A DNA stretch of 64,000 bases. Origin: Acidovorax soli. GTDB taxonomy: Bacteria > Pseudomonadota > Gammaproteobacteria > Burkholderiales > Burkholderiaceae_C. Under the pieces are notes generated by a model. It saw nothing but the letters and a program-made list of their open reading frames with translations. It was not told the origin of the DNA and did not search any database. Positions 1 to 64,000 of this stretch are shown piece after piece. Made by a program: the position numbers and the translations under genes. The DNA lies in assembly GCF_900107605.1 (NCBI RefSeq), contig NZ_FNQJ01000001.1, positions 1-64,000 of the forward strand. Direction: 5' to 3'. Each line of letters opens with the position of its first letter. Positions within the stretch are counted from its first letter, which is position 1.

Positions 1-23
1 TTTTGCAGCAGGATCGACAAAAT

Positions 24-54
24 AAAAAGGGAACGTGAAACACGTTCCCTTTTT
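24..54. terminator. Bidirectional intrinsic terminator
   Basis: A perfect 14-bp stem (24-37 with 41-54) closes on a 3-nt AAA loop. It starts with five A and ends with five T, so it can act in either direction. It lies about 110 bp beyond the 3' end of the minus-strand D-amino acid dehydrogenase gene and probably ends that unit, and perhaps one entering from the left. Confidence 0.85.
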
Positions 55-167
55 ACTGCCAATCAGATCAAGCCAAGCTTAACTGACTGGCATTGGCCAT
101 CGGCCCCCTTGTTTTATGGCGGTGTGGCGCACGCGGTCGCACGCCGCCATCTCCCGCCCTTGGCCAT

Positions 168-1406
168 TCAAAAGCGCTGGATTCCGAGCCCCTCCAGGCT
201 GATATCCGGGCTGCGCTGGCCGATCAGGTCTGCCACGGCGCGGGCGCAGCCGCTGGCCAGTGCCCATCCGCCCGCGCCATGGCCGGTGTTGAGCCACAGG
301 CCCGGCACGCCGCTGGCACCCACCACGGGCGCGCCGTCGGGCAGCGTGGGGCGTGCGCCGCGCCATATCTGAAGCCCGGATGAGAGCAGGGCGCCACCGG
401 GGAACCAGTCGTTCAGGGTCCGGTAGAGCTGCTGCAGCGTGGGGGCGTGGTGTGCGGCATCCGGCGCGCCCAGTTCGGCGCCACCCGCGATGCGCACACG
501 CTGGCCCAGCCGCGTGATGCTGATCTGCAACTGACTGTCCACCACGCTGGCCACCGGCGCATGCAGGGTCTCGCGCAGCGGGGCACTGACGGAATAGCCA
601 TGCACTGCCGCCATCGGCAGGCGCGGGCCCAGGGGGCGCAGCAGGGCGGCCGATGCCATGCCGGCGCACAGCACCACGGCATCGAAGGACCGCGTGCCGC
701 TTTCGCCCTGCACCTGCACGCCCAGGGGCTGGGAAGTCAGCCGGGCCACGCGGGTGCCAAACGCAAAATGCACTCCGCCGGCCTGGGTGCCCTGGCGCAG
801 CAGTTGGGCGAAGAGTCGGCAGTTGCCGGCCTTGGCGTCGGGCAGGTGCAGCGCCCCCGCCAGCGGGGTTTCGGGGCACAGGCCGGGCTCGATCTGGCGT
901 GCGGCGTCGGCATCGATCTCGCGCAGCGCAATCCCGGCGTCGCGCAGAACCTGCAGGGTGGGTTGCCAGCGGGCCTGTTCCTGCGCGGTGCGCAGCAGGA
1001 TGAGGCGCCCCTGGCTGCTTTCAAAATCCAGCTCGTGTTGCACGGCGATGTGCTGCAGGCGCCGCTGGCTGTAGCGTGCCAGGCTTTCCAGTGTCGACAG
1101 CTGTGCGGCCGATGCGCCGCGCCGCGCTGCGCGCCGCCAGCGCCACAGCCATGCCAGGTCTGTGCCTTTGAAGCCTTCGGCCAGCCGCAGCGTGGCGCGG
1201 CGGCCCAGGAGCTTCAGAGGCGTGCCCAGGCCGGGTGTGCCCCAGGGTGTGAGCAGGTGCGGCGCCAGCAGGCCGGCGTTGGCAAAGCTGGCCTCCTCGG
1301 CGGCGGCGTTGCGTTGTTCGAAGACGGTGACCTCGTGGCCGTCATGGGCCAGCTCGTATGCGGTGGACACGCCGACAATGCCGGCGCCCACGATGGCGAT
1401 TTTCAT
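168..1406 (-). CDS. dadA: D-amino acid dehydrogenase (FAD-dependent, DadA type)
   Basis: The 412-residue product is an FAD-dependent oxidoreductase of the DAO family, closest by eye to DadA. DadA oxidises D-amino acids to 2-oxo acids and ammonia at the inner face of the membrane and passes electrons to the respiratory chain. The N-terminus shows the Rossmann GxGxxG (GAGIVG, residues 7-12) followed by an acidic strand end (VFEQR). The C-terminal part has the family's FAD-contacting Asn-Thr-Gly-His-Gly-Ala-Gly-Gly-Trp stretch. Length is close to the usual 410-435 residues. It follows a same-strand amidase after a 50-bp gap occupied by a palindromic repeat, so co-transcription is likely. The start at 1406 gives the conventional MKIAIVGAG N-terminus; no strong ribosome binding site is visible. 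A glycine or other D-amino acid oxidase role cannot be excluded. Confidence 0.85.
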   Translation of the reverse strand: MKIAIVGAGIVGVSTAYELAHDGHEVTVFEQRNAAAEEASFANAGLLAPHLLTPWGTPGLGTPLKLLGRRATLRLAEGFKGTDLAWLWRWRRAARRGASAAQLSTLESLARYSQRRLQHIAVQHELDFESSQGRLILLRTAQEQARWQPTLQVLRDAGIALREIDADAARQIEPGLCPETPLAGALHLPDAKAGNCRLFAQLLRQGTQAGGVHFAFGTRVARLTSQPLGVQVQGESGTRSFDAVVLCAGMASAALLRPLGPRLPMAAVHGYSVSAPLRETLHAPVASVVDSQLQISITRLGQRVRIAGGAELGAPDAAHHAPTLQQLYRTLNDWFPGGALLSSGLQIWRGARPTLPDGAPVVGASGVPGLWLNTGHGAGGWALASGCARAVADLIGQRSPDISLEGLGIQRF

Positions 1407-1426
1407 GAATTTGAATGTTTTTTCTC

Positions 1427-1470
1427 TAGCGCTTGATGGTAAAGCGCTGACAGCTATTATTTTTGTAGTA
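1427..1470. repeat. AGCGCT palindromic repeat, copy 1 (dadA-amidase gap)
   Basis: Inverted arms AGCGCTT (1428-1434) and AAGCGCT (1442-1448) are followed by CAGCTATTA and a T-rich end. The element fills the gap between amidase and dadA and overlaps the 3' end of the amidase: its TTA at 1457-1459 is the amidase stop codon on the minus strand. Related copies lie near 17490, 23651, 29483, 48165, 58091 and 60895. Confidence 0.6.
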
Positions 1471-2800
1471 TCTGCTCGATCTGCAGGCCCACGTTGAGTA
1501 CCGCGTCGTCGTGCAAGGCAGCGTGCCAGACCATCAGCCCGACCGGGAGTTCCCCGGCCACATGGCAGGGCAGCGACAGCGCACAGCCATCGAGCATGTT
1601 CACCACGCTGGTGTTGCGCAGCAGCAGGGCGTTGATGCGGAAGAACTCGGCATCGTGCTTGGCGCCGGGCGCCACCTCGGCGATGGGGGGCGCCACCATC
1701 GGCACCGTGGGCGAGAGCAGGGCGTCGTAGGGGGCCAGTGCGGCTTCCATGCGGGCTATCCAGTTCTGGCGGGCCTGCAGCAGATCGATGTAGTCTGCGG
1801 CCGCCATGGTGGCGCCACGCTCGATGCGGCTGCGCACCCGTGGATCGTATTGCGCCGCCTGCCGTGCCAGCAGGCGGCGGTGCCAGGCATGGCTTTCTGC
1901 CGCCGACAGGCTGCCGCCCGCCTGCATGGGCCCAAGTTCGGCCGTCAGCGGCAGGTCGATTTCTTCAATGTGGGCGCCCGCTTGGCGCAAGGTATCCAGC
2001 GTGCGGCCGAATGCCCGCGCCACTGTGGCATCCAGGTTGTCGAGGAAGGTGGTGGATGGCACGGCCAGACGCCACCAACGCAGGGGAGCGGGGCTGCGCG
2101 TGACGCGTCGCGCGGCCAGTACCTCGTGCACCACGATGGCATCGCGCACGCTGCGCGTCATGGCGCAGGCCGTATCCAGCGTGGTGGCCAATGGAATGGC
2201 GCCCGCCGTGGGAACCAGCCGGGCCGTGTTCTTGAAGCCCACGATGCCGTTGAGCGCCGCGGGAATGCGGATGGAGCCGCCTGTGTCCGAGCCCAGGCCC
2301 ACAAAGGCCGCGCCAGTAGCCACCGATACGGCCGCGCCCGAGGATGAGCCTCCGGGAATTCTCGGCGCCCCCGGCAACGCGCCAAAGCGCCCATCCCATG
2401 CTGCAGGCGTGCCGAAGTGCGGATTCACGCCGACACCCGAGAAGGCAAATTCCACCATGTTCGTGCGGCCGATGACCGTGCCGCCGGCGGAGCGCAGGCG
2501 GGCGACGGCGGGGCAATCGTGCGGCGCCGGCGCCGCGTCGGCCAGGGCCGTGGAGCCGGCGGTGGTGGGTTGGCCAGCGATGTCAAACAGGTCCTTGACC
2601 GACACGGAAAGCCCGGCCAGCGGCAGCCGGAGGGGATCGCCTTGCACCACGATGGTGCGCACCGCCTCCGGCATCAGGCGCAAGAAGGCATGGCCGCAGG
2701 CGGCAGACTGCGCCGCATCCAGGCACTGCTCCAGTTCCGCGGTGGCGGTGTGGGTGCCGTCCTGCAGGCGTTGGCGGGTGGAGGTGAGGTCAATAAGCAT
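1457..2800 (-). CDS. Amidase (amidase signature family)
   Basis: A 447-residue amidase-signature hydrolase, cleaving an amide with a Ser-cisSer-Lys triad. Visible motifs are the Lys in SVKD (about residue 69), the Gly/Ser-rich GGSSSG block (about 150-155, cis-Ser near 153) and the nucleophile Ser in DTGGSIR (about 176). The substrate cannot be read from the sequence. It is not GatA, because no gatB or gatC is nearby and the C-terminal part differs. ATG 2800 is preferred over an upstream in-frame start at 2848, because family alignment begins near [10 protein letters not shown]. Divergent from rpsB, whose -10 lies just upstream. The last codons and stop fall in a palindromic repeat, so the C-terminus may have been altered by it. 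Confidence 0.85.
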
Positions 2801-2805
2801 GGCTG

Positions 2806-2814
2806 TGCTAGAAT
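2806..2814 (+). promoter_or_regulatory. Candidate rpsB promoter (extended -10)
   Basis: TGC followed by TAGAAT (2809-2814) forms an extended -10 element. No convincing -35 is visible at 16-18 bp. Transcription would start near 2821 and give an rpsB leader of about 165 nt. Confidence 0.5.
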
Positions 2815-2913
2815 CTTTGGGTTTTGCTGAGAGCCGCGGCGCGTGCAATGCCTTCGGTGGTGTATGCGCTGCGAAGGCGGCAAAACCAATCGCAAACCAG
2901 CCCTGTCAAGGTG

Positions 2914-2945
2914 TTGCGTCTTCGTGCAGATGCACGGCGGCGCAA
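2914..2945 (+). promoter_or_regulatory. Hairpin in rpsB leader (possible S2 autoregulatory site)
   Basis: Two nested stems are visible: TTGCG (2914-2918) with CGCAA (2941-2945), and CGTGCA (2923-2928) with TGCACG (2931-2936). It sits in the leader about 40 nt before the rpsB start. rpsB mRNA leaders in proteobacteria are known targets of S2 feedback. Assignment of that role here is inference. Confidence 0.4.
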
Positions 2946-2987
2946 GTATTGGGGCTGGATTTTAGACCCAACCTTTGGAGTATTTTT

Positions 2988-3740
2988 ATGTCCGTTACCA
3001 TGCGCGAAATGCTGGAAGCCGGTGTCCACTTCGGTCACCAGACCCGCTTCTGGAACCCCAAGATGGCCCCCTACATCTTCGGCCATCGCAACAAGATTCA
3101 CATCATCAACCTGGAAAAGTCGCTGCCACTGTTCCAGGAAGCCCAGAAGTTCGCCAAGCAGCTGGCTGCCAACCGCGGCACGATCCTGATGGTCGGCACG
3201 AAGCGCCAGGCCCGTGAAATCCTGGCCACCGAAGCACAGCGCGCTGGCGTGCCTTTTGTGGACCAGCGCTGGCTGGGCGGCATGCTGACCAACTTCAAGA
3301 CCGTCAAGACCTCGATCAAGCGCCTGAAGGACATGAAGGCCCAGCTCGAAACCGGCCTCGACAGCCTGAGCAAGAAAGAGCAGCTGACGTTCAGCCGCGA
3401 AATCGCCAAGCTTGAAAAGGACATCGGCGGCATCCAGGACATGGCAGCCCTGCCCGACGCGATCTTCATCATCGACGTGGGTTTCCACAAGATCGCCGTG
3501 GCCGAAGCCAAGAAGCTGGGCATCCCGCTGATCGGCGTGGTGGATACCAACCACTCGCCCGAAGGCATCGACTACGTGATCCCCGGCAACGACGACTCGG
3601 CCAAGGCTGTGACGCTGTACGCCCGTGGCATCGCTGATGCGATCATCGAAGGCCGTGCGAACGCCGTGAACGAAGTGGCCAAGGCGGCTGCTCCTGAAGG
3701 TGGCGACGAATTCGTGGAAGTGCAAGAGTCCGCTGCCTGA
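2988..3740 (+). CDS. rpsB: 30S ribosomal protein S2
   Basis: The 250-residue protein is S2 of the small ribosomal subunit. The N-terminus [20 protein letters not shown] carries the invariant GVHFGH(Q)T motif, and the central part contains the usual [13 protein letters not shown] block. Length matches the family (about 240-250). An open frame continues far upstream, but ATG 2988 has a good ribosome binding site (GGAG at 2977-2980) and the conserved N-terminus. It leads an rpsB-tsf unit, as in most bacteria, with a terminator-like hairpin between the two genes that could set their ratio. Confidence 0.98.
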
Positions 3741-3770
3741 AGTCCCGGCTGCGCGATGTATCGCGGATAA

Positions 3771-3802
3771 AAGCGGGGCCCCTGGTGAGCCCCCTTTTTT
3801 TT
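3771..3802 (+). terminator. Intrinsic terminator/attenuator between rpsB and tsf
   Basis: A GGGGC (3775-3779) and GCCCC (3789-3793) stem is followed by a run of eight T (3795-3802). It sits 30 bp after the rpsB stop and 45 bp before tsf. Partial readthrough is expected because tsf has no clear promoter of its own here. Confidence 0.7.
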
Positions 3803-3846
3803 AGCCCGAATCTGAACTGACTGAACTGAATACTGAAGGAATAAAG

Positions 3847-4773
3847 ATGGCTGCAATTACCGCAAGCATGGTGGCTGAACTGCGTGGCAAGACCGACGCT
3901 CCCATGATGGAATGCAAGAAGGCCCTGACCGAAGCCGACGGCGACATGGCCAAGGCCGAAGAGCTGCTGCGTGTCAAGCTCGGCACCAAGGCTGGCAAGG
4001 CTGCATCGCGCGTGACGGCTGAAGGCGTGGTCGCCAGCTACATCGACGGCACCACCGGTGCTCTGGTCGAAGTCAACAGCGAAACCGACTTCGTCTCCAA
4101 GAACGACAGCTTCATCGCCATGGCCAACGCCGCTGCCAAGCTGGTGGCACTGCACAACCCCGCCACGGTGGAAGCCCTGGGTGCACTGCCCTACGAGCAA
4201 GACAGCTTCGGCCCCACGCTGGAAGACGTGCGCAAGGGCCTGATCGGCAAGATCGGCGAGAACATGTCGTTCCGCCGCTTCAAGCGCTTCAGCGGCTCCA
4301 GCCTGGCTGCCTACCTGCACGGTTCGCGCATCGGCGTGGTCGTCGAGTTCGACGGTGACGCCACCGCTGCCAAGGACGTTGCCATGCACGTGGCCGCCAT
4401 GAAGCCCGTGGCCCTGACCAGCGCCGACGTGCCTGCCGAACTGATCGCCAAGGAGCGTTCGGTTGCCGAAGGCAAGGCCGACGAAGCCAACAAGGAGCTG
4501 GTGGCTGCCGGCAAGCCTGCGCAAAGCGCGGAAATCACCGCCAAGCGCATCGACGGCGCTGTGCAGAAGTACCTCAAGGAGGTCTCGCTGGCCGACCAGG
4601 TCTTCGTGAAGGCTGCCGACGGCAAGCAGACCGTGGCCCAGATGCTCAAGGCTGCCAGCACCAACGTGAAGGGTTTCACGCTGTATGTCGTGGGTGAAGG
4701 CATCGAGAAGAAGGTGGACGACTTCGCCGCCGAAGTGGCTGCGCAAGTGGCTGCTGCCAAGGCTGCCGCCTGA
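3847..4773 (+). CDS. tsf: Translation elongation factor Ts
   Basis: EF-Ts (308 residues) catalyses GDP release from EF-Tu in the cytoplasm. The N-terminal UBA-like helix region [20 protein letters not shown] and the following MMECKKAL motif are diagnostic. The EF-Ts core contains the [11 protein letters not shown] segment that contacts EF-Tu. ATG 3847 follows GAAGGA at 3835-3840. Downstream of rpsB past an attenuator-like hairpin and upstream of pyrH by 50 bp, the standard rpsB-tsf-pyrH-frr order. Confidence 0.98.
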
Positions 4774-4823
4774 TCGTTTCCGTTATCCCCAAAGCCCCGT
4801 TCCTATCACCGGAGAAAATCCCC

Positions 4824-5546
4824 ATGTCCCACGCTGCACCAGCCCACAAGCGCATTCTGCTCAAGCTGTCTGGTGAGGCGCTGATGGGGGATGATGCCTT
4901 CGGCATCAACCGCACCACCATCGTTCGCATGGTGGAGGAGATCGCCGAGGTCACCCGCCTGGGCGTCCAGGTGGCGGTGGTGATCGGTGGGGGCAATATT
5001 TTCCGTGGCGTCGCGGGTGGCTCGGTCGGCATGGACCGGGCCACCGCCGACTACATGGGCATGCTGGCTACCGTGATGAACGCGTTGGCTCTGGCTGACG
5101 CCATGAACAAGCAGGGCCTGGTGGCGCGTGTGATGTCTGCCATCGCCATCGAGCAGGTGGTTGAGCCCTACGTGCGCCCCAAGGCCTTGCAGTACCTCGA
5201 AGAGGGCAAGGTCGTCGTGTTTGCTGCGGGCACGGGCAATCCTTTCTTCACCACCGACACCGCCGCTGCCCTGCGCGGTGCCGAAATTGGCGCCGAGCTG
5301 GTGCTCAAGGCCACCAAGGTGGACGGCGTTTATACTGCCGACCCCCAGAAGGACCCTTCGGCCACGCGCTACACCAAGCTCAGCTTCGACGAGGCCATGT
5401 CCCGCAATCTGGGCATCATGGATGCGACCGCTTTTGCCCTGTGCCGCGACCAGAAGCTGCCGGTGAAGGTGTTCTCCATCATCAAGCATGGCGCCTTGAA
5501 GCGCGTGGTGATGGGTGAAGACGAAGGTACATTGGTTTACGCTTGA
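4824..5546 (+). CDS. pyrH: UMP kinase
   Basis: Bacterial-type UMP kinase (240 residues) of the amino-acid-kinase family makes UDP from UMP; it acts as a hexamer, with GTP activation and UTP inhibition known for the family. Visible motifs are KLSGEALMG near residue 13, GGGNIFRG near 57, and the Thr/Asp-rich nucleotide site around [15 protein letters not shown] 4824 is preceded by GGAG at 4811-4814. It precedes frr by 49 bp. Confidence 0.98.
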
Positions 5547-5595
5547 TCACGATGGATGGACCTGCACCGGATGCAGGTCGGCCCCAGGAGAAAAC

Positions 5596-6156
5596 ATGAC
5601 GATTGCCGACATCAAGAAGACTGCCGAAACCAAGATGGACCAGTCCATCACAGCATTCAAGAACAACCTGCAGAAGATCCGCACCGGCCGTGCCAATCCT
5701 GCGCTGCTCGACACGGTGCAGGTGGAGTACTACGGCTCCATGGTGCCCCTGAGCCAGGTGGCCAACGTGGCCCTGATCGACTCGCGCACCATCAGCGTGC
5801 AGCCCTGGGAAAAGGGCATGGGCGCCAAGATCGAAAAAGCCATCCGCGAAAGCGATCTGGGGCTGAACCCTGCGTCCATGGGCGATCTGATCCGGGTGCC
5901 CATGCCGCCCATGAGCGAAGAGCGCCGCAAGGAAATGACCAAGCTGGCGCGCAATGAAGGCGAGAGCGCCAAGATCGCCGTGCGCAACCTGCGCCGTGAC
6001 GCCAACGAATCCGTCAAGAAGCTGGTCAAGGACAAGCTGGCATCGGAAGACGACCAGAAGCGCGCCGAAGCCGAAGTGCAGAAGTTCACCGACAGGCACA
6101 TCGCCGAAATCGATGTTCTGGTAGCGGGCAAAGAACAGGAAATCATGGCGGTCTGA
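5596..6156 (+). CDS. frr: Ribosome recycling factor
   Basis: RRF (186 residues) splits the post-termination ribosome together with EF-G. The three-helix bundle contains the conserved [13 protein letters not shown] segment near residue 28 and the [16 protein letters not shown] helix near residue 110. An open frame extends upstream into pyrH, but ATG 5596 gives the family length and has AGGAG at 5586-5590. Confidence 0.98.
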
Positions 6157-6186
6157 GCCGTCCATTGACGGGCCTGATCGTTCTAC

Positions 6187-6918
6187 ATGTCTGAACCAAA
6201 GGTGGTGCCACACCACATTGCCATCGTCATGGATGGCAACGGCCGCTGGGCTACACGCCGCTTCCTGCCGCGCCTGGCGGGCCACAAGCAAGGGGTTGAT
6301 TCGCTGCGCCGCTGCGCACGCGCTTGCGTGCAGCGGGGCGTGGCCGTGCTGACCGTCTTTGCGTTCTCATCCGAAAACTGGAACCGTCCGGTCGATGAGG
6401 TCTCTGGCCTCATGGAACTGTTGGCGATGGCGCTGGCGCGCGAGGTGCCGCAGCTCAAAAAAGATGGCGTTCGCCTGTACTTTGTGGGCGAGCGCGCGGG
6501 TCTGTCGCCCAAGGTGCGTGACGGTCTGGCGCAGGCGGAGGCCGCCACAGCGGAAAACACCCGCCTCGTGCTCAACGTGTGCTTCAACTACGGCGGCCGC
6601 TGGGACATCGCCCAGGCCGCTGCGTCGCTGGCCGCGCGCGGCGAGCCCATCACCGAGGCCAGCCTGAATGGCGCGATGGGCCTGGCCCATGTGCCCGACC
6701 CGGACCTGGTGATCCGCACCGGGGGCGAAATGCGGATCAGCAACTTTTTGTTGTGGCAGGCTGCATACTCCGAGTTGTTTTTCAGCGACCGGCTCTGGCC
6801 GGATTTCGACGAGTCGGCACTGGACGAGGCGATTGCCGCCTTCAGTGCACGCGAGCGCCGTTTTGGCAAAACCTCCGAACAGATCCTGACCGCGCATCCC
6901 GTCCCGGTGCTCGGCTGA
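6187..6918 (+). CDS. uppS: Undecaprenyl diphosphate synthase (cis-prenyltransferase)
   Basis: A 243-residue cis-prenyltransferase that condenses isopentenyl diphosphate onto farnesyl diphosphate to give C55-PP, the lipid carrier for peptidoglycan and O-antigen. The catalytic Asp lies in IVMDGNGRWA (about residue 16). FAFSSENWNRP and the C-terminal RTGGEMRISNFLLWQAAYSEL are the other signature blocks. It starts an isoprenoid/envelope run with cdsA and dxr. Confidence 0.97.
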   Translation: MSEPKVVPHHIAIVMDGNGRWATRRFLPRLAGHKQGVDSLRRCARACVQRGVAVLTVFAFSSENWNRPVDEVSGLMELLAMALAREVPQLKKDGVRLYFVGERAGLSPKVRDGLAQAEAATAENTRLVLNVCFNYGGRWDIAQAAASLAARGEPITEASLNGAMGLAHVPDPDLVIRTGGEMRISNFLLWQAAYSELFFSDRLWPDFDESALDEAIAAFSARERRFGKTSEQILTAHPVPVLG

Positions 6919-6927
6919 ATAGGCCCC

Positions 6928-7785
6928 ATGCTTCTACAGCGTGTCATCACCGCTCTTGTCCTGCTGGCCATTCTGCTGCCCGCGCTCTTTTATCCCTCCG
7001 CGGTGCCATTCACGCTGGTCGTGCTGGTGCTCATGGCTGCCGGCGCATGGGAGTGGGGGCGCCTGAGCGGTTTTGGCCAGGCAGGTTCGCTGGCCGTGGG
7101 CGCCGCCTGCGTTGCCCTATGTGCAGCGTCGTGGGTGCTGGGCTGGATTGATCGGCCCCTGACCGCCCTGTGGATCGTTGGTGGCGGCCTGTGGGTGCTG
7201 TGCGCTGCCTGGCTGTTGCGCGCCGGCGTGCCGGGCTGGCCCCGCATTCCTGCGGGCGTTCGGCTGGTGGCCGGGGTGCTGGCACTTTGGCTCGCCTGGC
7301 TGGCCGTGGTGCAGGCCCGCCATCTGGGCGTCAATTTTCTGCTGTCGGTGCTGGTTCTGGTGTGGGTGGCCGATATCTTTGCCTACTTTGCCGGCCGTGC
7401 CTTTGGTTTGCGTTTCACCAAGAACAAACTGGCACCTTCCATCAGTCCCGGCAAGAGCTGGGAAGGGGTGTGGGGCGGGCTGGCGGGCGTGGTCGTGCTG
7501 GCATTTGCCTGGGTTGCCGCAGATACCTACTGGCAGGCCGCAGTGCCCAGTTTTTATAGCCGCCTGGCGCAGCAGGGGGGTTGGCTGCTGGTGATTTCGG
7601 TCCTGTTCATGGTGGCCATGAGTGTGGCAGGTGACCTGGTGGAGTCGCTGATCAAGCGCAGTGCGGGTGTGAAAGACAGCAGTGGCCTGCTGCCGGGGCA
7701 TGGCGGGGTACTGGACCGCGTGGATGCCTTGTTGCCCACGCTTCCTCTGGCCCTGATGCTGACGCGCCTGACGACACCCCTATGA
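6928..7785 (+). CDS. cdsA: Phosphatidate cytidylyltransferase (CDP-diglyceride synthase)
   Basis: A multi-pass membrane enzyme of 285 residues that makes CDP-diacylglycerol from CTP and phosphatidate. Hydrophobic segments start at the N-terminus (LLQRVITALVLLAIL) and recur along the chain. The C-terminal signature is visible in GDLVESLIKRSAGVKDSSG and LPGHGGVLDRVDALL. It overlaps dxr by four bases (ATGA at 7782-7785), suggesting translational coupling. Confidence 0.96.
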   Translation: MLLQRVITALVLLAILLPALFYPSAVPFTLVVLVLMAAGAWEWGRLSGFGQAGSLAVGAACVALCAASWVLGWIDRPLTALWIVGGGLWVLCAAWLLRAGVPGWPRIPAGVRLVAGVLALWLAWLAVVQARHLGVNFLLSVLVLVWVADIFAYFAGRAFGLRFTKNKLAPSISPGKSWEGVWGGLAGVVVLAFAWVAADTYWQAAVPSFYSRLAQQGGWLLVISVLFMVAMSVAGDLVESLIKRSAGVKDSSGLLPGHGGVLDRVDALLPTLPLALMLTRLTTPL

Positions 7786-8972
7786 AACAACGACTCACTG
7801 TTCTGGGCTCTACAGGCTCTATCGGTACCAGCACGCTCGACGTGGTGGCGCGCCATCCGGATCGATTCGAGGTGTTTGCCCTCAGCGCAGCCACCCAGGT
7901 GGACCTGATGCTGGCGCAGTGCGCGCAATTCAGGCCCTGCTTTGCCGTGATGGCCAGTGCACCCCATGCCCGTTTGCTGGCGGAGAAAATCAAGGCAAAT
8001 GGGCTAAAAACGCACGTTCTTCAATCCCCTGATGCTCTTGAAATAATAGCCTCCAACGAGGAGGTGGATACGGTCATGGCGGCCATTGTCGGGTCGGCGG
8101 GGCTGGCGCCTTGTCTTGCGGCGGCCTGGGCCGGAAAGCGCCTGCTGCTGGCCAACAAGGAGGCGCTGGTCGTGGGGGGGGACGTGTTTCTGGACGCGGT
8201 GCGCGAAGGGGCGGCCACGTTGCTGCCAATCGACAGTGAGCATTCGGCCATCTTCCAGTCCTTGCCCGAAGATGCCGCCACCTGGGGCCAGCGGGTCGAG
8301 AAAATCATTCTGACCGCCTCCGGGGGGCCGTTTCGCACCCGGTCGCCCGACACGCTGCGCGATGTCACGCCGGAGCAGGCCTGCGCCCATCCCAACTGGA
8401 ACATGGGGCGCAAGATTTCGGTGGATTCGGCCACCATGATGAACAAGGCACTCGAAGTCATCGAGGCGCGCTATCTGTTTGGCCTGGCTCCGTCGCAGCT
8501 GGATGTGGTGATCCACCCCCAAAGCATCATCCACTCCATGGTGCAGTACCGGGACACTTCGGTGGTGGCGCAACTGGGCACCCCGGACATGCGTGTTCCC
8601 ATCGCGTACGGCCTGGCCTGGCCCGAGCGGGTCGAGTCGGGGGCTGCGGCGCTGAATTTCCATGCGCTTTCCGCCATGACCTTCGAGGCCATCGACGACC
8701 ATGGGCATCGTGACCGCTTTCCTGGGCTGCAGCTGGCGTGGGACGCCCTGGTGGCCCCGCAGGGCACGACGGCGGTGCTGAATGCGGCCAACGAGGTGGC
8801 CGTGGCGGCGTTTCTGGAGCGCCGCATCCGTTTCGATCAGATACACCATCTCAATCTTGCAACTTTGGAAGCGGTTGCTCCCTCCAACCCCGATTCACTC
8901 AAGGCCTTGCTGGCTCTGGATGCCCAGGCGCGCAGTGTGGCCGAGCAGGTTGTTGGCCGTCTGGCCGGCTGA
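7782..8972 (+). CDS. dxr: 1-deoxy-D-xylulose 5-phosphate reductoisomerase
   Basis: DXR (396 residues) makes 2-C-methyl-D-erythritol 4-phosphate in the MEP isoprenoid pathway, using NADPH and a divalent metal. The dinucleotide motif GSTGSIG (residues 9-15) is followed by the catalytic-domain blocks DSEHSAIFQ, MNKALEVIEARYLF and IHPQSIIHSM. It feeds the isoprenoid chain completed by uppS two genes upstream. A short A+T-rich stretch at about 7996-8050 resembles the tail of the AGCGCT repeat but is too degenerate to call. Confidence 0.98.
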   Translation: MKQRLTVLGSTGSIGTSTLDVVARHPDRFEVFALSAATQVDLMLAQCAQFRPCFAVMASAPHARLLAEKIKANGLKTHVLQSPDALEIIASNEEVDTVMAAIVGSAGLAPCLAAAWAGKRLLLANKEALVVGGDVFLDAVREGAATLLPIDSEHSAIFQSLPEDAATWGQRVEKIILTASGGPFRTRSPDTLRDVTPEQACAHPNWNMGRKISVDSATMMNKALEVIEARYLFGLAPSQLDVVIHPQSIIHSMVQYRDTSVVAQLGTPDMRVPIAYGLAWPERVESGAAALNFHALSAMTFEAIDDHGHRDRFPGLQLAWDALVAPQGTTAVLNAANEVAVAAFLERRIRFDQIHHLNLATLEAVAPSNPDSLKALLALDAQARSVAEQVVGRLAG

Positions 8973-8998
8973 ATGCGGTTGATTCACGGAGCCATTGC

Positions 8999-10363
8999 AT
9001 GCTGTTGACCCTTGTCGCGTTCGTTGTTGCCCTGGGTGTGCTGATCGCAGTGCACGAGTATGGGCATTACCGGGTGGCGGTGGCCTGTGGCGTCAAGGTG
9101 CTGCGGTTTTCTGTGGGTTTTGGCAAGCCGCTCCTGCGCTGGCAACCCAAGGGTTCAGCCACCGAGTTTGTGCTGAGTGCGTTCCCGTTGGGGGGCTATG
9201 TGCGCATGCTCGATGAGCGCGAGGCACCCGTGCCCGAGGCTGAGCGCCATCTTGCGTTCAATACCCAGCCCCTGCGCTCGCGTGCGGCCATCGTGGCGGC
9301 AGGTCCACTGGCCAATCTGCTGCTGGCCGTGTTGCTGTATTCGGCGGTCAACTGGATCGGGATCCAGGAGCCCAGGGCGTTGCTGGCCAGTCCCGTGGCA
9401 GGTTCGGTGGCGCAGGCTGCGGGTTTGCGCGGCGGTGAACTGGTGCACAGCGCGGCCCTGGGGGCGAACGAACTGGAGCCCGTGCGTTCTTTCGAGGACT
9501 TGCGCTGGTTGTTGACCCGCGGCGCGCTGGAAGGCGAAAGGGTCCGGCTGGAGGTCGAGCCAGCACCCGGTGCCATGCACCGGGAGGTGTTGCTGGATAT
9601 GGCGCAGCTCGACACGCGCGAGGCCGATGCGCAACTGTTTCGCAAGGTGGGGCTTCTGGGGCCCTGGACGCGTCCGGTGCTGGGTGAAATCATGGCCGGC
9701 GGTGCTGCGCAGCGCGCGGGGCTTCGCCAGGGCGATGTGGTGCTCCGGATTGGCGCGGCAGAGGTGGTGGATGGCCAGCAGCTGCGTGAACTGATTCGCC
9801 AGTCCGTGCGCGCCGAGGCGGCCGTGGTGCAACCCTGGCGTATCGATCGCGGTGGCCAGCAGATCACCGTGGATGTCATGCCCGATGTCCAGAAGGAGCA
9901 GGGTGGCAGTGTGGGCCGCATCGGTGCCTATGTGGGCGCACCGCCTGAGCTGGTGATCGTGCAGCACAGTGCGGTGGAGGGCTTGTGGAATGGCGTTGTG
10001 CGTACCTGGGACGTGTCCGTCCTGACGCTTCGCATGATGGGCCGCATGGTGCTGGGTCAGGCGTCCCTGAAAAACCTCAGTGGACCCTTGACGATTGCCG
10101 ACTATGCCGGCCGCTCGGCCAGCATGGGTTTCACGCAGTACCTGGTGTTCCTGGCGCTCATCAGCGTGAGTCTGGGTGTGCTGAACCTGCTGCCCTTGCC
10201 AGTCCTCGATGGGGGGCACCTGATGTATTATCTTTGGGAGGGTGTGACCGGCAGGAAGGTGTCGGATGCTTGGATGGAGCAGTTGCAGCGCGGTGGCGTG
10301 GCAGTGCTTCTTCTCATGATGTCCATTGCCCTATTCAACGATATCACCCGGCTATTTGGCTAA
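8999..10363 (+). CDS. rseP: Site-2 protease RseP (regulator of sigma-E protease)
   Basis: An inner-membrane intramembrane zinc metalloprotease of 454 residues. The HEYGH zinc motif is at residues 19-23 in the first membrane segment, and the second metal motif lies in NLLPLPVLDGGHL close to the C-terminus. Two PDZ regions are visible (around SPVAGSVAQAAGLRGGE and AGGAAQRAGLRQGDVVLRIG). In the family it cleaves anti-sigma-E RseA and leftover signal peptides. An open frame starts far upstream inside dxr; ATG 8999 is chosen because it begins directly with the first transmembrane segment. It lies between dxr and bamA, a conserved arrangement. Confidence 0.96.
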   Translation: MLLTLVAFVVALGVLIAVHEYGHYRVAVACGVKVLRFSVGFGKPLLRWQPKGSATEFVLSAFPLGGYVRMLDEREAPVPEAERHLAFNTQPLRSRAAIVAAGPLANLLLAVLLYSAVNWIGIQEPRALLASPVAGSVAQAAGLRGGELVHSAALGANELEPVRSFEDLRWLLTRGALEGERVRLEVEPAPGAMHREVLLDMAQLDTREADAQLFRKVGLLGPWTRPVLGEIMAGGAAQRAGLRQGDVVLRIGAAEVVDGQQLRELIRQSVRAEAAVVQPWRIDRGGQQITVDVMPDVQKEQGGSVGRIGAYVGAPPELVIVQHSAVEGLWNGVVRTWDVSVLTLRMMGRMVLGQASLKNLSGPLTIADYAGRSASMGFTQYLVFLALISVSLGVLNLLPLPVLDGGHLMYYLWEGVTGRKVSDAWMEQLQRGGVAVLLLMMSIALFNDITRLFG

Positions 10364-10407
10364 CCTTTTTGCCGCTTTCCCCTGCGTCTGCGGCCTCCGC
10401 TTCACTC

Positions 10408-12705
10408 ATGAAAAAACACATCAATCGCCTGGGCGTGCGTACTGCAGCGGCCGTTGCCGCCATGGTTTTTGTCGCCAATGCGGCCTGGGCTCTGGAGCCC
10501 TTCAAGGTGCAGGACATCCGGGTGGAAGGGCTGCAGCGTGTGGAGCCTGGGACCATTTTTGCTTCCATGCCGCTGCGGGTGGGCGATGACTACAACGATG
10601 AAAAGGGCGCGGCCGCCATCCGGGCACTGTTTGGTCTGGGATTGTTCAAGGATGTGAGGCTGGAAGCCACCGGCAATGTGCTGGTGGTGGTGGTGGAAGA
10701 GCGCCCCACCATTGCAGATGTCGATTTTGCAGGCTCCAAGGAGTTCGACAAGGAGGCCCTCAAGAAGAGCATGCGCGACGTGGGGCTCACCGAAGGGCGT
10801 CCCTATGACAAGGCGCTGGCCGACCGGGCAGAGCAGGAACTCAAACGCCAGTACATCAACAAGAGCCTGTACGGCGCCGAAGTGGTGACCACTGTGACGC
10901 CGATTGAGCGCAACCGTGTCAATCTCACCTTCACGGTGGTGGAGGGCGAGCCTGCACGCATCAAGGAAGTGCGCATTGTCGGCAACAAGGCGTTCAGCGA
11001 GTCCACGCTCAAGGGGCTCTTTGACCAGGACACCGGCGGCTGGCTGAGCTGGTACACCAAGTCGGACCGCTATGCCCGTGCAAAGCTCAACGCCGATCTG
11101 GAGACCCTGCGTTCCTACTATCTGCAGCGCGGCTATCTGGAGTTTCGCGTGGACTCCACCCAGGTGGCCATCTCGCCCGACAAGCAGGACATCTCCATTG
11201 TGGTCAATGTCACCGAAGGCGAGCGTTTCGTGGTGTCGGGGGTCAAGCTCGAAGGCAATTACCTCGACCGCGACGACGAGTTCAAGTCGCTGGTCACCAT
11301 TCGCCCGGGGGAGCCCTACAACGCCGATCAGGTCACTGAAACGACCAAGGCTTTTTCCGAATATTTTGGGCGTTTCGGTTTTGCCTTCGCGCGCGTCGAG
11401 GCGGTGCCCGACATCGATCGCGAAAACAACCGCGTGACCTTGGTGCTGCAGGCCGAACCGGCCCGCCGCGCGTATGTGCGGCGCATCAATGTGAGCGGCA
11501 ACAACCGCACCCGTGATGAAGTCGTGCGCCGTGAATTCCGACAGTACGAGGCCTCCTGGTATGACGGCGAGAAGATCCGCCTGTCGCGCGACCGCGTGGA
11601 CCGGCTTGGCTACTTTACCGAGGTGGGCATCGAAACCCAGGAAGTGCCCGGATCGCCAGACCAGGTCGACCTCGTGATCAATGTGGCCGAGAAGCCCACT
11701 GGGTCACTGCAATTGGGCGCCGGTTTTTCCAGCGCTGAAAAGGTGGCCTTGTCCTTTTCCATCAAGCAGGAAAACGTTTTCGGTTCCGGCAACTATCTGG
11801 GGGTGGATGTCAACACCAGCAAGTACCGCCGCACCTTGGTGTTCAGCACCACCAATCCGTATTTCACCCAGAATGGCATTTCCCGTACGATGGATCTCTA
11901 CTACCGTACCGACAAGCCCTATGACCATCAGGGTGGCAATTACCAGCTGGTCACCACGGGTGCATCCATTCGTTTCGGGGTGCCCTTCAGCGAAACCGAC
12001 ACCGTGTTCTTCGGTGGCGGGGTGGAGCAGATCAAGATCAAGGCAGGCACCCTCATACCGGCCGCTTACCTGGCCTACGCGGACACCTATGGAAGCAGCA
12101 GCATCGCCGCCCCCCTGACCATTGGCTGGTCGCGCGATGACCGCGACAGTGCGCTGGCACCCAATTCGGGGCGTTATCAGCGGCTCAATTCCGAATGGTC
12201 TGTGGCAGGTGATGCGCGCTATCTGCGGGCGAACTACCAGTACCAGCAGTACATCCCGCTGAACAAACGTTTCACGGTGGCCTTCAATGGCGAACTGGGC
12301 TACGGCAAGGGCATGAACGGTCGGCCGTTCCCGGTGTTCAAGAATTTTTATTCCGGTGGTCTGGGTTCCGTGCGTGGTTTCGATCAGGGCACACTGGGGC
12401 CGCGCGATGTCACGGGCGCTTCCTTGGGCGGACCCAAGAAAGTCACGCTCAATGCCGAGTTGATGGCGCCTTTCCCGGGGGCCGGCAATGACCGCACGCT
12501 GCGCATTTTCACTTTCGTGGATGTGGGCAATGTGTATGGCGAAGATGACAAAGTCAGTTTTAATGACATGCGTGCATCCGCAGGTGTGGGCCTGAGCTGG
12601 ATTTCCCCCCTGGGTCCGCTGCGTCTTGCCTATGCGCAGCCGGTGCGCAAGTTCGCCGGCGATAGAATCCAGAAACTTCAATTCCAGATTGGTACGTCCT
12701 TCTAA
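10408..12705 (+). CDS. bamA: Outer membrane protein assembly factor BamA
   Basis: A 765-residue Omp85 protein that folds and inserts beta-barrel proteins into the outer membrane. A signal peptide ends near AAWA (residue 28). Five POTRA domains follow (about 29-425), then the C-terminal 16-strand barrel with the VRGF loop-6 motif in SVRGFDQGTLGPRD and a terminal Phe. ATG 10408 is supported by the signal peptide. Its stop overlaps the start of skp by one base (TAATG), so barrel insertase and chaperone are coupled. Confidence 0.97.
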   Translation: MKKHINRLGVRTAAAVAAMVFVANAAWALEPFKVQDIRVEGLQRVEPGTIFASMPLRVGDDYNDEKGAAAIRALFGLGLFKDVRLEATGNVLVVVVEERPTIADVDFAGSKEFDKEALKKSMRDVGLTEGRPYDKALADRAEQELKRQYINKSLYGAEVVTTVTPIERNRVNLTFTVVEGEPARIKEVRIVGNKAFSESTLKGLFDQDTGGWLSWYTKSDRYARAKLNADLETLRSYYLQRGYLEFRVDSTQVAISPDKQDISIVVNVTEGERFVVSGVKLEGNYLDRDDEFKSLVTIRPGEPYNADQVTETTKAFSEYFGRFGFAFARVEAVPDIDRENNRVTLVLQAEPARRAYVRRINVSGNNRTRDEVVRREFRQYEASWYDGEKIRLSRDRVDRLGYFTEVGIETQEVPGSPDQVDLVINVAEKPTGSLQLGAGFSSAEKVALSFSIKQENVFGSGNYLGVDVNTSKYRRTLVFSTTNPYFTQNGISRTMDLYYRTDKPYDHQGGNYQLVTTGASIRFGVPFSETDTVFFGGGVEQIKIKAGTLIPAAYLAYADTYGSSSIAAPLTIGWSRDDRDSALAPNSGRYQRLNSEWSVAGDARYLRANYQYQQYIPLNKRFTVAFNGELGYGKGMNGRPFPVFKNFYSGGLGSVRGFDQGTLGPRDVTGASLGGPKKVTLNAELMAPFPGAGNDRTLRIFTFVDVGNVYGEDDKVSFNDMRASAGVGLSWISPLGPLRLAYAQPVRKFAGDRIQKLQFQIGTSF

Positions 12706-13223
12706 TGAAATCCCTTTCCCGCCATTTCACTCTGGGTCTGCTGCTGAGCGCACTGGCCGTGGCTGCTCCTGCGCTGCAGGCACAAGAATTCAAGGCCGGT
12801 TTTGTCAATACCGACCGTATCTTCCGCGAAGCCACCACCGCCAAGGCGGCCCAGGCCAAGCTGGAGCAGGAGTTTTCCCGTCGCGAGAAAGAGCTCATCG
12901 ACATGGGCAACACCTTGAAGACGGCGACGGAGAAATTCGAGCGCGAGGCCCCTACCATGGCCGAGAGCCAGCGCACCACCCGCCAGCGCCAGCTGGTGGA
13001 CCAGGACCGCGAATTCCAGCGCAAGCGCCGTGAGTTCCAGGAAGACCTGAATGCCCGCAAGAACGAAGAGCTCGCACAGGTTCTGGAGCGCGCCAACAAG
13101 GTGGTCAAGCAAGTGGCCGAGGCGGAGAAGTACGACGTCATCCTGCAGGAAGCTGTGTACATCAATCCCAAGCACGACATCACCGACCGGGTGATCAAGG
13201 CGCTGAATGCCGCTGGCAAATAA
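12705..13223 (+). CDS. skp: Periplasmic chaperone Skp/OmpH
   Basis: A 172-residue periplasmic chaperone of the OmpH family that holds unfolded outer membrane proteins for BamA. A signal peptide ends near ALQAQ (residue 26). The mature part starts with the typical GFVNTDRIFRE and continues as long charged coiled-coil helices rich in Lys, Glu, Arg and Gln. It overlaps bamA by one base and precedes lpxD by 24 bp. Confidence 0.94.
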   Translation: MKSLSRHFTLGLLLSALAVAAPALQAQEFKAGFVNTDRIFREATTAKAAQAKLEQEFSRREKELIDMGNTLKTATEKFEREAPTMAESQRTTRQRQLVDQDREFQRKRREFQEDLNARKNEELAQVLERANKVVKQVAEAEKYDVILQEAVYINPKHDITDRVIKALNAAGK

Positions 13224-13247
13224 GCTGCGGCTCAGGGTGGGTGGCGC

Positions 13248-14228
13248 GTGAGTTTGCTCCTCGGGAACATTGTCGATGCGCTGGGCGGATCGCTGGAAGG
13301 GGGGCTGCGGGAAACCGAGGTTCTTCGCATTGCGCCGCTCGAAACCGCCGGGCCGGGAGACATCAGTTTCCTGAGCCACCCGCGTTATCAGCAGCAACTG
13401 GCCGCCTCCCGGGCGGCCTGCGTCATTGTGGCGCCTGCCATGCGCGAGCTTGCGCTGGCGCGCGGCGCGTGCATCGTGGCGGACAACCCCTATGCCTATT
13501 TCGCCCGGGTGACGCAGCTTTGGCGGCAGCGCCATGGCGAAGCCGTGCCAGCCGGTGTGCACCCCAGCGCCGTGGTGGATGCGACCGCCGTGGTGCATCC
13601 CAGCGCTTCGGTCGGTCCGCTGTGCGTTGTCGAGCGCGGTGCCCGCATTGGCGCAGGCACGGTGCTCAAGTCGCGCGTGACGGTGGGTGCAGATTGCCAC
13701 ATCGGTGCGCGCTGCATCGTGCACGCCGGTGTGGTGATTGGGGCCGACGGATTTGGTTTTGCACCAGAAAACGGGCAATGGATCAAGATCGAGCAACTGG
13801 GCGCCGTGCGCATTGGCGACGATGTCGAGATCGGTGCCAACACCTGCATAGATCGCGGTGCGCTGCAGGACACGGTGATCGAAGACGGGGTGAAACTCGA
13901 CAATCTGATCCAGGTGGGCCACAACGTGCACATCGGCAAGCATGCTGCGATGGCCGGGTGTGTGGGCATCGCGGGCAGCGCCACCATTGGAGCGCATTGC
14001 ACCGTTGGTGGGGGCGCGATTGTGCTGGGCCACCTGGAATTGGCCGACAACGTGCATATTTCCGCGGGCACGGTGGTCACACGCTCCTTGAACAGGCCGG
14101 GCCAGTACACCGGCATGTTCCCCATCGACGACAATGCCCGCTGGGAAAAGAACGCTGCGACACTCAAACAACTGCACAGCCTGCGCGAGCGCATCAAGGC
14201 GCTGGAGCAGGCCCTGAAGGCAGCATGA
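13248..14228 (+). CDS. lpxD: UDP-3-O-(3-hydroxyacyl)glucosamine N-acyltransferase
   Basis: The third enzyme of lipid A synthesis, 326 residues. It has an N-terminal uridine-binding domain (ISFLSHPRY near residue 40) and a left-handed parallel beta-helix of hexapeptide repeats. The catalytic His lies in [13 protein letters not shown] short C-terminal helix ([18 protein letters not shown]) is typical of the trimer. The start is GTG 13248; no ATG would preserve the N-terminal domain. Confidence 0.97.
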
Positions 14229-14244
14229 ACGGAAGAACAACTCG

Positions 14245-14685
14245 ATGATGGATATCCACGCAATTCTCAAGCAGCTGCCCCACCGCTACCCGTTTCTGTT
14301 GGTAGACAAGGTGATCGAGCTTGAGAGCAACACCCGCATCAAGGCCATCAAGAACGTCACGTTCAACGAGCCTTATTTCATGGGGCATTTCCCAGGTCGT
14401 CCCGTGATGCCCGGTGTGTTGATCCTTGAAGCCTTGGCGCAAGCCGCAGGCCTGCTGGCTTTTGATGCCATGGGCAAGGTGCCCGATGAAAACAATATCT
14501 ATTATTTTGTCGGTATCGACGGCGCGCGTTTCAAGCGCCCCGTGGAGCCGGGTGACCAGCTGATCCTGTCCATCACCATCGACCGCGTGCGCGGCGGCAT
14601 CTGGAAGTTCAAGGGCGTGGCCAGCGTGGGCGACGAGGTGGCTTGCGAAGCCGAACTCATGTGCACCATGCGCAGCGTAGGCTGA
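14245..14685 (+). CDS. fabZ: (3R)-hydroxyacyl-ACP dehydratase FabZ
   Basis: A hot-dog fold dehydratase of 146 residues that removes water from (3R)-hydroxyacyl-ACP in fatty-acid elongation. Catalytic His 48 is in [13 protein letters not shown] and Glu 62 in ILEALAQ. It sits between lpxD and lpxA as usual, so hydroxymyristoyl-ACP is shared between phospholipid and lipid A synthesis. ATG 14245 and 14248 are adjacent start options. Confidence 0.97.
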
Positions 14686-14714
14686 CTGGCCAAACTGTTC
14701 AGACCTGTTGGACC

Positions 14715-15503
14715 GTGAGCAATATTCATCCCACAGCCATTGTCGAGGCGGGTGCCCGCATCGATCCCTCCGTGACGGTGGGGCCGTACACCGTGATAGG
14801 CCCTGATGTTTCCATCGGTGCCGGCACCACCGTGGGACCGCATTGCGTGATCGAAGGGCGCACCACCATCGGTGCGGACAATCGCATTTTCCAGTTTGCA
14901 TCGCTCGGTGCCGCGCCGCAGGACAAGAAGTACGCGGGCGAGCCCACACGGCTTGTCATCGGAGACCGCAACACCATCCGCGAGTTTTGCACCTTCAACC
15001 TGGGAACCACCCAGGACAAGGGCGTGACGACCATAGGCGATGACAACTGGATCATGGCCTACGTGCACATCGCGCACGACTGTGTGGTGGGCAACCAGAC
15101 CATCCTGGCCAACAATGCCACCCTGGCGGGGCATGTGCAGGTGGCGGACCAGGCCATCATCGGCGGGCTCACGGGCATTCACCAGTTTGTGAAAGTGGGC
15201 GCGCATGTGATGGCCGGTTTTGCCAGCCATATCTCGCAGGACGTTCCGCCCTTCATGATGGTGGACGGCAACCCGCTGGCTGTGCGCGGCCTGAACCTCG
15301 AAGGCCTGCGTCGCCGTGGTTTTTCGGCTGCGCGGATGGCTGGCATCAAGCAGATGCATCGCGTTCTGTACCGGCAGGGGCTGACCCTGGAGTCTGCCCG
15401 CACCGCCATCGCCGAGTTGCCGCTCACCCATCCGGAAGCCAGCGCCGACATCGCTCTGGTGCTGGCCTTTCTGGATGCCTCCACGCGCGGCATTGCGCGC
15501 TGA
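14715..15503 (+). CDS. lpxA: UDP-N-acetylglucosamine O-acyltransferase
   Basis: The first enzyme of lipid A synthesis, 262 residues, nearly all hexapeptide-repeat beta-helix followed by a C-terminal helical domain. The catalytic His is in [13 protein letters not shown], with the [15 protein letters not shown] block downstream. The start is GTG 14715, which gives [13 protein letters not shown] and the family length of about 262. A longer in-frame version from 14643 would overlap fabZ and is rejected. Confidence 0.97.
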
Positions 15504-15512
15504 GGGGCTCCC

Positions 15513-16670
15513 ATGAGTATTTCCCCCCGCGTCGCCATGGTGGCGGGCGAGACTTCGGGCGATCTGCTCGCAGGCCTGCTGATCGACGGAATGCAGGCCC
15601 ACTGGCCACAGTTGCAGTCCTGCGGCATTGGTGGTCCGCAAATGCAGCGGCGTGGTTTTGAGGCCTGGTGGCCCAGCGAGAAGCTGGCCGTCCATGGCTA
15701 CAGCATGGAAGTGCTGCGCCGGCTGCGGGAGTTGCTCCGAATCCGCAAACAGCTGCGCGAGCGTTTGCTCAGGGACCGTCCCGATGTTTTCATCGGTGTG
15801 GACGCCCCCGACTTCAATCTGGGGCTGGAGGCCGACTTGCGTGCTGCCGGCATCAAGACGGTGCACTTCGTGTGTCCGTCCATCTGGGCCTGGCGTGCTG
15901 ACCGGGTCGAGAAGATCCGCCGCAGCGCGGACCATGTGCTGTGCATTTTCCCGTTCGAGCCGGAGCTTCTGGCGCACCATGGCATTGCGGCCACGTACGT
16001 GGGCCACCCCCTGGCGGGTGTGATTCCCATGCTGCCAGACCGCGCTGCTGCCCGGGCGCAACTCGGTCTGCAAGATTCGGACGAGGTGCTGGCCATCCTG
16101 CCCGGCAGCCGTTCTTCCGAGATTCAGTACATTGCCCAGCCCTTCTTCGAGGCGGCGGCGCTGGTGCTGAAAGCGCGACCCGCCATCAAATTGATCGTGC
16201 CGGCGGTGCCCGCCTTGCGTGACCGGATCGTTCAGATCGCCCACCACTGTGGCCTGGGTGGGGCGGTGCAGATCATTGCGGGGCAGTCCCACACCGTGCT
16301 TGCCGCCTGTGATGCCACCTTGATCGCCAGCGGTACTGCAACGCTGGAAGCGGCACTCTTCAAGCGCCCCATGGTGATCGGCTACCACATGCATCCCTGG
16401 AGCTGGTGGCTCATGCGCCGCAGGCAGTTGCAGCCCTGGGTGGGGTTGCCCAACATCCTTTGCCGCGAGTTTGTGGTGCCTGAACTCATCCAGGATGCGG
16501 CCACGCCGCAAGCGCTTTGCGCGGCAGCGTTGGACTGGCTGGATGCGCGGCGCAGCAACCCCCAGAAAATCGCGGCCCTGGAGCGGCGCTTCACGGCGCT
16601 GCACGAAAGCCTGCAACGCAACACCCCTCAACTGGCTGCCGATGCGATCCAGAAAATCCTTGCCGCCTGA
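15513..16670 (+). CDS. lpxB: Lipid-A-disaccharide synthase
   Basis: A GT19 glycosyltransferase of 385 residues joining UDP-diacylglucosamine and lipid X to give the lipid A disaccharide. The N-terminal [10 protein letters not shown] (residues 9-18), the [11 protein letters not shown] block and the C-terminal [20 protein letters not shown] donor-site motif are diagnostic. ATG 15513 follows GAGGGG by 5 bp. The 3' end overlaps rnhB by 29 bp in another frame. Confidence 0.97.
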
Positions 16671-17259
16671 ACAGGCCAGCCTGCCCTGGCATCCCCCGGG
16701 TCTGGTGGCGGGGGTAGACGAGGCTGGCCGCGGCCCGTTGGCCGGGCCCGTGGTGGCCGCAGCGGTCATCCTCGACGACCTGCACCCCATCGCCGGACTG
16801 GCCGACTCCAAGAAGCTCACCGCTGCACGGCGCGAGGCCCTGTTTGACGAGATCCGGGCCAAGGCGCTGTGCTGCAGCATTGCCGAAGCCAGTGTCGAGG
16901 AAATCGACCGTCTGAACATCCTGCAGGCCACGCTGCTGGCCATGCGCCGCGCCGTGCTGGGCCTGCGGCTCAAGCCGAAGATGGTCCTGGTCGATGGCAA
17001 CCGGCTGCCCACGCTGGACATGCCGGCCGAGGCCATTGTCAAGGGCGATGCGCTGGTGCCTGCCATTTCGGCGGCCTCCATCCTGGCCAAGGTGCACCGG
17101 GACCGCTGGTGCGTGCAGGTCGATGCGCAGTACCCGCAATACGGCTTTGCCGGCCACAAGGGCTACGGCACGGCCATGCACATGGCCGCCCTGCGCGAGC
17201 ATGGTGCCTGCATTCACCATCGGCACAGCTTCGCGCCCGTGGCCAGGGTGCTGGCCTGA
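16642..17259 (+). CDS. rnhB: Ribonuclease HII
   Basis: RNase HII (205 residues from the chosen start) cleaves RNA in RNA-DNA hybrids, including single misincorporated ribonucleotides. The catalytic DEAGRG motif (Asp 26, Glu 27) and the later [10 protein letters not shown] block are present. The open frame extends farther into lpxB. ATG 16642 gives a family-length protein and a 29-bp overlap with lpxB. A TTG at 16660 is a possible shorter start. No obvious ribosome binding site precedes either. Confidence 0.93.
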
Positions 17260-17305
17260 ATCGCCGGGTGCTGCACGCCATTTCATTGCTCGCACGGGAC
17301 ACCGC

Positions 17306-18079
17306 ATGACCTCCGCACCCCTGACCGTGATCCACTCGCGTGACAACGCCTTTGTCAAAGACCTGCGCCGGCTGGCGCAGGACAGCACGGCCTACCGCAA
17401 GCAGGGCCGTGTCTGGCTGGAGGGCGACCACCTGTGCAGCGCGGCCCTGCAGCGTGGCGTGCGGCCCGTGGTGGCGGTGTTTTCGGAGTCTTTTTGGCCT
17501 CTGGCGCCTGCTGCATATGCGCAAGCAGCTATGAAGCTAGTAGTGATCGCCGATGCCCTGTTTGCCGACATCAGTGGCCTGGAATCACCGGCGCCCGTGG
17601 GGTTTGTGGTGGATGTCGCCGCGCCGAGGGGGTTGCAGACGGGGGTGGCCACGGTGGTGCTGGACCGCGTGCAGGATGCCGGCAATGTGGGTTCCATCCT
17701 GCGCAGTGCATCGGCATTTGGCTTCCGGCAGGTGGCGGCGCTCAAGGGCAGCGCGGCGCTGTGGGCGCCCAAGGTGCTGCGCGCGGGCATGGGCGCGCAC
17801 TTTGCGCTCGATCTCGTGGAAGGGCTGGAGGTGCAGGATCTCCAGGCGCTTCAGGTGCCACTGCTGGTGACCCATGTGCACGATGGCGACTTCCTGCACC
17901 GCGCCGCCTTGCCGTGGCCTTGCGCCTGGGTGCTGGGCCATGAGGGGCAGGGCGTGTCGCCCGCGCTGGAGGAGCGTGCCACCCGGCGTATCCGCATTGC
18001 GCAGCCTGGCGGCGAGGAGTCCCTGAACGTGGCGGCCGCCGCAGCCATCTGCCTGCACGCCAGTGGCGCCACGCGCTGA
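17306..18079 (+). CDS. TrmH/SpoU-family RNA 2'-O-methyltransferase
   Basis: A 257-residue SPOUT methyltransferase. An N-terminal RNA-binding part (VIHSRDNAFVKDLRRLAQD) precedes the three SpoU motifs: VVLDRVQDAGNVGSILRSA, CAWVLGHEGQGVSP and the C-terminal IRIAQPGGEESLNVAAAAAI knot. It transfers methyl from S-adenosylmethionine to a ribose 2'-OH; 23S rRNA is the likely target by family resemblance (RlmB/TsnR side), but the site is not readable. The segment SFWPLAPAAYAQAAMK is encoded by a copy of the AGCGCT repeat, so this linker may be an insertion. Confidence 0.88.
   Translation: MTSAPLTVIHSRDNAFVKDLRRLAQDSTAYRKQGRVWLEGDHLCSAALQRGVRPVVAVFSESFWPLAPAAYAQAAMKLVVIADALFADISGLESPAPVGFVVDVAAPRGLQTGVATVVLDRVQDAGNVGSILRSASAFGFRQVAALKGSAALWAPKVLRAGMGAHFALDLVEGLEVQDLQALQVPLLVTHVHDGDFLHRAALPWPCAWVLGHEGQGVSPALEERATRRIRIAQPGGEESLNVAAAAAICLHASGATR
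17490..17544. repeat. AGCGCT palindromic repeat, copy 2 (inside methyltransferase gene)
   Basis: The core CTCTGGCGCCTGCTGCATAT and what follows up to GCAGCTATGA match copy 1 at about 25 of 36 positions by eye. The open frame continues through it without a stop. It falls between the N-terminal domain and the SpoU domain of the product, a place where an insertion would be tolerated. Confidence 0.5.
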
Positions 18080-18198
18080 AATTTGGAACGCGCCGGCTGG
18101 GTCGGTTGTGAAGGAGAGGCGCATTGCGTGGCGTGCTGCAGCCCCTGTCTCGATGCCGCATTGCAGCATGAGGGCATTCGAAGCGGGACTCAGCTGGG

Positions 18199-18204
18199 TA
18201 TAAT
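18199..18204 (+). promoter_or_regulatory. Candidate carAB promoter -10
   Basis: A perfect TATAAT lies 130 bp before the carA start, followed by a C/T-rich initially transcribed stretch (GGGCTTTTCTCG). No good -35 is seen. The rest of the 254-bp gap after the methyltransferase gene (18080-18333) shows no gene. Confidence 0.5.
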
Positions 18205-18333
18205 CAAGGGCTTTTCTCGCAACAGCGTCGCCCGATCGCACCCAAAGCAACAACCCATCTGAGAGCAGCCGCCGGCACACCTTGCGCGAGCGGCCTGCAG
18301 GCGCCGGGCGACCGTAACCATCCGGAGAATCCA

Positions 18334-19520
18334 GTGCTCTTGTCTCTACAGGGAAACTTCCCGCCCGCCATCCTGGCGCTCGCAGACGGCACGGTCTTTA
18401 TCGGTAATTCGATCGGTGCTTCATCCGCAGATGCGGGCACCACCGTCGGCGAAGTGGTGTTCAACACCGCCATCACCGGCTACCAGGAAATCCTCACCGA
18501 CCCCAGCTATTGCCAGCAGATCGTGACGCTCACGTATCCGCACATCGGCAACTACGGCGTCAACACCGAGGATATCGAAGCCGACAAGGTCCATGCCGCA
18601 GGCCTCATCATCAAGGACCTGCCCCTGCTGGCCAGCAACTTCCGCCAGACCGAAACCCTCTCGCAATACCTTGTGCGCCACAAGACGGTGGCCATTGCCA
18701 ACATCGACACCCGCAAGCTGACCCGCCTGCTGCGCAACAAGGGCGCGCAGAACGGCGCCATCGTCGGCCTGGCGGCCGGCGAAACCGTGACACAGGCACG
18801 CGTTGACGCAGCGCTGGCTGCAGCCAAGGCCGCGCCCAGCATGAAGGGCCTGGACCTGGCCCAGGTCGTGACCACCCCTGCCGCCTATTCCTGGGAGCAG
18901 ACCGAGTGGAAGCTGGGCTCTGGCTACGGCAAGCAGGAGTCGCCGCGCTTCCATGTGGTGGCCTACGACTACGGCGTGAAGCTGAACATCCTGCGCATGC
19001 TGGCCGAGCGCGGCTGCAGGCTGACGGTGGTGCCTGCCAAGACGCCGGCCGCCGAAGTGCTGGCCATGAACCCCGACGGCGTGTTCCTGTCGAACGGCCC
19101 TGGCGACCCCGAGCCCTGCGACTACGCCATCACGGCGGTGCGCGAGATCATCGACAGCGGTATTCCCACTTTCGGTATCTGCCTGGGCCACCAGATCATG
19201 GCCCTGGCCTCTGGCGCCAAGACCTTCAAGATGCAGCACAGCCACCATGGTGCCAACCACCCGGTGAAAGACCTGGACAACGGGCGCGTCAGCATCACCA
19301 GCCAGAACCACGGCTTTGCGGTGGAGCTGGAGTCATTGCCCGCCAACCTGCGCGCCACGCACATCAGCCTGTTCGACGGCACGCTGCAGGGCCTGGTGCG
19401 CACCGACAAGCCCGCCTTCTGCTTCCAGGGGCACCCCGAGGCATCGCCCGGCCCGCACGACATTGCCTACCTGTTCGACCGCTTCACGGCATTGATGGCC
19501 ACGGCCCAGGAGAAAAAATA

Positions 19521-19521
<1 letters not shown>
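18334..19521 (+). CDS. carA: Carbamoyl phosphate synthase small subunit
   Basis: The glutaminase subunit (395 residues) hydrolyses glutamine and channels ammonia to CarB for carbamoyl phosphate, used for arginine and pyrimidines. The class I amidotransferase triad is visible: Cys in [10 protein letters not shown] and the His/Glu pair in GHPEASPGP. The start is GTG 18334 with GGAG at 18324-18327. Its TAA overlaps the carB ATG by one base. Confidence 0.98.
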
Positions 19522-22787
<3,266 letters not shown>

Positions 22788-22835
22788 TGGTGGTCGGCAC
22801 CCGGGCAAACGCGGCATAATCTGCCCTGACCAGAC

Positions 22836-22870
22836 ACCGCCGCGCGGCAACGTGCGGCGGTTTCCTTTTT
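22836..22870 (+). terminator. Intrinsic terminator after carAB
   Basis: A 10-bp stem ACCGCCGCGC (22836-22845) with GTGCGGCGGT (22852-22861), one G-T wobble, is followed by TTCCTTTTT. A CATAAT at 22815-22820 just before it could be a promoter for a short leader transcript instead, so an attenuator role for greA is possible. Confidence 0.65.
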
Positions 22871-22884
22871 AGGGTCGCCAAAGG

Positions 22885-22911
22885 CATGGACAGCGAAGCT
22901 TCCTGTCCATG
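22885..22911 (+). other. Hairpin in greA leader
   Basis: A perfect 9-bp stem, CATGGACAG (22885-22893) with CTGTCCATG (22903-22911), 9-nt loop, lies 66 bp upstream of greA. No T-run follows, so it is not a terminator by itself. Function unknown. Confidence 0.4.
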
Positions 22912-22976
22912 TCGGGTGACTGACCGGCGGGGTTGCTTCGTGCCCCCACCGCTTTGTTTGACGGAGATTCATCGCA

Positions 22977-23453
22977 ATGGCCACCATTCCCATTACCAAG
23001 CGCGGCGCTGAAATGCTCAAGGCCGAGCTGCACCGCCTCAAGACCATAGAGCGGCCCGCAGTGATCACGGCAATTGCCGAGGCGCGTGCGCAGGGAGACC
23101 TCAGCGAAAATGCCGACTACGACGCAGCCAAGGACCGCCAGGGCTTCATCGAGGGCCGCATTCAGGAAATCGAGGGCAAGCTCTCGGTGGCGCAGGTCAT
23201 TGATCCGAGCGGTGTGGACGGCGGCGGCAAGGTGGTGTTTGGTGCCACGGTCGAACTGGAGGATGAAGACTCGGGCGACACGGTGAAATACCAGATCGTG
23301 GGCGAGGACGAGGCCGATCTGAAGCAGGGCCTGATCAATATCTCCAGCCCGATTGCCCGGGCCCTGATCGGCAAGGAAGAGGGCGACACGGCGGAAGTGC
23401 AGGCGCCGGGCGGCGTGCGCCGCTATGAAGTGGTGGCCGTCAGCTACCTGTGA
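22977..23453 (+). CDS. greA: Transcription elongation factor GreA
   Basis: GreA (158 residues) stimulates transcript cleavage by backtracked RNA polymerase. The N-terminal coiled coil ends in the acidic tip QGDLSENADYDAAKD, and the C-terminal FKBP-like domain carries the usual SPIARALIGKEEGD. ATG 22977 follows ACGGAG at 22961-22966. It begins a short run with a membrane protein and a Kdo hydroxylase. Confidence 0.97.
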   Translation: MATIPITKRGAEMLKAELHRLKTIERPAVITAIAEARAQGDLSENADYDAAKDRQGFIEGRIQEIEGKLSVAQVIDPSGVDGGGKVVFGATVELEDEDSGDTVKYQIVGEDEADLKQGLINISSPIARALIGKEEGDTAEVQAPGGVRRYEVVAVSYL

Positions 23454-23464
23454 TCCGAAGCACC

Positions 23465-23884
23465 ATGCACACCCGCCTTCCTGCCTTTCTGGCGGCCCTC
23501 TGGTGGGGCAGTCTGACGACCATCGGGCTGCTGGTGGTGCCGTTGTTGTTTGCCCATTTGCCCACCCCGGCACTGGCGGGCGGCATGGCGGCAAGGCTGT
23601 TTGCCGCCCAGACCTGGGTGACGGTAGTGTGTTGCGTGCTGTTGCTGCTGGTTTCAAGGCCAAAAGGCGAGGTGACCCAATATCCATGGGCGCAAGCGAC
23701 TATGGTTTTCATAGTTGCAGGCCTGCTGCTGGCATTGCTGACCCAGTTTGGCGTGGCGCCGCGCATCGTCGCCCGGCAGGATTTGCGCCTGTGGCACACG
23801 GTGGGTAGCCTGATGTATGCCGTGCAGTGGGTGTGTGCCGGCATGGCGCTCTGGCGAACGCTGCCGGCCCGACATCCACAATGA
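23465..23884 (+). CDS. DUF4149 family small membrane protein
   Basis: A protein of about 139 residues with four predicted membrane segments (starting LPAFLAALWWGSLTTIGLLVV) and the DUF4149 pattern of a Trp/Gly-rich first helix and a C-terminal LWHTVGSLMYAVQW helix. Function unknown. A GTG at 23450 overlapping the greA stop would add five residues; ATG 23465 is chosen, with no clear ribosome binding site for either. The loop VSRPKGEVTQYPWAQATM is encoded by a copy of the AGCGCT repeat. Its stop overlaps an ATG (23881) of the next frame. Confidence 0.75.
   Translation: MHTRLPAFLAALWWGSLTTIGLLVVPLLFAHLPTPALAGGMAARLFAAQTWVTVVCCVLLLLVSRPKGEVTQYPWAQATMVFIVAGLLLALLTQFGVAPRIVARQDLRLWHTVGSLMYAVQWVCAGMALWRTLPARHPQ
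23651..23715. repeat. AGCGCT palindromic repeat, copy 3 (inside DUF4149 gene)
   Basis: The stretch CATGGGCGCAAGCGACTATG and its T-rich flanks resemble the right half of copy 2 (about 20 of 32 positions by eye). It encodes the loop between membrane segments. This is the most degenerate of the listed copies. Confidence 0.38.
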
Positions 23885-23925
23885 CGGCTGGGTCGTGGCT
23901 CTGTGATCGCAACGGGAGGCAGGTG

Positions 23926-24801
23926 ATGGTTTCGCAAGTCGTACGCATCGAAGCAACGCAATGGCAGGGGCTGCAGGGCAATCCCGCCTGGACGACTGCG
24001 GTGGAGGGGGGGCAGGTGCTGTTCTTTCCCCAGCTCGCTTTTGCACTGCTGCCGGAGGAGAAAACATACCTGCGCCCGGACATCCGCGACCCGGGCGCAC
24101 GCAACATCAGCCTGGATGCCCAGGGCCGCCTGAAGGGGGCGGCGGGCGACGCGGCAACGCAGGCGGGCCTGGCGGCGATGGTGGGGCGCTTTCGGGAGCA
24201 GGCCATGGCGCTGGTCTCGGGTCTGCTGCCGGACTATGTGCCCGCGCTGCGCCTGGCGCCCACGAGCTTTCGGCCCATGCAGGTGGAGTCGCGCGTGCAG
24301 TCGTGGCGCGCGGACGACCGTCGCCTGCATGTGGACGCCTTTCCATCGCGCCCCAATTACGGTGAGCGCATTTTGCGCGTGTTCACCAATGTCAATCCCG
24401 AGGGCCAGCCCCGGGTGTGGCGGCTGGGTGAACCGTTTGAAACGGTGGCGCGTAATTTCCTGCCCAAGGCCAAGCCCTATGTGCGCTGGCAGGCCCATGC
24501 CCTCCAGGCGTTGCATGTGACCAAGTCGCTGCGCAGTGAATACGATCACCTGATGCTGCAACTGCACGATGGCATGAAGCGCGACCTGGCCTACCAGAAA
24601 GAGGCGACGCAGGAAACCGTGCCATTTCCTGCCGGATCGACCTGGATCTGTTTTTCCGACCAGGCTTCGCATGCGGTGATGTCGGGCCAGTACATGCTGG
24701 AGCAGACCCTGCACCTGGCCCCCGGCCATGAGTACGACCCCGCAGCGAGTCCGCTGGCGATCCTGGCGCGCCTGACGGGACGCCCCCTGGTGGGGGTTTG
24801 A
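23926..24801 (+). CDS. kdoO: Kdo hydroxylase (Fe(II)/2-oxoglutarate dioxygenase)
   Basis: A 291-residue member of the Kdo hydroxylase family, which converts the outer Kdo of lipopolysaccharide to D-glycero-D-talo-oct-2-ulosonic acid. The iron-binding triad is visible as HVD (residues 135-137) and a distal His in SDQASHAVMSG (about 249). The start is ATG 23926, with an excellent GGGAGG at 23914-23919; an in-frame ATG at 23881 overlapping the previous stop is less likely. This modification is known in Burkholderia-type betaproteobacteria and makes the inner core more acid-stable. It sits beside a minus-strand glycosyltransferase gene. Confidence 0.85.
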   Translation: MVSQVVRIEATQWQGLQGNPAWTTAVEGGQVLFFPQLAFALLPEEKTYLRPDIRDPGARNISLDAQGRLKGAAGDAATQAGLAAMVGRFREQAMALVSGLLPDYVPALRLAPTSFRPMQVESRVQSWRADDRRLHVDAFPSRPNYGERILRVFTNVNPEGQPRVWRLGEPFETVARNFLPKAKPYVRWQAHALQALHVTKSLRSEYDHLMLQLHDGMKRDLAYQKEATQETVPFPAGSTWICFSDQASHAVMSGQYMLEQTLHLAPGHEYDPAASPLAILARLTGRPLVGV

Positions 24802-24823
24802 GGGCCCGCCCGGTCGGGCGTGG

Positions 24824-25588
24824 CTATTCGTTCCAGTAGCGCGCAATCCAGCGCGCGGGCTCCATGTGCCGAAAGCGCTTGTTGCGGCGGCCGGCGAGGG
24901 CGTCGGGCGGGTTGCACTCGCCATGAAATATCACCACCCGCGCATCTGCAGGCACGATCGGCTCGCACCAGTAATTGCTGGGCCAGGCGGGAATGCAGCT
25001 GTACTTGAAACTGGGGCACCAGGCTTGCGGCCAGTACTGCAGTTTTCCCTGGCTGTGCAGCCGGTGTGACAGGTAGGCCTGCTCATTGCGAAATTGTGAG
25101 CGTACCTCGTTGATATGGGTGCGGAAGTAGTCCAGCAGGTCGGCGTGTGCGCCCAGTTCGAAGCGGTAGATCGACGAGTTGCCGGTGATGCGCCCGAACT
25201 GCCACGGCCGCACATAGTCGCGGATGATGCGAAAGCTGCCGGGTTGCTCGAAAAAACCATCGAGGCTGCCCACCACCACCACGTCCAGGTCCATGAACAA
25301 GGCCGTGCCGCGCAGGCCATGCAGATCCGCTTCGAAGGTGGTGAGCTTTTGCCAGGCGCCATCGCGCTCGCCGGGCGCCAGATTCAGGTCCAGATCGGGA
25401 ATCGGCAGGCAATGCACCTCCTGGCGAATGCCTGTGCTGTCGTCGGTCAGGCAAACGAAGTGAAAATCACCCGTGAGGTTGCGGCGCACCATCGCGTACA
25501 GCCGGTTGACGTATTCGGGGCCGTATTTTGTGCCCCATTTCATGCAGATCACATGGCGCTGCTGCGCCGCGGCAGTGGGTGCGGCCAT
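24824..25588 (-). CDS. Putative glycosyltransferase (GT-A type, DxD)
   Basis: A 254-residue protein with features of a nucleotide-sugar transferase: an N-terminal ICMKWGTKYGPEYVNRLYAMV block, a LTDDSTGI strand end, and FMDLDVVVVGSLDGFF with DLD at residues 100-102 as the metal-binding DxD. Acceptor and sugar unknown; a lipopolysaccharide or capsule role is inference from the convergent kdoO gene 22 bp away. The stop lies 4 bp from the end of the next minus-strand gene upstream, so the two are likely co-transcribed. Confidence 0.7.
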   Translation of the reverse strand: MAAPTAAAQQRHVICMKWGTKYGPEYVNRLYAMVRRNLTGDFHFVCLTDDSTGIRQEVHCLPIPDLDLNLAPGERDGAWQKLTTFEADLHGLRGTALFMDLDVVVVGSLDGFFEQPGSFRIIRDYVRPWQFGRITGNSSIYRFELGAHADLLDYFRTHINEVRSQFRNEQAYLSHRLHSQGKLQYWPQAWCPSFKYSCIPAWPSNYWCEPIVPADARVVIFHGECNPPDALAGRRNKRFRHMEPARWIARYWNE

Positions 25589-25592
25589 GGCG

Positions 25593-26069
25593 TCAGTCAG
25601 CCTGGCTTTTCTTGATCGACTTCAGCTTGGGCTTTTTTGCCCGCTTGATCTGCCCGCCGGACGTGAGGCGCTGGTTGCCCAGCACGCGCAGTTGCTTGAT
25701 TTCGGGCCGCTGGCCGCCGCGTTTGCTGTATTTGAGCACCTTGACGTCGCGCGGGCCGGGCATGCGGTCTTCGTCCGGTGTGCGCTCCTTGGCGGGCTGG
25801 GGGCGCCAGAGCACCAGAAGTTTGCCGATGTGCTGGATGGGGGCCGCGTTCAGCTCCGCAGCCAGCTGCTGGTACATCAGTTCACGGGCCGTGCGGTCAT
25901 CGTTGAAGATGCGCACCTTGATCAGCCCATGGGCGTTCAGGGCGGCATCGATTTCTTTTTGCACCGCGGCGGTCAGGCCATCTCCCCCTACAAGGACCAC
26001 GGGGTCGAGGTGGTGGGCATTGGCGCGATGTTCCCGGCGCTCCGCGGGAGTCAGTTGAATTTGGGGCAT
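25593..26069 (-). CDS. yhbY: CRM-domain RNA-binding protein (YhbY family)
   Basis: A 158-residue protein with a CRS1/YhbY domain at residues 1-100 ([31 protein letters not shown], ending GKLLVLWRP) and a basic tail rich in Lys and Arg. YhbY proteins associate with pre-50S ribosomal particles. It is divergent from rlmE, a 23S rRNA methyltransferase gene, a conserved pairing. A CATAAT -10 (26076-26081 on the minus strand) ends only 6 nt before the ATG, so the mRNA may be leaderless. Confidence 0.9.
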
Positions 26070-26175
26070 GGCCGTATTATGTCTGCGGCCCGTCGCGGAG
26101 CGACTTCACCCCGTTGCGCGTGGTGAGCCCTTGACGCAATCAGCGGTGCCGATTGTCGAGAGACAATGGAGCGGT

Positions 26176-26838
26176 ATGAAAGTCAAAACCCAAAGCAAGA
26201 AGGTCAACAAGGCCTGGTTGAACGACCATGTCAATGACACCTACGTCAAGCTGGCCCAGAAAGACGGCTATCGCGCGCGCGCGGCCTACAAGCTCAAGGA
26301 AATCGACGAGCAGCTGGGGTTGATCAAGCCGGGCCACACGGTCGTGGATCTGGGCTCCACCCCCGGGGCCTGGAGCCAGTATGTGCGCCGGCGCCTGTCA
26401 CCTGCAGGGGCGGCGGCCGGGCAGCTCAATGGCTGCATCATTGCGTTGGACATTCTGCCCATGGAGCCCGTCGAGGGCGTGACTTTCCTGCACGGCGACT
26501 TGCGGGAGCCCGAGGTATTGCGGCAGCTGGAGGACGCATTGCAGGGCAGGGCGGTGGATGTGGTGGTGTCCGACATGGCGCCCAACCTGTCCGGCATCGA
26601 GTCGGCCGATGCGGCGCGCATTGCGCATCTCGTGGAGCTTGCCGTGGACTTTGCCTGCCAGCACCTGAAACCCGAGGGCGCGCTGGTGGTGAAGCTGTTC
26701 CATGGCAGCGGCTATGGCGAGCTGGTGGCGCTGTTCAAGCGCAGCTTCAAAACCGTCAAGCCGATCAAGCCCAAGGCCTCACGAGACAAGTCCTCCGAAA
26801 CTTTCCTGGTGGGCATGGGTCTCAGAAACAACGCCTGA
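26176..26838 (+). CDS. rlmE: 23S rRNA (uridine-2'-O)-methyltransferase
   Basis: RlmE/FtsJ (220 residues) methylates U2552 of 23S rRNA in the 50S subunit. The K-D-K-E tetrad regions are visible: [12 protein letters not shown] near the N-terminus, the S-adenosylmethionine motif [25 protein letters not shown] and [15 protein letters not shown] 26176 has GGAG directly after a small hairpin (26152-26167). It is followed by ftsH, as in many proteobacteria. Confidence 0.95.
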
Positions 26839-26928
26839 GTGGGGTGGGTCGGGGCCATGATTTATGCCATTTGGCGCCAAAGTCCGTGCTGAGTCCATGG
26901 CAGGCAGGGGGAATAAGACCCCCCAAGG

Positions 26929-26957
26929 CTTGAAACACTTAAAATGGGACATACGTA
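26929..26957 (+). promoter_or_regulatory. Possible heat-shock (sigma-32-like) promoter of ftsH
   Basis: CTTGAAA (26929-26935) equals the sigma-32 -35 consensus and is followed 14 nt later by CATAC, a partial match to the CCCCATnT -10. It ends about 50 bp before the ftsH start. The -10 match is poor, so confidence is low. Confidence 0.35.
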
Positions 26958-27004
26958 AGCCGTGACGGCTTCGTGACCGTTTTTTCCCGCGACTGGAGTC
27001 CTGC

Positions 27005-28924
<1,920 letters not shown>

Positions 28925-28945
28925 CGCGGGAGCACCTTCATCACC

Positions 28946-28975
28946 AAAACGGGGCTTGTGGCCCCGTTTTTGTTT
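28946..28975 (+). terminator. Intrinsic terminator after ftsH
   Basis: A perfect 10-bp stem AAAACGGGGC (28946-28955) with GCCCCGTTTT (28961-28970), 5-nt loop, continues into T-rich sequence. It lies 21 bp after the ftsH stop. Confidence 0.88.
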
Positions 28976-29000
28976 TCACCACCCATTTTCCCGGAGTCCT

Positions 29001-29843
29001 ATGTTCTGGCAAACCACCCGATTCACCCTGGATCTGACCCGCCCTCACACCATGGGCATTGTCAATGTGACGCCAGACTCCTTCTCCGACGGGGGGTGCC
29101 ATGGATCCACTGCGGCGGCGCTGCGCCACTGCGAGCAACTTTTGAAGGATGGCGCCGACATCCTCGACATCGGCGGTGAATCCACCCGTCCCGGCAGCCC
29201 GGCCGTGGGTCTCGATGAGGAACTGGCGCGTGTACTTCCCCTGGTGCGCGAAGCGGTGGGCCTGGGCGTGCCGATCTCGGTGGATACCTACAAACCCGAG
29301 GTCATGCAGGCGGTGCTCGATCTGGGGGCCGATATCGTGAACGACATATGGGCTTTGCGCCAGCCCGGCGCGGCGCAGGTGGTGGCGCGGCACCCGCACT
29401 GCGGTGTGTGCCTGATGCACATGCACGGCGATCCGCAGACCATGCAGGTGGCACCCATGGTGGGTGATGTAATGCCGCAGGTGCTCTCATTTTTAGAGCT
29501 TTCAGCGCATGACCTGCAGGCGCTGGGGGTCAACAAGACCAGAATTGTGCTGGACCCGGGTATTGGCTTTGGCAAAACAGTGGCACAGAACTTCGCCCTG
29601 CTGGCGCGCCAGCGCGAGTTGCTGGCACCGGGCTATCCGTTGCTGGCAGGCTGGTCGCGCAAATCATCACTGGGTGCGGTGACGGGCCTGGACGTGGAGC
29701 AACGGCTGCAGCCCAGCGTGGCCGCTGCGCTGCTCGCAGTGGAGCGCGGCGCCCGCGTGGTGCGCGTGCACGATGTCCGCGAAACGGTGCAGGCACTGGC
29801 GGTCTGGCGTGCCATGGAGTCAGACCCCGTGGTGGCTGGGTAA
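29001..29843 (+). CDS. folP: Dihydropteroate synthase
   Basis: DHPS (280 residues) condenses p-aminobenzoate with dihydropterin pyrophosphate in folate synthesis and is the sulfonamide target. The two signatures are visible: MGIVNVTPDSFSDGG near residue 18 and ILDIGGESTRPG near residue 55; the C-terminal GWSRKSSLG closes the pterin site. ATG 29001 follows CGGAG. The stretch LSFLELSAHDLQALG is encoded by a copy of the AGCGCT repeat. It precedes glmM by 122 bp, the common ftsH-folP-glmM order. Confidence 0.96.
   Translation: MFWQTTRFTLDLTRPHTMGIVNVTPDSFSDGGCHGSTAAALRHCEQLLKDGADILDIGGESTRPGSPAVGLDEELARVLPLVREAVGLGVPISVDTYKPEVMQAVLDLGADIVNDIWALRQPGAAQVVARHPHCGVCLMHMHGDPQTMQVAPMVGDVMPQVLSFLELSAHDLQALGVNKTRIVLDPGIGFGKTVAQNFALLARQRELLAPGYPLLAGWSRKSSLGAVTGLDVEQRLQPSVAAALLAVERGARVVRVHDVRETVQALAVWRAMESDPVVAG
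29483..29527. repeat. AGCGCT palindromic repeat, copy 4 (inside folP)
   Basis: On the minus strand AGCGCCTGCAGGTCATGCGC and the following AAAGCTCTA match copy 1 at about 23 of 31 positions by eye. Arms AGCGC and GCGCT are intact. The folP frame stays open through it. Confidence 0.5.
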
Positions 29844-29965
29844 GGGCAGTCTGGCGCTATTGGCAACGCCTCGCGGGGTACTTGGCTGCGATGGGGTCGC
29901 AGGACGGAGGTGGGCTTGCCATGCGCTAGACTCAAAATTCACAATATCAGCGCAAAGCCGTTTCC

Positions 29966-31300
29966 ATGACTCAAAAATATTTTGGTACCGATGGCATTCG
30001 TGGCACCGTCGGGCAGTTTCCCATCACCGCTGACTTCGTATTGCGTCTGGCGCATGCCGTCGGTCGGGTATTGAAACAGGCCGAAGAGCGCCCCACGGTG
30101 CTGATTGGCAAGGACACGCGCATTTCAGGCTATATGCTGGAGAGCGCCCTGGAGTCGGGCTTCAACTCTGCGGGGGTGGATGTGGTGCTGCTGGGGCCTA
30201 TACCTACACCGGGTGTGGCTTACCTGACCCGGGCGCAGCGGGCCAGTCTGGGGGTGGTCATCAGTGCCAGCCACAACGCCTATCCCGACAACGGCATCAA
30301 ATTCTTCAGCGCCCAGGGTACCAAGCTGCCGGATGCCTGGGAACTGGCCGTGGAAGCCGCACTGGATGAGCCCCCCAAGTGGGCTGATTCGGCCTCCCTG
30401 GGCAAAGCCCGCCGCCTGGACGATGCGGCAGGCCGGTACATCGAGTTCTGCAAGAGCACGGTCCCGCACGCGATGTCCTTGCGAGGCCTCAAGATCGTGG
30501 TGGATGCAGCCCATGGTGCTGCCTACCAGGTGGCTCCCAAGGTGTTCCATGAACTCGGTGCCGAAGTGCTGACCATAGGCTGTGCGCCGGATGGTCTCAA
30601 TATCAACCACGAGGTGGGGGCCACCCATCCCGATGCACTGGTACGGGCGGTGCGCGCCAACCATGCCGACTATGGCATCGCGCTCGATGGGGATGCCGAC
30701 CGGCTGCAGATGGTGGACGCGGCGGGACGTTTGTACAACGGGGATGAGTTGCTGTACCTCATGGCAGCCGATCGCATGGGGCGCGATGAGCATGTGCCTG
30801 GTGTGGTGGGCACCGTGATGACCAACATGGCCGTCGAGGTCGCTTTGCATGCCCGTGGCGTGAAGTTGGTGCGGGCGCGCGTGGGCGACCGCTATGTACT
30901 GGAAGAATTGGCACGCCACCACTGGGTGTTGGGTGGCGAGAGCTCGGGCCACCTGTTGGCGCTGGACCGCCATACGACGGGCGACGGCATCGTCAGTGCC
31001 TTGCAGGTGCTGCAGGCATGCGTGCGCAATGGGAAAACCATGGCACACATGCTGTCTGACGTGGTGCTTTATCCCCAGGTGCTCTTGAATGTCCGCCTGG
31101 TGCCGGGGCAGGACTGGAAGTCCAACAAATTGCTTGCACAGACCACTCAGGCTGTTGAGCAGGAGTTGGGTTCCACCGGGCGCGTCCTGATCCGCGCCAG
31201 CGGCACGGAGCCCCTGCTGCGGGTGATGGTGGAGGCGCGTGATGCGCAAATGGCCAGTCGCTGCGCGCAGGCGCTGGCCGATGCGGCCCGCGCGGGCTGA
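29966..31300 (+). CDS. glmM: Phosphoglucosamine mutase
   Basis: GlmM (444 residues) interconverts glucosamine 6- and 1-phosphate on the way to UDP-N-acetylglucosamine, feeding peptidoglycan and the lpx genes. The N-terminus [10 protein letters not shown], the phosphoserine in [13 protein letters not shown] (Ser 102), the metal loop [10 protein letters not shown] and the C-terminal phosphate site [12 protein letters not shown] are all present. ATG 29966 gives the canonical start. Confidence 0.97.
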
Positions 31301-31631
31301 GTTTTTGTGCCTGAAGGGCGGGAAAGCGCCGGAGCGTTTTCCTGAGCGCTAAGGAGCAGGGTACTCCGGCATTTCGCTCGCGCTCTTGAGTGCGCCGCTG
31401 AACCTGTGGCAAATGTTGAGTGGCTGCAGGGCAATCCCTGGTTGCCGGCATCGTCTTGTGGACGGCGTTTGCCCGGTGCCACCGTTGTTTGTGGGCAATG
31501 CGTCATGCAATCGACATGACAACGACATGGCGTTGTCACGGGAGTCTTTCACACTGCTTTGCGAGGAAGCGGTGCCCGAATAGGTAGCGATTTCCGGAGA
31601 AAGCCATTTTCCTGCCCCTCGGAGACGTCCC
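31301..31631. other. 331-bp intergenic region before the lipid-remodelling operon
   Basis: No convincing gene is visible; a 65-codon frame at 31386-31583 lacks any family resemblance. The first 150 bp show no clear terminator after glmM. The last 130 bp contain four PhoB-like half-sites (31500-31539) and the ribosome binding site of the next gene (GGAG at 31621-31624). Confidence 0.6.
31500..31555 (+). promoter_or_regulatory. Tandem PhoB-like half-sites and -10 upstream of the olsB-like gene
   Basis: Four 7-bp half-sites recur in exact 11-bp register: GCGTCAT (31500), TCGACAT (31511), ACGACAT (31522) and TTGTCAC (31533), all sharing a G-(T/A)-C-A-(T/C) core. Ten bases after the last one lies CACACT (31550-31555) in the position of the -10 at the pstS, ppk and fasciclin promoters. 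Individual matches are weaker than at pstS, but the register is regular. PhoB binds head-to-tail on such 11-bp repeats; occupancy is inference. Confidence 0.55.
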
Positions 31632-32465
31632 ATGAATGAGTTGACCAACCTGCCGCTGCTACCTGCTTCACCGTCAACCGGGGGGGCGCATGCGCGCACA
31701 GAGGGCAAAAGCAGCGTTGCCCCGTTGATGCAGGTGCAGGGCAATATTCAGGTGGGTTGGGCGCGGCACCTTGATGAAGTGCGTCAGGCGCAGCGACTGC
31801 GCTTCGATGTCTTTGCCGCAGAAATGGGCGCCCGGCTGGCAACGACCCTGCCGGGCCACGATGTGGATCTGTTTGACGACTACTGCGAGCATCTTTTGGT
31901 GCGCGATGTACCAAGCCAGCAGGTGATCGGAACCTACCGGGTGCTCACCCCGGCACAGGCAAAGCGTGTGGGGGGGACCTACAGCGACAATGAGTTTGAT
32001 CTGACCCGATTGCGCAGTTTGCGTCCCCGCATGGTCGAGCTGGGCCGCAGTTGCGTGCATCCGGACCATCGCCATGGGGGTGTCATTCTGGCCCTGTGGG
32101 GGGCGCTGGCGGACTTCATGGTGCGCAACCAGCTCGATACGATGATTGGCTGCGCCAGTATTCCGATGCTGCACAACGGCGTGGTGAGCGGCGATGCAGC
32201 TGCCAGCATCTGGCAGCAATTGCGCCAGACCCACATGGCGCCCATTGATTTCCATGTGCGGCCCCGGCTGCCATTGCCGGTAGAGCAGCTCGATGGTTCT
32301 CTGCTGATCGAGCCACCTGCCTTGATCAAGGGCTATCTGCGCCTGGGAGCCCGGGTTCTGGGGGCGCCGGCCTGGGATCCGGATTTCAATACGGCCGACC
32401 TGCCGATGCTGATGCGCATTGCCGATCTGCCCTCCCGCTATCGCAAGCACTTTCTGGGGGCCTGA
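31632..32465 (+). CDS. olsB: OlsB-type N-acyltransferase (ornithine-lipid or related aminolipid synthesis)
   Basis: A 277-residue GNAT-fold protein of the OlsB/COG3176 type. OlsB attaches a 3-hydroxyacyl group from acyl-ACP to ornithine, making lyso-ornithine lipid, a phosphorus-free membrane lipid precursor. Visible landmarks are RQAQRLRFDVFAAEMGARL near residue 50, YCEHLLVRD, VIGTYRVLTP near 95 and ELGRSCVHPDHRHGG near 140, the acyl-donor loop of the fold. The first 35 residues look disordered. ATG 31632 has GGAG 7 bp upstream. Its stop overlaps the next start (TGATG). No olsA partner is visible here. A generic acyltransferase role cannot be excluded. Confidence 0.72.
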   Translation: MNELTNLPLLPASPSTGGAHARTEGKSSVAPLMQVQGNIQVGWARHLDEVRQAQRLRFDVFAAEMGARLATTLPGHDVDLFDDYCEHLLVRDVPSQQVIGTYRVLTPAQAKRVGGTYSDNEFDLTRLRSLRPRMVELGRSCVHPDHRHGGVILALWGALADFMVRNQLDTMIGCASIPMLHNGVVSGDAAASIWQQLRQTHMAPIDFHVRPRLPLPVEQLDGSLLIEPPALIKGYLRLGARVLGAPAWDPDFNTADLPMLMRIADLPSRYRKHFLGA

Positions 32466-33334
32466 TGCGTACGGCGTTCGACGCCTTGGGACCGTGGAGC
32501 GCAGCCTTGGGCACGGAGGGAGTCGCCAGCCATACGGGTGACGTGCATGTGCCCGAGCCGCACCGTTTCCGGGCGGTGTTCATTTCCGATCTGCACCTCG
32601 GAACTCCGGGCTGCCAGGCAACGGCGCTGCTGGATTTTCTCAAGCACCATCCCAGCGAAACGCTTTATCTTGTGGGGGATATCGTGGACGGGTGGCAGCT
32701 GCGTCGCAGATGGTTTTGGCCGCAGGCCCACAACGATGTGGTCCAAAAACTGCTGCGCAGTGCCCGCAAGGGATGTCGCGTGGTGTTCGTGCCGGGCAAT
32801 CATGATGAATTTGCCCGTGCGTTCGTCGGCCATTCGTTCGGCGGTATCGAAGTGGTTGCCGATGCCGTGCACCTGACGGTCGATGGCCGGCAGCTTTGGG
32901 TCACCCATGGTGACTACTTTGACGGAGTTATCCAGTGTGCCAAGTGGCTGGCCTACCTGGGAGATAACCTCTATGAGTTCACTCTCAAGCTCAATCGGCA
33001 TCTCAATTCGTTGCGTGCGCGCATGGGCTTGCCGTACTGGTCGTTGTCGGCCTATCTCAAGGGCAAGGTGAAAAAAGCGCTCAACTATGTAACGGACTTC
33101 GAGATCGCCGTTGCGGCAGAGGCGCGCCGGCGGGGGCACCATGGCGTGGTTTGCGGACATATCCACCGTGCAGAAATGCGGGAGATCGACGGCATTCTGT
33201 ATTGCAACGATGGCGACTGGGTCGAGAGCCGTACTGCACTGGTGGAGCATCTCGATGGTCGATTGGAGTTGTTGCAATGGCCTGCCCGGCCCGCGGTGCC
33301 ATCTATAGCCCCGGTCTCGGAATTGGTTGCATGA
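32465..33334 (+). CDS. plcP: PlcP-like metallophosphoesterase (LpxH superfamily)
   Basis: A calcineurin-like phosphoesterase of 289 residues with all metal motifs: DLH (42-44), GDIVDG (71-76), GNHDE (111-115), THGDYFD and GHIHRAE. Automatic annotation would call it UDP-2,3-diacylglucosamine diphosphatase (LpxH). Its neighbours argue instead for PlcP, the phospholipase C of this superfamily that removes phospholipid head groups during phosphate starvation and yields diacylglycerol. It lies between an OlsB-type acyltransferase and a glycosyltransferase, overlapping both (TGATG and ATGA), and far from the lpx cluster at 13-16 kb. Which activity it has cannot be decided from the sequence alone. 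Confidence 0.7.
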   Translation: MRTAFDALGPWSAALGTEGVASHTGDVHVPEPHRFRAVFISDLHLGTPGCQATALLDFLKHHPSETLYLVGDIVDGWQLRRRWFWPQAHNDVVQKLLRSARKGCRVVFVPGNHDEFARAFVGHSFGGIEVVADAVHLTVDGRQLWVTHGDYFDGVIQCAKWLAYLGDNLYEFTLKLNRHLNSLRARMGLPYWSLSAYLKGKVKKALNYVTDFEIAVAAEARRRGHHGVVCGHIHRAEMREIDGILYCNDGDWVESRTALVEHLDGRLELLQWPARPAVPSIAPVSELVA

Positions 33335-34392
33335 AGATTGTTCTGGTGACGGATGCGTGGCATCCGCAGGTGAATGGGGTGGTGACCACTCTTGTGGAGT
33401 TGGTGCAGCAACTGCAGGGGCTGGGGCACGAAGTCCATGTGATTCACCCAGGCCAGTTTCGCACCCGCCCTTGTCCCGGCTATTCAGGCATCGATCTCGC
33501 GGTTCGACCGGCAGCGTCTTTGGGGCGCGCCATGGACGCCATCAAGCCGGACGCCATCCACCTCGCCACGGAGGGGCCTCTTGGATGGGCTGCCCGAGGC
33601 TATTGTCTGCGCCACAAACTGGCTTTCACCACGGCATTTCACACGCGATTTCCTGAAATATTGAATGCAGCCGTGCGTGTTCCGCTGGCATGGGGCTATG
33701 CATTGTTCAGGCACTTCCATCGTCCGTCCTCGGGAATCATGGTGCCCACGCAAGGAGTCCTGCAAATGCTGGAGCGTCGTGGGTTTCGCAATTTGCGCCA
33801 GTGGACCCACGGTGTGGATACGCAGGCGTTCCCTTTCCAGGGGGAGGCTTCACCCAGCCCCCTGGTTGGCGCATTGGCCCATCCCGTGAGCCTGTATGTG
33901 GGTCGCGTTTCGTACGAAAAGAACATTGAGTCCTTCCTGCAGATCAGGATGCCCGGCACCAAGATTGTGTGCGGCGTGGGTCCATTGGAGCAGCGGTTGA
34001 AGGAGCGTTATCCCGAGGTGCGGTGGGTGGGCCTGCTGGATCGGCAATCCCTTGCAGCACTGTATGCCTGTGCCGATGTGTTCGTATTTCCCAGCCGCTC
34101 AGAGACCTTTGGGTTGGTCATGCTGGAGGCCATGTCCTGCGGAACCCCCGTGGCGGCGTTTCCGGTGGATGGTCCGCTGGAAGTCCTGGGGGCTCTGGAT
34201 CCACAAGGCGTGCGGGGCGGTGTTCTGCATGAAGACCTGCTTTCGGCATGCCAGGCAGCATTGGCTGTGCCGCGTCACGAGGCCCGTCGCCGGGCGCTGG
34301 ATTTCACCTGGGCCAATGCAACAAAACTCTTCGTTCAGCATCTGGTTCCCGCCCGATCAGATGGGTTGTTGCATCTTATGTCTGTCACATAA
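33331..34392 (+). CDS. GT4 family glycosyltransferase (candidate Agt, glycolipid synthesis)
   Basis: A 353-residue GT-B glycosyltransferase. The N-terminal MKIVLVTDAWHPQVNGVVTT with a glycine-rich acceptor loop and the C-terminal EX7E donor motif in SRSETFGLVMLEAMSCGTP are typical of GT4 diacylglycerol or mannosyl transferases. Next to a PlcP-like phospholipase, the likely substrate is diacylglycerol, with a UDP- or GDP-sugar donor, giving a phosphorus-free glycolipid as Agt does in marine bacteria. ATG 33331 is translationally coupled to the upstream gene by ATGA; the open frame extends farther upstream but only as overlap. No transmembrane segment is evident, so peripheral membrane binding is expected. 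Confidence 0.72.
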   Translation: MKIVLVTDAWHPQVNGVVTTLVELVQQLQGLGHEVHVIHPGQFRTRPCPGYSGIDLAVRPAASLGRAMDAIKPDAIHLATEGPLGWAARGYCLRHKLAFTTAFHTRFPEILNAAVRVPLAWGYALFRHFHRPSSGIMVPTQGVLQMLERRGFRNLRQWTHGVDTQAFPFQGEASPSPLVGALAHPVSLYVGRVSYEKNIESFLQIRMPGTKIVCGVGPLEQRLKERYPEVRWVGLLDRQSLAALYACADVFVFPSRSETFGLVMLEAMSCGTPVAAFPVDGPLEVLGALDPQGVRGGVLHEDLLSACQAALAVPRHEARRRALDFTWANATKLFVQHLVPARSDGLLHLMSVT

Positions 34393-34405
34393 AGCGCCAT
34401 ATGAA

Positions 34406-34439
34406 TTGACACAAGAATGTCATATTCGTATTGAATACT
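34406..34439 (+). promoter_or_regulatory. Candidate PhoB box and -10 of ppk
   Basis: TTGACAC (34406-34412), spacer AAGA, ATGTCAT (34417-34423) form a 7-4-7 box; ten bases later AATACT (34434-34439) matches a -10. Geometry equals that at pstS. Transcription would begin near 34446, favouring the ATG at 34473 over an upstream in-frame TTG at 34431. Confidence 0.6.
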
Positions 34440-34472
34440 GGGAAAGTCTGTACAACCCCTGATTGCGTGCCC

Positions 34473-36665
34473 ATGTCTCCACTGTCCCCTGACGCTGCCG
34501 TGGCCCCATCGCGCGCCAAACTACCTGTCGTCGCAGCGGGTTCTGGCGCCGCAGAAATACTGGATCCGCAGCCCGCAGCACCGGTGGCGCAACTTTCTGT
34601 GGTGGAGCTTCTGGACAGGGACCACAGCATTCTGGCCTTCAATGAGCGTGTGTTCGATTGGGCTGTCCGGACCGACGTGCCGCTGCTGGAACGGCTGCGC
34701 TATCTTTGCATCGTGTCTTCCAATCTGGATGAGTTCTTTGAGGTGAGGGCTGCGCCGCACATCACCGCAGCCAAAAACGGAGAGACCAAGGGTCTCTACA
34801 CCGAAGCATCATTCGAGGCCCTGTCGGTCTTGGCGCACGACCTGGTGGCGCGGCAATATGCTCTGTACAACGAATCCCTGGTTCCGGCTTTTGCAGCGCA
34901 CGGAATTCGCATTGTTCCGCATGGTGAGCGCTCAGCTATCCAGAAGCGCTGGGTGCACGACTATTTCATGCGCGAAGTGCGGCCGCTGCTCATTCCCGTG
35001 GGGCTGGATCCTGCCCATCCATTTCCGCAGGTCGCCAACAAATCCTTGAATTTCATCGTGCGACTCAAGGGGCGCGATGCGTTTGGGCGTGAAAACGAAA
35101 TTGCCATTGTCAAGGTCCCCCGCGCCTTGCCGCGGCTTGTTCGCATGCCGCCGAAGGTTGCACCCAAGGAGGCCTTGTTCGTCAGTCTCTCCAGTATCGT
35201 GCGGGCGCACCTGCATGACCTTTTCCCGGGGCGGGAGGTCACCGAGTTTTCGCAGTTCCGCGTGACCCGCCATTCCGATCTGGCACTCGATGAAGAGGAC
35301 GTCCGCAACCTGAGAACGGCACTGCGCCAGGGCTTGCAGCATCGCCACTATGGCCAGGCGGTTCGGTTGGAAGTTTCTGCCGGCTGTTCGGCGTTTCTTT
35401 CGAACTTTTTGCTTGAGCAGTTTGAATTGCCCGCTGCCGCGCTTTACCGTGTCAGTGGGCCGGTCAATCTGGTGCGCCTGACCCAGTTGGTGGATCTGGT
35501 CAACGATCCCGCGTTGCTGTTTTCCCCCTGGCGTTCTGCCTGGCCGCGGCAGATTCAGCCCGGTGTTTCCATCCTGGAGCAATTGCGGCACCGCGATATC
35601 TTGATGCACCAGCCGTTCGAGAGCTTTGACGGTTTGCTGGCCTTTCTGCGCGAGGCGGTCAATGACCCCCAGGTGCTGGTTATCAAGCAGACCATTTACC
35701 GCACCGGTTCAGACTCTGAGCTCATGGATCTGTTGACCGAGGCAGTGCGCCGCGGCAAGGAGGTCATGGCCGTGGTGGAACTCAAGGCGCGCTTTGACGA
35801 AGAAGCCAATATCAACTGGGCTGAAGCGCTGGAATCCATTGGTGCCCAGGTGGTGTACGGTGTGGTGGGGCTCAAGACACATGCCAAGATGCTGCTGGTC
35901 ACCAGGCGGGAGGGGCGTCAGCTTCGTCGCTATGGCCATTTGTCCACGGGCAACTACAACATGCGCACCGCGCGCCTGTACACCGACCTGAGCTATCTCA
36001 CCGCGGACGAAGAAACCACCGCCGACATGGATGGGGTGTTCAACCATCTGGCCAGTCAGAATCGCCCACCCAGGTTGCGCAGGCTGCTGTTGGCGCCGTT
36101 TCACCTGCACCGCCGCATGCTGGAAAAAATTGAGCAGGTGGGGCTGGCAGCCAGCCGAGGAGAAGATGCGCGCATTGTGGCCAAAATGAACGCCCTGACG
36201 GATGAAGCGTTGATCCGGGCGCTGATCCTTGCCGGGCAGCGCGGTGCTCGGATTGACCTCATTGTGCGGGGTGCCTGCATGCTGCCGGCCCAGTTGCCAG
36301 GAGTCACTGAAAACATCCGGGTGCGCTCGGTGATTGGCCGTTTTTTGGAGCACACACGGGTGTTCTATTTCCGCTCAGGCAGCCAGGAAGATTTGTACCT
36401 GTCCAGCGCCGACTGGATGAACCGCAACATGATGCGGCGGGTGGAACTGGCCTGGCCCGTGACGGACCCGGTTTTGCGTCAGCAGATCGTGGACGAATGC
36501 CTGGTCGCCTATCTTCATGACGACAAGGACGCCTGGATGCTCAAGGCGGATGGAACCTATGAGCGCGCCAGCCAGCCTATCGCCGGCCAGGGGGCTCAGA
36601 ATGCACTGATGGTGCGATACGGCGGCATGTCGGCTGCGGCTCTGCAGGATCAGGGAGCGGCGTGA
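34473..36665 (+). CDS. ppk: Polyphosphate kinase 1
   Basis: PPK1 (730 residues) reversibly polymerises the gamma-phosphate of ATP into polyphosphate. The N domain begins with LDRDHSILAFNERVFDWA near residue 45; the catalytic core holds the phosphorylated His in GLKTHAKMLLVTRREG and the second His region near the C-terminus. The N-terminal 40 residues are an Ala/Pro-rich extension absent from E. coli PPK (688). ATG 34473 lacks a clear ribosome binding site but is the first start after the predicted transcription start. Its stop overlaps sixA (TGATG). Confidence 0.95.
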   Translation: MSPLSPDAAVAPSRAKLPVVAAGSGAAEILDPQPAAPVAQLSVVELLDRDHSILAFNERVFDWAVRTDVPLLERLRYLCIVSSNLDEFFEVRAAPHITAAKNGETKGLYTEASFEALSVLAHDLVARQYALYNESLVPAFAAHGIRIVPHGERSAIQKRWVHDYFMREVRPLLIPVGLDPAHPFPQVANKSLNFIVRLKGRDAFGRENEIAIVKVPRALPRLVRMPPKVAPKEALFVSLSSIVRAHLHDLFPGREVTEFSQFRVTRHSDLALDEEDVRNLRTALRQGLQHRHYGQAVRLEVSAGCSAFLSNFLLEQFELPAAALYRVSGPVNLVRLTQLVDLVNDPALLFSPWRSAWPRQIQPGVSILEQLRHRDILMHQPFESFDGLLAFLREAVNDPQVLVIKQTIYRTGSDSELMDLLTEAVRRGKEVMAVVELKARFDEEANINWAEALESIGAQVVYGVVGLKTHAKMLLVTRREGRQLRRYGHLSTGNYNMRTARLYTDLSYLTADEETTADMDGVFNHLASQNRPPRLRRLLLAPFHLHRRMLEKIEQVGLAASRGEDARIVAKMNALTDEALIRALILAGQRGARIDLIVRGACMLPAQLPGVTENIRVRSVIGRFLEHTRVFYFRSGSQEDLYLSSADWMNRNMMRRVELAWPVTDPVLRQQIVDECLVAYLHDDKDAWMLKADGTYERASQPIAGQGAQNALMVRYGGMSAAALQDQGAA

Positions 36666-37126
36666 TGGACCTCATCCTCTGGCGTCACGCCGAAGCCGAG
36701 GAGGCGGCTGATGGTGTGGATGATGCGGCGCGTCCTCTTACGCCGCGAGGCGAGAAGCAGGCGGCACGCATGGCAGCCTGGCTGGACCGGCAATTGCCGG
36801 AAGGTTTGAGGGTGCTCGCAAGCCCGGCTCGGCGTACGGAGCAGACGGCCAGGGCTTTGGGGCGCAAGTTCAAGATGCGTGCCGAGCTTCTGCCCGGGGG
36901 CAGCGTGCAGGACTTGCTGGAACTGGCCCAGTGGCCGCGTGCCCGTGGAGCCGTGCTGATCATCGGGCATCAGCCTGTGCTCGGACAGGCGATTGCTCAA
37001 TTGCTGGAAATGCAATCACCCGAATGCACCGTGCGCAAGGGCGCCGTGTGGTGGCTCCGCCAGCGCCAAAGACTGGACCATAGCCAGACCGTGCTCATGA
37101 CAGTGCAGTCCCCGGAATTCCTCTGA
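36665..37126 (+). CDS. sixA: Phosphohistidine phosphatase SixA
   Basis: A 153-residue histidine phosphatase-superfamily protein. The catalytic motif is seen as LILWRHAEAEE at the N-terminus with the RHG-type Arg-His pair, and a second His in IIGHQPVLG. SixA removes phosphate from phosphohistidine in Hpt domains and the nitrogen PTS. ATG 36665 overlaps the ppk stop, so the phosphatase is co-expressed with the kinase; a GTG three bases upstream is an alternative start. It ends 35 bp from the convergent next gene. Confidence 0.88.
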   Translation: MDLILWRHAEAEEAADGVDDAARPLTPRGEKQAARMAAWLDRQLPEGLRVLASPARRTEQTARALGRKFKMRAELLPGGSVQDLLELAQWPRARGAVLIIGHQPVLGQAIAQLLEMQSPECTVRKGAVWWLRQRQRLDHSQTVLMTVQSPEFL

Positions 37127-37161
37127 CCTGCAATCACCGGGCCATTCCGGTACTGTCCAGC

Positions 37162-37680
37162 TCACTTGCCTTGCTTGCGGACTGTTTTTGCCGAGGGCTT
37201 GGCGGCTGGGGTCTCCGCTTTGGGACGCCCCGTCTTGATGGATGGAACCGCTTGCAAGGCATTGCGCAGGGCCGCGTCCGACAGCCCTGCCAGCACCTTC
37301 AGACCGGCGCGCAGCAGTTCGCTTTTCTTGGCTGGCTGGGCGAGCAAGTTCGCGCGTTGCTTGAGTGTCTCGATGACGGCGTACTCGTCCTTGGGGATGG
37401 TGAAGCTGTCGCGAACCAGTTTGGGCTTTTTGGCGCGAACTTCCTTGGCTTGCAAGGCGGGCGCAGGCGCTGGTGCTGCCTTGGCTGGAGCGGGCGTTGC
37501 CGAACGCTTGACGGGTTTGGCCGGTGCCTTTTTGGCAATTGTCTTGGGTTGACTCGTCGCTGATGTCTTTGCACCGGCCGCGGTTGCCGTTGCAACGGTG
37601 CTCGCTGCTGCGGTCTTGGCGGCAGGTTGTGTGGGTGTTGTGCTGGCGTTTTGGCCTGGAACAGTGCTGGAGGTGTTCAT
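37162..37680 (-). CDS. Ala/Lys/Pro-rich protein with ribbon-helix-helix-like domain
   Basis: A 172-residue protein of unknown function. Residues 1-84 are low-complexity Ala, Thr, Pro and Lys, resembling histone H1-like tails. Residues 85-150 form a compact conserved-looking block, VRDSFTIPKDEYAVIETLKQ through LLRAGLKVLAGLSD, with the strand-helix-helix pattern of MetJ/Arc-type DNA binding. The C-terminus is again Lys/Ala-rich. A perfect 33-bp palindrome begins 13 bp upstream of the ATG, an obvious candidate operator for autoregulation. It lies between ppx and the convergent ppk-sixA operon. A nucleoid- or polyphosphate-binding role is speculation. Confidence 0.7.
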   Translation of the reverse strand: MNTSSTVPGQNASTTPTQPAAKTAAASTVATATAAGAKTSATSQPKTIAKKAPAKPVKRSATPAPAKAAPAPAPALQAKEVRAKKPKLVRDSFTIPKDEYAVIETLKQRANLLAQPAKKSELLRAGLKVLAGLSDAALRNALQAVPSIKTGRPKAETPAAKPSAKTVRKQGK

Positions 37681-37692
37681 GGTGAATGAATG

Positions 37693-37725
37693 AATAAACG
37701 GTATAAACAGTTTATACCGTTTATT
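37693..37725. promoter_or_regulatory. 33-bp perfect palindromic operator
   Basis: Arms AATAAACGGTATAAAC (37693-37708) and its exact complement (37710-37725) surround a single central base. Each arm also repeats TAAAC at a 9-bp step. On the minus strand TATAAA within it could be a -10, so binding would block transcription. It separates the ppx 3' end from the RHH-like gene. No T-run follows, so it is not a typical terminator. Confidence 0.75.
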
Positions 37726-37733
37726 GCATCACG

Positions 37734-39215
37734 TCACCCAAGTCTGAGTTCCAGCTCCCAGGGCGTTTTTTGCCAGGCTACCAGTTCTTCCCGCAGCAGG
37801 TAGGCCGATTGGGGGTAGGCAGCCGTCCATCCGGCCCGGGTGCTGACGGTGTGGCGCGTGCCCAGTGTCTGCAAGGACAGGCCTTCCACATCCGGGTCGC
37901 GTCGTGCATGGCAGAGCGCGACCGCCATGCGCAAACTCAACAATTGCAGGGCAAAGCCAGGGTCGTTGATCAGGGCTGCCTCCAGCTTGCGGACTTTGCC
38001 CCGCTGCCCCAGCACCAGCGCCCCGAGCCTGTGCAGTTCGGACACGGCAAACCCTGCCGCGTCGGTGTGATCCAGGATGTAGGCGCCATGGCGGTGGTAT
38101 TCGCTGTGAGAGATGATGCCGCCAATCTCGTGCAGGCGAGCGGCCCATTGCAGCTTCCGTGCTGCGCGCTCGCTGTTCTGGGGCGCCGCCTGGGTGAAGA
38201 GGTCGGAGGCAACGCGTGCCACCCGTTCGGCCTGTGCTGCGTCCACCGAGAAACGCTGCATGAGGCCTTTCACCGTGGTGGTTCTCAAGTCGGTCTCGGG
38301 CTGCTCGCGGTCCAGCAGGTCGTAGAGTGCGCCCTGGCGCAGCGCGCCCTGGGCCACTTGCATCTGCCGGATCTCGAGAAGATCAAAAACAGCCCGCAGC
38401 ACGCTGATACCTCCGCCAATCACTGCCCGCCGGTCTTCCTTGAGCCCCTCCAGGCGAACGCGATCTGCATGGTGCGCGCGCAGCAGGCGGTCATGCAGCC
38501 ATTCCAGTCCTTCCAGGGTGATCAGCCCCTGCGGGCCACCCGCGGCAAAGAGGATGTCGCCTACTGCTCCAGCCGTACCCGAAGACCCATAAGCGATATC
38601 CCAGGTTTCTGGCCGGAATGTGCCAAGGGCCTCATCGAGCACCGCCTTGGCCGCGATTTCTGCGGCCATGAATGCCTGCCGTGTGAACTGGCCATTGGCA
38701 AAGTAGCGCGTGGACCATGCCACGCTGCCAACCCGGAACGAGGCCACCGTGTGGGGGTTGAATTGCTGGCCGAGAATGAACTCCGTGGACCTGCCGCCAA
38801 TGTCCACCACGAGCCGGCGTTCGTCCGATTGGGGTAGCAGGCGTGCAACCCCCTGGTAGATCAGCCGGGCTTCTTCCGGGCCTGACACCACATCGATGGG
38901 GTAGCCCAGAATTTCTCCACCGCGGATCAGGAAGTCTTCCCGGTTGCGGGCTTCGCGAAGGGTCTGGGTTGCCACGGCGCGCACTTGTGCGCGCTCAAAC
39001 CCCGCCAGGCGCTCGCCAAAGCGCGCCAGGCAATCCCAGCCGCGCTGCATGGCTTCGGGGGTGAGGTTGAATTCTTCGTCAAGGCCATTGCCCAGGCGCA
39101 CGGTTTCCTTGAGATATTCCATCCGTTGGATGTGACCGTGCTCGTAACGGCCGATTTCAAGGCGAAAGCTGTTCGATCCCAGATCGACAGCTGCGAGCAG
39201 TGTTCCGTTGTGCAT
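37734..39215 (-). CDS. ppx: Exopolyphosphatase (Ppx/GppA family)
   Basis: A 493-residue ASKHA-fold hydrolase that removes terminal phosphates from polyphosphate or from pppGpp. The N-terminal AAVDLGSNSFRLEIG and the VVDIGGRSTEFILG phosphate loops are present, with GSSGTAGAVGD and an HD-like C-terminal domain (RLHEIGGIISHSEYHRHG). The start is ATG 39215, which gives MHNGTLLAAVDLGSNSF; a longer frame from 39260 has no family support. It is on the strand opposite to ppk, separated by the RHH-like gene. Confidence 0.93.
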   Translation of the reverse strand: MHNGTLLAAVDLGSNSFRLEIGRYEHGHIQRMEYLKETVRLGNGLDEEFNLTPEAMQRGWDCLARFGERLAGFERAQVRAVATQTLREARNREDFLIRGGEILGYPIDVVSGPEEARLIYQGVARLLPQSDERRLVVDIGGRSTEFILGQQFNPHTVASFRVGSVAWSTRYFANGQFTRQAFMAAEIAAKAVLDEALGTFRPETWDIAYGSSGTAGAVGDILFAAGGPQGLITLEGLEWLHDRLLRAHHADRVRLEGLKEDRRAVIGGGISVLRAVFDLLEIRQMQVAQGALRQGALYDLLDREQPETDLRTTTVKGLMQRFSVDAAQAERVARVASDLFTQAAPQNSERAARKLQWAARLHEIGGIISHSEYHRHGAYILDHTDAAGFAVSELHRLGALVLGQRGKVRKLEAALINDPGFALQLLSLRMAVALCHARRDPDVEGLSLQTLGTRHTVSTRAGWTAAYPQSAYLLREELVAWQKTPWELELRLG

Positions 39216-39285
39216 GTTTCTGCGCGTGATGCGCTTGATCTCCAGCGGGCAGCATAGCACCCGCGCCCCTTTTCTCGGGCCTGTA

Positions 39286-40479
39286 TCAACCGATGATGCG
39301 CCCGTCCTGCGTCAGCATGCTTTGCGTGACGTAGGCGTTTGAACGCTTGGTTCCTTGATAGGCAACGGTATACCCGCCCACATTGACGTCGGCACGCCTT
39401 TGCAATGCCGAGAGCATGCTGGCGCGCGTCAATGGTCCTGAAATTCCGCCCAGGATTTCGGCGGTATAGCGCGCTGCAATGAACCCGGCCAGACCTTGCG
39501 GGGAGGGGGCCTCATCAAAGAATCGGCTTAGCGCGGCACGGTATGCGCGCACCACGGGCAGGCTGGATGTGATCAATGGAACGGGCTGGGTGGCAATGAT
39601 GGAGATGCCTTTGGGCGTGCCTCCCATCTGGGCCAGCACCTGCAGGTTCACATCGGCCAGGGCCACGACAAAGCACTGGCGGCCTGCCGGGGCAATCAGC
39701 TTGCTGGTGAATGCATGCAGCTCTGGTGTTCCGCCCACGAACAAGATGATGGTCTGGGTTGGATTGATGAGCTGATTCGCTGCCTGTCCTTCCGTGCCCG
39801 GAAGCGGCAATATCTGTGCCTGCAAACCCAGGCTCTTTGCTGCCTGGAAAACATAGGCTTGAGATTGGTGTTGTACCTGTGCGGAAGCAAACACCACGCC
39901 GATCTGCTTTACGCCCAGGGATGCATGGGTCTGGATGGCATGCGCTATCTGAATCTGGTGGCCCGGGAACACCTCGAACACTGTCTCTGCCTCGTTGTCG
40001 GTGACGGCGTTGTGCAGCCACGGGGCCACGAGCGCCAGGGGTGACGCCGAACCCGCCGAAGTCTGCAGGGCCACAAGCCCGGCGGCTGCGGCATTGCCCA
40101 CGCAACCAGACAGCGCTATGCACTCGGGTTGACGGTGGGCGGCCTGCCATGCGGCCGCGAGGCCTTGGGGGGTGCCATCGGTCTCGATGGTGACGTGCCG
40201 CACTGTCCGCCCGCGTACACCGCCGCGCGCATTCAGGTCTTGCCAGGCCGATCGGGAGCCCGCCAGAAAGTCGCGGCTCACATCCTGCTGGCCGAAAGTC
40301 AGGTCAACAATCTGGGCCACCACCAGCGAGCGTTCTCCGTCGCTGTTGCGAGGAGGGCTCGCCGAGGAGGGCTGGGCCATTACTTCGCCTGCCATGACGG
40401 CACTTGCAGCAGCGGACCATTGAATCCAGTGTCGGCGATTCAGTGAAACCGCGGGGAAGTCGGAGAAGTACATGGCCAT
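39286..40479 (-). CDS. Periplasmic substrate-binding protein (Peripla_BP_6/LivK type)
   Basis: A 397-residue extracellular ligand-binding receptor. The N-terminus has Arg-Arg followed by a hydrophobic stretch and a likely cleavage near VMAQ (about residue 36), compatible with Tat or Sec export. The mature part shows the type I periplasmic-binding fold (VVAQIVDLTFGQQDVSRDFLAG near 52). No ABC permease or ATPase is adjacent, so it is an orphan receptor. Only 18 bp separate it from the fasciclin gene upstream, so both are probably transcribed from the PhoB-like promoter at 41034-41067. Ligand unknown. ATG 40473 is an alternative start. Confidence 0.75.
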   Translation of the reverse strand: MAMYFSDFPAVSLNRRHWIQWSAAASAVMAGEVMAQPSSASPPRNSDGERSLVVAQIVDLTFGQQDVSRDFLAGSRSAWQDLNARGGVRGRTVRHVTIETDGTPQGLAAAWQAAHRQPECIALSGCVGNAAAAGLVALQTSAGSASPLALVAPWLHNAVTDNEAETVFEVFPGHQIQIAHAIQTHASLGVKQIGVVFASAQVQHQSQAYVFQAAKSLGLQAQILPLPGTEGQAANQLINPTQTIILFVGGTPELHAFTSKLIAPAGRQCFVVALADVNLQVLAQMGGTPKGISIIATQPVPLITSSLPVVRAYRAALSRFFDEAPSPQGLAGFIAARYTAEILGGISGPLTRASMLSALQRRADVNVGGYTVAYQGTKRSNAYVTQSMLTQDGRIIG

Positions 40480-40497
40480 GGAAGCTCTGAGCGGTGC

Positions 40498-40989
40498 TTA
40501 TTTCTTCGGCGGCATCAGCACGCGGTCCACCACATGCACCACGCCATTGGTGGCCGCGATGTCGGCTTGCTCCACCATGGCGTCTTCCACGGTCACGAAC
40601 GTGCCAGCGCGCGCCAGTGCGACGTTTGCGCCCTGCACGGTCTTGAAATTACCTGGCTTCACTTCTGCAGAGGCCAGGCGCGATGGCACGATGTGGTAGC
40701 TGAGCACGGATTTCAGCAACGCTTTGTCTTGCTTGAGTGCTTCCAGGGTCTTGGCGGGAACTGCTTTGAATGCCGCATCGGACGGCGCAAAAACGGTGTA
40801 GGGGCCTGCAGCCTTGAGGGTGTCCGTCAGGCCGGCTTCTGCAACCAGGGTATTGAAAGTCTGCAGCGAGGGGGTCTTGGCGACCGTGTCGGCCAGCGTC
40901 TGGGATGTTGGGGCGTGCGTGGCGCAGGCGCCCAGAGCGGTCACTGCCACCAGGGCGATGGCAGATTGAAGTGCATGACGGCGAAACAT
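40498..40989 (-). CDS. Fasciclin-domain lipoprotein
   Basis: A 163-residue lipoprotein with one FAS1 domain. The signal peptide ends in a lipobox, VTALGAC (Cys near residue 22). The domain carries the FAS1 blocks TFNTLVAEAGLTDTL, YTVFAPSDAAFKAVP, LLKSVLSYHIVPSR and NGVVHVVDRVLMPPK. FAS1 proteins mediate adhesion or surface interactions; the role here is unknown. The start at 40989 has AGGAG upstream. A minus-strand PhoB-like box with a correctly spaced -10 lies 45-78 bp upstream. Confidence 0.85.
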   Translation of the reverse strand: MFRRHALQSAIALVAVTALGACATHAPTSQTLADTVAKTPSLQTFNTLVAEAGLTDTLKAAGPYTVFAPSDAAFKAVPAKTLEALKQDKALLKSVLSYHIVPSRLASAEVKPGNFKTVQGANVALARAGTFVTVEDAMVEQADIAATNGVVHVVDRVLMPPKK

Positions 40990-41033
40990 GGAATTCTCCT
41001 GGAAGTAGATAGCCGACGCATGTCGGTCGCAGG

Positions 41034-41067
41034 AGACTACGCAACGGCCGTGACAAAAATATGACGA
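41034..41067 (-). promoter_or_regulatory. PhoB-like box and -10 of the fasciclin operon
   Basis: On the minus strand TCGTCAT, ATTT, TTGTCAC (41067 down to 41050) form a 7-4-7 Pho box; exactly ten bases later TAGTCT (41039-41034) resembles a -10. The same geometry is used by the divergent pstS promoter 60 bp away. Confidence 0.65.
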
Positions 41068-41125
41068 TTTGATTCAATACGGCCCCGTGGGAACGGGAAA
41101 ATAGGTGTGTGACAGGTATTGGTAA

Positions 41126-41159
41126 ATGTCACGGTGTTGTCATATATGACACCTAGAGT
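41126..41159 (+). promoter_or_regulatory. Pho box and -10 of pstS
   Basis: ATGTCAC (41126-41132), GGTG, TTGTCAT (41137-41143) form a PhoB box close to consensus; ten bases later TAGAGT (41154-41159) is the -10. Transcription would start near 41166, 32 bp before the pstS ATG. PhoB is encoded in the same operon. Confidence 0.82.
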
Positions 41160-41197
41160 CGCGGCATCCCAACTTTTTCAACCCAAAAGGTATCTTC

Positions 41198-42238
41198 ATG
41201 AAAATGTCCGTGATTCGAGTTCTGGTGGCTGGTGTCGCTTCTGCTGGAGCATTCTCCAGTGCCATGGCGCAGCAGGAAGCCACGGGGGCTGGTGCTAGTT
41301 TTCCTGCGCCGCTGTACTCCAAGTGGGCGTCTGACTACCACAAGGCCACTGGCGTGAAGATCAACTACCAGTCGGTGGGTTCGGGTGCTGGCCTGCGCCA
41401 GATCGAAGCCAAGACGGTGGATTTCGGTGCTTCCGACGCGCCCCTCAAGGACGAGGATCTCGCCAAGAAGGGCCTGGTTCAGTTTCCCACCGTGATCGGC
41501 GGCATCGTTCCGGTGGTCAATATCAAGGGTATTGCACCCGGGCAGCTCAAGCTGAACGGTCAGGTGCTGGGGGATATCTATCTGGGCAAGATCACCAAGT
41601 GGAGCGATCCTGCCATCAAGGCGCTGAATCCTTCGCTGCCGCTGCCGGATGATTCCATTGCGCCAGTGCGTCGCGCCGACGGTTCGGGCACCACTTTTGG
41701 CTTTACGAACTACCTGTCCAAAGTCAACGCCGAGTGGAAGAGCAAGGTGGGTGAGGGTACCGCCGTGAACTGGCCCACGGGTGCGGGCGGTAAGGGCAAT
41801 GAAGGTGTGGCTGCATTCGTGGGCCGCCTGCCCAACTCGATCGGCTATGTGGAGTACGCCTATGTCAAGCAGAACAAGCTGACCTACGCACAGCTGCAAA
41901 ACTCGGCTGGCAATTATGTTTCACCCGATGATTCGACCTTCAAGGCGGCTGCCGCGGGTGCTGACTGGGCCAAGAGCTTCTATCAGATCCTGACGAACCA
42001 GCCAGGCAAGGATGCGTGGCCAATCACTTCTGCCACGTTCATTCTGTTCCAGAAGACCCAGGACAAGCCGGTGCAGGCTGGTACGGCTCTGAAGTTCTTC
42101 GAGTGGGCTTACAAGTCGGGTGACAAGACGGCGTCCGAACTGGACTATGTTCCCATGCCAGACAGCGTCAAGAACGTCATCATCAAGTCCTGGGGTGACA
42201 TCAAGGACACCTCTGGCAAGGCTGTGTCGTTCAAGTAA
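41198..42238 (+). CDS. pstS: Phosphate ABC transporter substrate-binding protein
   Basis: PstS (346 residues) binds phosphate in the periplasm for PstCAB. The signal peptide ends near AMAQQ (residue 25). The phosphate-binding loops are visible: [36 protein letters not shown] and [19 protein letters not shown] 41198 follows AAAAGG. It leads the pst-pho operon and is followed by a hairpin. Confidence 0.97.
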
Positions 42239-42245
42239 TCTCCTG

Positions 42246-42264
42246 GGCCGGCATCCTGCCGGCC
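42246..42264 (+). other. Intercistronic hairpin pstS-pstC
   Basis: A perfect 8-bp stem GGCCGGCA (42246-42253) with TGCCGGCC (42257-42264) and 3-nt loop directly follows the pstS stop. The T-run after it is interrupted, so partial termination or 3'-end protection of pstS mRNA is more likely than full termination. Confidence 0.65.
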
Positions 42265-42293
42265 ATTTGATTTAACCTTTCAAGGCTACCAAC

Positions 42294-43319
42294 GTGTCTA
42301 CTACGATGCCGGCTCGCCAGAGTTCGCCCTCAGAGGCTGCCTCTGGCATCAAGCGGAGCACGCCTCCACCCCGCAAACCGCTGATATCAGGCATGTTGGC
42401 AGACCGAATTTTTGGATGGCTCGCGCGTGGCGCGGCCATCCTCACGCTGTTGCTGCTGCTGGGCATCATGGCGTCGCTGGTGGCGGGGGCCTGGCCCTCC
42501 ATTTCCCAATACGGCCTGAGTTTCCTCGCCCGCAGCGTCTGGGATCCCGTGCAAAACGAGTACGGCGGCCTGGTCATGATCTATGGCACGCTGGCCACGT
42601 CGTTCATCGCGTTGCTGATTGCCGTACCTGTGAGCTTTGGTATCGCCTTGTTCCTCACCGAGCTGTCTCCCGCCTGGCTGAAGCGGCCCCTGGGAACGGC
42701 GATCGAGTTGCTGGCCGCCGTGCCGTCGATTGTGTATGGCATGTGGGGGTTGATGGTTTTTGGCCCCATCCTCGCGCGTTTTGTGCAGCAGCCCTTGCAG
42801 TCCTTGTTTGCCGGTATTCCCTATCTGGGTGCGCTGGTCTCGGGTCCCCCGGTAGGCATTGGCATTTTGTCGGCGGGCATCATTTTGGCCATCATGATCA
42901 TTCCCTTCATTGCTTCGGTGATGCGGGATGTTTTTGATGTCACGCCAGCGCTCCTCAAGGAGTCGGCTTATGGCCTGGGTTCGACCACCTGGGAGGTGAT
43001 GTGGAAGGTGGTGCTGCCCTATACCAAGACGGGGGTGCTGGGGGGCATCATGCTGGGGCTGGGGCGTGCGCTGGGGGAAACCATGGCGGTAACGTTCGTC
43101 ATCGGCAACATGAACCAGCTCGATTCCCTGTCGATTTTCGAGGCAGCCAACAGCATCACGTCGGCCCTGGCGAATGAATTTGCAGAGGCTGGCGAAGGCC
43201 TGCACCAGGCATCGCTGATCTATCTGGGGCTGGTGCTCTTCTTTATCACTTTTGTGGTGCTGGCCTTGTCCAAGGTCTTGCTGTCACGCCTTCAAAAGAA
43301 CGAAGGAGTCCGCACATGA
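42294..43319 (+). CDS. pstC: Phosphate ABC transporter permease PstC
   Basis: A 341-residue inner-membrane permease with six membrane segments following a cytoplasmic N-terminal tail of about 45 residues. The binding-protein-dependent transport signature is seen in [19 protein letters not shown], the ATPase-contact loop. The start is GTG 42294 with AAGG upstream; ATG 42306 would shorten it by four residues. It overlaps pstA by four bases (ATGA). Confidence 0.95.
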
Positions 43320-44197
43320 CCACCTCGCAGCCTCTTATCTCGGCGGCCGATGTCGCGAAGGCGCGCCAGGCACGCTACAACGGTCGCAAGCGCGTCAACC
43401 AGATTGCCCTGACCCTGTCGTTGGCCGCCATGGCTTTTGGCTTGTTCTGGCTGGTATGGATCTTGTGGGAAACCGTGCGCCTCGGGGTTGGGGGGTTGAG
43501 CCTGACACTGTTCACCGAAATGACGCCGCCGCCCAATGAGGCGGGGGGCATCGCCAATGCCATCTACGGCTCGGTGGTGATGGTATTGCTGGCCACTTTC
43601 GTGGGAACCCCCATCGGCATCATGGCCGGGGTTTACCTGGCCGAGTACGACGTGCGCGGCTGGCTGGCATCCACGACACGCTTCGTGAACGACATTCTGC
43701 TGTCGGCACCCAGCATCGTGATCGGCCTTTTTGTTTATGCCGTGGTGGTGGCGCGCTTCAAGAGTTTTTCGGCCTACGCCGGGATTATGGCCCTGGCATT
43801 GATCGTTATTCCGGTGGTCATCCGGACCACTGAAAACATGCTGATTCTGGTGCCCGCCAGCCTGCGCGAGGCGGCCTACGCCCTGGGCACACCCAAGTGG
43901 AAGGTGATCACCATGGTCACCCTGCGGGCGGCGCGGGCCGGCGTCATTACGGGGGTATTGCTGGCGGTGGCGCGCATTGCGGGTGAGACGGCGCCCTTGC
44001 TGTTCACGGCGTTGAGCAACCAGTTCTGGACCTCGGACTTGTCCAAACCCATGGCCAGTCTGCCCGTCACCATTTTCAAGTTCGCCATGAGCCCCTATGA
44101 AAACTGGCAGCAACTGGCCTGGGCGGGAGTGTTCCTGATCACACTCGCCGTTCTCGGACTCAATATCCTCGCGCGGGTTCTGACCCGGCAGAAATAA
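43316..44197 (+). CDS. pstA: Phosphate ABC transporter permease PstA
   Basis: The partner permease, 293 residues, with six membrane segments and the coupling motif [15 protein letters not shown]. The N-terminal helix begins near [18 protein letters not shown] 43316 follows AAGGAG and overlaps the pstC stop. Confidence 0.95.
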
Positions 44198-44212
44198 GCA
44201 AGGAAGACTTTC

Positions 44213-44998
44213 ATGCCCTCCACTCTCCAAAAATCGCAACCGGGCCCGTCGAAGATCACGGTCAGGGACCTGAACTTCTATTACGGCAAGTTCCACGCCC
44301 TCAAGGCCATCAATCTGGATATTCCGGAAAACAAGGTCACGGCCTTTATCGGACCGTCCGGTTGTGGCAAGTCCACGCTGTTGCGCACCTTCAATCGCAT
44401 GTTCGAGCTGTATCCCGAGCAGCGTGCCGAAGGCCAGATCGTGCTGGATGGCGAAAACCTGCTGACCACCAAGCAGGATGTGGCGCTGATCCGGGCCAAG
44501 ATCGGCATGGTGTTCCAGAAGCCAACGCCTTTTCCCATGTCGATCTACGACAACATCGCCTTTGGTGTGAAGCTGTTTGAAAGCCTCAGCGCCACGGACA
44601 TGGATGACCGCGTGGAGTGGGCATTGCGCAAGGCGGCGCTGTGGAATGAGGTCAAGGACAAGCTCAGTCAGAGTGGCTCCAGCCTCTCGGGTGGGCAACA
44701 GCAGCGCCTTTGCATTGCGCGTGGCATTGCCATCAAGCCAGAGGTGCTGTTGCTGGACGAACCGTGCTCGGCCCTCGACCCGATCTCCACCGCCAAGATC
44801 GAGGAGTTGATCGCCGAACTGAAGGAAGACTACACCGTGGTGATCGTCACGCACAACATGCAGCAGGCAGCGCGTTGCAGCGACTACACCGCCTACATGT
44901 ACCTGGGGGATCTGGTGGAGTTCGGTGAGACAGAACAGATGTTCTTCAAGCCCCAGCGCAAGGAAACCGAAGACTATATTACCGGCCGTTTTGGCTGA
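44213..44998 (+). CDS. pstB: Phosphate ABC transporter ATP-binding protein
   Basis: A 261-residue ABC ATPase that energises phosphate import. Walker [10 protein letters not shown] (about residues 48-56), ABC signature LSGGQQQRL, Walker [14 protein letters not shown] and the switch His in VTHNM are intact. It follows pstA by 15 bp and precedes phoU by 12 bp. Confidence 0.98.
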
Positions 44999-45010
44999 GG
45001 AGGCAAATTC

Positions 45011-45715
45011 ATGGCTGACAAGCACCTTTCATCGCAGTTCGACAGCGAACTCAACGGCGTCTCTGCCCGCGTCATGGAATTGGGGGGACTGGTGGAATCG
45101 CAGATTCGCCAGGCCATTTACGCGCTTTCACATTTCAGTCTCGAAGCGGTGGAGCAGGTGGCATTGATAGAGCAGCGCGTGAATGCCATGGAAGTCGAGA
45201 TTGACCACGAACTCGCGTCCATCATTGGCCGGCGCCAGCCCACTGCCCGCGACTTGCGGCTGCTGCTCTCCATTTCCAAGGCCACCGCCAACCTGGAACG
45301 CGTGGGTGACGAGGCCAACAAGATGGCCCGCATGGTGAAGTCGATCATTGAGAGCGGTGCGGCCCGTTCACTGCCATCGAGCGACCTGCGCGTATCGGCC
45401 GACCTGGCCTCGGGCATGCTGCGCAAGGCGCTGGATGCCTTTGCGCGCCTGGACACCAAGGCGGCGCTGGCCATCCTCAAGGAGGACGATCTCATTGACA
45501 AAGAGTTCGATGGCTTTGTCCGCAAGCTCATCACCTACATGGTGGAAGACCCGCGCACCATCTCCGCCAGCCTGGACCTGTTGTTCCTGGCCAAGGCGAT
45601 CGAACGCATTGGCGATCACTCCAAGAATGTGGCCGAACTCGTCATCTACCTTGTCAAGGGCAAGGACGTGCGGCACACGGCACTTGATGAAATTGAAACC
45701 ACTTTGTTGCAGTGA
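45011..45715 (+). CDS. phoU: Phosphate signalling protein PhoU
   Basis: PhoU (234 residues) links PstB transport state to PhoR and limits phosphate uptake. Two three-helix PhoU repeats are visible, each with an acidic metal-binding E-x3-D-like helix (EVEIDHELASIIGRRQP and the IERIGDHSKNVAELVIYL block). ATG 45011 has AGGAGG upstream. It sits between pstB and phoB. Confidence 0.97.
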   Translation: MADKHLSSQFDSELNGVSARVMELGGLVESQIRQAIYALSHFSLEAVEQVALIEQRVNAMEVEIDHELASIIGRRQPTARDLRLLLSISKATANLERVGDEANKMARMVKSIIESGAARSLPSSDLRVSADLASGMLRKALDAFARLDTKAALAILKEDDLIDKEFDGFVRKLITYMVEDPRTISASLDLLFLAKAIERIGDHSKNVAELVIYLVKGKDVRHTALDEIETTLLQ

Positions 45716-45730
45716 GCGATTGGCGTTGAC

Positions 45731-46438
45731 ATGAAAAAGCTTCCTCGCGTATTGATTGTGGAAGATGAGCCGGCGATTGCCGAGCTGATTGCCGTCAATC
45801 TGCGCCACAACGGTTTTCAACCCATCTGGTCGGAAGATGGTGATTCGGCCCAGCGTGAACTCGATGCTGTCCTTCCCGATGTCATCCTGCTCGACTGGAT
45901 GCTGCCCGGTCAAAGCGGCCTCGTGCTGGCGCGTAAGTGGCGTGCAGACAGTCGGACCAAACCCATCCCCATCCTCATGCTGACCGCCCGGGGTGATGAG
46001 CCCGACAAGGTGGCCGGGCTCGATGCGGGGGCGGACGACTACATCACCAAGCCGTTTTCCACGCAGGAGCTGCTGGCGCGCATCCGGGCGGTGCTGCGGC
46101 GCCGCGCGCCCGAGCAGGTGAGCGACAGCGTCACCATTGGCGATCTCGTGCTGGACGCGGGTACCTACCGGGTCACTTTCCATGGGCAGCCGCTGAAGGT
46201 GGGGCCGACCGAGTTCAAGCTGCTGCATTTCTTCATGAAGCACTCGGAGCGCGTGCACAGCCGCTCACAACTGCTGGACAAGGTGTGGGGCGACCATGTG
46301 TTCATTGAAGAGCGAACCGTGGACGTGCATGTGAAGCGGCTGCGGGAGGCCCTGGGTGCGGCGGGCGTCATGGTGGAAACCGTGCGCGGCGCGGGCTACC
46401 GGCTCACCGCCCAGCCGCCCGCGCTGATGCAGGCCTGA
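45731..46438 (+). CDS. phoB: Phosphate regulon response regulator PhoB
   Basis: A 235-residue OmpR-family regulator. The receiver phospho-acceptor Asp is in DVILLDWMLPGQ (about 56), with acidic EDEPA near the N-terminus and TKPFST containing the conserved Lys. The C-terminal winged helix has VGPTEFKLLHFFM and the recognition helix around RTVDVHVKRLREAL. It is expected to bind the 7-4-7 boxes found at 31.5, 34.4 and 41.0-41.1 kb. Confidence 0.97.
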   Translation: MKKLPRVLIVEDEPAIAELIAVNLRHNGFQPIWSEDGDSAQRELDAVLPDVILLDWMLPGQSGLVLARKWRADSRTKPIPILMLTARGDEPDKVAGLDAGADDYITKPFSTQELLARIRAVLRRRAPEQVSDSVTIGDLVLDAGTYRVTFHGQPLKVGPTEFKLLHFFMKHSERVHSRSQLLDKVWGDHVFIEERTVDVHVKRLREALGAAGVMVETVRGAGYRLTAQPPALMQA

Positions 46439-46496
46439 ATGTTGCAGTCCGGGGGCGGAGTGCCTTCGTGACCCCCGAGAAAGTTGTGTAGTCCGC

Positions 46497-47879
46497 ATGC
46501 TCTGGCGTTTTCTTTATTTTCTGGCCTGGCAATTGGCTGGAGGCGCGCTCGGCTGGTGGCAAGGTGGCCCCTGGGGCGCAGTGCTGGGGGCCGGGGTGGC
46601 TGCATGGTTGTGGTTTGTCGGAGATTTGTGGCGGGGGGTGCGGGTGCTGCAGTGGCTGCGCTCGGGTGACCTGTCGGCGGCTCCGTCAACCTTCGGCATG
46701 TGGGGTGAAGCGGCAGATCGCGCGCGGCGTCTGTTGCGCCAGCGCCAGGCGCAGGTCAACGAAAGCGAGGATCGTCTGCAGGAAATTCTGGCGGCACTCC
46801 AGGCCACGCCCAATGGCATTGTCCTGCTCGATGGTGAAGGGCGCATTGAATGGTGCAATCAGCTTGCGGCTGCACAGTTTGGGTTCGATGCCCAGCGGGA
46901 TGTCATGCAGTCTGTCGGCAACCTGGTACGGGATCCTGATTTCAGTGCCTACTATGCGGCCCAGGATTACACCCACGATGTGGTGCTGCAGGGCAGGAAC
47001 AGCACGCTGTCCCGGCCCGTGCGCATTTCGGTGCATCTGCATCCGTATGGCGATGGGCGCAAGCTGATGCTGTCCCGGGATGTCACGGCGCTGGAGCAGG
47101 CCGACGCCATGCGCCGCGATTTTGTGGCCAATGTGTCACATGAAATCCGCACGCCCCTGACCGTGCTGACGGGTTTTGTGGAAACCCTGCAAACCCTGCC
47201 GCTGGATGCCGAGGAGCGTGCACGCTACCTGGCCATGATGGCCCAGCAGGCGGCGCGCATGCAGAGCGTGGTGCACGATTTGCTGACGCTCTCGCGCCTG
47301 GAAGGCAGTCCCCTGCCTGGTATTTCCGAATGGACGTCGGTACAGGTCCTGATGCTGCGGTGCGAGGAAGAGGGCCGGGCCTTGTCGGCACTGTTGACGC
47401 AAAACAACCATCGGCACCATGTGCTGCAGTTTCCTGCGGCGCAGGATTTGCGATCCGCGGGCGAAATTGCCGGTGTGCAGGCCGAGTTGCAAAGTGTGCT
47501 GTCCAACCTCATCAGCAATGCCGTGCGCTACACGCCCGCAGGCGGCACCATCACGGTGCAATGGCGCTACACGACCGATGGCAATGCCATCTTTTCCGTG
47601 AGCGACACCGGGCCCGGCATTGCGCCGGAGCATATTCCGCGCATCACCGAGCGGTTCTACCGCGTCGACCGCAGCCGGTCGAGGGAAACGGGTGGCACGG
47701 GCCTGGGGCTGGCCATCGTCAAGCATGCCGTGCAGCGGCATGGCGCCACGCTTGATATCACCAGTGCACTGGGCAAGGGATCGGTCTTCTCGGTTACTTT
47801 TCCTGCCAACCGGCTTCGCCGCTCCGCGTTGCCGGCCGAATTGCAACCCGCAGCATCAGCACAAACAGCCCTGCCGTGA
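46497..47879 (+). CDS. phoR: Phosphate regulon sensor histidine kinase PhoR
   Basis: A 460-residue kinase with an N-terminal membrane region (two hydrophobic segments within about residues 1-45), a PAS domain (NGIVLLDGEGRIEWCNQLAA), the HisKA phospho-His in FVANVSHEIRTPLTVL, and the HATPase N, G1 and G2 boxes (NLISNAVRYTP, DTGPGIAPEHI, GGTGLGLAIVKH). It has no large periplasmic sensor, consistent with signalling through PstB and PhoU. Its last 86 bp overlap the convergent MATE gene. Confidence 0.96.
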   Translation: MLWRFLYFLAWQLAGGALGWWQGGPWGAVLGAGVAAWLWFVGDLWRGVRVLQWLRSGDLSAAPSTFGMWGEAADRARRLLRQRQAQVNESEDRLQEILAALQATPNGIVLLDGEGRIEWCNQLAAAQFGFDAQRDVMQSVGNLVRDPDFSAYYAAQDYTHDVVLQGRNSTLSRPVRISVHLHPYGDGRKLMLSRDVTALEQADAMRRDFVANVSHEIRTPLTVLTGFVETLQTLPLDAEERARYLAMMAQQAARMQSVVHDLLTLSRLEGSPLPGISEWTSVQVLMLRCEEEGRALSALLTQNNHRHHVLQFPAAQDLRSAGEIAGVQAELQSVLSNLISNAVRYTPAGGTITVQWRYTTDGNAIFSVSDTGPGIAPEHIPRITERFYRVDRSRSRETGGTGLGLAIVKHAVQRHGATLDITSALGKGSVFSVTFPANRLRRSALPAELQPAASAQTALP

Positions 47880-49161
47880 TGGCCAGTGCCAGGGCACTGG
47901 CCGCCCAGAACGGCACGGGAGACGTTATGGGTGCCCAAGGGCCCAGCCCTTGGTACGCCAGCACATAGCCCCCGCCAAGCCCGGCGCCCCACAGCAAGGT
48001 GCAATAAACCACCAAGGGGGCGATCGTGACGCGGTAACTGCGCAGCACAAAGACACACAGGGTCTGCACGGCGTCAGCGGCATGGTAGGTCGCAACCCAA
48101 AGCAGCAATCCACCGGTGGTTGCCACCACGGCGGCACTGCTGGAATACAGGGCAGCGACGGTTTCATTTGCTATGAATAATAGAGCTGATAGCGCAATAC
48201 CCACAGGTACTGCGAGCCTGAAACCTATCAAAACGACGCTGCGTGCCTGCACAGCGTTGCCGGCACCCAGCCAGTAGCTCACCCGGGCGCTGGTGGCAAT
48301 GGCCAGTGAAAGGGGCGCCATGTACAGCACGGCCGCCACGTTGGCAGCGATCTGGTGGGCTGCGGTGGCCACCGTGCCCTGGCGGGCAATGAAAAGGGCC
48401 ATCAGGGTGAACGAGGTCACTTCCACCAGGATGGCAAGCCCCGCAGGCACGCCCAGCCGGGCGAAGCCGAGAAGGGTGGGCCAATGGGGTGGCTCCATGC
48501 GCTGCCAGATGCGCAGCGGCCTGTAGAGATCCTGGCTGCGCAACAGCCAGAAAGCCAGGGCCAGCATGCTTACATTCACCACCAGGGTGGCCCAGGCGCA
48601 GCCCACGGCGCCTTGCGCCGGCAGGCCGGCGCCGCCAAAAGTGAACCAGATGGACAGGGGCACCTTGATGAACAGCGACCCCACCTGCAGCCAGGTCACC
48701 AGTTGCGGTCGTCCAATGGCTTGGTTCAGCGTGCTGTACAGGCGAAAGAGCAGGGCGGGTGGCAGCGCCAGGGCCAGCACTGCAAGGTATTGTTCTACCT
48801 CGGTGCGCAACGCCTGTGGTACCTCGGTCCAGCGCAGCAGCGGACCGGGCGACAACAGGATGAGCATGCCGACGGCTGCCGTCACGGCACACAGATAGAG
48901 CGCCTGGCGCAGCGATTGGCCAATGGCGCCGGGGTTGTGCGCACCCCGCTGCTCGGCCCAGACGGGCATGAGGGCCTGGAAGATGCCCATCAGGGCGACA
49001 TAGACGCTGATGAAGATGGCCGAGCCCACCGACAGTGCCGCCAGAGAGGTTTCGCCGTGGCGCCCGGCCACGATGGTGTCGGTCACGCCGAAGGCCATCA
49101 CGGCCAGCTGCCCCGTGAGCACGGTCAGTGCGTGGCGGGAGATGGTGGAATACTCCGACAT
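47794..49161 (-). CDS. MATE family efflux transporter (NorM-like)
   Basis: A 455-residue, 12-segment multidrug and toxin exporter driven by H+ or Na+. The N-terminal LTGQLAVMAFGVTDTIVAGR and the repeated second half starting LLGFARLGVPAGLAILVEV show the two MATE bundles. It overlaps the convergent phoR 3' end by 86 bp. A loop around residues 315-335 is encoded by a degenerate AGCGCT repeat. Its start overlaps the stop of the upstream gene (ATGA on the minus strand). Confidence 0.88.
   Translation of the reverse strand: MSEYSTISRHALTVLTGQLAVMAFGVTDTIVAGRHGETSLAALSVGSAIFISVYVALMGIFQALMPVWAEQRGAHNPGAIGQSLRQALYLCAVTAAVGMLILLSPGPLLRWTEVPQALRTEVEQYLAVLALALPPALLFRLYSTLNQAIGRPQLVTWLQVGSLFIKVPLSIWFTFGGAGLPAQGAVGCAWATLVVNVSMLALAFWLLRSQDLYRPLRIWQRMEPPHWPTLLGFARLGVPAGLAILVEVTSFTLMALFIARQGTVATAAHQIAANVAAVLYMAPLSLAIATSARVSYWLGAGNAVQARSVVLIGFRLAVPVGIALSALLFIANETVAALYSSSAAVVATTGGLLLWVATYHAADAVQTLCVFVLRSYRVTIAPLVVYCTLLWGAGLGGGYVLAYQGLGPWAPITSPVPFWAASALALAITAGLFVLMLRVAIRPATRSGEAGWQEK
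48165..48225. repeat. AGCGCT palindromic repeat, copy 5 (inside MATE gene)
   Basis: On the minus strand GCGCTATCAGCTCTATTATT followed by CATAG matches the right half of copy 1. It is A+T-rich compared with the surrounding coding sequence. The MATE frame stays open through it. Confidence 0.42.
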
Positions 49162-50882
49162 CAGTCGGGCGATTCCGTTCTCCGGAACAGCAGGATGGAC
49201 TCCTTCTTGTCGGTAGGGCGGCCGATGGTGGCTTGCCTCTTCCAGTGGTCAGGATTCACCAGGTTTGCGGGTGCCGGCCAGGCGTTGTTGTCTGCAATCA
49301 GCCAGGGGCAGTGAATTGCCGGGTTGGTCGGTTGCAGGCGCAGCCGGGCGTGGTATTGCAGTGCGGCCACCTGCGCCCGGCTCAGGCCGACCATCTGCAC
49401 GCATCCGGGGTGTGGGCCCAAGGCAGCCGCCAGTTTGTGCGCCTGCGGTGCATAGCTGCGGGCATAGTCGAGCAGCGGGAGCCACAGGGTGGTCAGCAGC
49501 AGCCAGCCCAGAGCCGCCCCGCTGGCGGGCAATACCAGGCTTTTCCAGATGGCGGCACGGTTGCGTGCTGCGCGCCACCAGACCAGCCGGCACCAGGCCG
49601 CCGAGGCGGCCAGTGCCACCGCCAGTGCCAGCCATGAGAACTCGGGCGTGAATCCGGGGGCTAGTTTGGCCACGTTGGCTGCAGGCTGTGCCGGAACGCC
49701 CGTCTGCATGGCAAACCAGATGACCCAGATGGCCAGGGCCGATATGCTGAAGAACAGCAAGGTGAACCAGTCGATCAGCGACGCCATGCTGCGCCGGAAT
49801 GTGGGCAACGCAAACGCGGCCAGCGTGGCGATGGCCGGCAAACCGACGAGCAACGCCCGGTCTGCCGGCTGTGTGGTGAAGGTGGCACCCACCGAGACCA
49901 GCGAAAACCACAGGGGCAACCACAGGTGTCGATGCAACTGGCGGCTGAACAGCTGTCTGCGCCAGCGCCACAGCGTCCAGGTGGCCATGGGCCAGGCTGG
50001 CCAGCCAAACCAGAGCAGCAGCCGTATCAGGCTTCTGAATTCCTTGCCCTCGGTGGCCGCATCGACCAGGCGCCAGCGCCACAGATCCAGTTGCCATGCC
50101 ACGGCGGCGGCCAGCAGCGTGATGGCCGCCAGCGCCGCGACCCAGTGCAGACGTCGATCGGAGTGATGGGCCGGGTCGGCGGGGCCGGGTGGGGCCAGCG
50201 CAACCAGAGCAATGCAGCCCCCCCCCAGCAAGGCGGCGAACGTGGGCGCGCCGGCCAGCGTGAGTCCCATCATGCCCGCAACCAGAGCCACGGCGGGCAC
50301 CACCGTGCGGTAAGGCAAGGTGGCTACGGCAAAGAAGATCAGTGCCGCACATGCCAGTTGCAGCAGATAGCCGGTGGCTTCGTGCGAAAGCTGTGCCAGG
50401 CCCAGGCAGGCGATCAGGGCCAGCAAGGCGCCATCGGCGATGGCGCGGGCGTAATCCAGGGGTTTGGCCTCGCCGCCAAAGGCAAATGCCACAGGCTGAG
50501 CGCCCGGACTGCGCGCCAGGTAGTAAACGCCATACCAGGTGGCAGCCAGCGTCAGCGCCAGCAGCAACATGAAGGGCAGGCGGGCCGCCATCTCGGGCGC
50601 CATCAGACCATCGGGCGTGATCCGGATGGCCCAGGCTCCCAGCCAGTAGGGCAGCAAACCGTCGGTTTCGGGGGGGACCCCCCCCAGCAGCGGTTTCAGC
50701 CACGGGGTGTGCCCGTTGGCCAGTTCCAGCATGTAGCCAAAGGCCGTCACATCGGCGTTCTTCCACGGGCCTCGGCCGACAAAGCCAGGCACCACATAAG
50801 CCAGGCACAGCAGCAGCAAGGCCCAGCGAGGAAGCTGGCGTGCAGCATTTCGGGTAACGATGGCAGGGGTGGGAGCGTTCAC
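49161..50882 (-). CDS. Membrane glycosyltransferase-like protein (GT-C/ArnT type)
   Basis: A 573-residue integral membrane protein with about 11-12 hydrophobic segments and a soluble C-terminal part. The first loop (GRGPWKNADVTAFGYMLELA, then a PETDGLLPYW stretch) resembles the acidic catalytic loop of polyprenyl-phosphate-dependent GT39/ArnT-like transferases. Substrate unknown. Its stop overlaps the MATE start, so the two form an operon; whether transport and glycosylation are functionally linked is unclear. Confidence 0.65.
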   Translation of the reverse strand: MNAPTPAIVTRNAARQLPRWALLLLCLAYVVPGFVGRGPWKNADVTAFGYMLELANGHTPWLKPLLGGVPPETDGLLPYWLGAWAIRITPDGLMAPEMAARLPFMLLLALTLAATWYGVYYLARSPGAQPVAFAFGGEAKPLDYARAIADGALLALIACLGLAQLSHEATGYLLQLACAALIFFAVATLPYRTVVPAVALVAGMMGLTLAGAPTFAALLGGGCIALVALAPPGPADPAHHSDRRLHWVAALAAITLLAAAVAWQLDLWRWRLVDAATEGKEFRSLIRLLLWFGWPAWPMATWTLWRWRRQLFSRQLHRHLWLPLWFSLVSVGATFTTQPADRALLVGLPAIATLAAFALPTFRRSMASLIDWFTLLFFSISALAIWVIWFAMQTGVPAQPAANVAKLAPGFTPEFSWLALAVALAASAAWCRLVWWRAARNRAAIWKSLVLPASGAALGWLLLTTLWLPLLDYARSYAPQAHKLAAALGPHPGCVQMVGLSRAQVAALQYHARLRLQPTNPAIHCPWLIADNNAWPAPANLVNPDHWKRQATIGRPTDKKESILLFRRTESPD

Positions 50883-50934
50883 GCGTCAGGAGGATGGCAA
50901 TGGCTGGCTGTCGAGAATAAGGGCAAATCCAAAC

Positions 50935-50968
50935 AAAAAGGCAGCGCGGTTGCCCGTGCTGCCTTTTT
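50935..50968. terminator. Bidirectional terminator after rpmE2
   Basis: A 15-bp stem (50935-50949 with 50954-50968, one G-T wobble) has a TTGC loop, five A at one end and five T at the other. It ends rpmE2 transcription on the minus strand, 18 bp after the stop. Confidence 0.85.
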
Positions 50969-50985
50969 GGCGGAAACGCGGTGAA

Positions 50986-51243
50986 TTACTTCGCTGCGGT
51001 CTTGCCGAAACGGTTGCGGAAACGCTCCACACGGCCGCCCATGTTGTCCACGGATTTTTGCGTGCCGGTATAGAAAGGATGCGATTCGCTGGAGGTGTCC
51101 AGCTTGAACAGGGGCAGCTCACGGCCGTCGTCGGTCTTGCCCATTTCCTTGGTGTTCACGCACGAGCGGGTGACAAACTTGAAACCGTTGGACAGGTCCA
51201 CGAACAGAACTTCGCGGTAGTTGGGGTGAATGCCTTCTTTCAT
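50986..51243 (-). CDS. rpmE2: 50S ribosomal protein L31 type B
   Basis: An 85-residue L31 of the zinc-independent B type. The N-terminus MKEGIHPNYREVLFVD is canonical, and the paired Cys of zinc-binding L31 are missing; only SCVNTKE keeps one Cys. ATG 51243 has AAGGA upstream; a TTG two codons earlier is not needed. Type B L31 often replaces the zinc form under zinc limitation, but here no other copy is visible in the window. Confidence 0.95.
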   Translation of the reverse strand: MKEGIHPNYREVLFVDLSNGFKFVTRSCVNTKEMGKTDDGRELPLFKLDTSSESHPFYTGTQKSVDNMGGRVERFRNRFGKTAAK

Positions 51244-51385
51244 GATCAATCCTTGTCAAGTGCGGGAGCCGTGCGGGACCCGAAGCAACCTTTGCCTCGT
51301 GAAACATCCAGCGTACTTTCCGCAGAAAAAGCCTTCCATTATAGCCCGGAGCGGCAGTCGGCGATGTTTGCCGTGGCGCGCGGAA

Positions 51386-52648
51386 TTATCCGCCCCTTCG
51401 CATCATGTCGAAAAACTCGACATTGCTCTTGGTGGCCTTCATGTTCTTGATCATGAGCTCCATGGACTCGATCTCGTCCATGTTGTACATGAACTGGCGC
51501 AGGATGCGGGTTTTTTGCAGAATCTCGGGGGCCAGCAGCAGCTCTTCGCGGCGCGTGCCGCTCTTGTTGAGCTCGATGGCGGGGAACACGCGCTTTTCAT
51601 ACAGGCGGCGGTTCAGGTGGATTTCACAGTTGCCCGTGCCCTTGAATTCTTCAAAGATCACCTCGTCCATGCGGCTTCCGGTATCGACCAGCGCCGTGGC
51701 GATGATGGTGAGCGAGCCACCTTCCTCGACCTTGCGTGCGGCACCGAAGAAGCGCTTGGGGCGCTGCAGCGCGGCGGCGTCCACACCGCCCGACAGCACC
51801 TTGCCGCTCGACGGCACGACGTTGTTGTAGGCGCGGGCCAAGCGGGTGATGGAGTCCAGCAGGATCACCACGTCTTTTTTCAGCTCGACCAGGCGCTTGG
51901 CGCGCTCGATCACCATCTCGGCCACGTGCACGTGGCGGGCGGCGGGCTCGTCAAAGGTGGAGGCGATGATTTCGCCCTTCACCGTGCGCTGCATTTCCGT
52001 CACTTCTTCAGGGCGCTCGTCCACCAGCAGCACCATCAGGTGCACATCGGGGTTGTTGGCCGTGATGGCATGGGCGATGTGCTGCATCATCACCGTCTTG
52101 CCGCTCTTGGGCGGAGCGACGATCAGGGCGCGCTGGCCGCGGCCGATGGGCGCGATGATGTCGATGATGCGGCCGGTGATGTTCTCTTCGCTCTTGACGT
52201 CGCGCTCCAGGCGCATCTGCTCCTTGGGGAACAGGGGCGTCAGGTTCTCGAACATCACCTTGTGCTTGTTCTGCTCGGGCGGACCACCATTGACGGAATC
52301 GAGCTTGTTCAGCGCGAAGTAACGTTCACCGTCTTTGGGGGTACGGACCTCCCCTTCGATCATGTCGCCGGTGTGCAGGTTGAAGCGGCGCACCTGGCTG
52401 GGGCTGATGTAGATGTCGTCCGTGCTGGCCGTGAAGCTCGTGTCGGGGCTGCGCAGGAAGCCGAAGCCGTCGGGCAGGATTTCCAGCACGCCGTCGGCAA
52501 TGATTTGTTCCCCGGTCTTGGCGCGCTTCTTGATGATGGCAAACATCAACTCCTGCTTGCGCATGCGGCCCGTGTTTTCGATTTCGAGTTCTTCGGCCTG
52601 CTTCAGGACTTCAGACACGTGCAGTGCCTTGAGTTCGTTTAAGTGCAT
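51386..52648 (-). CDS. rho: Transcription termination factor Rho
   Basis: Rho (420 residues) is the hexameric RNA helicase that terminates unprotected transcripts. The N-terminal domain and cold-shock-like RNA-binding fold ([26 protein letters not shown]) precede the ATPase core with Walker [10 protein letters not shown], the Q-loop and the secondary RNA site. The start is ATG 52648 with AAGGAG upstream; a longer frame to 52762 encodes a Pro-rich stretch without family support. Confidence 0.97.
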
Positions 52649-52783
52649 GGATTGACTCCTTGGCGGAGCTGGTATGAATCTTTGGGGAGGGGGGCCGGGG
52701 CCGGATGGGCTGCTGTTTGCAGCTCCGGCGCGCCTGGGATCTTGGTCCGGCTGCCAATGCATGCAGCCCGGTGATCTGGAAGA

Positions 52784-52789
52784 ATTATG
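52784..52789 (-). promoter_or_regulatory. Possible rho promoter -10
   Basis: On the minus strand CATAAT in the context TGTCATAATTCT lies about 135 bp before the rho start and after the trxA terminator. No -35 match is evident. The resulting leader would be long, as for rho genes that autoregulate. The rest of the 273-bp gap shows no gene. Confidence 0.3.
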
Positions 52790-52879
52790 ACAGGAAAAAA
52801 AGCGAGGACTTCATGCGAGCGCAATTGAGTCGATGATTGCCGCCGACCCTGGTGCCTGTGTGTGCACAATGCATCCGAT

Positions 52880-52912
52880 AAAAAGCCCCGGTGGCGGCAC
52901 AGCCAGCGGGGC
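52880..52912 (-). terminator. Intrinsic terminator after trxA
   Basis: On the minus strand GCCCCG and CGGGGC enclose an inner TGGC/GCCA stem and are followed by five T (plus-strand 52880-52884). It begins 10 bp after the trxA stop. Confidence 0.8.
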
Positions 52913-52921
52913 GTCGGTGAA

Positions 52922-53254
52922 TCAGGCCAGTTGCTGATCGATGAAGGCGGTCAGTTGCGCCTTGCTCATGGCGCCGACCTTGGTGGCGGCCAGCTGGCCG
53001 TCCTTGAACAGCATCAGCGTGGGGATGCCGCGGATGCCGAACTTGGCAGGGATCTCGCGGTTTTCATCCACGTTCATCTTGGCGATCTGCAGCTTGCCCT
53101 GGTAGGTGCCAGCCACTTCATCCAGGATGGGGGCGATCATCTTGCAGGGGCCGCACCATTCGGCCCAGTAGTCCACCAGCACGGCGGTGCCGGGTTGGAG
53201 CACGTCGGCTTCAAAGCTGGCGTCAGAGACATGTTTGATGAGTGCGCTGGCCAT
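52922..53254 (-). CDS. trxA: Thioredoxin
   Basis: Thioredoxin (110 residues), the general cytoplasmic disulfide reductant. The active site WCGPC is at residues 33-37, and the cis-Pro is in [12 protein letters not shown] 53254 follows AAGGA. It is divergent from the addB-like gene. In some proteobacteria addAB and trxA are also neighbours. Confidence 0.97.
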
Positions 53255-53312
53255 GGCGGATTCCTTGATTTTGAGCGGTTTGCTACCGGTGTACGTTTAA
53301 AGTCTGGGCATT

Positions 53313-55910
53313 GTGACAGAAACCAATCCCATGTTCACCGGTGTGGCCGGGTCTTGCGACGCTATGACAGTCATAGCGAAAAGCGATCAGTGCGCGGCCT
53401 TGTGGCAGCGCGTTCTGGCCCAGGTGGAGGCGCACATGCTGGGGTTGCAGGCCCATCCGGCGCGCACCGTGGTGCTGCTGCCCTATGCCCAGCTCATGCC
53501 CTGGGCGCAGCGTTACTGGGCCTTGCACCATGCCGACGGATTTGCACCCCGTTTCGAAACCACGCGCAACTGGGCCCGCCAGCTGGCCGCTTTTGTACCG
53601 CAAGGCGACGATCTGGCCGGTGACGTGGCGCGCGACACGCTCACCGCACGCGCCTTGCTCGACCGCGCCGGCTTGGCCGCGCAACGCGACGTGCTGGCGG
53701 TGCCCTTGCAAGAGGCTGCCGCCCAGCTGGCAGTGGCTGTGGCCGCCATGGCCCCGGCGCAGCGCGAGACTTGGGGGATGCAGGCGCGCAGCCTGATGAC
53801 GGAGCCTGACGAAGGTTCGACCCTGCGTTTCGAGGCCGTCGTAGCCCGCATTGCGTTCGAATGGGTACTGGCATCGCGCCATGCCACCGATGTGTTGTTC
53901 GAGCCCGGCGTGCGCCAGTCGGTTGATGCCCTGGTGGTTCTGCAAGGCTTTCAGGTGGAGCCCTTGGCACAGGCCCTGCAGGTCCATTGGGGCGACAAGG
54001 CAGCGGCCCTGGCATTGCCGCCTGCGGCACCGGATGCCAACGCGCGCGGCCGCATTGCCCTGCATGCGGCCCAGGATGCCGAAGACGAAGCCCAGCGGGC
54101 GGCGGCCTGTGTGCTGGCCCATCTGGTGGCGGGCCGCACACCAGTGGCGCTGGCGGCCAACGACCGCGCCCTCACGCGCCGCATCGGGGCGCATCTGGCC
54201 AGCTGTGGTGTGGCGGTGCGCGATGAAAACGGCTGGACGCTCTCGACCACCCGGGCGGCCGCGCAGCTGATGGCCGCGCTCAAGGCCTGCGCCTGGAACG
54301 CATCGGCCGACGAGGTGCTGGACTGGCTCAAGCATGCACCGGCCATTGAGCCCGCTGTGCTTGGCGCCTTGGAGCGTGCGTTGCGCAAGGCTTCGGTGGC
54401 CGCCTGGGCGGGCGCGGCCGGACGCAACTGGGCCGACAAGCCCGCGCTGGCGGCCTGTGTGGCCCAGGTGCAGGAATGGTGCGAAGGCCTGCGCGCGCCG
54501 CGTCCGCTGGCGCAGTGGCTGCAGTCCCTGCGTGGCCTGCTGGTGGCCAGTGGCCAGTGGCCCCGGCTCGAAGCGGAGGCCGCAGGCGCCCGCGTGCTGA
54601 CGGCACTGCGCCTGCAAGCGGGCCAGGAGGCCGAGCTGGAGGGCTGGGGCAGCGCCGGCCGGCGCATGGCCCTGGCCGAGTTCACCCGCTGGGCCAACGA
54701 GGTGCTGGAAGCCGCGCGCTATGTACCCAGCCAGATGGGCGATGCGCCCGTGATCGTATTGCCCATGCCCCAGTTGCTGGCCCGCCCGTTTGCCGCCCTG
54801 GTGCTGCCCGGCTGCGATGAAAAGCGCCTGCAGCCCTCGCCCGAACCAGTCGGCGACTGGACCCCCGCGCAGCGCCAGGCCTGGGGCCTGCCCACGCGCG
54901 AATCGCTGGAGACCGCCCAGCGCGCCGCCTGGCAGCATGCTCTGCAGACACCGGCCGTGGATGTGCTCTGGCGCACGGGCGACGAAGGCGGCGAGCCCCT
55001 GCTGGCCAGCGCGCTGGTGCTGGCGCTGCACCTCGAAGGCGCGGCCACCCAAGGTGCCGACGACCGCAGCCAGCGCACCGTGGCGGCGCATCCCACGGCG
55101 CGGCCCTTGCCCGATGGGCGCGCGCTGCCCGTGCTGCGCCTGTCGTCCACCGCGTATTCCGATCTGCGGCATTGCCCCTACCGTTTTTTTGCGCTGCGCC
55201 AGCTGGGCCTGCAGGAGGCCGACGAGCTGGCCGCCGAGGTGGACAAGCGCGACTTCGGCAACTGGCTGCACGCGGTGCTGCAGCACTTTCATGAAGGCTT
55301 GCTGGCTGAGCCAACGGACGACGCAGCCACCCGCATCGCCCGCATGGATGGCGCAGCGCAGGCCGTCACGCTGCAACAAGGCTTGGGCGAGGGTGACTTT
55401 CTGCCGTTTGCCGCAGGCTGGCCGCAGGTGCGTGACGGCTATCTGCGCTGGCTCGCGCAGCATGAACAGGCCGGGGGGCACTTTCGGCAGGCCGAGGTGC
55501 AAGCCAGCCAGCCGCTGGGCGCCCTGCAGCTCGTGGGCACCATCGACCGCATCGATGCCGTTTCGTCCACGGGTGAGCCCGCGCCGCTGGTCATCGACTA
55601 CAAGACCGAGAACGACACCGCCACGCGCCAGCGCATCAAGGCGGGCGCGGAAGACACCCAGCTCGCGTTCTACGCCGCCTTGCTGAGCCACGACACGCTG
55701 CGTGCCGCCTACGTGAACGTGGGCGAGCGCGGCGAGACGCAAATGCACGAACAGGACGAGGTGGTGCACCTGCGCGACCTGCTGGTGGAGGGCATTCAGC
55801 ACGACTTCGCCCGCATTGCGGCTGGCGCGCCCATGCGCGCGCTGGGCGAGGGCAGCGTGTGCGACTACTGCGCCGCGCGGGGACTGTGCCGAAAAGACTT
55901 CTGGAAATGA
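53313..55910 (+). CDS. addB: AddB-like PD-(D/E)XK nuclease
   Basis: An 865-residue protein with an inactive-helicase-like N-terminal part and a C-terminal RecB-type nuclease. The nuclease motif is GTIDRIDAV...VIDYKTEN, and four Cys are placed as in the AddB iron-sulphur cluster: one in RHCPYRFF and three in VCDYCAARGLC (C-x2-C-x5-C). With the helicase-nuclease downstream it probably forms the two-subunit AddAB machine that resects double-strand breaks. The start is uncertain: GTG 53313 is used, but ATG 53331 or 53364 are possible, and none has a strong ribosome binding site. Confidence 0.82.
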   Translation: MTETNPMFTGVAGSCDAMTVIAKSDQCAALWQRVLAQVEAHMLGLQAHPARTVVLLPYAQLMPWAQRYWALHHADGFAPRFETTRNWARQLAAFVPQGDDLAGDVARDTLTARALLDRAGLAAQRDVLAVPLQEAAAQLAVAVAAMAPAQRETWGMQARSLMTEPDEGSTLRFEAVVARIAFEWVLASRHATDVLFEPGVRQSVDALVVLQGFQVEPLAQALQVHWGDKAAALALPPAAPDANARGRIALHAAQDAEDEAQRAAACVLAHLVAGRTPVALAANDRALTRRIGAHLASCGVAVRDENGWTLSTTRAAAQLMAALKACAWNASADEVLDWLKHAPAIEPAVLGALERALRKASVAAWAGAAGRNWADKPALAACVAQVQEWCEGLRAPRPLAQWLQSLRGLLVASGQWPRLEAEAAGARVLTALRLQAGQEAELEGWGSAGRRMALAEFTRWANEVLEAARYVPSQMGDAPVIVLPMPQLLARPFAALVLPGCDEKRLQPSPEPVGDWTPAQRQAWGLPTRESLETAQRAAWQHALQTPAVDVLWRTGDEGGEPLLASALVLALHLEGAATQGADDRSQRTVAAHPTARPLPDGRALPVLRLSSTAYSDLRHCPYRFFALRQLGLQEADELAAEVDKRDFGNWLHAVLQHFHEGLLAEPTDDAATRIARMDGAAQAVTLQQGLGEGDFLPFAAGWPQVRDGYLRWLAQHEQAGGHFRQAEVQASQPLGALQLVGTIDRIDAVSSTGEPAPLVIDYKTENDTATRQRIKAGAEDTQLAFYAALLSHDTLRAAYVNVGERGETQMHEQDEVVHLRDLLVEGIQHDFARIAAGAPMRALGEGSVCDYCAARGLCRKDFWK

Positions 55911-55920
55911 ACAGGAACAC

Positions 55921-56040
55921 CCCCCTGAGCCGCTTCGCGGCTTCCCCCCTCTCTCGGCTGCGCCGGGAGGGGGAACGACGCCAGCGCGGCGGGGTGGCCC
56001 TTGCGCGACGTCTCTCGCCCGGGCGCGCGCCGGGTTCACA
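55921..56040. repeat. Hairpin-rich ~120-bp intergenic repeat, copy A
   Basis: It begins CCCCCTGAGCCGCTTCGCGG and ends near CGCGCCGGGTT. It contains a tight hairpin (AGCCGC-TTC-GCGGCT) and a longer one (C-rich arm, CGGC...GCCG, G-rich arm), then a conserved GCGGCGGGGTGGCCCTTGCG block. Copy B lies at 63554-63680. It separates addB from addA. Confidence 0.72.
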
Positions 56041-56075
56041 GATCACTTGCGGGCAGAGCACCGTGGATCACCAGA

Positions 56076-59000
56076 ATGACTGAACAAGCGGCTTACGAAC
56101 ACAACGGCCACCCGGTCTCGCGCGCGGCCTTCTACGCCATCGCCTGCGACCCCGCGCGCAGCGTGGCCGTGGAGGCCTGCGCGGGCGCGGGCAAGACCTG
56201 GATGCTGGTCTCGCGCATGCTGCGCGCCTTGCTCGACGGCGCTGCGCCGCATGAAATTTTGGCCATCACCTTCACCAAGAAGGCCGCCGGCGAAATGCGC
56301 CAGCGGCTGCAGGAGTGGCTGGAGACGTTTGCCCAGGCCCCGCTGGATACCTTGGGCGCAGAGCTGGTTTCAAGAGGAGTCAGCCCCGAGCGCGCCCTGG
56401 AAAAACGCGAGGCGCTGCAAAATCTATACCGCCAGATACTGGCCAGCGGCCGTCCGGTGCAGATCCGCACCTTTCACAGCTGGTTTGCGGCGCTGCTCGG
56501 CACGGCCCCGCTGGCGCTGCTGCAGGCGCAGGGGCTGCCGGCCAATTTTGAGCTGCTCGAAGACGATGCCGAGGCCGTGCGCGAGGTGTGGGGGCCGTTC
56601 CTGCAGACTGTCGCCACCAGCGCCTCGCTGCGTGCCGACTACGAGGCCGTGGTGGCCCGCCATGGCCGCTCGCAAACGCACAAGGCGCTGGCGGCGGCGC
56701 TGGCCAAGCGGGTGGAGTTTGACCTGGCCGATGCGGCGGGCGTGGTCGATGCCTCGGTGCCGCCGGCAGGGGCGCTGTTCCCCGATCTGTCGGACGAAAA
56801 CGACCCGGCCCTCGCGCTGCTGCGCCGTGAGCGCGATGCCCTGTTGGCCGCGGCGCTCGCGTTGGGGCGGGCCAGTGCGCCCACCTTCTCGGCCAAGGGC
56901 GTTGCGCTGGAAACGGCGGTCAGCCACGAAGACGCCGATGGCCTGATCGACGCCTTGCTCACCCAAAAGGGCGAGCCGCGCAAGTTCAACGACAAGCTGG
57001 CCGGGATCGAGCAGGTGCGCCACGTCCAGACGCTGTGCCAGCGCGCACTCACCGCCCGCCGCCAGCACGAGGCCTGGCAGCACCAGCAGCGCATGGCCCG
57101 CCTGGCGCGCTGCCTGATTGCGGAGTTTGCCGCCGTCAAGCACCAGCATGGCTGGGTGGACATGAACGATGTGGAACGCACGGCCCTGGTCATGCTGGCC
57201 GACCCCGTGCTCTCGGGCTGGGTGCAGGAGCGGCTCGATGCGCGCATCCGCCACCTGCTGGTCGATGAGTTCCAGGACACCAACCCGCTGCAGTGGCAGG
57301 CACTGCACGCCTGGCTGGCGGGCTATGCGGGCTCGGGCGGCGGTGCCACGGCGCCCAGTGTGTTCATCGTGGGCGACCCCAAGCAGAGCATCTACCGCTT
57401 TCGCCGCGCCGAGCCGCAGGTGTTCATTGCCGCGCAGGCCTTTGTGCGCGACGGCCTCTCGGGTGACCTGCTCAGTTGCGACCACACGCGCCGCAACGCC
57501 ACGGGCGTGATCGCCGCTGTGAACCATGTGATGGGCACAGCGCAGGCGCAACACGAGACGAGCGGATTTGGTGAAACCTTCGGTTTTCGCGACCACACCA
57601 CCGAATCCAAAGACCCCGGCGTGTTGCTGCGCCTGCCCGCCATCCTGCCGCCCGATACGGGTGGTGGTGGGGCGGCCGACCCGCTCGCCTGGCGCGACAG
57701 CCTGACCGAGCCACGTCACGAAGCCGAAGAAACCCAGCGCATGCGCGAATGCACGCAGGCCGCCGCCTGGGTGGCGGCGCAGATTGCGCAAGGCACGCCG
57801 CCCAACGAAGTGCTGGTGCTGGCCCGCAAGCGCGACCGGCTCGCTGTCATGCAGGAGGCCTTGCGTGCCCTGCATTTGCCCTGCGTGCAGCCCGAAAAGG
57901 CCGACCTGTTCGATGCGCCCGAGGTGCAGGACATGGTGGCGCTGCTCGATGCGCTGGTTTCCACCGGGCATGACCTGTCGCTGGCCCGTGCGCTCAAGTC
58001 GCCGCTGTTCGGGCTGAATGATGATGCCCTGGTAGCGCTGGCCTTGCTGCGCCGCCAGCCCGGGCATGCCAGCAGCAGCTGGTTTGAGTTGCTTCAAAAA
58101 AGTGAGCTGCTACCGATTGAGCTGCAAGCGCTAGCGACCCATCTGATTCAGTACAAGGCGTGGGTGGATGCGCTGCCGCCACACGATGCGCTGCACGCCA
58201 TCTACCAGCATGGCGACGTGCTGGCCCGCTTTGCCGGCGCCGCCCCCGCCGCGCAGCGCATGGCGGTGCTGGCCAATCTGCGCGCGCTGCTGTCGGCCGC
58301 GCTGCAGCACGACGGCGGCCGCTACCTCACGCCCTATGCCTTTGTGCGCGCCATGAAAAAGGGCGGCGTGCGCGCACCCGGCCGGGTGGATGCGCAGGCC
58401 GTGCGCCTGCTCACCGTGCATGGCGCCAAGGGGCTGGAGGCGCGCTGCGTGCTGCTGCTCGACACCGACACCCGCCCGCAGAAGGCAGAGACCATGGGCG
58501 TGCTGGTGGATTGGCCCGGCGAGCAGGCCGTGCCCGCAGGTTTCGTCTTTCTGGCCAGCGAATCCAGCCCGCCGCCCAGCGCTGAAGCCGCCCTGGCCAC
58601 CGAGCAGCAGGCCCGCCAGCGCGAAGAACTCAACATGCTCTACGTAGCCATGACGCGCGCCAAACACTGCCTGGCGCTGTCGTCGGTGGCGCCCAGCGTG
58701 TCTGCGCCGGGCAGCTGGTGGAACCGGCTGGAGCCGCTGCTGGCGGATGTGGAGGCCTTGGACGAAGCGGTTGCATCCGATGGGTTTGTCGCCACGACGG
58801 ACAGCGTTCACGACCAGTTCACCTTGGCTGAGTTGCCGGGGCTTCCTGCCGAATTGCGCGCCACTCCCGGGGCTGGGCAAGAGGGCGTCGGCCCGGCTGA
58901 CCCGGAGGCATCGCTGTCCACCCCCGCATCGCGCTTGGGCGAGGCCATGCACCAGTTGCTGGAGCAGGCCGGTGTGGCCGGTGCGCCGCTGGCCGAGCTG

Positions 59001-59513
59001 CGTGCCAACGGCTGGTCCATGGCCCGCATCGCGCGCCTGGCGCAGGACTTCGACATCACCGTGGGCGCCGCGCGCACCGCCGCCCAGACCGCCCGGCGCA
59101 TCCTGGCGGGCGAGGGTGCCTGGGCCTGGGATGCCACGGTGGTGGACACCGCCATCAACGAGGCGCCCCTGCGCCACCAGGGCCAGAGCCTGCGCATCGA
59201 CCGCCTGGTGCACTGCCACCAGCCGCCCGAGCGCAAGGGCTGGTGGGTGCTGGACTACAAAAGCGCTGCCGAGCCCGAGCGCCAGCCCGCGCTGATGGCG
59301 CAGTTGCAGCGCTACCGCGCGGCGGTATCGGGGCAGGCACCCGGCGAGCCGGTGCGGGCGGCGTTCCTCACGGGCGACGGGCGCATGGTGCCGCTGTCCG
59401 ATGGCGCCCCTCCCGCCGAAGCTGCCTTGACGGCTGGCGCGGATCGGGCGGCGCAGGCCTTGCGGCATACTCTCGCCCCCGCGCCGGGGCCTGCCCAAGG
59501 CTCCTTGTTCTGA
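56076..59513 (+). CDS. addA: AddA-like UvrD/Rep helicase with C-terminal nuclease
   Basis: A 1145-residue superfamily 1A helicase-nuclease. Walker A is VEACAGAGKTWML near residue 35, followed by the TFTKKAAGEMRQRL motif Ia, motif II VDEFQDTNPLQW, motif III GDPKQSIYRFR, and motif VI LYVAMTRAKHCL. The C-terminal nuclease is shown by WVLDYKSA. This is the AddA/RecB layout; its partner is the upstream gene. ATG 56076 is chosen because the longer frame reads through a repeat. The loop SELLPIELQALATHL is encoded by a copy of the AGCGCT repeat. Confidence 0.87.
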   Translation: MTEQAAYEHNGHPVSRAAFYAIACDPARSVAVEACAGAGKTWMLVSRMLRALLDGAAPHEILAITFTKKAAGEMRQRLQEWLETFAQAPLDTLGAELVSRGVSPERALEKREALQNLYRQILASGRPVQIRTFHSWFAALLGTAPLALLQAQGLPANFELLEDDAEAVREVWGPFLQTVATSASLRADYEAVVARHGRSQTHKALAAALAKRVEFDLADAAGVVDASVPPAGALFPDLSDENDPALALLRRERDALLAAALALGRASAPTFSAKGVALETAVSHEDADGLIDALLTQKGEPRKFNDKLAGIEQVRHVQTLCQRALTARRQHEAWQHQQRMARLARCLIAEFAAVKHQHGWVDMNDVERTALVMLADPVLSGWVQERLDARIRHLLVDEFQDTNPLQWQALHAWLAGYAGSGGGATAPSVFIVGDPKQSIYRFRRAEPQVFIAAQAFVRDGLSGDLLSCDHTRRNATGVIAAVNHVMGTAQAQHETSGFGETFGFRDHTTESKDPGVLLRLPAILPPDTGGGGAADPLAWRDSLTEPRHEAEETQRMRECTQAAAWVAAQIAQGTPPNEVLVLARKRDRLAVMQEALRALHLPCVQPEKADLFDAPEVQDMVALLDALVSTGHDLSLARALKSPLFGLNDDALVALALLRRQPGHASSSWFELLQKSELLPIELQALATHLIQYKAWVDALPPHDALHAIYQHGDVLARFAGAAPAAQRMAVLANLRALLSAALQHDGGRYLTPYAFVRAMKKGGVRAPGRVDAQAVRLLTVHGAKGLEARCVLLLDTDTRPQKAETMGVLVDWPGEQAVPAGFVFLASESSPPPSAEAALATEQQARQREELNMLYVAMTRAKHCLALSSVAPSVSAPGSWWNRLEPLLADVEALDEAVASDGFVATTDSVHDQFTLAELPGLPAELRATPGAGQEGVGPADPEASLSTPASRLGEAMHQLLEQAGVAGAPLAELRANGWSMARIARLAQDFDITVGAARTAAQTARRILAGEGAWAWDATVVDTAINEAPLRHQGQSLRIDRLVHCHQPPERKGWWVLDYKSAAEPERQPALMAQLQRYRAAVSGQAPGEPVRAAFLTGDGRMVPLSDGAPPAEAALTAGADRAAQALRHTLAPAPGPAQGSLF
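58091..58137. repeat. AGCGCT palindromic repeat, copy 6 (inside addA)
   Basis: On the minus strand CTAGCGCTTGCAGCTCAATC and the following GGTAGCAGCTC...TTTTTTG match copy 1 at about 28 of 40 positions by eye, the best match among coding copies. The left arm on the plus strand (ACCGATTG) has decayed. It encodes part of a variable helicase loop. Confidence 0.55.
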
Positions 59514-59550
59514 GCGCCGAACGTTGTCGATGGATTGAAAGGTTTTCCCC

Positions 59551-60909
59551 ATGAATGCACCTACCCCCCTGGCCACCGATGCGTCCAGCCCGTTGCACTG
59601 CGATGCCGTCATCGTGGGGGGCGGCCCCGCCGGGCTGATGGCGGCCGAGGTGCTGGCGCAGGCGGGTGTGGCGGTGCATCTGTTTGATGTCATGGCCTCG
59701 GTGGGACGCAAATTCCTGCTGGCGGGCAAGGGCGGGCTCAACCTCACGCATTCCGAGTCGCACGCGCCTTTTGTCAGCCGTTACGCCGGGCGCCAGCCGC
59801 AGATCGAGCCGCTCGTCCAGGCCTTTGGCGGGCCCGAGGTGCGTGCCTGGGCGCAGGGGCTGGGGGTGGAAACCTTTGTGGGCACGTCGGGCCGCGTGTT
59901 CCCGACCGACATGAAGGCCGCGCCGCTGCTGCGTGCCTGGCTGCAGCGCCTGCGCGGGCTGGGGGTGCGGTTCCACATGCGCCACCGCTGGCTGGGTTGG
60001 GGCGGGGACGGCGCCCTGCGTTTCGCGGCGCCTGTGGGTGAGGTGCAGGTCACGGCGCGCGCCGTGGTGCTGGCGCTGGGCGGCGGCAGCTGGGCGCGTC
60101 TGGGGGCCGATGGCGCCTGGGTTTCGCTGCTGGCGCAACGCGGCGTGGCCGTGGCGCCGCTGCGCCCCGCCAATTGCGGCTTCGATGTGCCGCGCGTGGA
60201 TGCACCCGCCGGCGAAACCCGCCGCGCATTCCTGCAGGAGCTGCTGGGCCGCTCGCCCGAGGGCGCCGTGGGCTGGACGCCGCACTTTGCCGAGCGGTTT
60301 GCCGGCCAGCCTTTCAAATCGGTGGCGCTCAGTTTTACCGACAGCCAGGGCCGCCATTTCAGCCGCCGCGGCGAGTTCGTGGCCACGGCCACGGGCGTGG
60401 AGGGCAGCCTGGTCTATGCCGCATCGCAGCTGCTGCGCGACGAGATCGAGGCCCATGGCCATGCCACGTTCCACCTCGATCTGCTACCGGACCATGCGCC
60501 TGAGCGTGTTTTGGTGGAAGTGCGCCACCCGCGCGGCTCACGCTCGCTGTCCAGTCACCTCAAGAGCCGCCTGGGGCTCGACGGCATCAAGGCCGGCATC
60601 CTGTATGAACACTTGGGCAAGGACGGCATGAACGACCCGTTAGCTCTGGCCCATGCCATCAAGGCCCTGCCCATCACCGTGGTGGCCGCGCGCCCGCTGG
60701 ACGAGGCCATCAGCACGGCCGGCGGCGTCGCGTTCGAGGCGCTGGACGAGCACCTCATGGCCATCGCCGCGCCCGGTGTGTTCTGCGCGGGCGAGATGCT
60801 CGATTGGGAGGCCCCCACCGGGGGCTACCTGCTCACGGCCAGCCTGGCCAGCGGCATGCGGGCGGGGCAAGGGGTTTTGAGGTTTTTGGGCACCGGCGCT
60901 GGAGGATAA
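59551..60909 (+). CDS. HI0933-family flavoprotein (TIGR03862 type)
   Basis: A 452-residue FAD protein of the HI0933/YhiN family. The Rossmann motif GGGPAGLMAAE is near residue 23, followed by GRKFLLAGKGGLNLTHSE, the family hallmark, and a C-terminal AGEMLDWEAPTGGYLL that closes the FAD site. The reaction is unknown. ATG 59551 starts a short leader before the dinucleotide fold. The final residues (TGAGG) and the TAA stop come from a palindromic repeat. Confidence 0.82.
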   Translation: MNAPTPLATDASSPLHCDAVIVGGGPAGLMAAEVLAQAGVAVHLFDVMASVGRKFLLAGKGGLNLTHSESHAPFVSRYAGRQPQIEPLVQAFGGPEVRAWAQGLGVETFVGTSGRVFPTDMKAAPLLRAWLQRLRGLGVRFHMRHRWLGWGGDGALRFAAPVGEVQVTARAVVLALGGGSWARLGADGAWVSLLAQRGVAVAPLRPANCGFDVPRVDAPAGETRRAFLQELLGRSPEGAVGWTPHFAERFAGQPFKSVALSFTDSQGRHFSRRGEFVATATGVEGSLVYAASQLLRDEIEAHGHATFHLDLLPDHAPERVLVEVRHPRGSRSLSSHLKSRLGLDGIKAGILYEHLGKDGMNDPLALAHAIKALPITVVAARPLDEAISTAGGVAFEALDEHLMAIAAPGVFCAGEMLDWEAPTGGYLLTASLASGMRAGQGVLRFLGTGAGG

Positions 60910-60930
60910 AGCGCCAGCAGCTGTTGAAAA
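60895..60930. repeat. AGCGCT palindromic repeat, copy 7 (flavoprotein 3' end)
   Basis: Arms GGCGCT (60895-60900) and AGCGCC (60910-60915) followed by AGCAGCTGTTGAAAA match copy 1 at about 23 of 31 positions by eye. The flavoprotein stop (TAA 60907-60909) lies in its loop, and the convergent DUF882 gene ends 11 bp beyond it. Confidence 0.62.
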
Positions 60931-60940
60931 CAGAGCTTTT

Positions 60941-61507
60941 TCACCACCGGCGCACGGGGCCGGTGTCCACATGCACGAACTGCTCGCGCGGGTAAAAACC
61001 CACGCCGCCCAGGCCCAACGCCAGCGCCGCGTCGCGCAGGCTGGCCAGTTGCACGCCGGGCAGGCGCACGTCGATGGCCTTGCCTTCCATGTGCAGGCTG
61101 CGCTTGGCCACACCGCCACCGCGCGTGGTGCGCAGCGTCTGGTTGGTGGCCGCGCTGCGGTAGCCTGAAATGACCTGGAAGGGCTGCTGCGCGCGCAGCT
61201 CCTGCCTGATCTGGTGCAGCAGGTTGAAGAGCTGCGGGTCCATCAGGCCCGCCTCGCCGCTGTAGTGGTCGCGCAGGAAATGGTTGAGGCTGCTCAGCGC
61301 CTGGGGTACGAACTGCTCGCCCAGCGCATACACCAGGGCCAGGCGCTCGCTGGTGTGGGTGTGGTCCAGCGACAGGCTGCGGGCGTCGGGCAGGCCGGCC
61401 AGGGCGGGCTGCGCCAGCGGCAGCAGGGCTCCGGTTACCAGCCAGCGGCCGCCCGTGCCCAGAAAGCGGCGGCGGCCCGATGCAAGAGGGTGGGTGGGCT
61501 GGGTCAT
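60941..61507 (-). CDS. DUF882/YcbK-type peptidase (M15-like)
   Basis: A 188-residue exported protein. The N-terminal GRRRFLGTGGRWLVTGALLP is a twin-arginine signal, with likely cleavage after ALA (about residue 37). The C-terminal part has the M15-type metal ligands: the His/Asp pair in RSLHMEGKAIDVR and the terminal His in FVHVDTGPVR. Such proteins are thought to act on peptidoglycan peptides. It lies 33 bp downstream of an L,D-transpeptidase gene on the same strand. Confidence 0.82.
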   Translation of the reverse strand: MTQPTHPLASGRRRFLGTGGRWLVTGALLPLAQPALAGLPDARSLSLDHTHTSERLALVYALGEQFVPQALSSLNHFLRDHYSGEAGLMDPQLFNLLHQIRQELRAQQPFQVISGYRSAATNQTLRTTRGGGVAKRSLHMEGKAIDVRLPGVQLASLRDAALALGLGGVGFYPREQFVHVDTGPVRRW

Positions 61508-61540
61508 GGCATGTTCCAGGAAGGGGTGAAACCGGTTTGT

Positions 61541-63148
61541 TCAGGGTACACCGGCGCGCATGCGGCGCTGCTCGGATTGCTGGCGCAGGGCCTGCTCCAG
61601 CAGCCTGTCCTGCCCGTACAGGTCGGCAAAGAAGTGCAGCTGGCCCTGCTTGACGATGGTGGTGCTGTAGGCAATCACCACGGGCAGGGGTTCGGCCAGG
61701 CGCAGTGTGGCCGACTGGCCCCGGGCCATGGCTTCGCGGATGCGCGCTTCGGGCCATGCCGGGTCGTTGCGCAACACAAACTGGGCCAGCGCCACGGGGT
61801 CTTCGACGCGGATGCAGCCATGGCTGAAGTCGCGCCGGTCGCGCTGAAACAGCAGCGGTGCGGGCGTGTGGTGCAGATAGATGTTGCTGTTGTTGGGAAA
61901 CACGAACTTGATGTCGCCCAGTGCATTTTTTGGCCCGGGGCGCTGGCGTATGCGCATCTGCCCGCGCAGCACGGCATCCAGGTACTCCGGCGCCAGAGTG
62001 CTGTGCACCTGTCCGTTGGCGCCTACAAATTCCATGCCCTGCTGCTGCAAATAACCAGGGTCGCGCCGCAGCCGGGGAATGGTTTCGCTGCGCGCAATGG
62101 AAGGCGGAATGTTCCAGTAGGGGCTGAATTCGATGAAGCGCATGTCTTCGTCGAACAGCGGCGTGCGGGTGTCCAGCGCCTTGCCCACGATCACCTTCAT
62201 GGCCAGTTGCAGCGACACCCGTCCGTCCTGCACCTCGTAGGCGCGCAGCACGAATTCGGGGATGTTGACCACGATCATGCGCGGGCCGCGCAGCAGGGGC
62301 GTCCAGCGCAGCCGCTCCATGGCCAGCTCGATCTGGCGGACGCGGGCGGCGGGCGAAATGGCCAAGGCATCCAGCGTGGCCTTGCCGATCACGCCGTCAG
62401 AGGCGAGCGCGTGGCGTTGCTGGAAGGCCTTCACGCCGTTCTGCAGGGCCTCGTCGTAGAGCGCTGGCGGCTGCGCATCCGCAGGCAGGTCGCCCAGCAC
62501 CACCAGGCGCTGGGTCAGCTGTGCCAGGCCTGCCCAGGCCTGGCCGGCCTCCAGCTTGCGGCCCGGCAGCGCTGGCAGGGGCGTGGCCCAGGCAGCGGGG
62601 GCGCCCAGCGCCCGGTAGCGGGCCAGTTCGGTGCGCAGGCTGGCATACAGCGGCACCTGGGGCGCGGCGGCACGCACGGCATCGGCCAGCGAGGGGGCGG
62701 CCAGGGCCTGCTGCAGGGTGGTGGTGGCGTCGATGCGGGGGGCTGCGGGCGGGGTGTAGTTCTGCTGGATCTGGCGCGGATCGATGCGGCCCGATCGCAG
62801 GTCACCCAGGTAGCGCTGCAGGGCGGTGGTGAGCGCATTTTCGAGCTGCTGTGCGGCATCGGGGCCCAGCGCGGGGCCGCGGGCTGCGGAGGCCACGGCC
62901 TGCGCCAGCGCGCTGGCGCGGTAATCGTCGGGTTGCAGGCCTTCGGTGGCCGCTGCCGCCAGAATGTCCACGGCCTGCTGCGCCACAGGCGCGGGGCGCC
63001 CGTCCACCAGCCAGGGCGCGGCGCCTGCCACAGGGGCGCAAACAGCCAGCCAGAGCGCCAGCCATGTGCTGCGCCAACTCAAACGGATGCCAAGGCGTGG
63101 AAACAAAGTGGATGCAAGGGCGAGAAAGGGGCTGGGCATGCGCCGCAT
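61541..63148 (-). CDS. L,D-transpeptidase (YcbB/LdtD-like)
   Basis: A 535-residue exported cell-wall cross-linking enzyme. A signal anchor lies near residues 25-45 (WLALWLAVCAPVAGA), then a scaffold domain, a peptidoglycan-binding block (GVKAFQQRHALASDGVIGKATLDAL) and the YkuD catalytic domain with the nucleophile Cys in SHGCIRVEDP. It makes 3-3 cross-links that bypass penicillin-binding proteins. ATG 63148 is chosen; 63178 and 63139 are alternatives. The start lies inside or next to the 3' end of the zinc-ribbon gene. Confidence 0.86.
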   Translation of the reverse strand: MRRMPSPFLALASTLFPRLGIRLSWRSTWLALWLAVCAPVAGAAPWLVDGRPAPVAQQAVDILAAAATEGLQPDDYRASALAQAVASAARGPALGPDAAQQLENALTTALQRYLGDLRSGRIDPRQIQQNYTPPAAPRIDATTTLQQALAAPSLADAVRAAAPQVPLYASLRTELARYRALGAPAAWATPLPALPGRKLEAGQAWAGLAQLTQRLVVLGDLPADAQPPALYDEALQNGVKAFQQRHALASDGVIGKATLDALAISPAARVRQIELAMERLRWTPLLRGPRMIVVNIPEFVLRAYEVQDGRVSLQLAMKVIVGKALDTRTPLFDEDMRFIEFSPYWNIPPSIARSETIPRLRRDPGYLQQQGMEFVGANGQVHSTLAPEYLDAVLRGQMRIRQRPGPKNALGDIKFVFPNNSNIYLHHTPAPLLFQRDRRDFSHGCIRVEDPVALAQFVLRNDPAWPEARIREAMARGQSATLRLAEPLPVVIAYSTTIVKQGQLHFFADLYGQDRLLEQALRQQSEQRRMRAGVP

Positions 63149-63153
63149 CGTGG

Positions 63154-63369
63154 TCAATGGTCGCTCATGCCGGGCCATTCACCGACCAGACCGCAGGCCG
63201 GGCACTGGGCGTAGAGGCTGGGGCTGACCTGGAACTTGGCCTGGTGCTTGTCGGTTTCCGGCGCCTTGTCGTGGGCTTCGCCGTCGATTTCGACCAGCCC
63301 CGTGGCGTGGCAACGTGGGCACCTGGCAGCGGCCAGGGCAGCGAGGGGGTTGAAGTTCTCTGCGAACAC
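63154..63369 (-). CDS. Small zinc-ribbon protein
   Basis: A 71-residue protein with two CPxC knuckles (ARCPRCHATG near residue 14 and AQCPACGLVG near 55) predicted to bind one zinc. Function unknown. GTG 63369 with GAGG upstream is chosen. The same frame is open to 63549, but that part coincides with the 4.5S RNA gene, and a start there would give an unlikely N-terminus. It lies between ffs and the L,D-transpeptidase gene. Confidence 0.55.
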   Translation of the reverse strand: MFAENFNPLAALAAARCPRCHATGLVEIDGEAHDKAPETDKHQAKFQVSPSLYAQCPACGLVGEWPGMSDH

Positions 63370-63443
63370 GGGCGCCTCGTCGTGTTGTCTGGTGGCTGCA
63401 GGGTTTTCGCAACCCTGCCTGTCGCAAGCAATATCAGAAAGAA

Positions 63444-63543
63444 GTTGACGAGCCTTACCCCCGGCACTGGCTCCACAGTTAGGGCTGCTTGGTTCCCCAC
63501 CTGACCCGGTTGGCCGCTTCACCATGCGGGGAGGCCCGTCAAC
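63444..63543 (-). ncRNA. ffs: 4.5S signal recognition particle RNA
   Basis: On the minus strand the conserved SRP helix-8 core GGGTCAGGTGGGGAACCAAG then CAGCCC is present, with the asymmetric loop (CAG/AGCAG) and the GGAA tetraloop on a GG-CC stem. The ends pair over about 12 bp (GTTGACGGGCCT with AGGCTCGTCAAC), and an inner stem pairs CCCCGC with the G-rich 3' part. About 100 nt, as in other betaproteobacteria (E. coli 114). It binds Ffh to target membrane proteins. A -10 element lies a few bases upstream. Confidence 0.92.
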
Positions 63544-63547
63544 CAGC

Positions 63548-63553
63548 ATTCTA
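63548..63553 (-). promoter_or_regulatory. -10 element of ffs
   Basis: TAGAAT on the minus strand ends 4-5 nt before the mapped 5' end of the SRP RNA helix, so transcription starts near 63541-63543. The -35 region would fall in repeat copy B and shows no match. Confidence 0.6.
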
Positions 63554-63680
63554 CCCCCTGTGGCGCTTCGCGCCTTCCCCCTTCTCTCGAATTGCTGCGC
63601 AATTCGGAAAGGGGGGCGACACCAGTGCGGCGGGGCGGCCCTTGCGCGGTGTCCCTGGTGTGGGGCGCACGCCGGTTTTA
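63554..63680. repeat. Hairpin-rich ~125-bp intergenic repeat, copy B
   Basis: It matches copy A over its whole length. The first hairpin is GGCGC-TTC-GCGCC; the second pairs CGAATTG with CAATTCG between C-rich and G-rich arms. Stem sequences differ from copy A but remain complementary. It lies between the divergent ffs and dnaX promoters. Confidence 0.72.
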
Positions 63681-63703
63681 GAAGGTGGTGGCGTTGCGGG
63701 CCC

Positions 63704-63709
63704 TAGAAT
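63704..63709 (+). promoter_or_regulatory. -10 element of dnaX
   Basis: TAGAAT ends only 8 bp before the dnaX ATG, so the transcript may start at or beside the start codon. No Shine-Dalgarno sequence fits between them. Confidence 0.5.
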
Positions 63710-63717
63710 CACCCCCC

Positions 63718-64000
63718 ATGTCCTACCTCGTGCTCGCCCGCAAGTACCGTCCCCGCAATTTCACCGAAATGGTGGGGCAGGAGCATGTGGTGCAGGCCCT
63801 CACCAACGCGCTCACCCAGCAGCGGTTGCACCACGCCTACCTGTTCACGGGCACGCGCGGCGTGGGCAAGACCACGGTATCGCGCATCCTGGCCAAGTCG
63901 CTCAACTGCCAGGGTACAGACGGGCAGGGCGGCATCACGGCCACGCCCTGCGGCGTGTGCCAGGCATGTACCGATATCGACAGCGGCCGGTTCGTGGACT
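63718..64000 (+). CDS. dnaX: DNA polymerase III subunit gamma/tau (5' part)
   Basis: The first 94 codons of the clamp-loader ATPase; the gene runs off the right edge. MSYLVLARKYRPRNFTEMVG is the canonical N-terminus, followed by Walker A TGTRGVGKTT (about residues 44-53) and the zinc-binding Cys cluster CGVCQAC. Transcription is likely from the TAGAAT at 63704, with little or no leader. Confidence 0.97.
   Translation, partial: MSYLVLARKYRPRNFTEMVGQEHVVQALTNALTQQRLHHAYLFTGTRGVGKTTVSRILAKSLNCQGTDGQGGITATPCGVCQACTDIDSGRFVD

Follow-up and report, generated by a model that had tools for sequence, protein, structure and literature searches.

Three genes within the 64-kb stretch of DNA analysed here (hereafter, the window), encoding an acyltransferase, a phosphoesterase and a glycosyltransferase, lie near genes for polyphosphate metabolism and phosphate uptake, and this raises the question of whether a single operon could replace membrane phospholipids by two kinds of phosphorus-free lipids at once. 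Both routes have precedents. PlcP and Agt make glycolipids (MGDG and GADG) in Pseudomonas aeruginosa, SAR11 and Methylosinus, and their function and Pho boxes are established, as described in sections of PMC8528852, PMC4796936 and PMC9239053. In P. putida BIRD-1, PlcP, OlsA and OlsB depend on PhoBR (a section of PMC5082522), and in P. aeruginosa both lipid routes are induced by low phosphate (a section of PMC9804370). Pho control of both routes in one cell is therefore already known from Pseudomonas, and the relevant parts of PMC5082522 and PMC9804370 place olsBA in an operon or locus separate from plcP-agt. The literature covered includes part of the Agrobacterium review PMC3972451. In the sections covered, accounts of lipid remodelling in response to phosphate concern marine bacteria, rhizobia, pseudomonads and methanotrophs; the present case comes from a betaproteobacterial family, probably of the Comamonadaceae type.

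Organization of the locus

The features of the locus are as follows.

31500–31539, + strand: PhoB-like array of four 7-mers (GCGTCAT, TCGACAT, ACGACAT, TTGTCAC) with 11-bp spacing, 92 bp upstream of olsB
31632–32465, + strand: olsB-type, putative ornithine N-acyltransferase (GNAT, Acetyltransf_5), from the ORF, Pfam and OlsB models
32465–33334, + strand: plcP, predicted metallophospholipase C of the Pho response, from the tree against LpxH, residue signatures and homologues
33331–34392, + strand: agt, predicted GT4 diacylglycerol glycosyltransferase, from Pfam, kinship to P. aeruginosa Agt1 and its place after plcP
34406–34423, + strand: Pho-box-like site TTGACACAAGAATGTCAT, between agt and ppk
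34473–36665, + strand: ppk1, polyphosphate kinase (ATG 34473; the ORF list has TTG 34431)
36662–37126, + strand: sixA, phosphohistidine phosphatase (TIGR00249, 77.2 bits, cut-off 74.5)
37734–39260, − strand: ppx/gppA phosphatase (Pfam Ppx-GppA, 248 bits)
41050–41067, − strand: Pho-box-like site before pstS (two-unit scan)
41126–41143, + strand: Pho-box-like site before pstS (two-unit scan)
41198–47879, + strand: pstSCAB-phoU-phoB-phoR (NCBIfam models for the six genes other than pstA)

The preliminary description placed three genes with overlapping starts and stops directly upstream of ppk and near pst-pho, and the ORF ends agree. The stop codon of olsB (TGA, 32463–32465) shares one base with the ATG of plcP (32465), and the stop codon of plcP (TGA, 33332–33334) overlaps the ATG of agt (33331) by four bases. 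It should be noted that the start of agt was taken as ATG 33331, with a longer ORF call (33151–34392, TTG) over-extending upstream. The Pfam domains are Acetyltransf_5 (119 bits) in the first product, Metallophos and Metallophos_2 in the second, and Glyco_transf_4 and Glycos_transf_1 in the third. The gene upstream of olsB is glmM; 3' of agt, the Pho-box-like site is followed by ppk1 and sixA, and then by ppx on the opposite strand. Each of pstS, pstC, pstB, phoU, phoB and phoR scored above at least one curated NCBIfam cut-off.

The acyltransferase and a candidate OlsA

The first gene (31632–32465) encodes an OlsB-like ACYLTRANSFERASE. No other Acetyltransf_5 match was found in the genome, and the protein is 33.1% identical to Sinorhizobium meliloti OlsB over 90% of the query. 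Two OlsB models (NCBIfam equivalogs) gave 158 bits (cut-off 350) and 150 bits (cut-off 320), so that both cut-offs were missed. These cut-offs look narrow, because a fragment of OlsB encoded beside an OlsA-like gene in a Pseudomonas-type genome also misses them with 119 bits on each model; S. meliloti OlsB reaches 511 bits on an OlsB model. Since the window protein is far below the cut-offs, ornithine is only the putative amino acid.

Acyltransferases related to OlsB exist for other amino acids, glutamine lipid included. The protein might accordingly acylate, for example, glutamine, glycine or lysine, with an aminolipid other than ornithine lipid as the product, and the scores below the cut-offs would suit such an enzyme. 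However, the next-best family, OlsF (38 bits), trails both OlsB models by more than 110 bits and is itself an ornithine lipid synthase, and the Bacteroides GlsB model gave 18 bits. We consider a different amino acid unlikely, and the first gene is best described as OlsB-like with a predicted specificity for ornithine.

OlsB had been proposed to make the precursor of ornithine lipids. The models uphold an OlsB-like protein, and the proposal is to be narrowed to the lyso-lipid, with OlsA absent from the operon. Three Acyltransferase loci were found in the genome. The best candidate for OlsA, judged by sequence, is unlinked to the operon: it is the product of a gene on contig C41 (the C41 protein) that adjoins a dihydroorotase-like gene. 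This protein scored 128 and 107 bits on the OlsA models (cut-off 300) and 87 bits on the PlsC model (cut-off 103). It is 31–44% identical to OlsA-like proteins that other genomes encode in the vicinity of olsB or plcP, and groups loosely with such proteins, apart from PlsC, in a tree with weak support. Some match to it was present in 118 of 120 genomes of the family regardless of the presence or absence of olsB, so the C41 protein may have another main role and this profile is uninformative on OlsA.

Recurrence in the family and probable Pho control

In the sample of 120 genomes from the family, plcP was found in 87, olsB in 97 and both in 81. In 33 genomes olsB immediately precedes plcP, and the full order olsB-plcP-agt occurs in 25 of the 120, with agt counted only at E ≤ 1e-60. 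The fetched region contains ppk1 in 27 of 40 family loci. The operon thus recurs in the family, which widens a claim originally made for a single bacterium. In the PlcP tree, olsB is adjacent in 26 of the 28 rows of the window's clade and in 0 of the 13 rows of its sister clade; because of this concentration, the operon may have arisen once in the family and then been lost in places.

The array at 31500–31539 has the top four-unit score in the window, was equalled in none of 4000 Markov sequences of 331 bp, and gave 1/1001 against shuffles of its own region. Unit by unit the array is weak: scored on its first two units it comes 27th in the window (P 0.11), and on its first three it comes 5th (P 0.008). 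The best two-unit sites of the window, under both scorings, are those at 34406, 41050 and 41126.

In the relatives, each upstream region (up to 260 bp) was scored against its own Markov shuffles at p < 0.05, and the counts are to be read as non-independent trials because the loci are related. Three-unit sites precede olsB in 16 of the 25 operon loci (nine miss the threshold), ppk in 2 of 18, glmM in 2 of 6, and olsB located away from plcP in 30 of 32 loci (among them L290, where olsB is directly before agt); the corresponding count for random pieces from these loci was 20 of 240. The two-unit test gave 12 of 25 for olsB in the operon (13 miss), 0 of 25 for internal plcP, 10 of 15 for plcP without olsB, 4 of 18 for ppk, 1 of 6 for glmM, 24 of 32 for olsB away from plcP, and 16 of 240 for random pieces. 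A control with low-GC pieces upstream of long ORFs was unclean (37 of 113 at p < 0.05), as it included olsB and ppk promoters. The array in the window, together with such sites in relatives, corroborates the PhoB-like sites that had been reported at the operon, and the comparison of relatives supports Pho control. We also considered whether joining the operon newly brought olsB under Pho control; this was rejected, as olsB away from plcP already has its sites.

The three genes could be mere neighbours, with olsB under regulation of its own next to a plcP-agt unit that is controlled by Pho. Since stand-alone olsB genes bear their own PhoB-like sites, the olsB and plcP-agt units can each be regulated alone, and among the 81 family genomes with both genes, olsB is just before plcP in 33 and elsewhere in 48. 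Conversely, the stop-start overlaps in the window argue for a unit, and so does the distribution of three-unit sites, which precede internal plcP in 0 of 25 operon loci versus 13 of 15 loci where plcP has no adjacent olsB. We regard mere adjacency as improbable. In this family, olsB and plcP alike have the features of Pho genes, and within the operon the site before the first gene appears to serve the two together.

The phosphoesterase and the glycosyltransferase

A maximum-likelihood tree of 86 PlcP and 20 LpxH rows separates the two sets with support of 100/100, in 100% of 200 bootstrap trees, with the reservation that the program flagged several long branches and a bootstrap just short of settling (one row, L169, has an in-frame stop that was treated as a gap). 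The PlcP proteins of S. meliloti and P. aeruginosa are on the same side of the split as the window phosphoesterase. A tree in a section of PMC9239053 likewise opposes PlcP to LpxH.

The seven metal ligands of the calcineurin type (DxH, D, N, H, HxH) are kept in all 86 PlcP and all 20 LpxH rows, the window protein and both reference PlcP proteins included. The residues that characterize LpxH are replaced: at the column of LpxH Arg80 all 86 PlcP rows have His, and all 86 have GHIH for GHTH, the window protein included in both cases, while the column of Phe82 is Glu in 82 of 86. The window protein has this Glu and is without the GNRDF signature. Its scores on the two LpxH models, 50.5 and 44 bits, are below both cut-offs (134 and 190), and the reference PlcP proteins scored 38–39 bits (S. 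meliloti) and 55 and 44.5 bits (P. aeruginosa). A separate LpxH is encoded in the same genome on contig C45; it scored 238.7 bits on PRK05340 (cut-off 134) and 189.3 bits on TIGR01854, just under the cut-off of 190.35, and it matches nine LpxH sequences in the PDB.

The identity of the window protein is 54.4% to the S. meliloti copy and 55.2% to the P. aeruginosa copy. The S. meliloti reference has an AHL synthase and a LuxR regulator nearby, which we take to be the surroundings of SMc00171. For the P. aeruginosa reference, the upstream neighbour is a helix-turn-helix gene and the downstream neighbours encode a glycosyltransferase and an adenylate cyclase, presumably PA3220 to PA3217, with PA3219 as plcP. 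The scores of matches in other genomes are bimodal: in a phylum sample of 299 genomes they are either at least 207.9 or at most 39.3 bits, and in the family sample of 120 the upper group starts at 73 bits (a fragment) while the lower one ends at 40.7 bits.

A second LpxH acting on lipid A, which would assign the operon to envelope or lipopolysaccharide synthesis, belongs to the same superfamily and agrees with public annotation and with the only PDB sequence match of the protein (an LpxH, E 5.9e-5), but it is effectively ruled out by scores of 44–50 bits against cut-offs of 134 and 190, akin to those of reference PlcP (38–55 bits), and by the tree, the residue signatures and the separate LpxH. 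The phosphoesterase is PlcP, as the preliminary description had it, with phospholipid hydrolysis as its predicted activity; the clustering with LpxH that would have refuted that description did not occur. The expectation that such an enzyme would normally be misread as a lipid A enzyme also proved right: 24 of 31 matches in PLSDB are named ‘UDP-2,3-diacylglucosamine diphosphatase’ and the other 7 are without a name. At 52% identity or more, 18 of 23 bear that name and 5 none, and the S. meliloti and P. aeruginosa copies are so named. In public annotation, the central enzyme is thus concealed by a lipid A name.

The third protein is 47.5% identical, over 95% of its length, to P. aeruginosa Agt1, which is encoded beside plcP in that species. 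In a quick tree without bootstrap, these two and 61 other rows share one side of a branch (SH-aLRT 99) versus seven distant GT4 rows, which had been set apart beforehand by score. An Agt homologue (at least 200 bits) is encoded within 1 kb after plcP in 53 of 80 loci, comprising 24 of the 40 family loci and 29 of the 40 loci from outside it. By sequence, the glycosyltransferase is Agt, with predicted synthesis of MGDG and/or GADG.

Proposed mechanism and known systems

We infer that, under phosphate limitation, PhoB-P would bind the array at 31500–31539 and that one transcript would yield OlsB, PlcP and Agt, with translation coupled by the stop-start overlaps. PlcP, as a two-metal phosphodiesterase, would cleave phospholipids to diacylglycerol and a phosphoalcohol, and Agt would add a sugar (glucose and/or glucuronate) to the diacylglycerol. 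OlsB would N-acylate ornithine to a lyso-ornithine lipid, which would be completed by an OlsA encoded elsewhere, with the C41 protein as the best candidate. The locus is, with high probability, a PhoB-controlled operon that swaps phospholipids for two phosphorus-free lipid kinds at once. The original proposal of two-route replacement largely holds at the sequence level, amended in that OlsA lies outside the operon, and a dual lipid-replacement operon built of known enzymes in a recurring arrangement is well supported. Where the glycolipid and aminolipid routes form a predicted single transcription unit, as they do in a fair number of the family's genera, the ratio between them would be built in.

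The locus resembles the plcP-agt operon of P. aeruginosa (PA3219-PA3218), SAR11 and Methylosinus, where PlcP is likewise followed by a GT4 Agt behind Pho boxes; however, unlike in Pseudomonas, the operon here begins with olsB, and it is followed by ppk1-sixA. With olsBA of Pseudomonas and with olsB and olsA of S. meliloti and Agrobacterium it shares an OlsB-type acyltransferase, PhoB-like sites and an OlsA-like gene in the genome, whereas here olsB is joined to plcP-agt and the sole OlsA candidate is unlinked. The plcP neighbourhood types 1–6 of Sebastian et al. (PMC4796936) likewise have plcP beside genes for phosphorus-free lipids, with Pho boxes, but the plcP neighbours given in the section on these types are btaBA, agt and other glycosyltransferases, and not olsB. 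We found no description of a joined olsB-plcP-agt operon in the titles, abstract openings and covered sections of the open-access literature on PlcP, ornithine lipids, polyphosphate kinase and the Pho regulon. The parts are known, and their joining in one operon seems undescribed.

Clusters outside the family

Among the matches listed for genomes of the order outside the family, olsB and plcP are at most 8 kb apart in 18 of the 86 genomes with both genes, from nine families. These order-level OlsB matches are the best 141 of 206 outside-family genomes; one genome (G288) was added to those listed (17 of 85 without it), and another with plcP (G439) is not among the matches listed. The proportion of 18 of 86 reflects some, not all, of the genomes that have both genes, and may not be representative. 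The estimated chance expectation for such clustering is well under one. The clusters have several orders, with olsB upstream, downstream or on the opposite strand, and some include ppk, ppx, dgkA or pst/pho.

It is possible, and suggested here only tentatively, that Burkholderiales repeatedly and independently built phosphorus-economy islands, in which plcP for phospholipid breakdown, agt and olsB (the latter with or without olsA) for the two phosphorus-free lipids, dgkA for the recycling of diacylglycerol, and ppk1 or ppk2 and ppx for polyphosphate stand beside pst/pho. Such islands would move membrane phosphate into phosphate and polyphosphate pools and make both substitute lipids in fixed proportion, as one regulated programme. 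The recurring polyphosphate genes raise the testable question of whether phosphate stripped from the membrane goes to polyphosphate.

Gene content was read in 29 loci, 20 of them newly fetched, of which 11 were picked for clustering. In this picked set, ppk1, ppk2 or ppx was seen by eye, without tree correction, in 9 of 16 loci with olsB versus 1 of 13 without it. Three loci from small genomes, taken for Polynucleobacter, have the arrangement ppk2 / olsA-like <-> plcP-agt-dgkA-olsB / ppx (domains checked in one). In one f108 genome the order is sixA-ppk1 <-> olsB-plcP-agt-dgkA-ppx-pstS. In two f7 genomes, phoU-phoB-phoR stands beside olsA-olsB <-> GT-plcP-GT, where the glycosyltransferases (GT) are distant kin of Agt (30–34%).

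Gene order in other genomes

The operon of the window was compared with loci from other genomes, two of which are arranged as follows:

L302, 3052-12148 (another family): sixA-ppk1, divergent from olsB-plcP-agt-dgkA-ppx-pstS
L122, 4053-10762 (Polynucleobacter-like): compact island of ppk2, an olsA-like gene divergent from plcP-agt-dgkA-olsB, and ppx

The first three genes, olsB-plcP-agt, are common to L302 and the window. The island of L122 is likewise seen in L123 and L124; all three host genomes are small (1.7-2.1 Mb) and belong to the order, and in each a strong three-unit PhoB-like site is predicted within the gap between the olsA-like gene and plcP or close to it. In the window, an Ala/Lys-rich ORF of 172 aa (37162-37680, minus strand) lies between sixA and ppx, for which a Pfam search gave no match. 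The plcP-agt pair of a Pseudomonas-type genome (L132, 10093-11992) has, at a distance of a few kb, genes which as judged by eye resemble acvB/virJ and the C-terminal domain of mprF.

Plasmid-labelled records

The plcP-agt1 pair is also present on three P. aeruginosa plasmid records (NZ_CP137508.1, CP075839.1 and NZ_CP042268.1). Because its neighbours in the one record examined, NZ_CP137508.1 (L267), are its chromosomal neighbours in this species, the pair probably reflects either a stretch of chromosome picked up by a plasmid or a contig with the wrong label. The S. meliloti record CP090106.1 (L265, L268 and L271), which is 3.72 Mb long and bears the label plasmid pSymB, carries rpoN, mutS, lspA, plcP and olsB; since these are chromosomal genes, the record is apparently a chromosome under the name of a plasmid.
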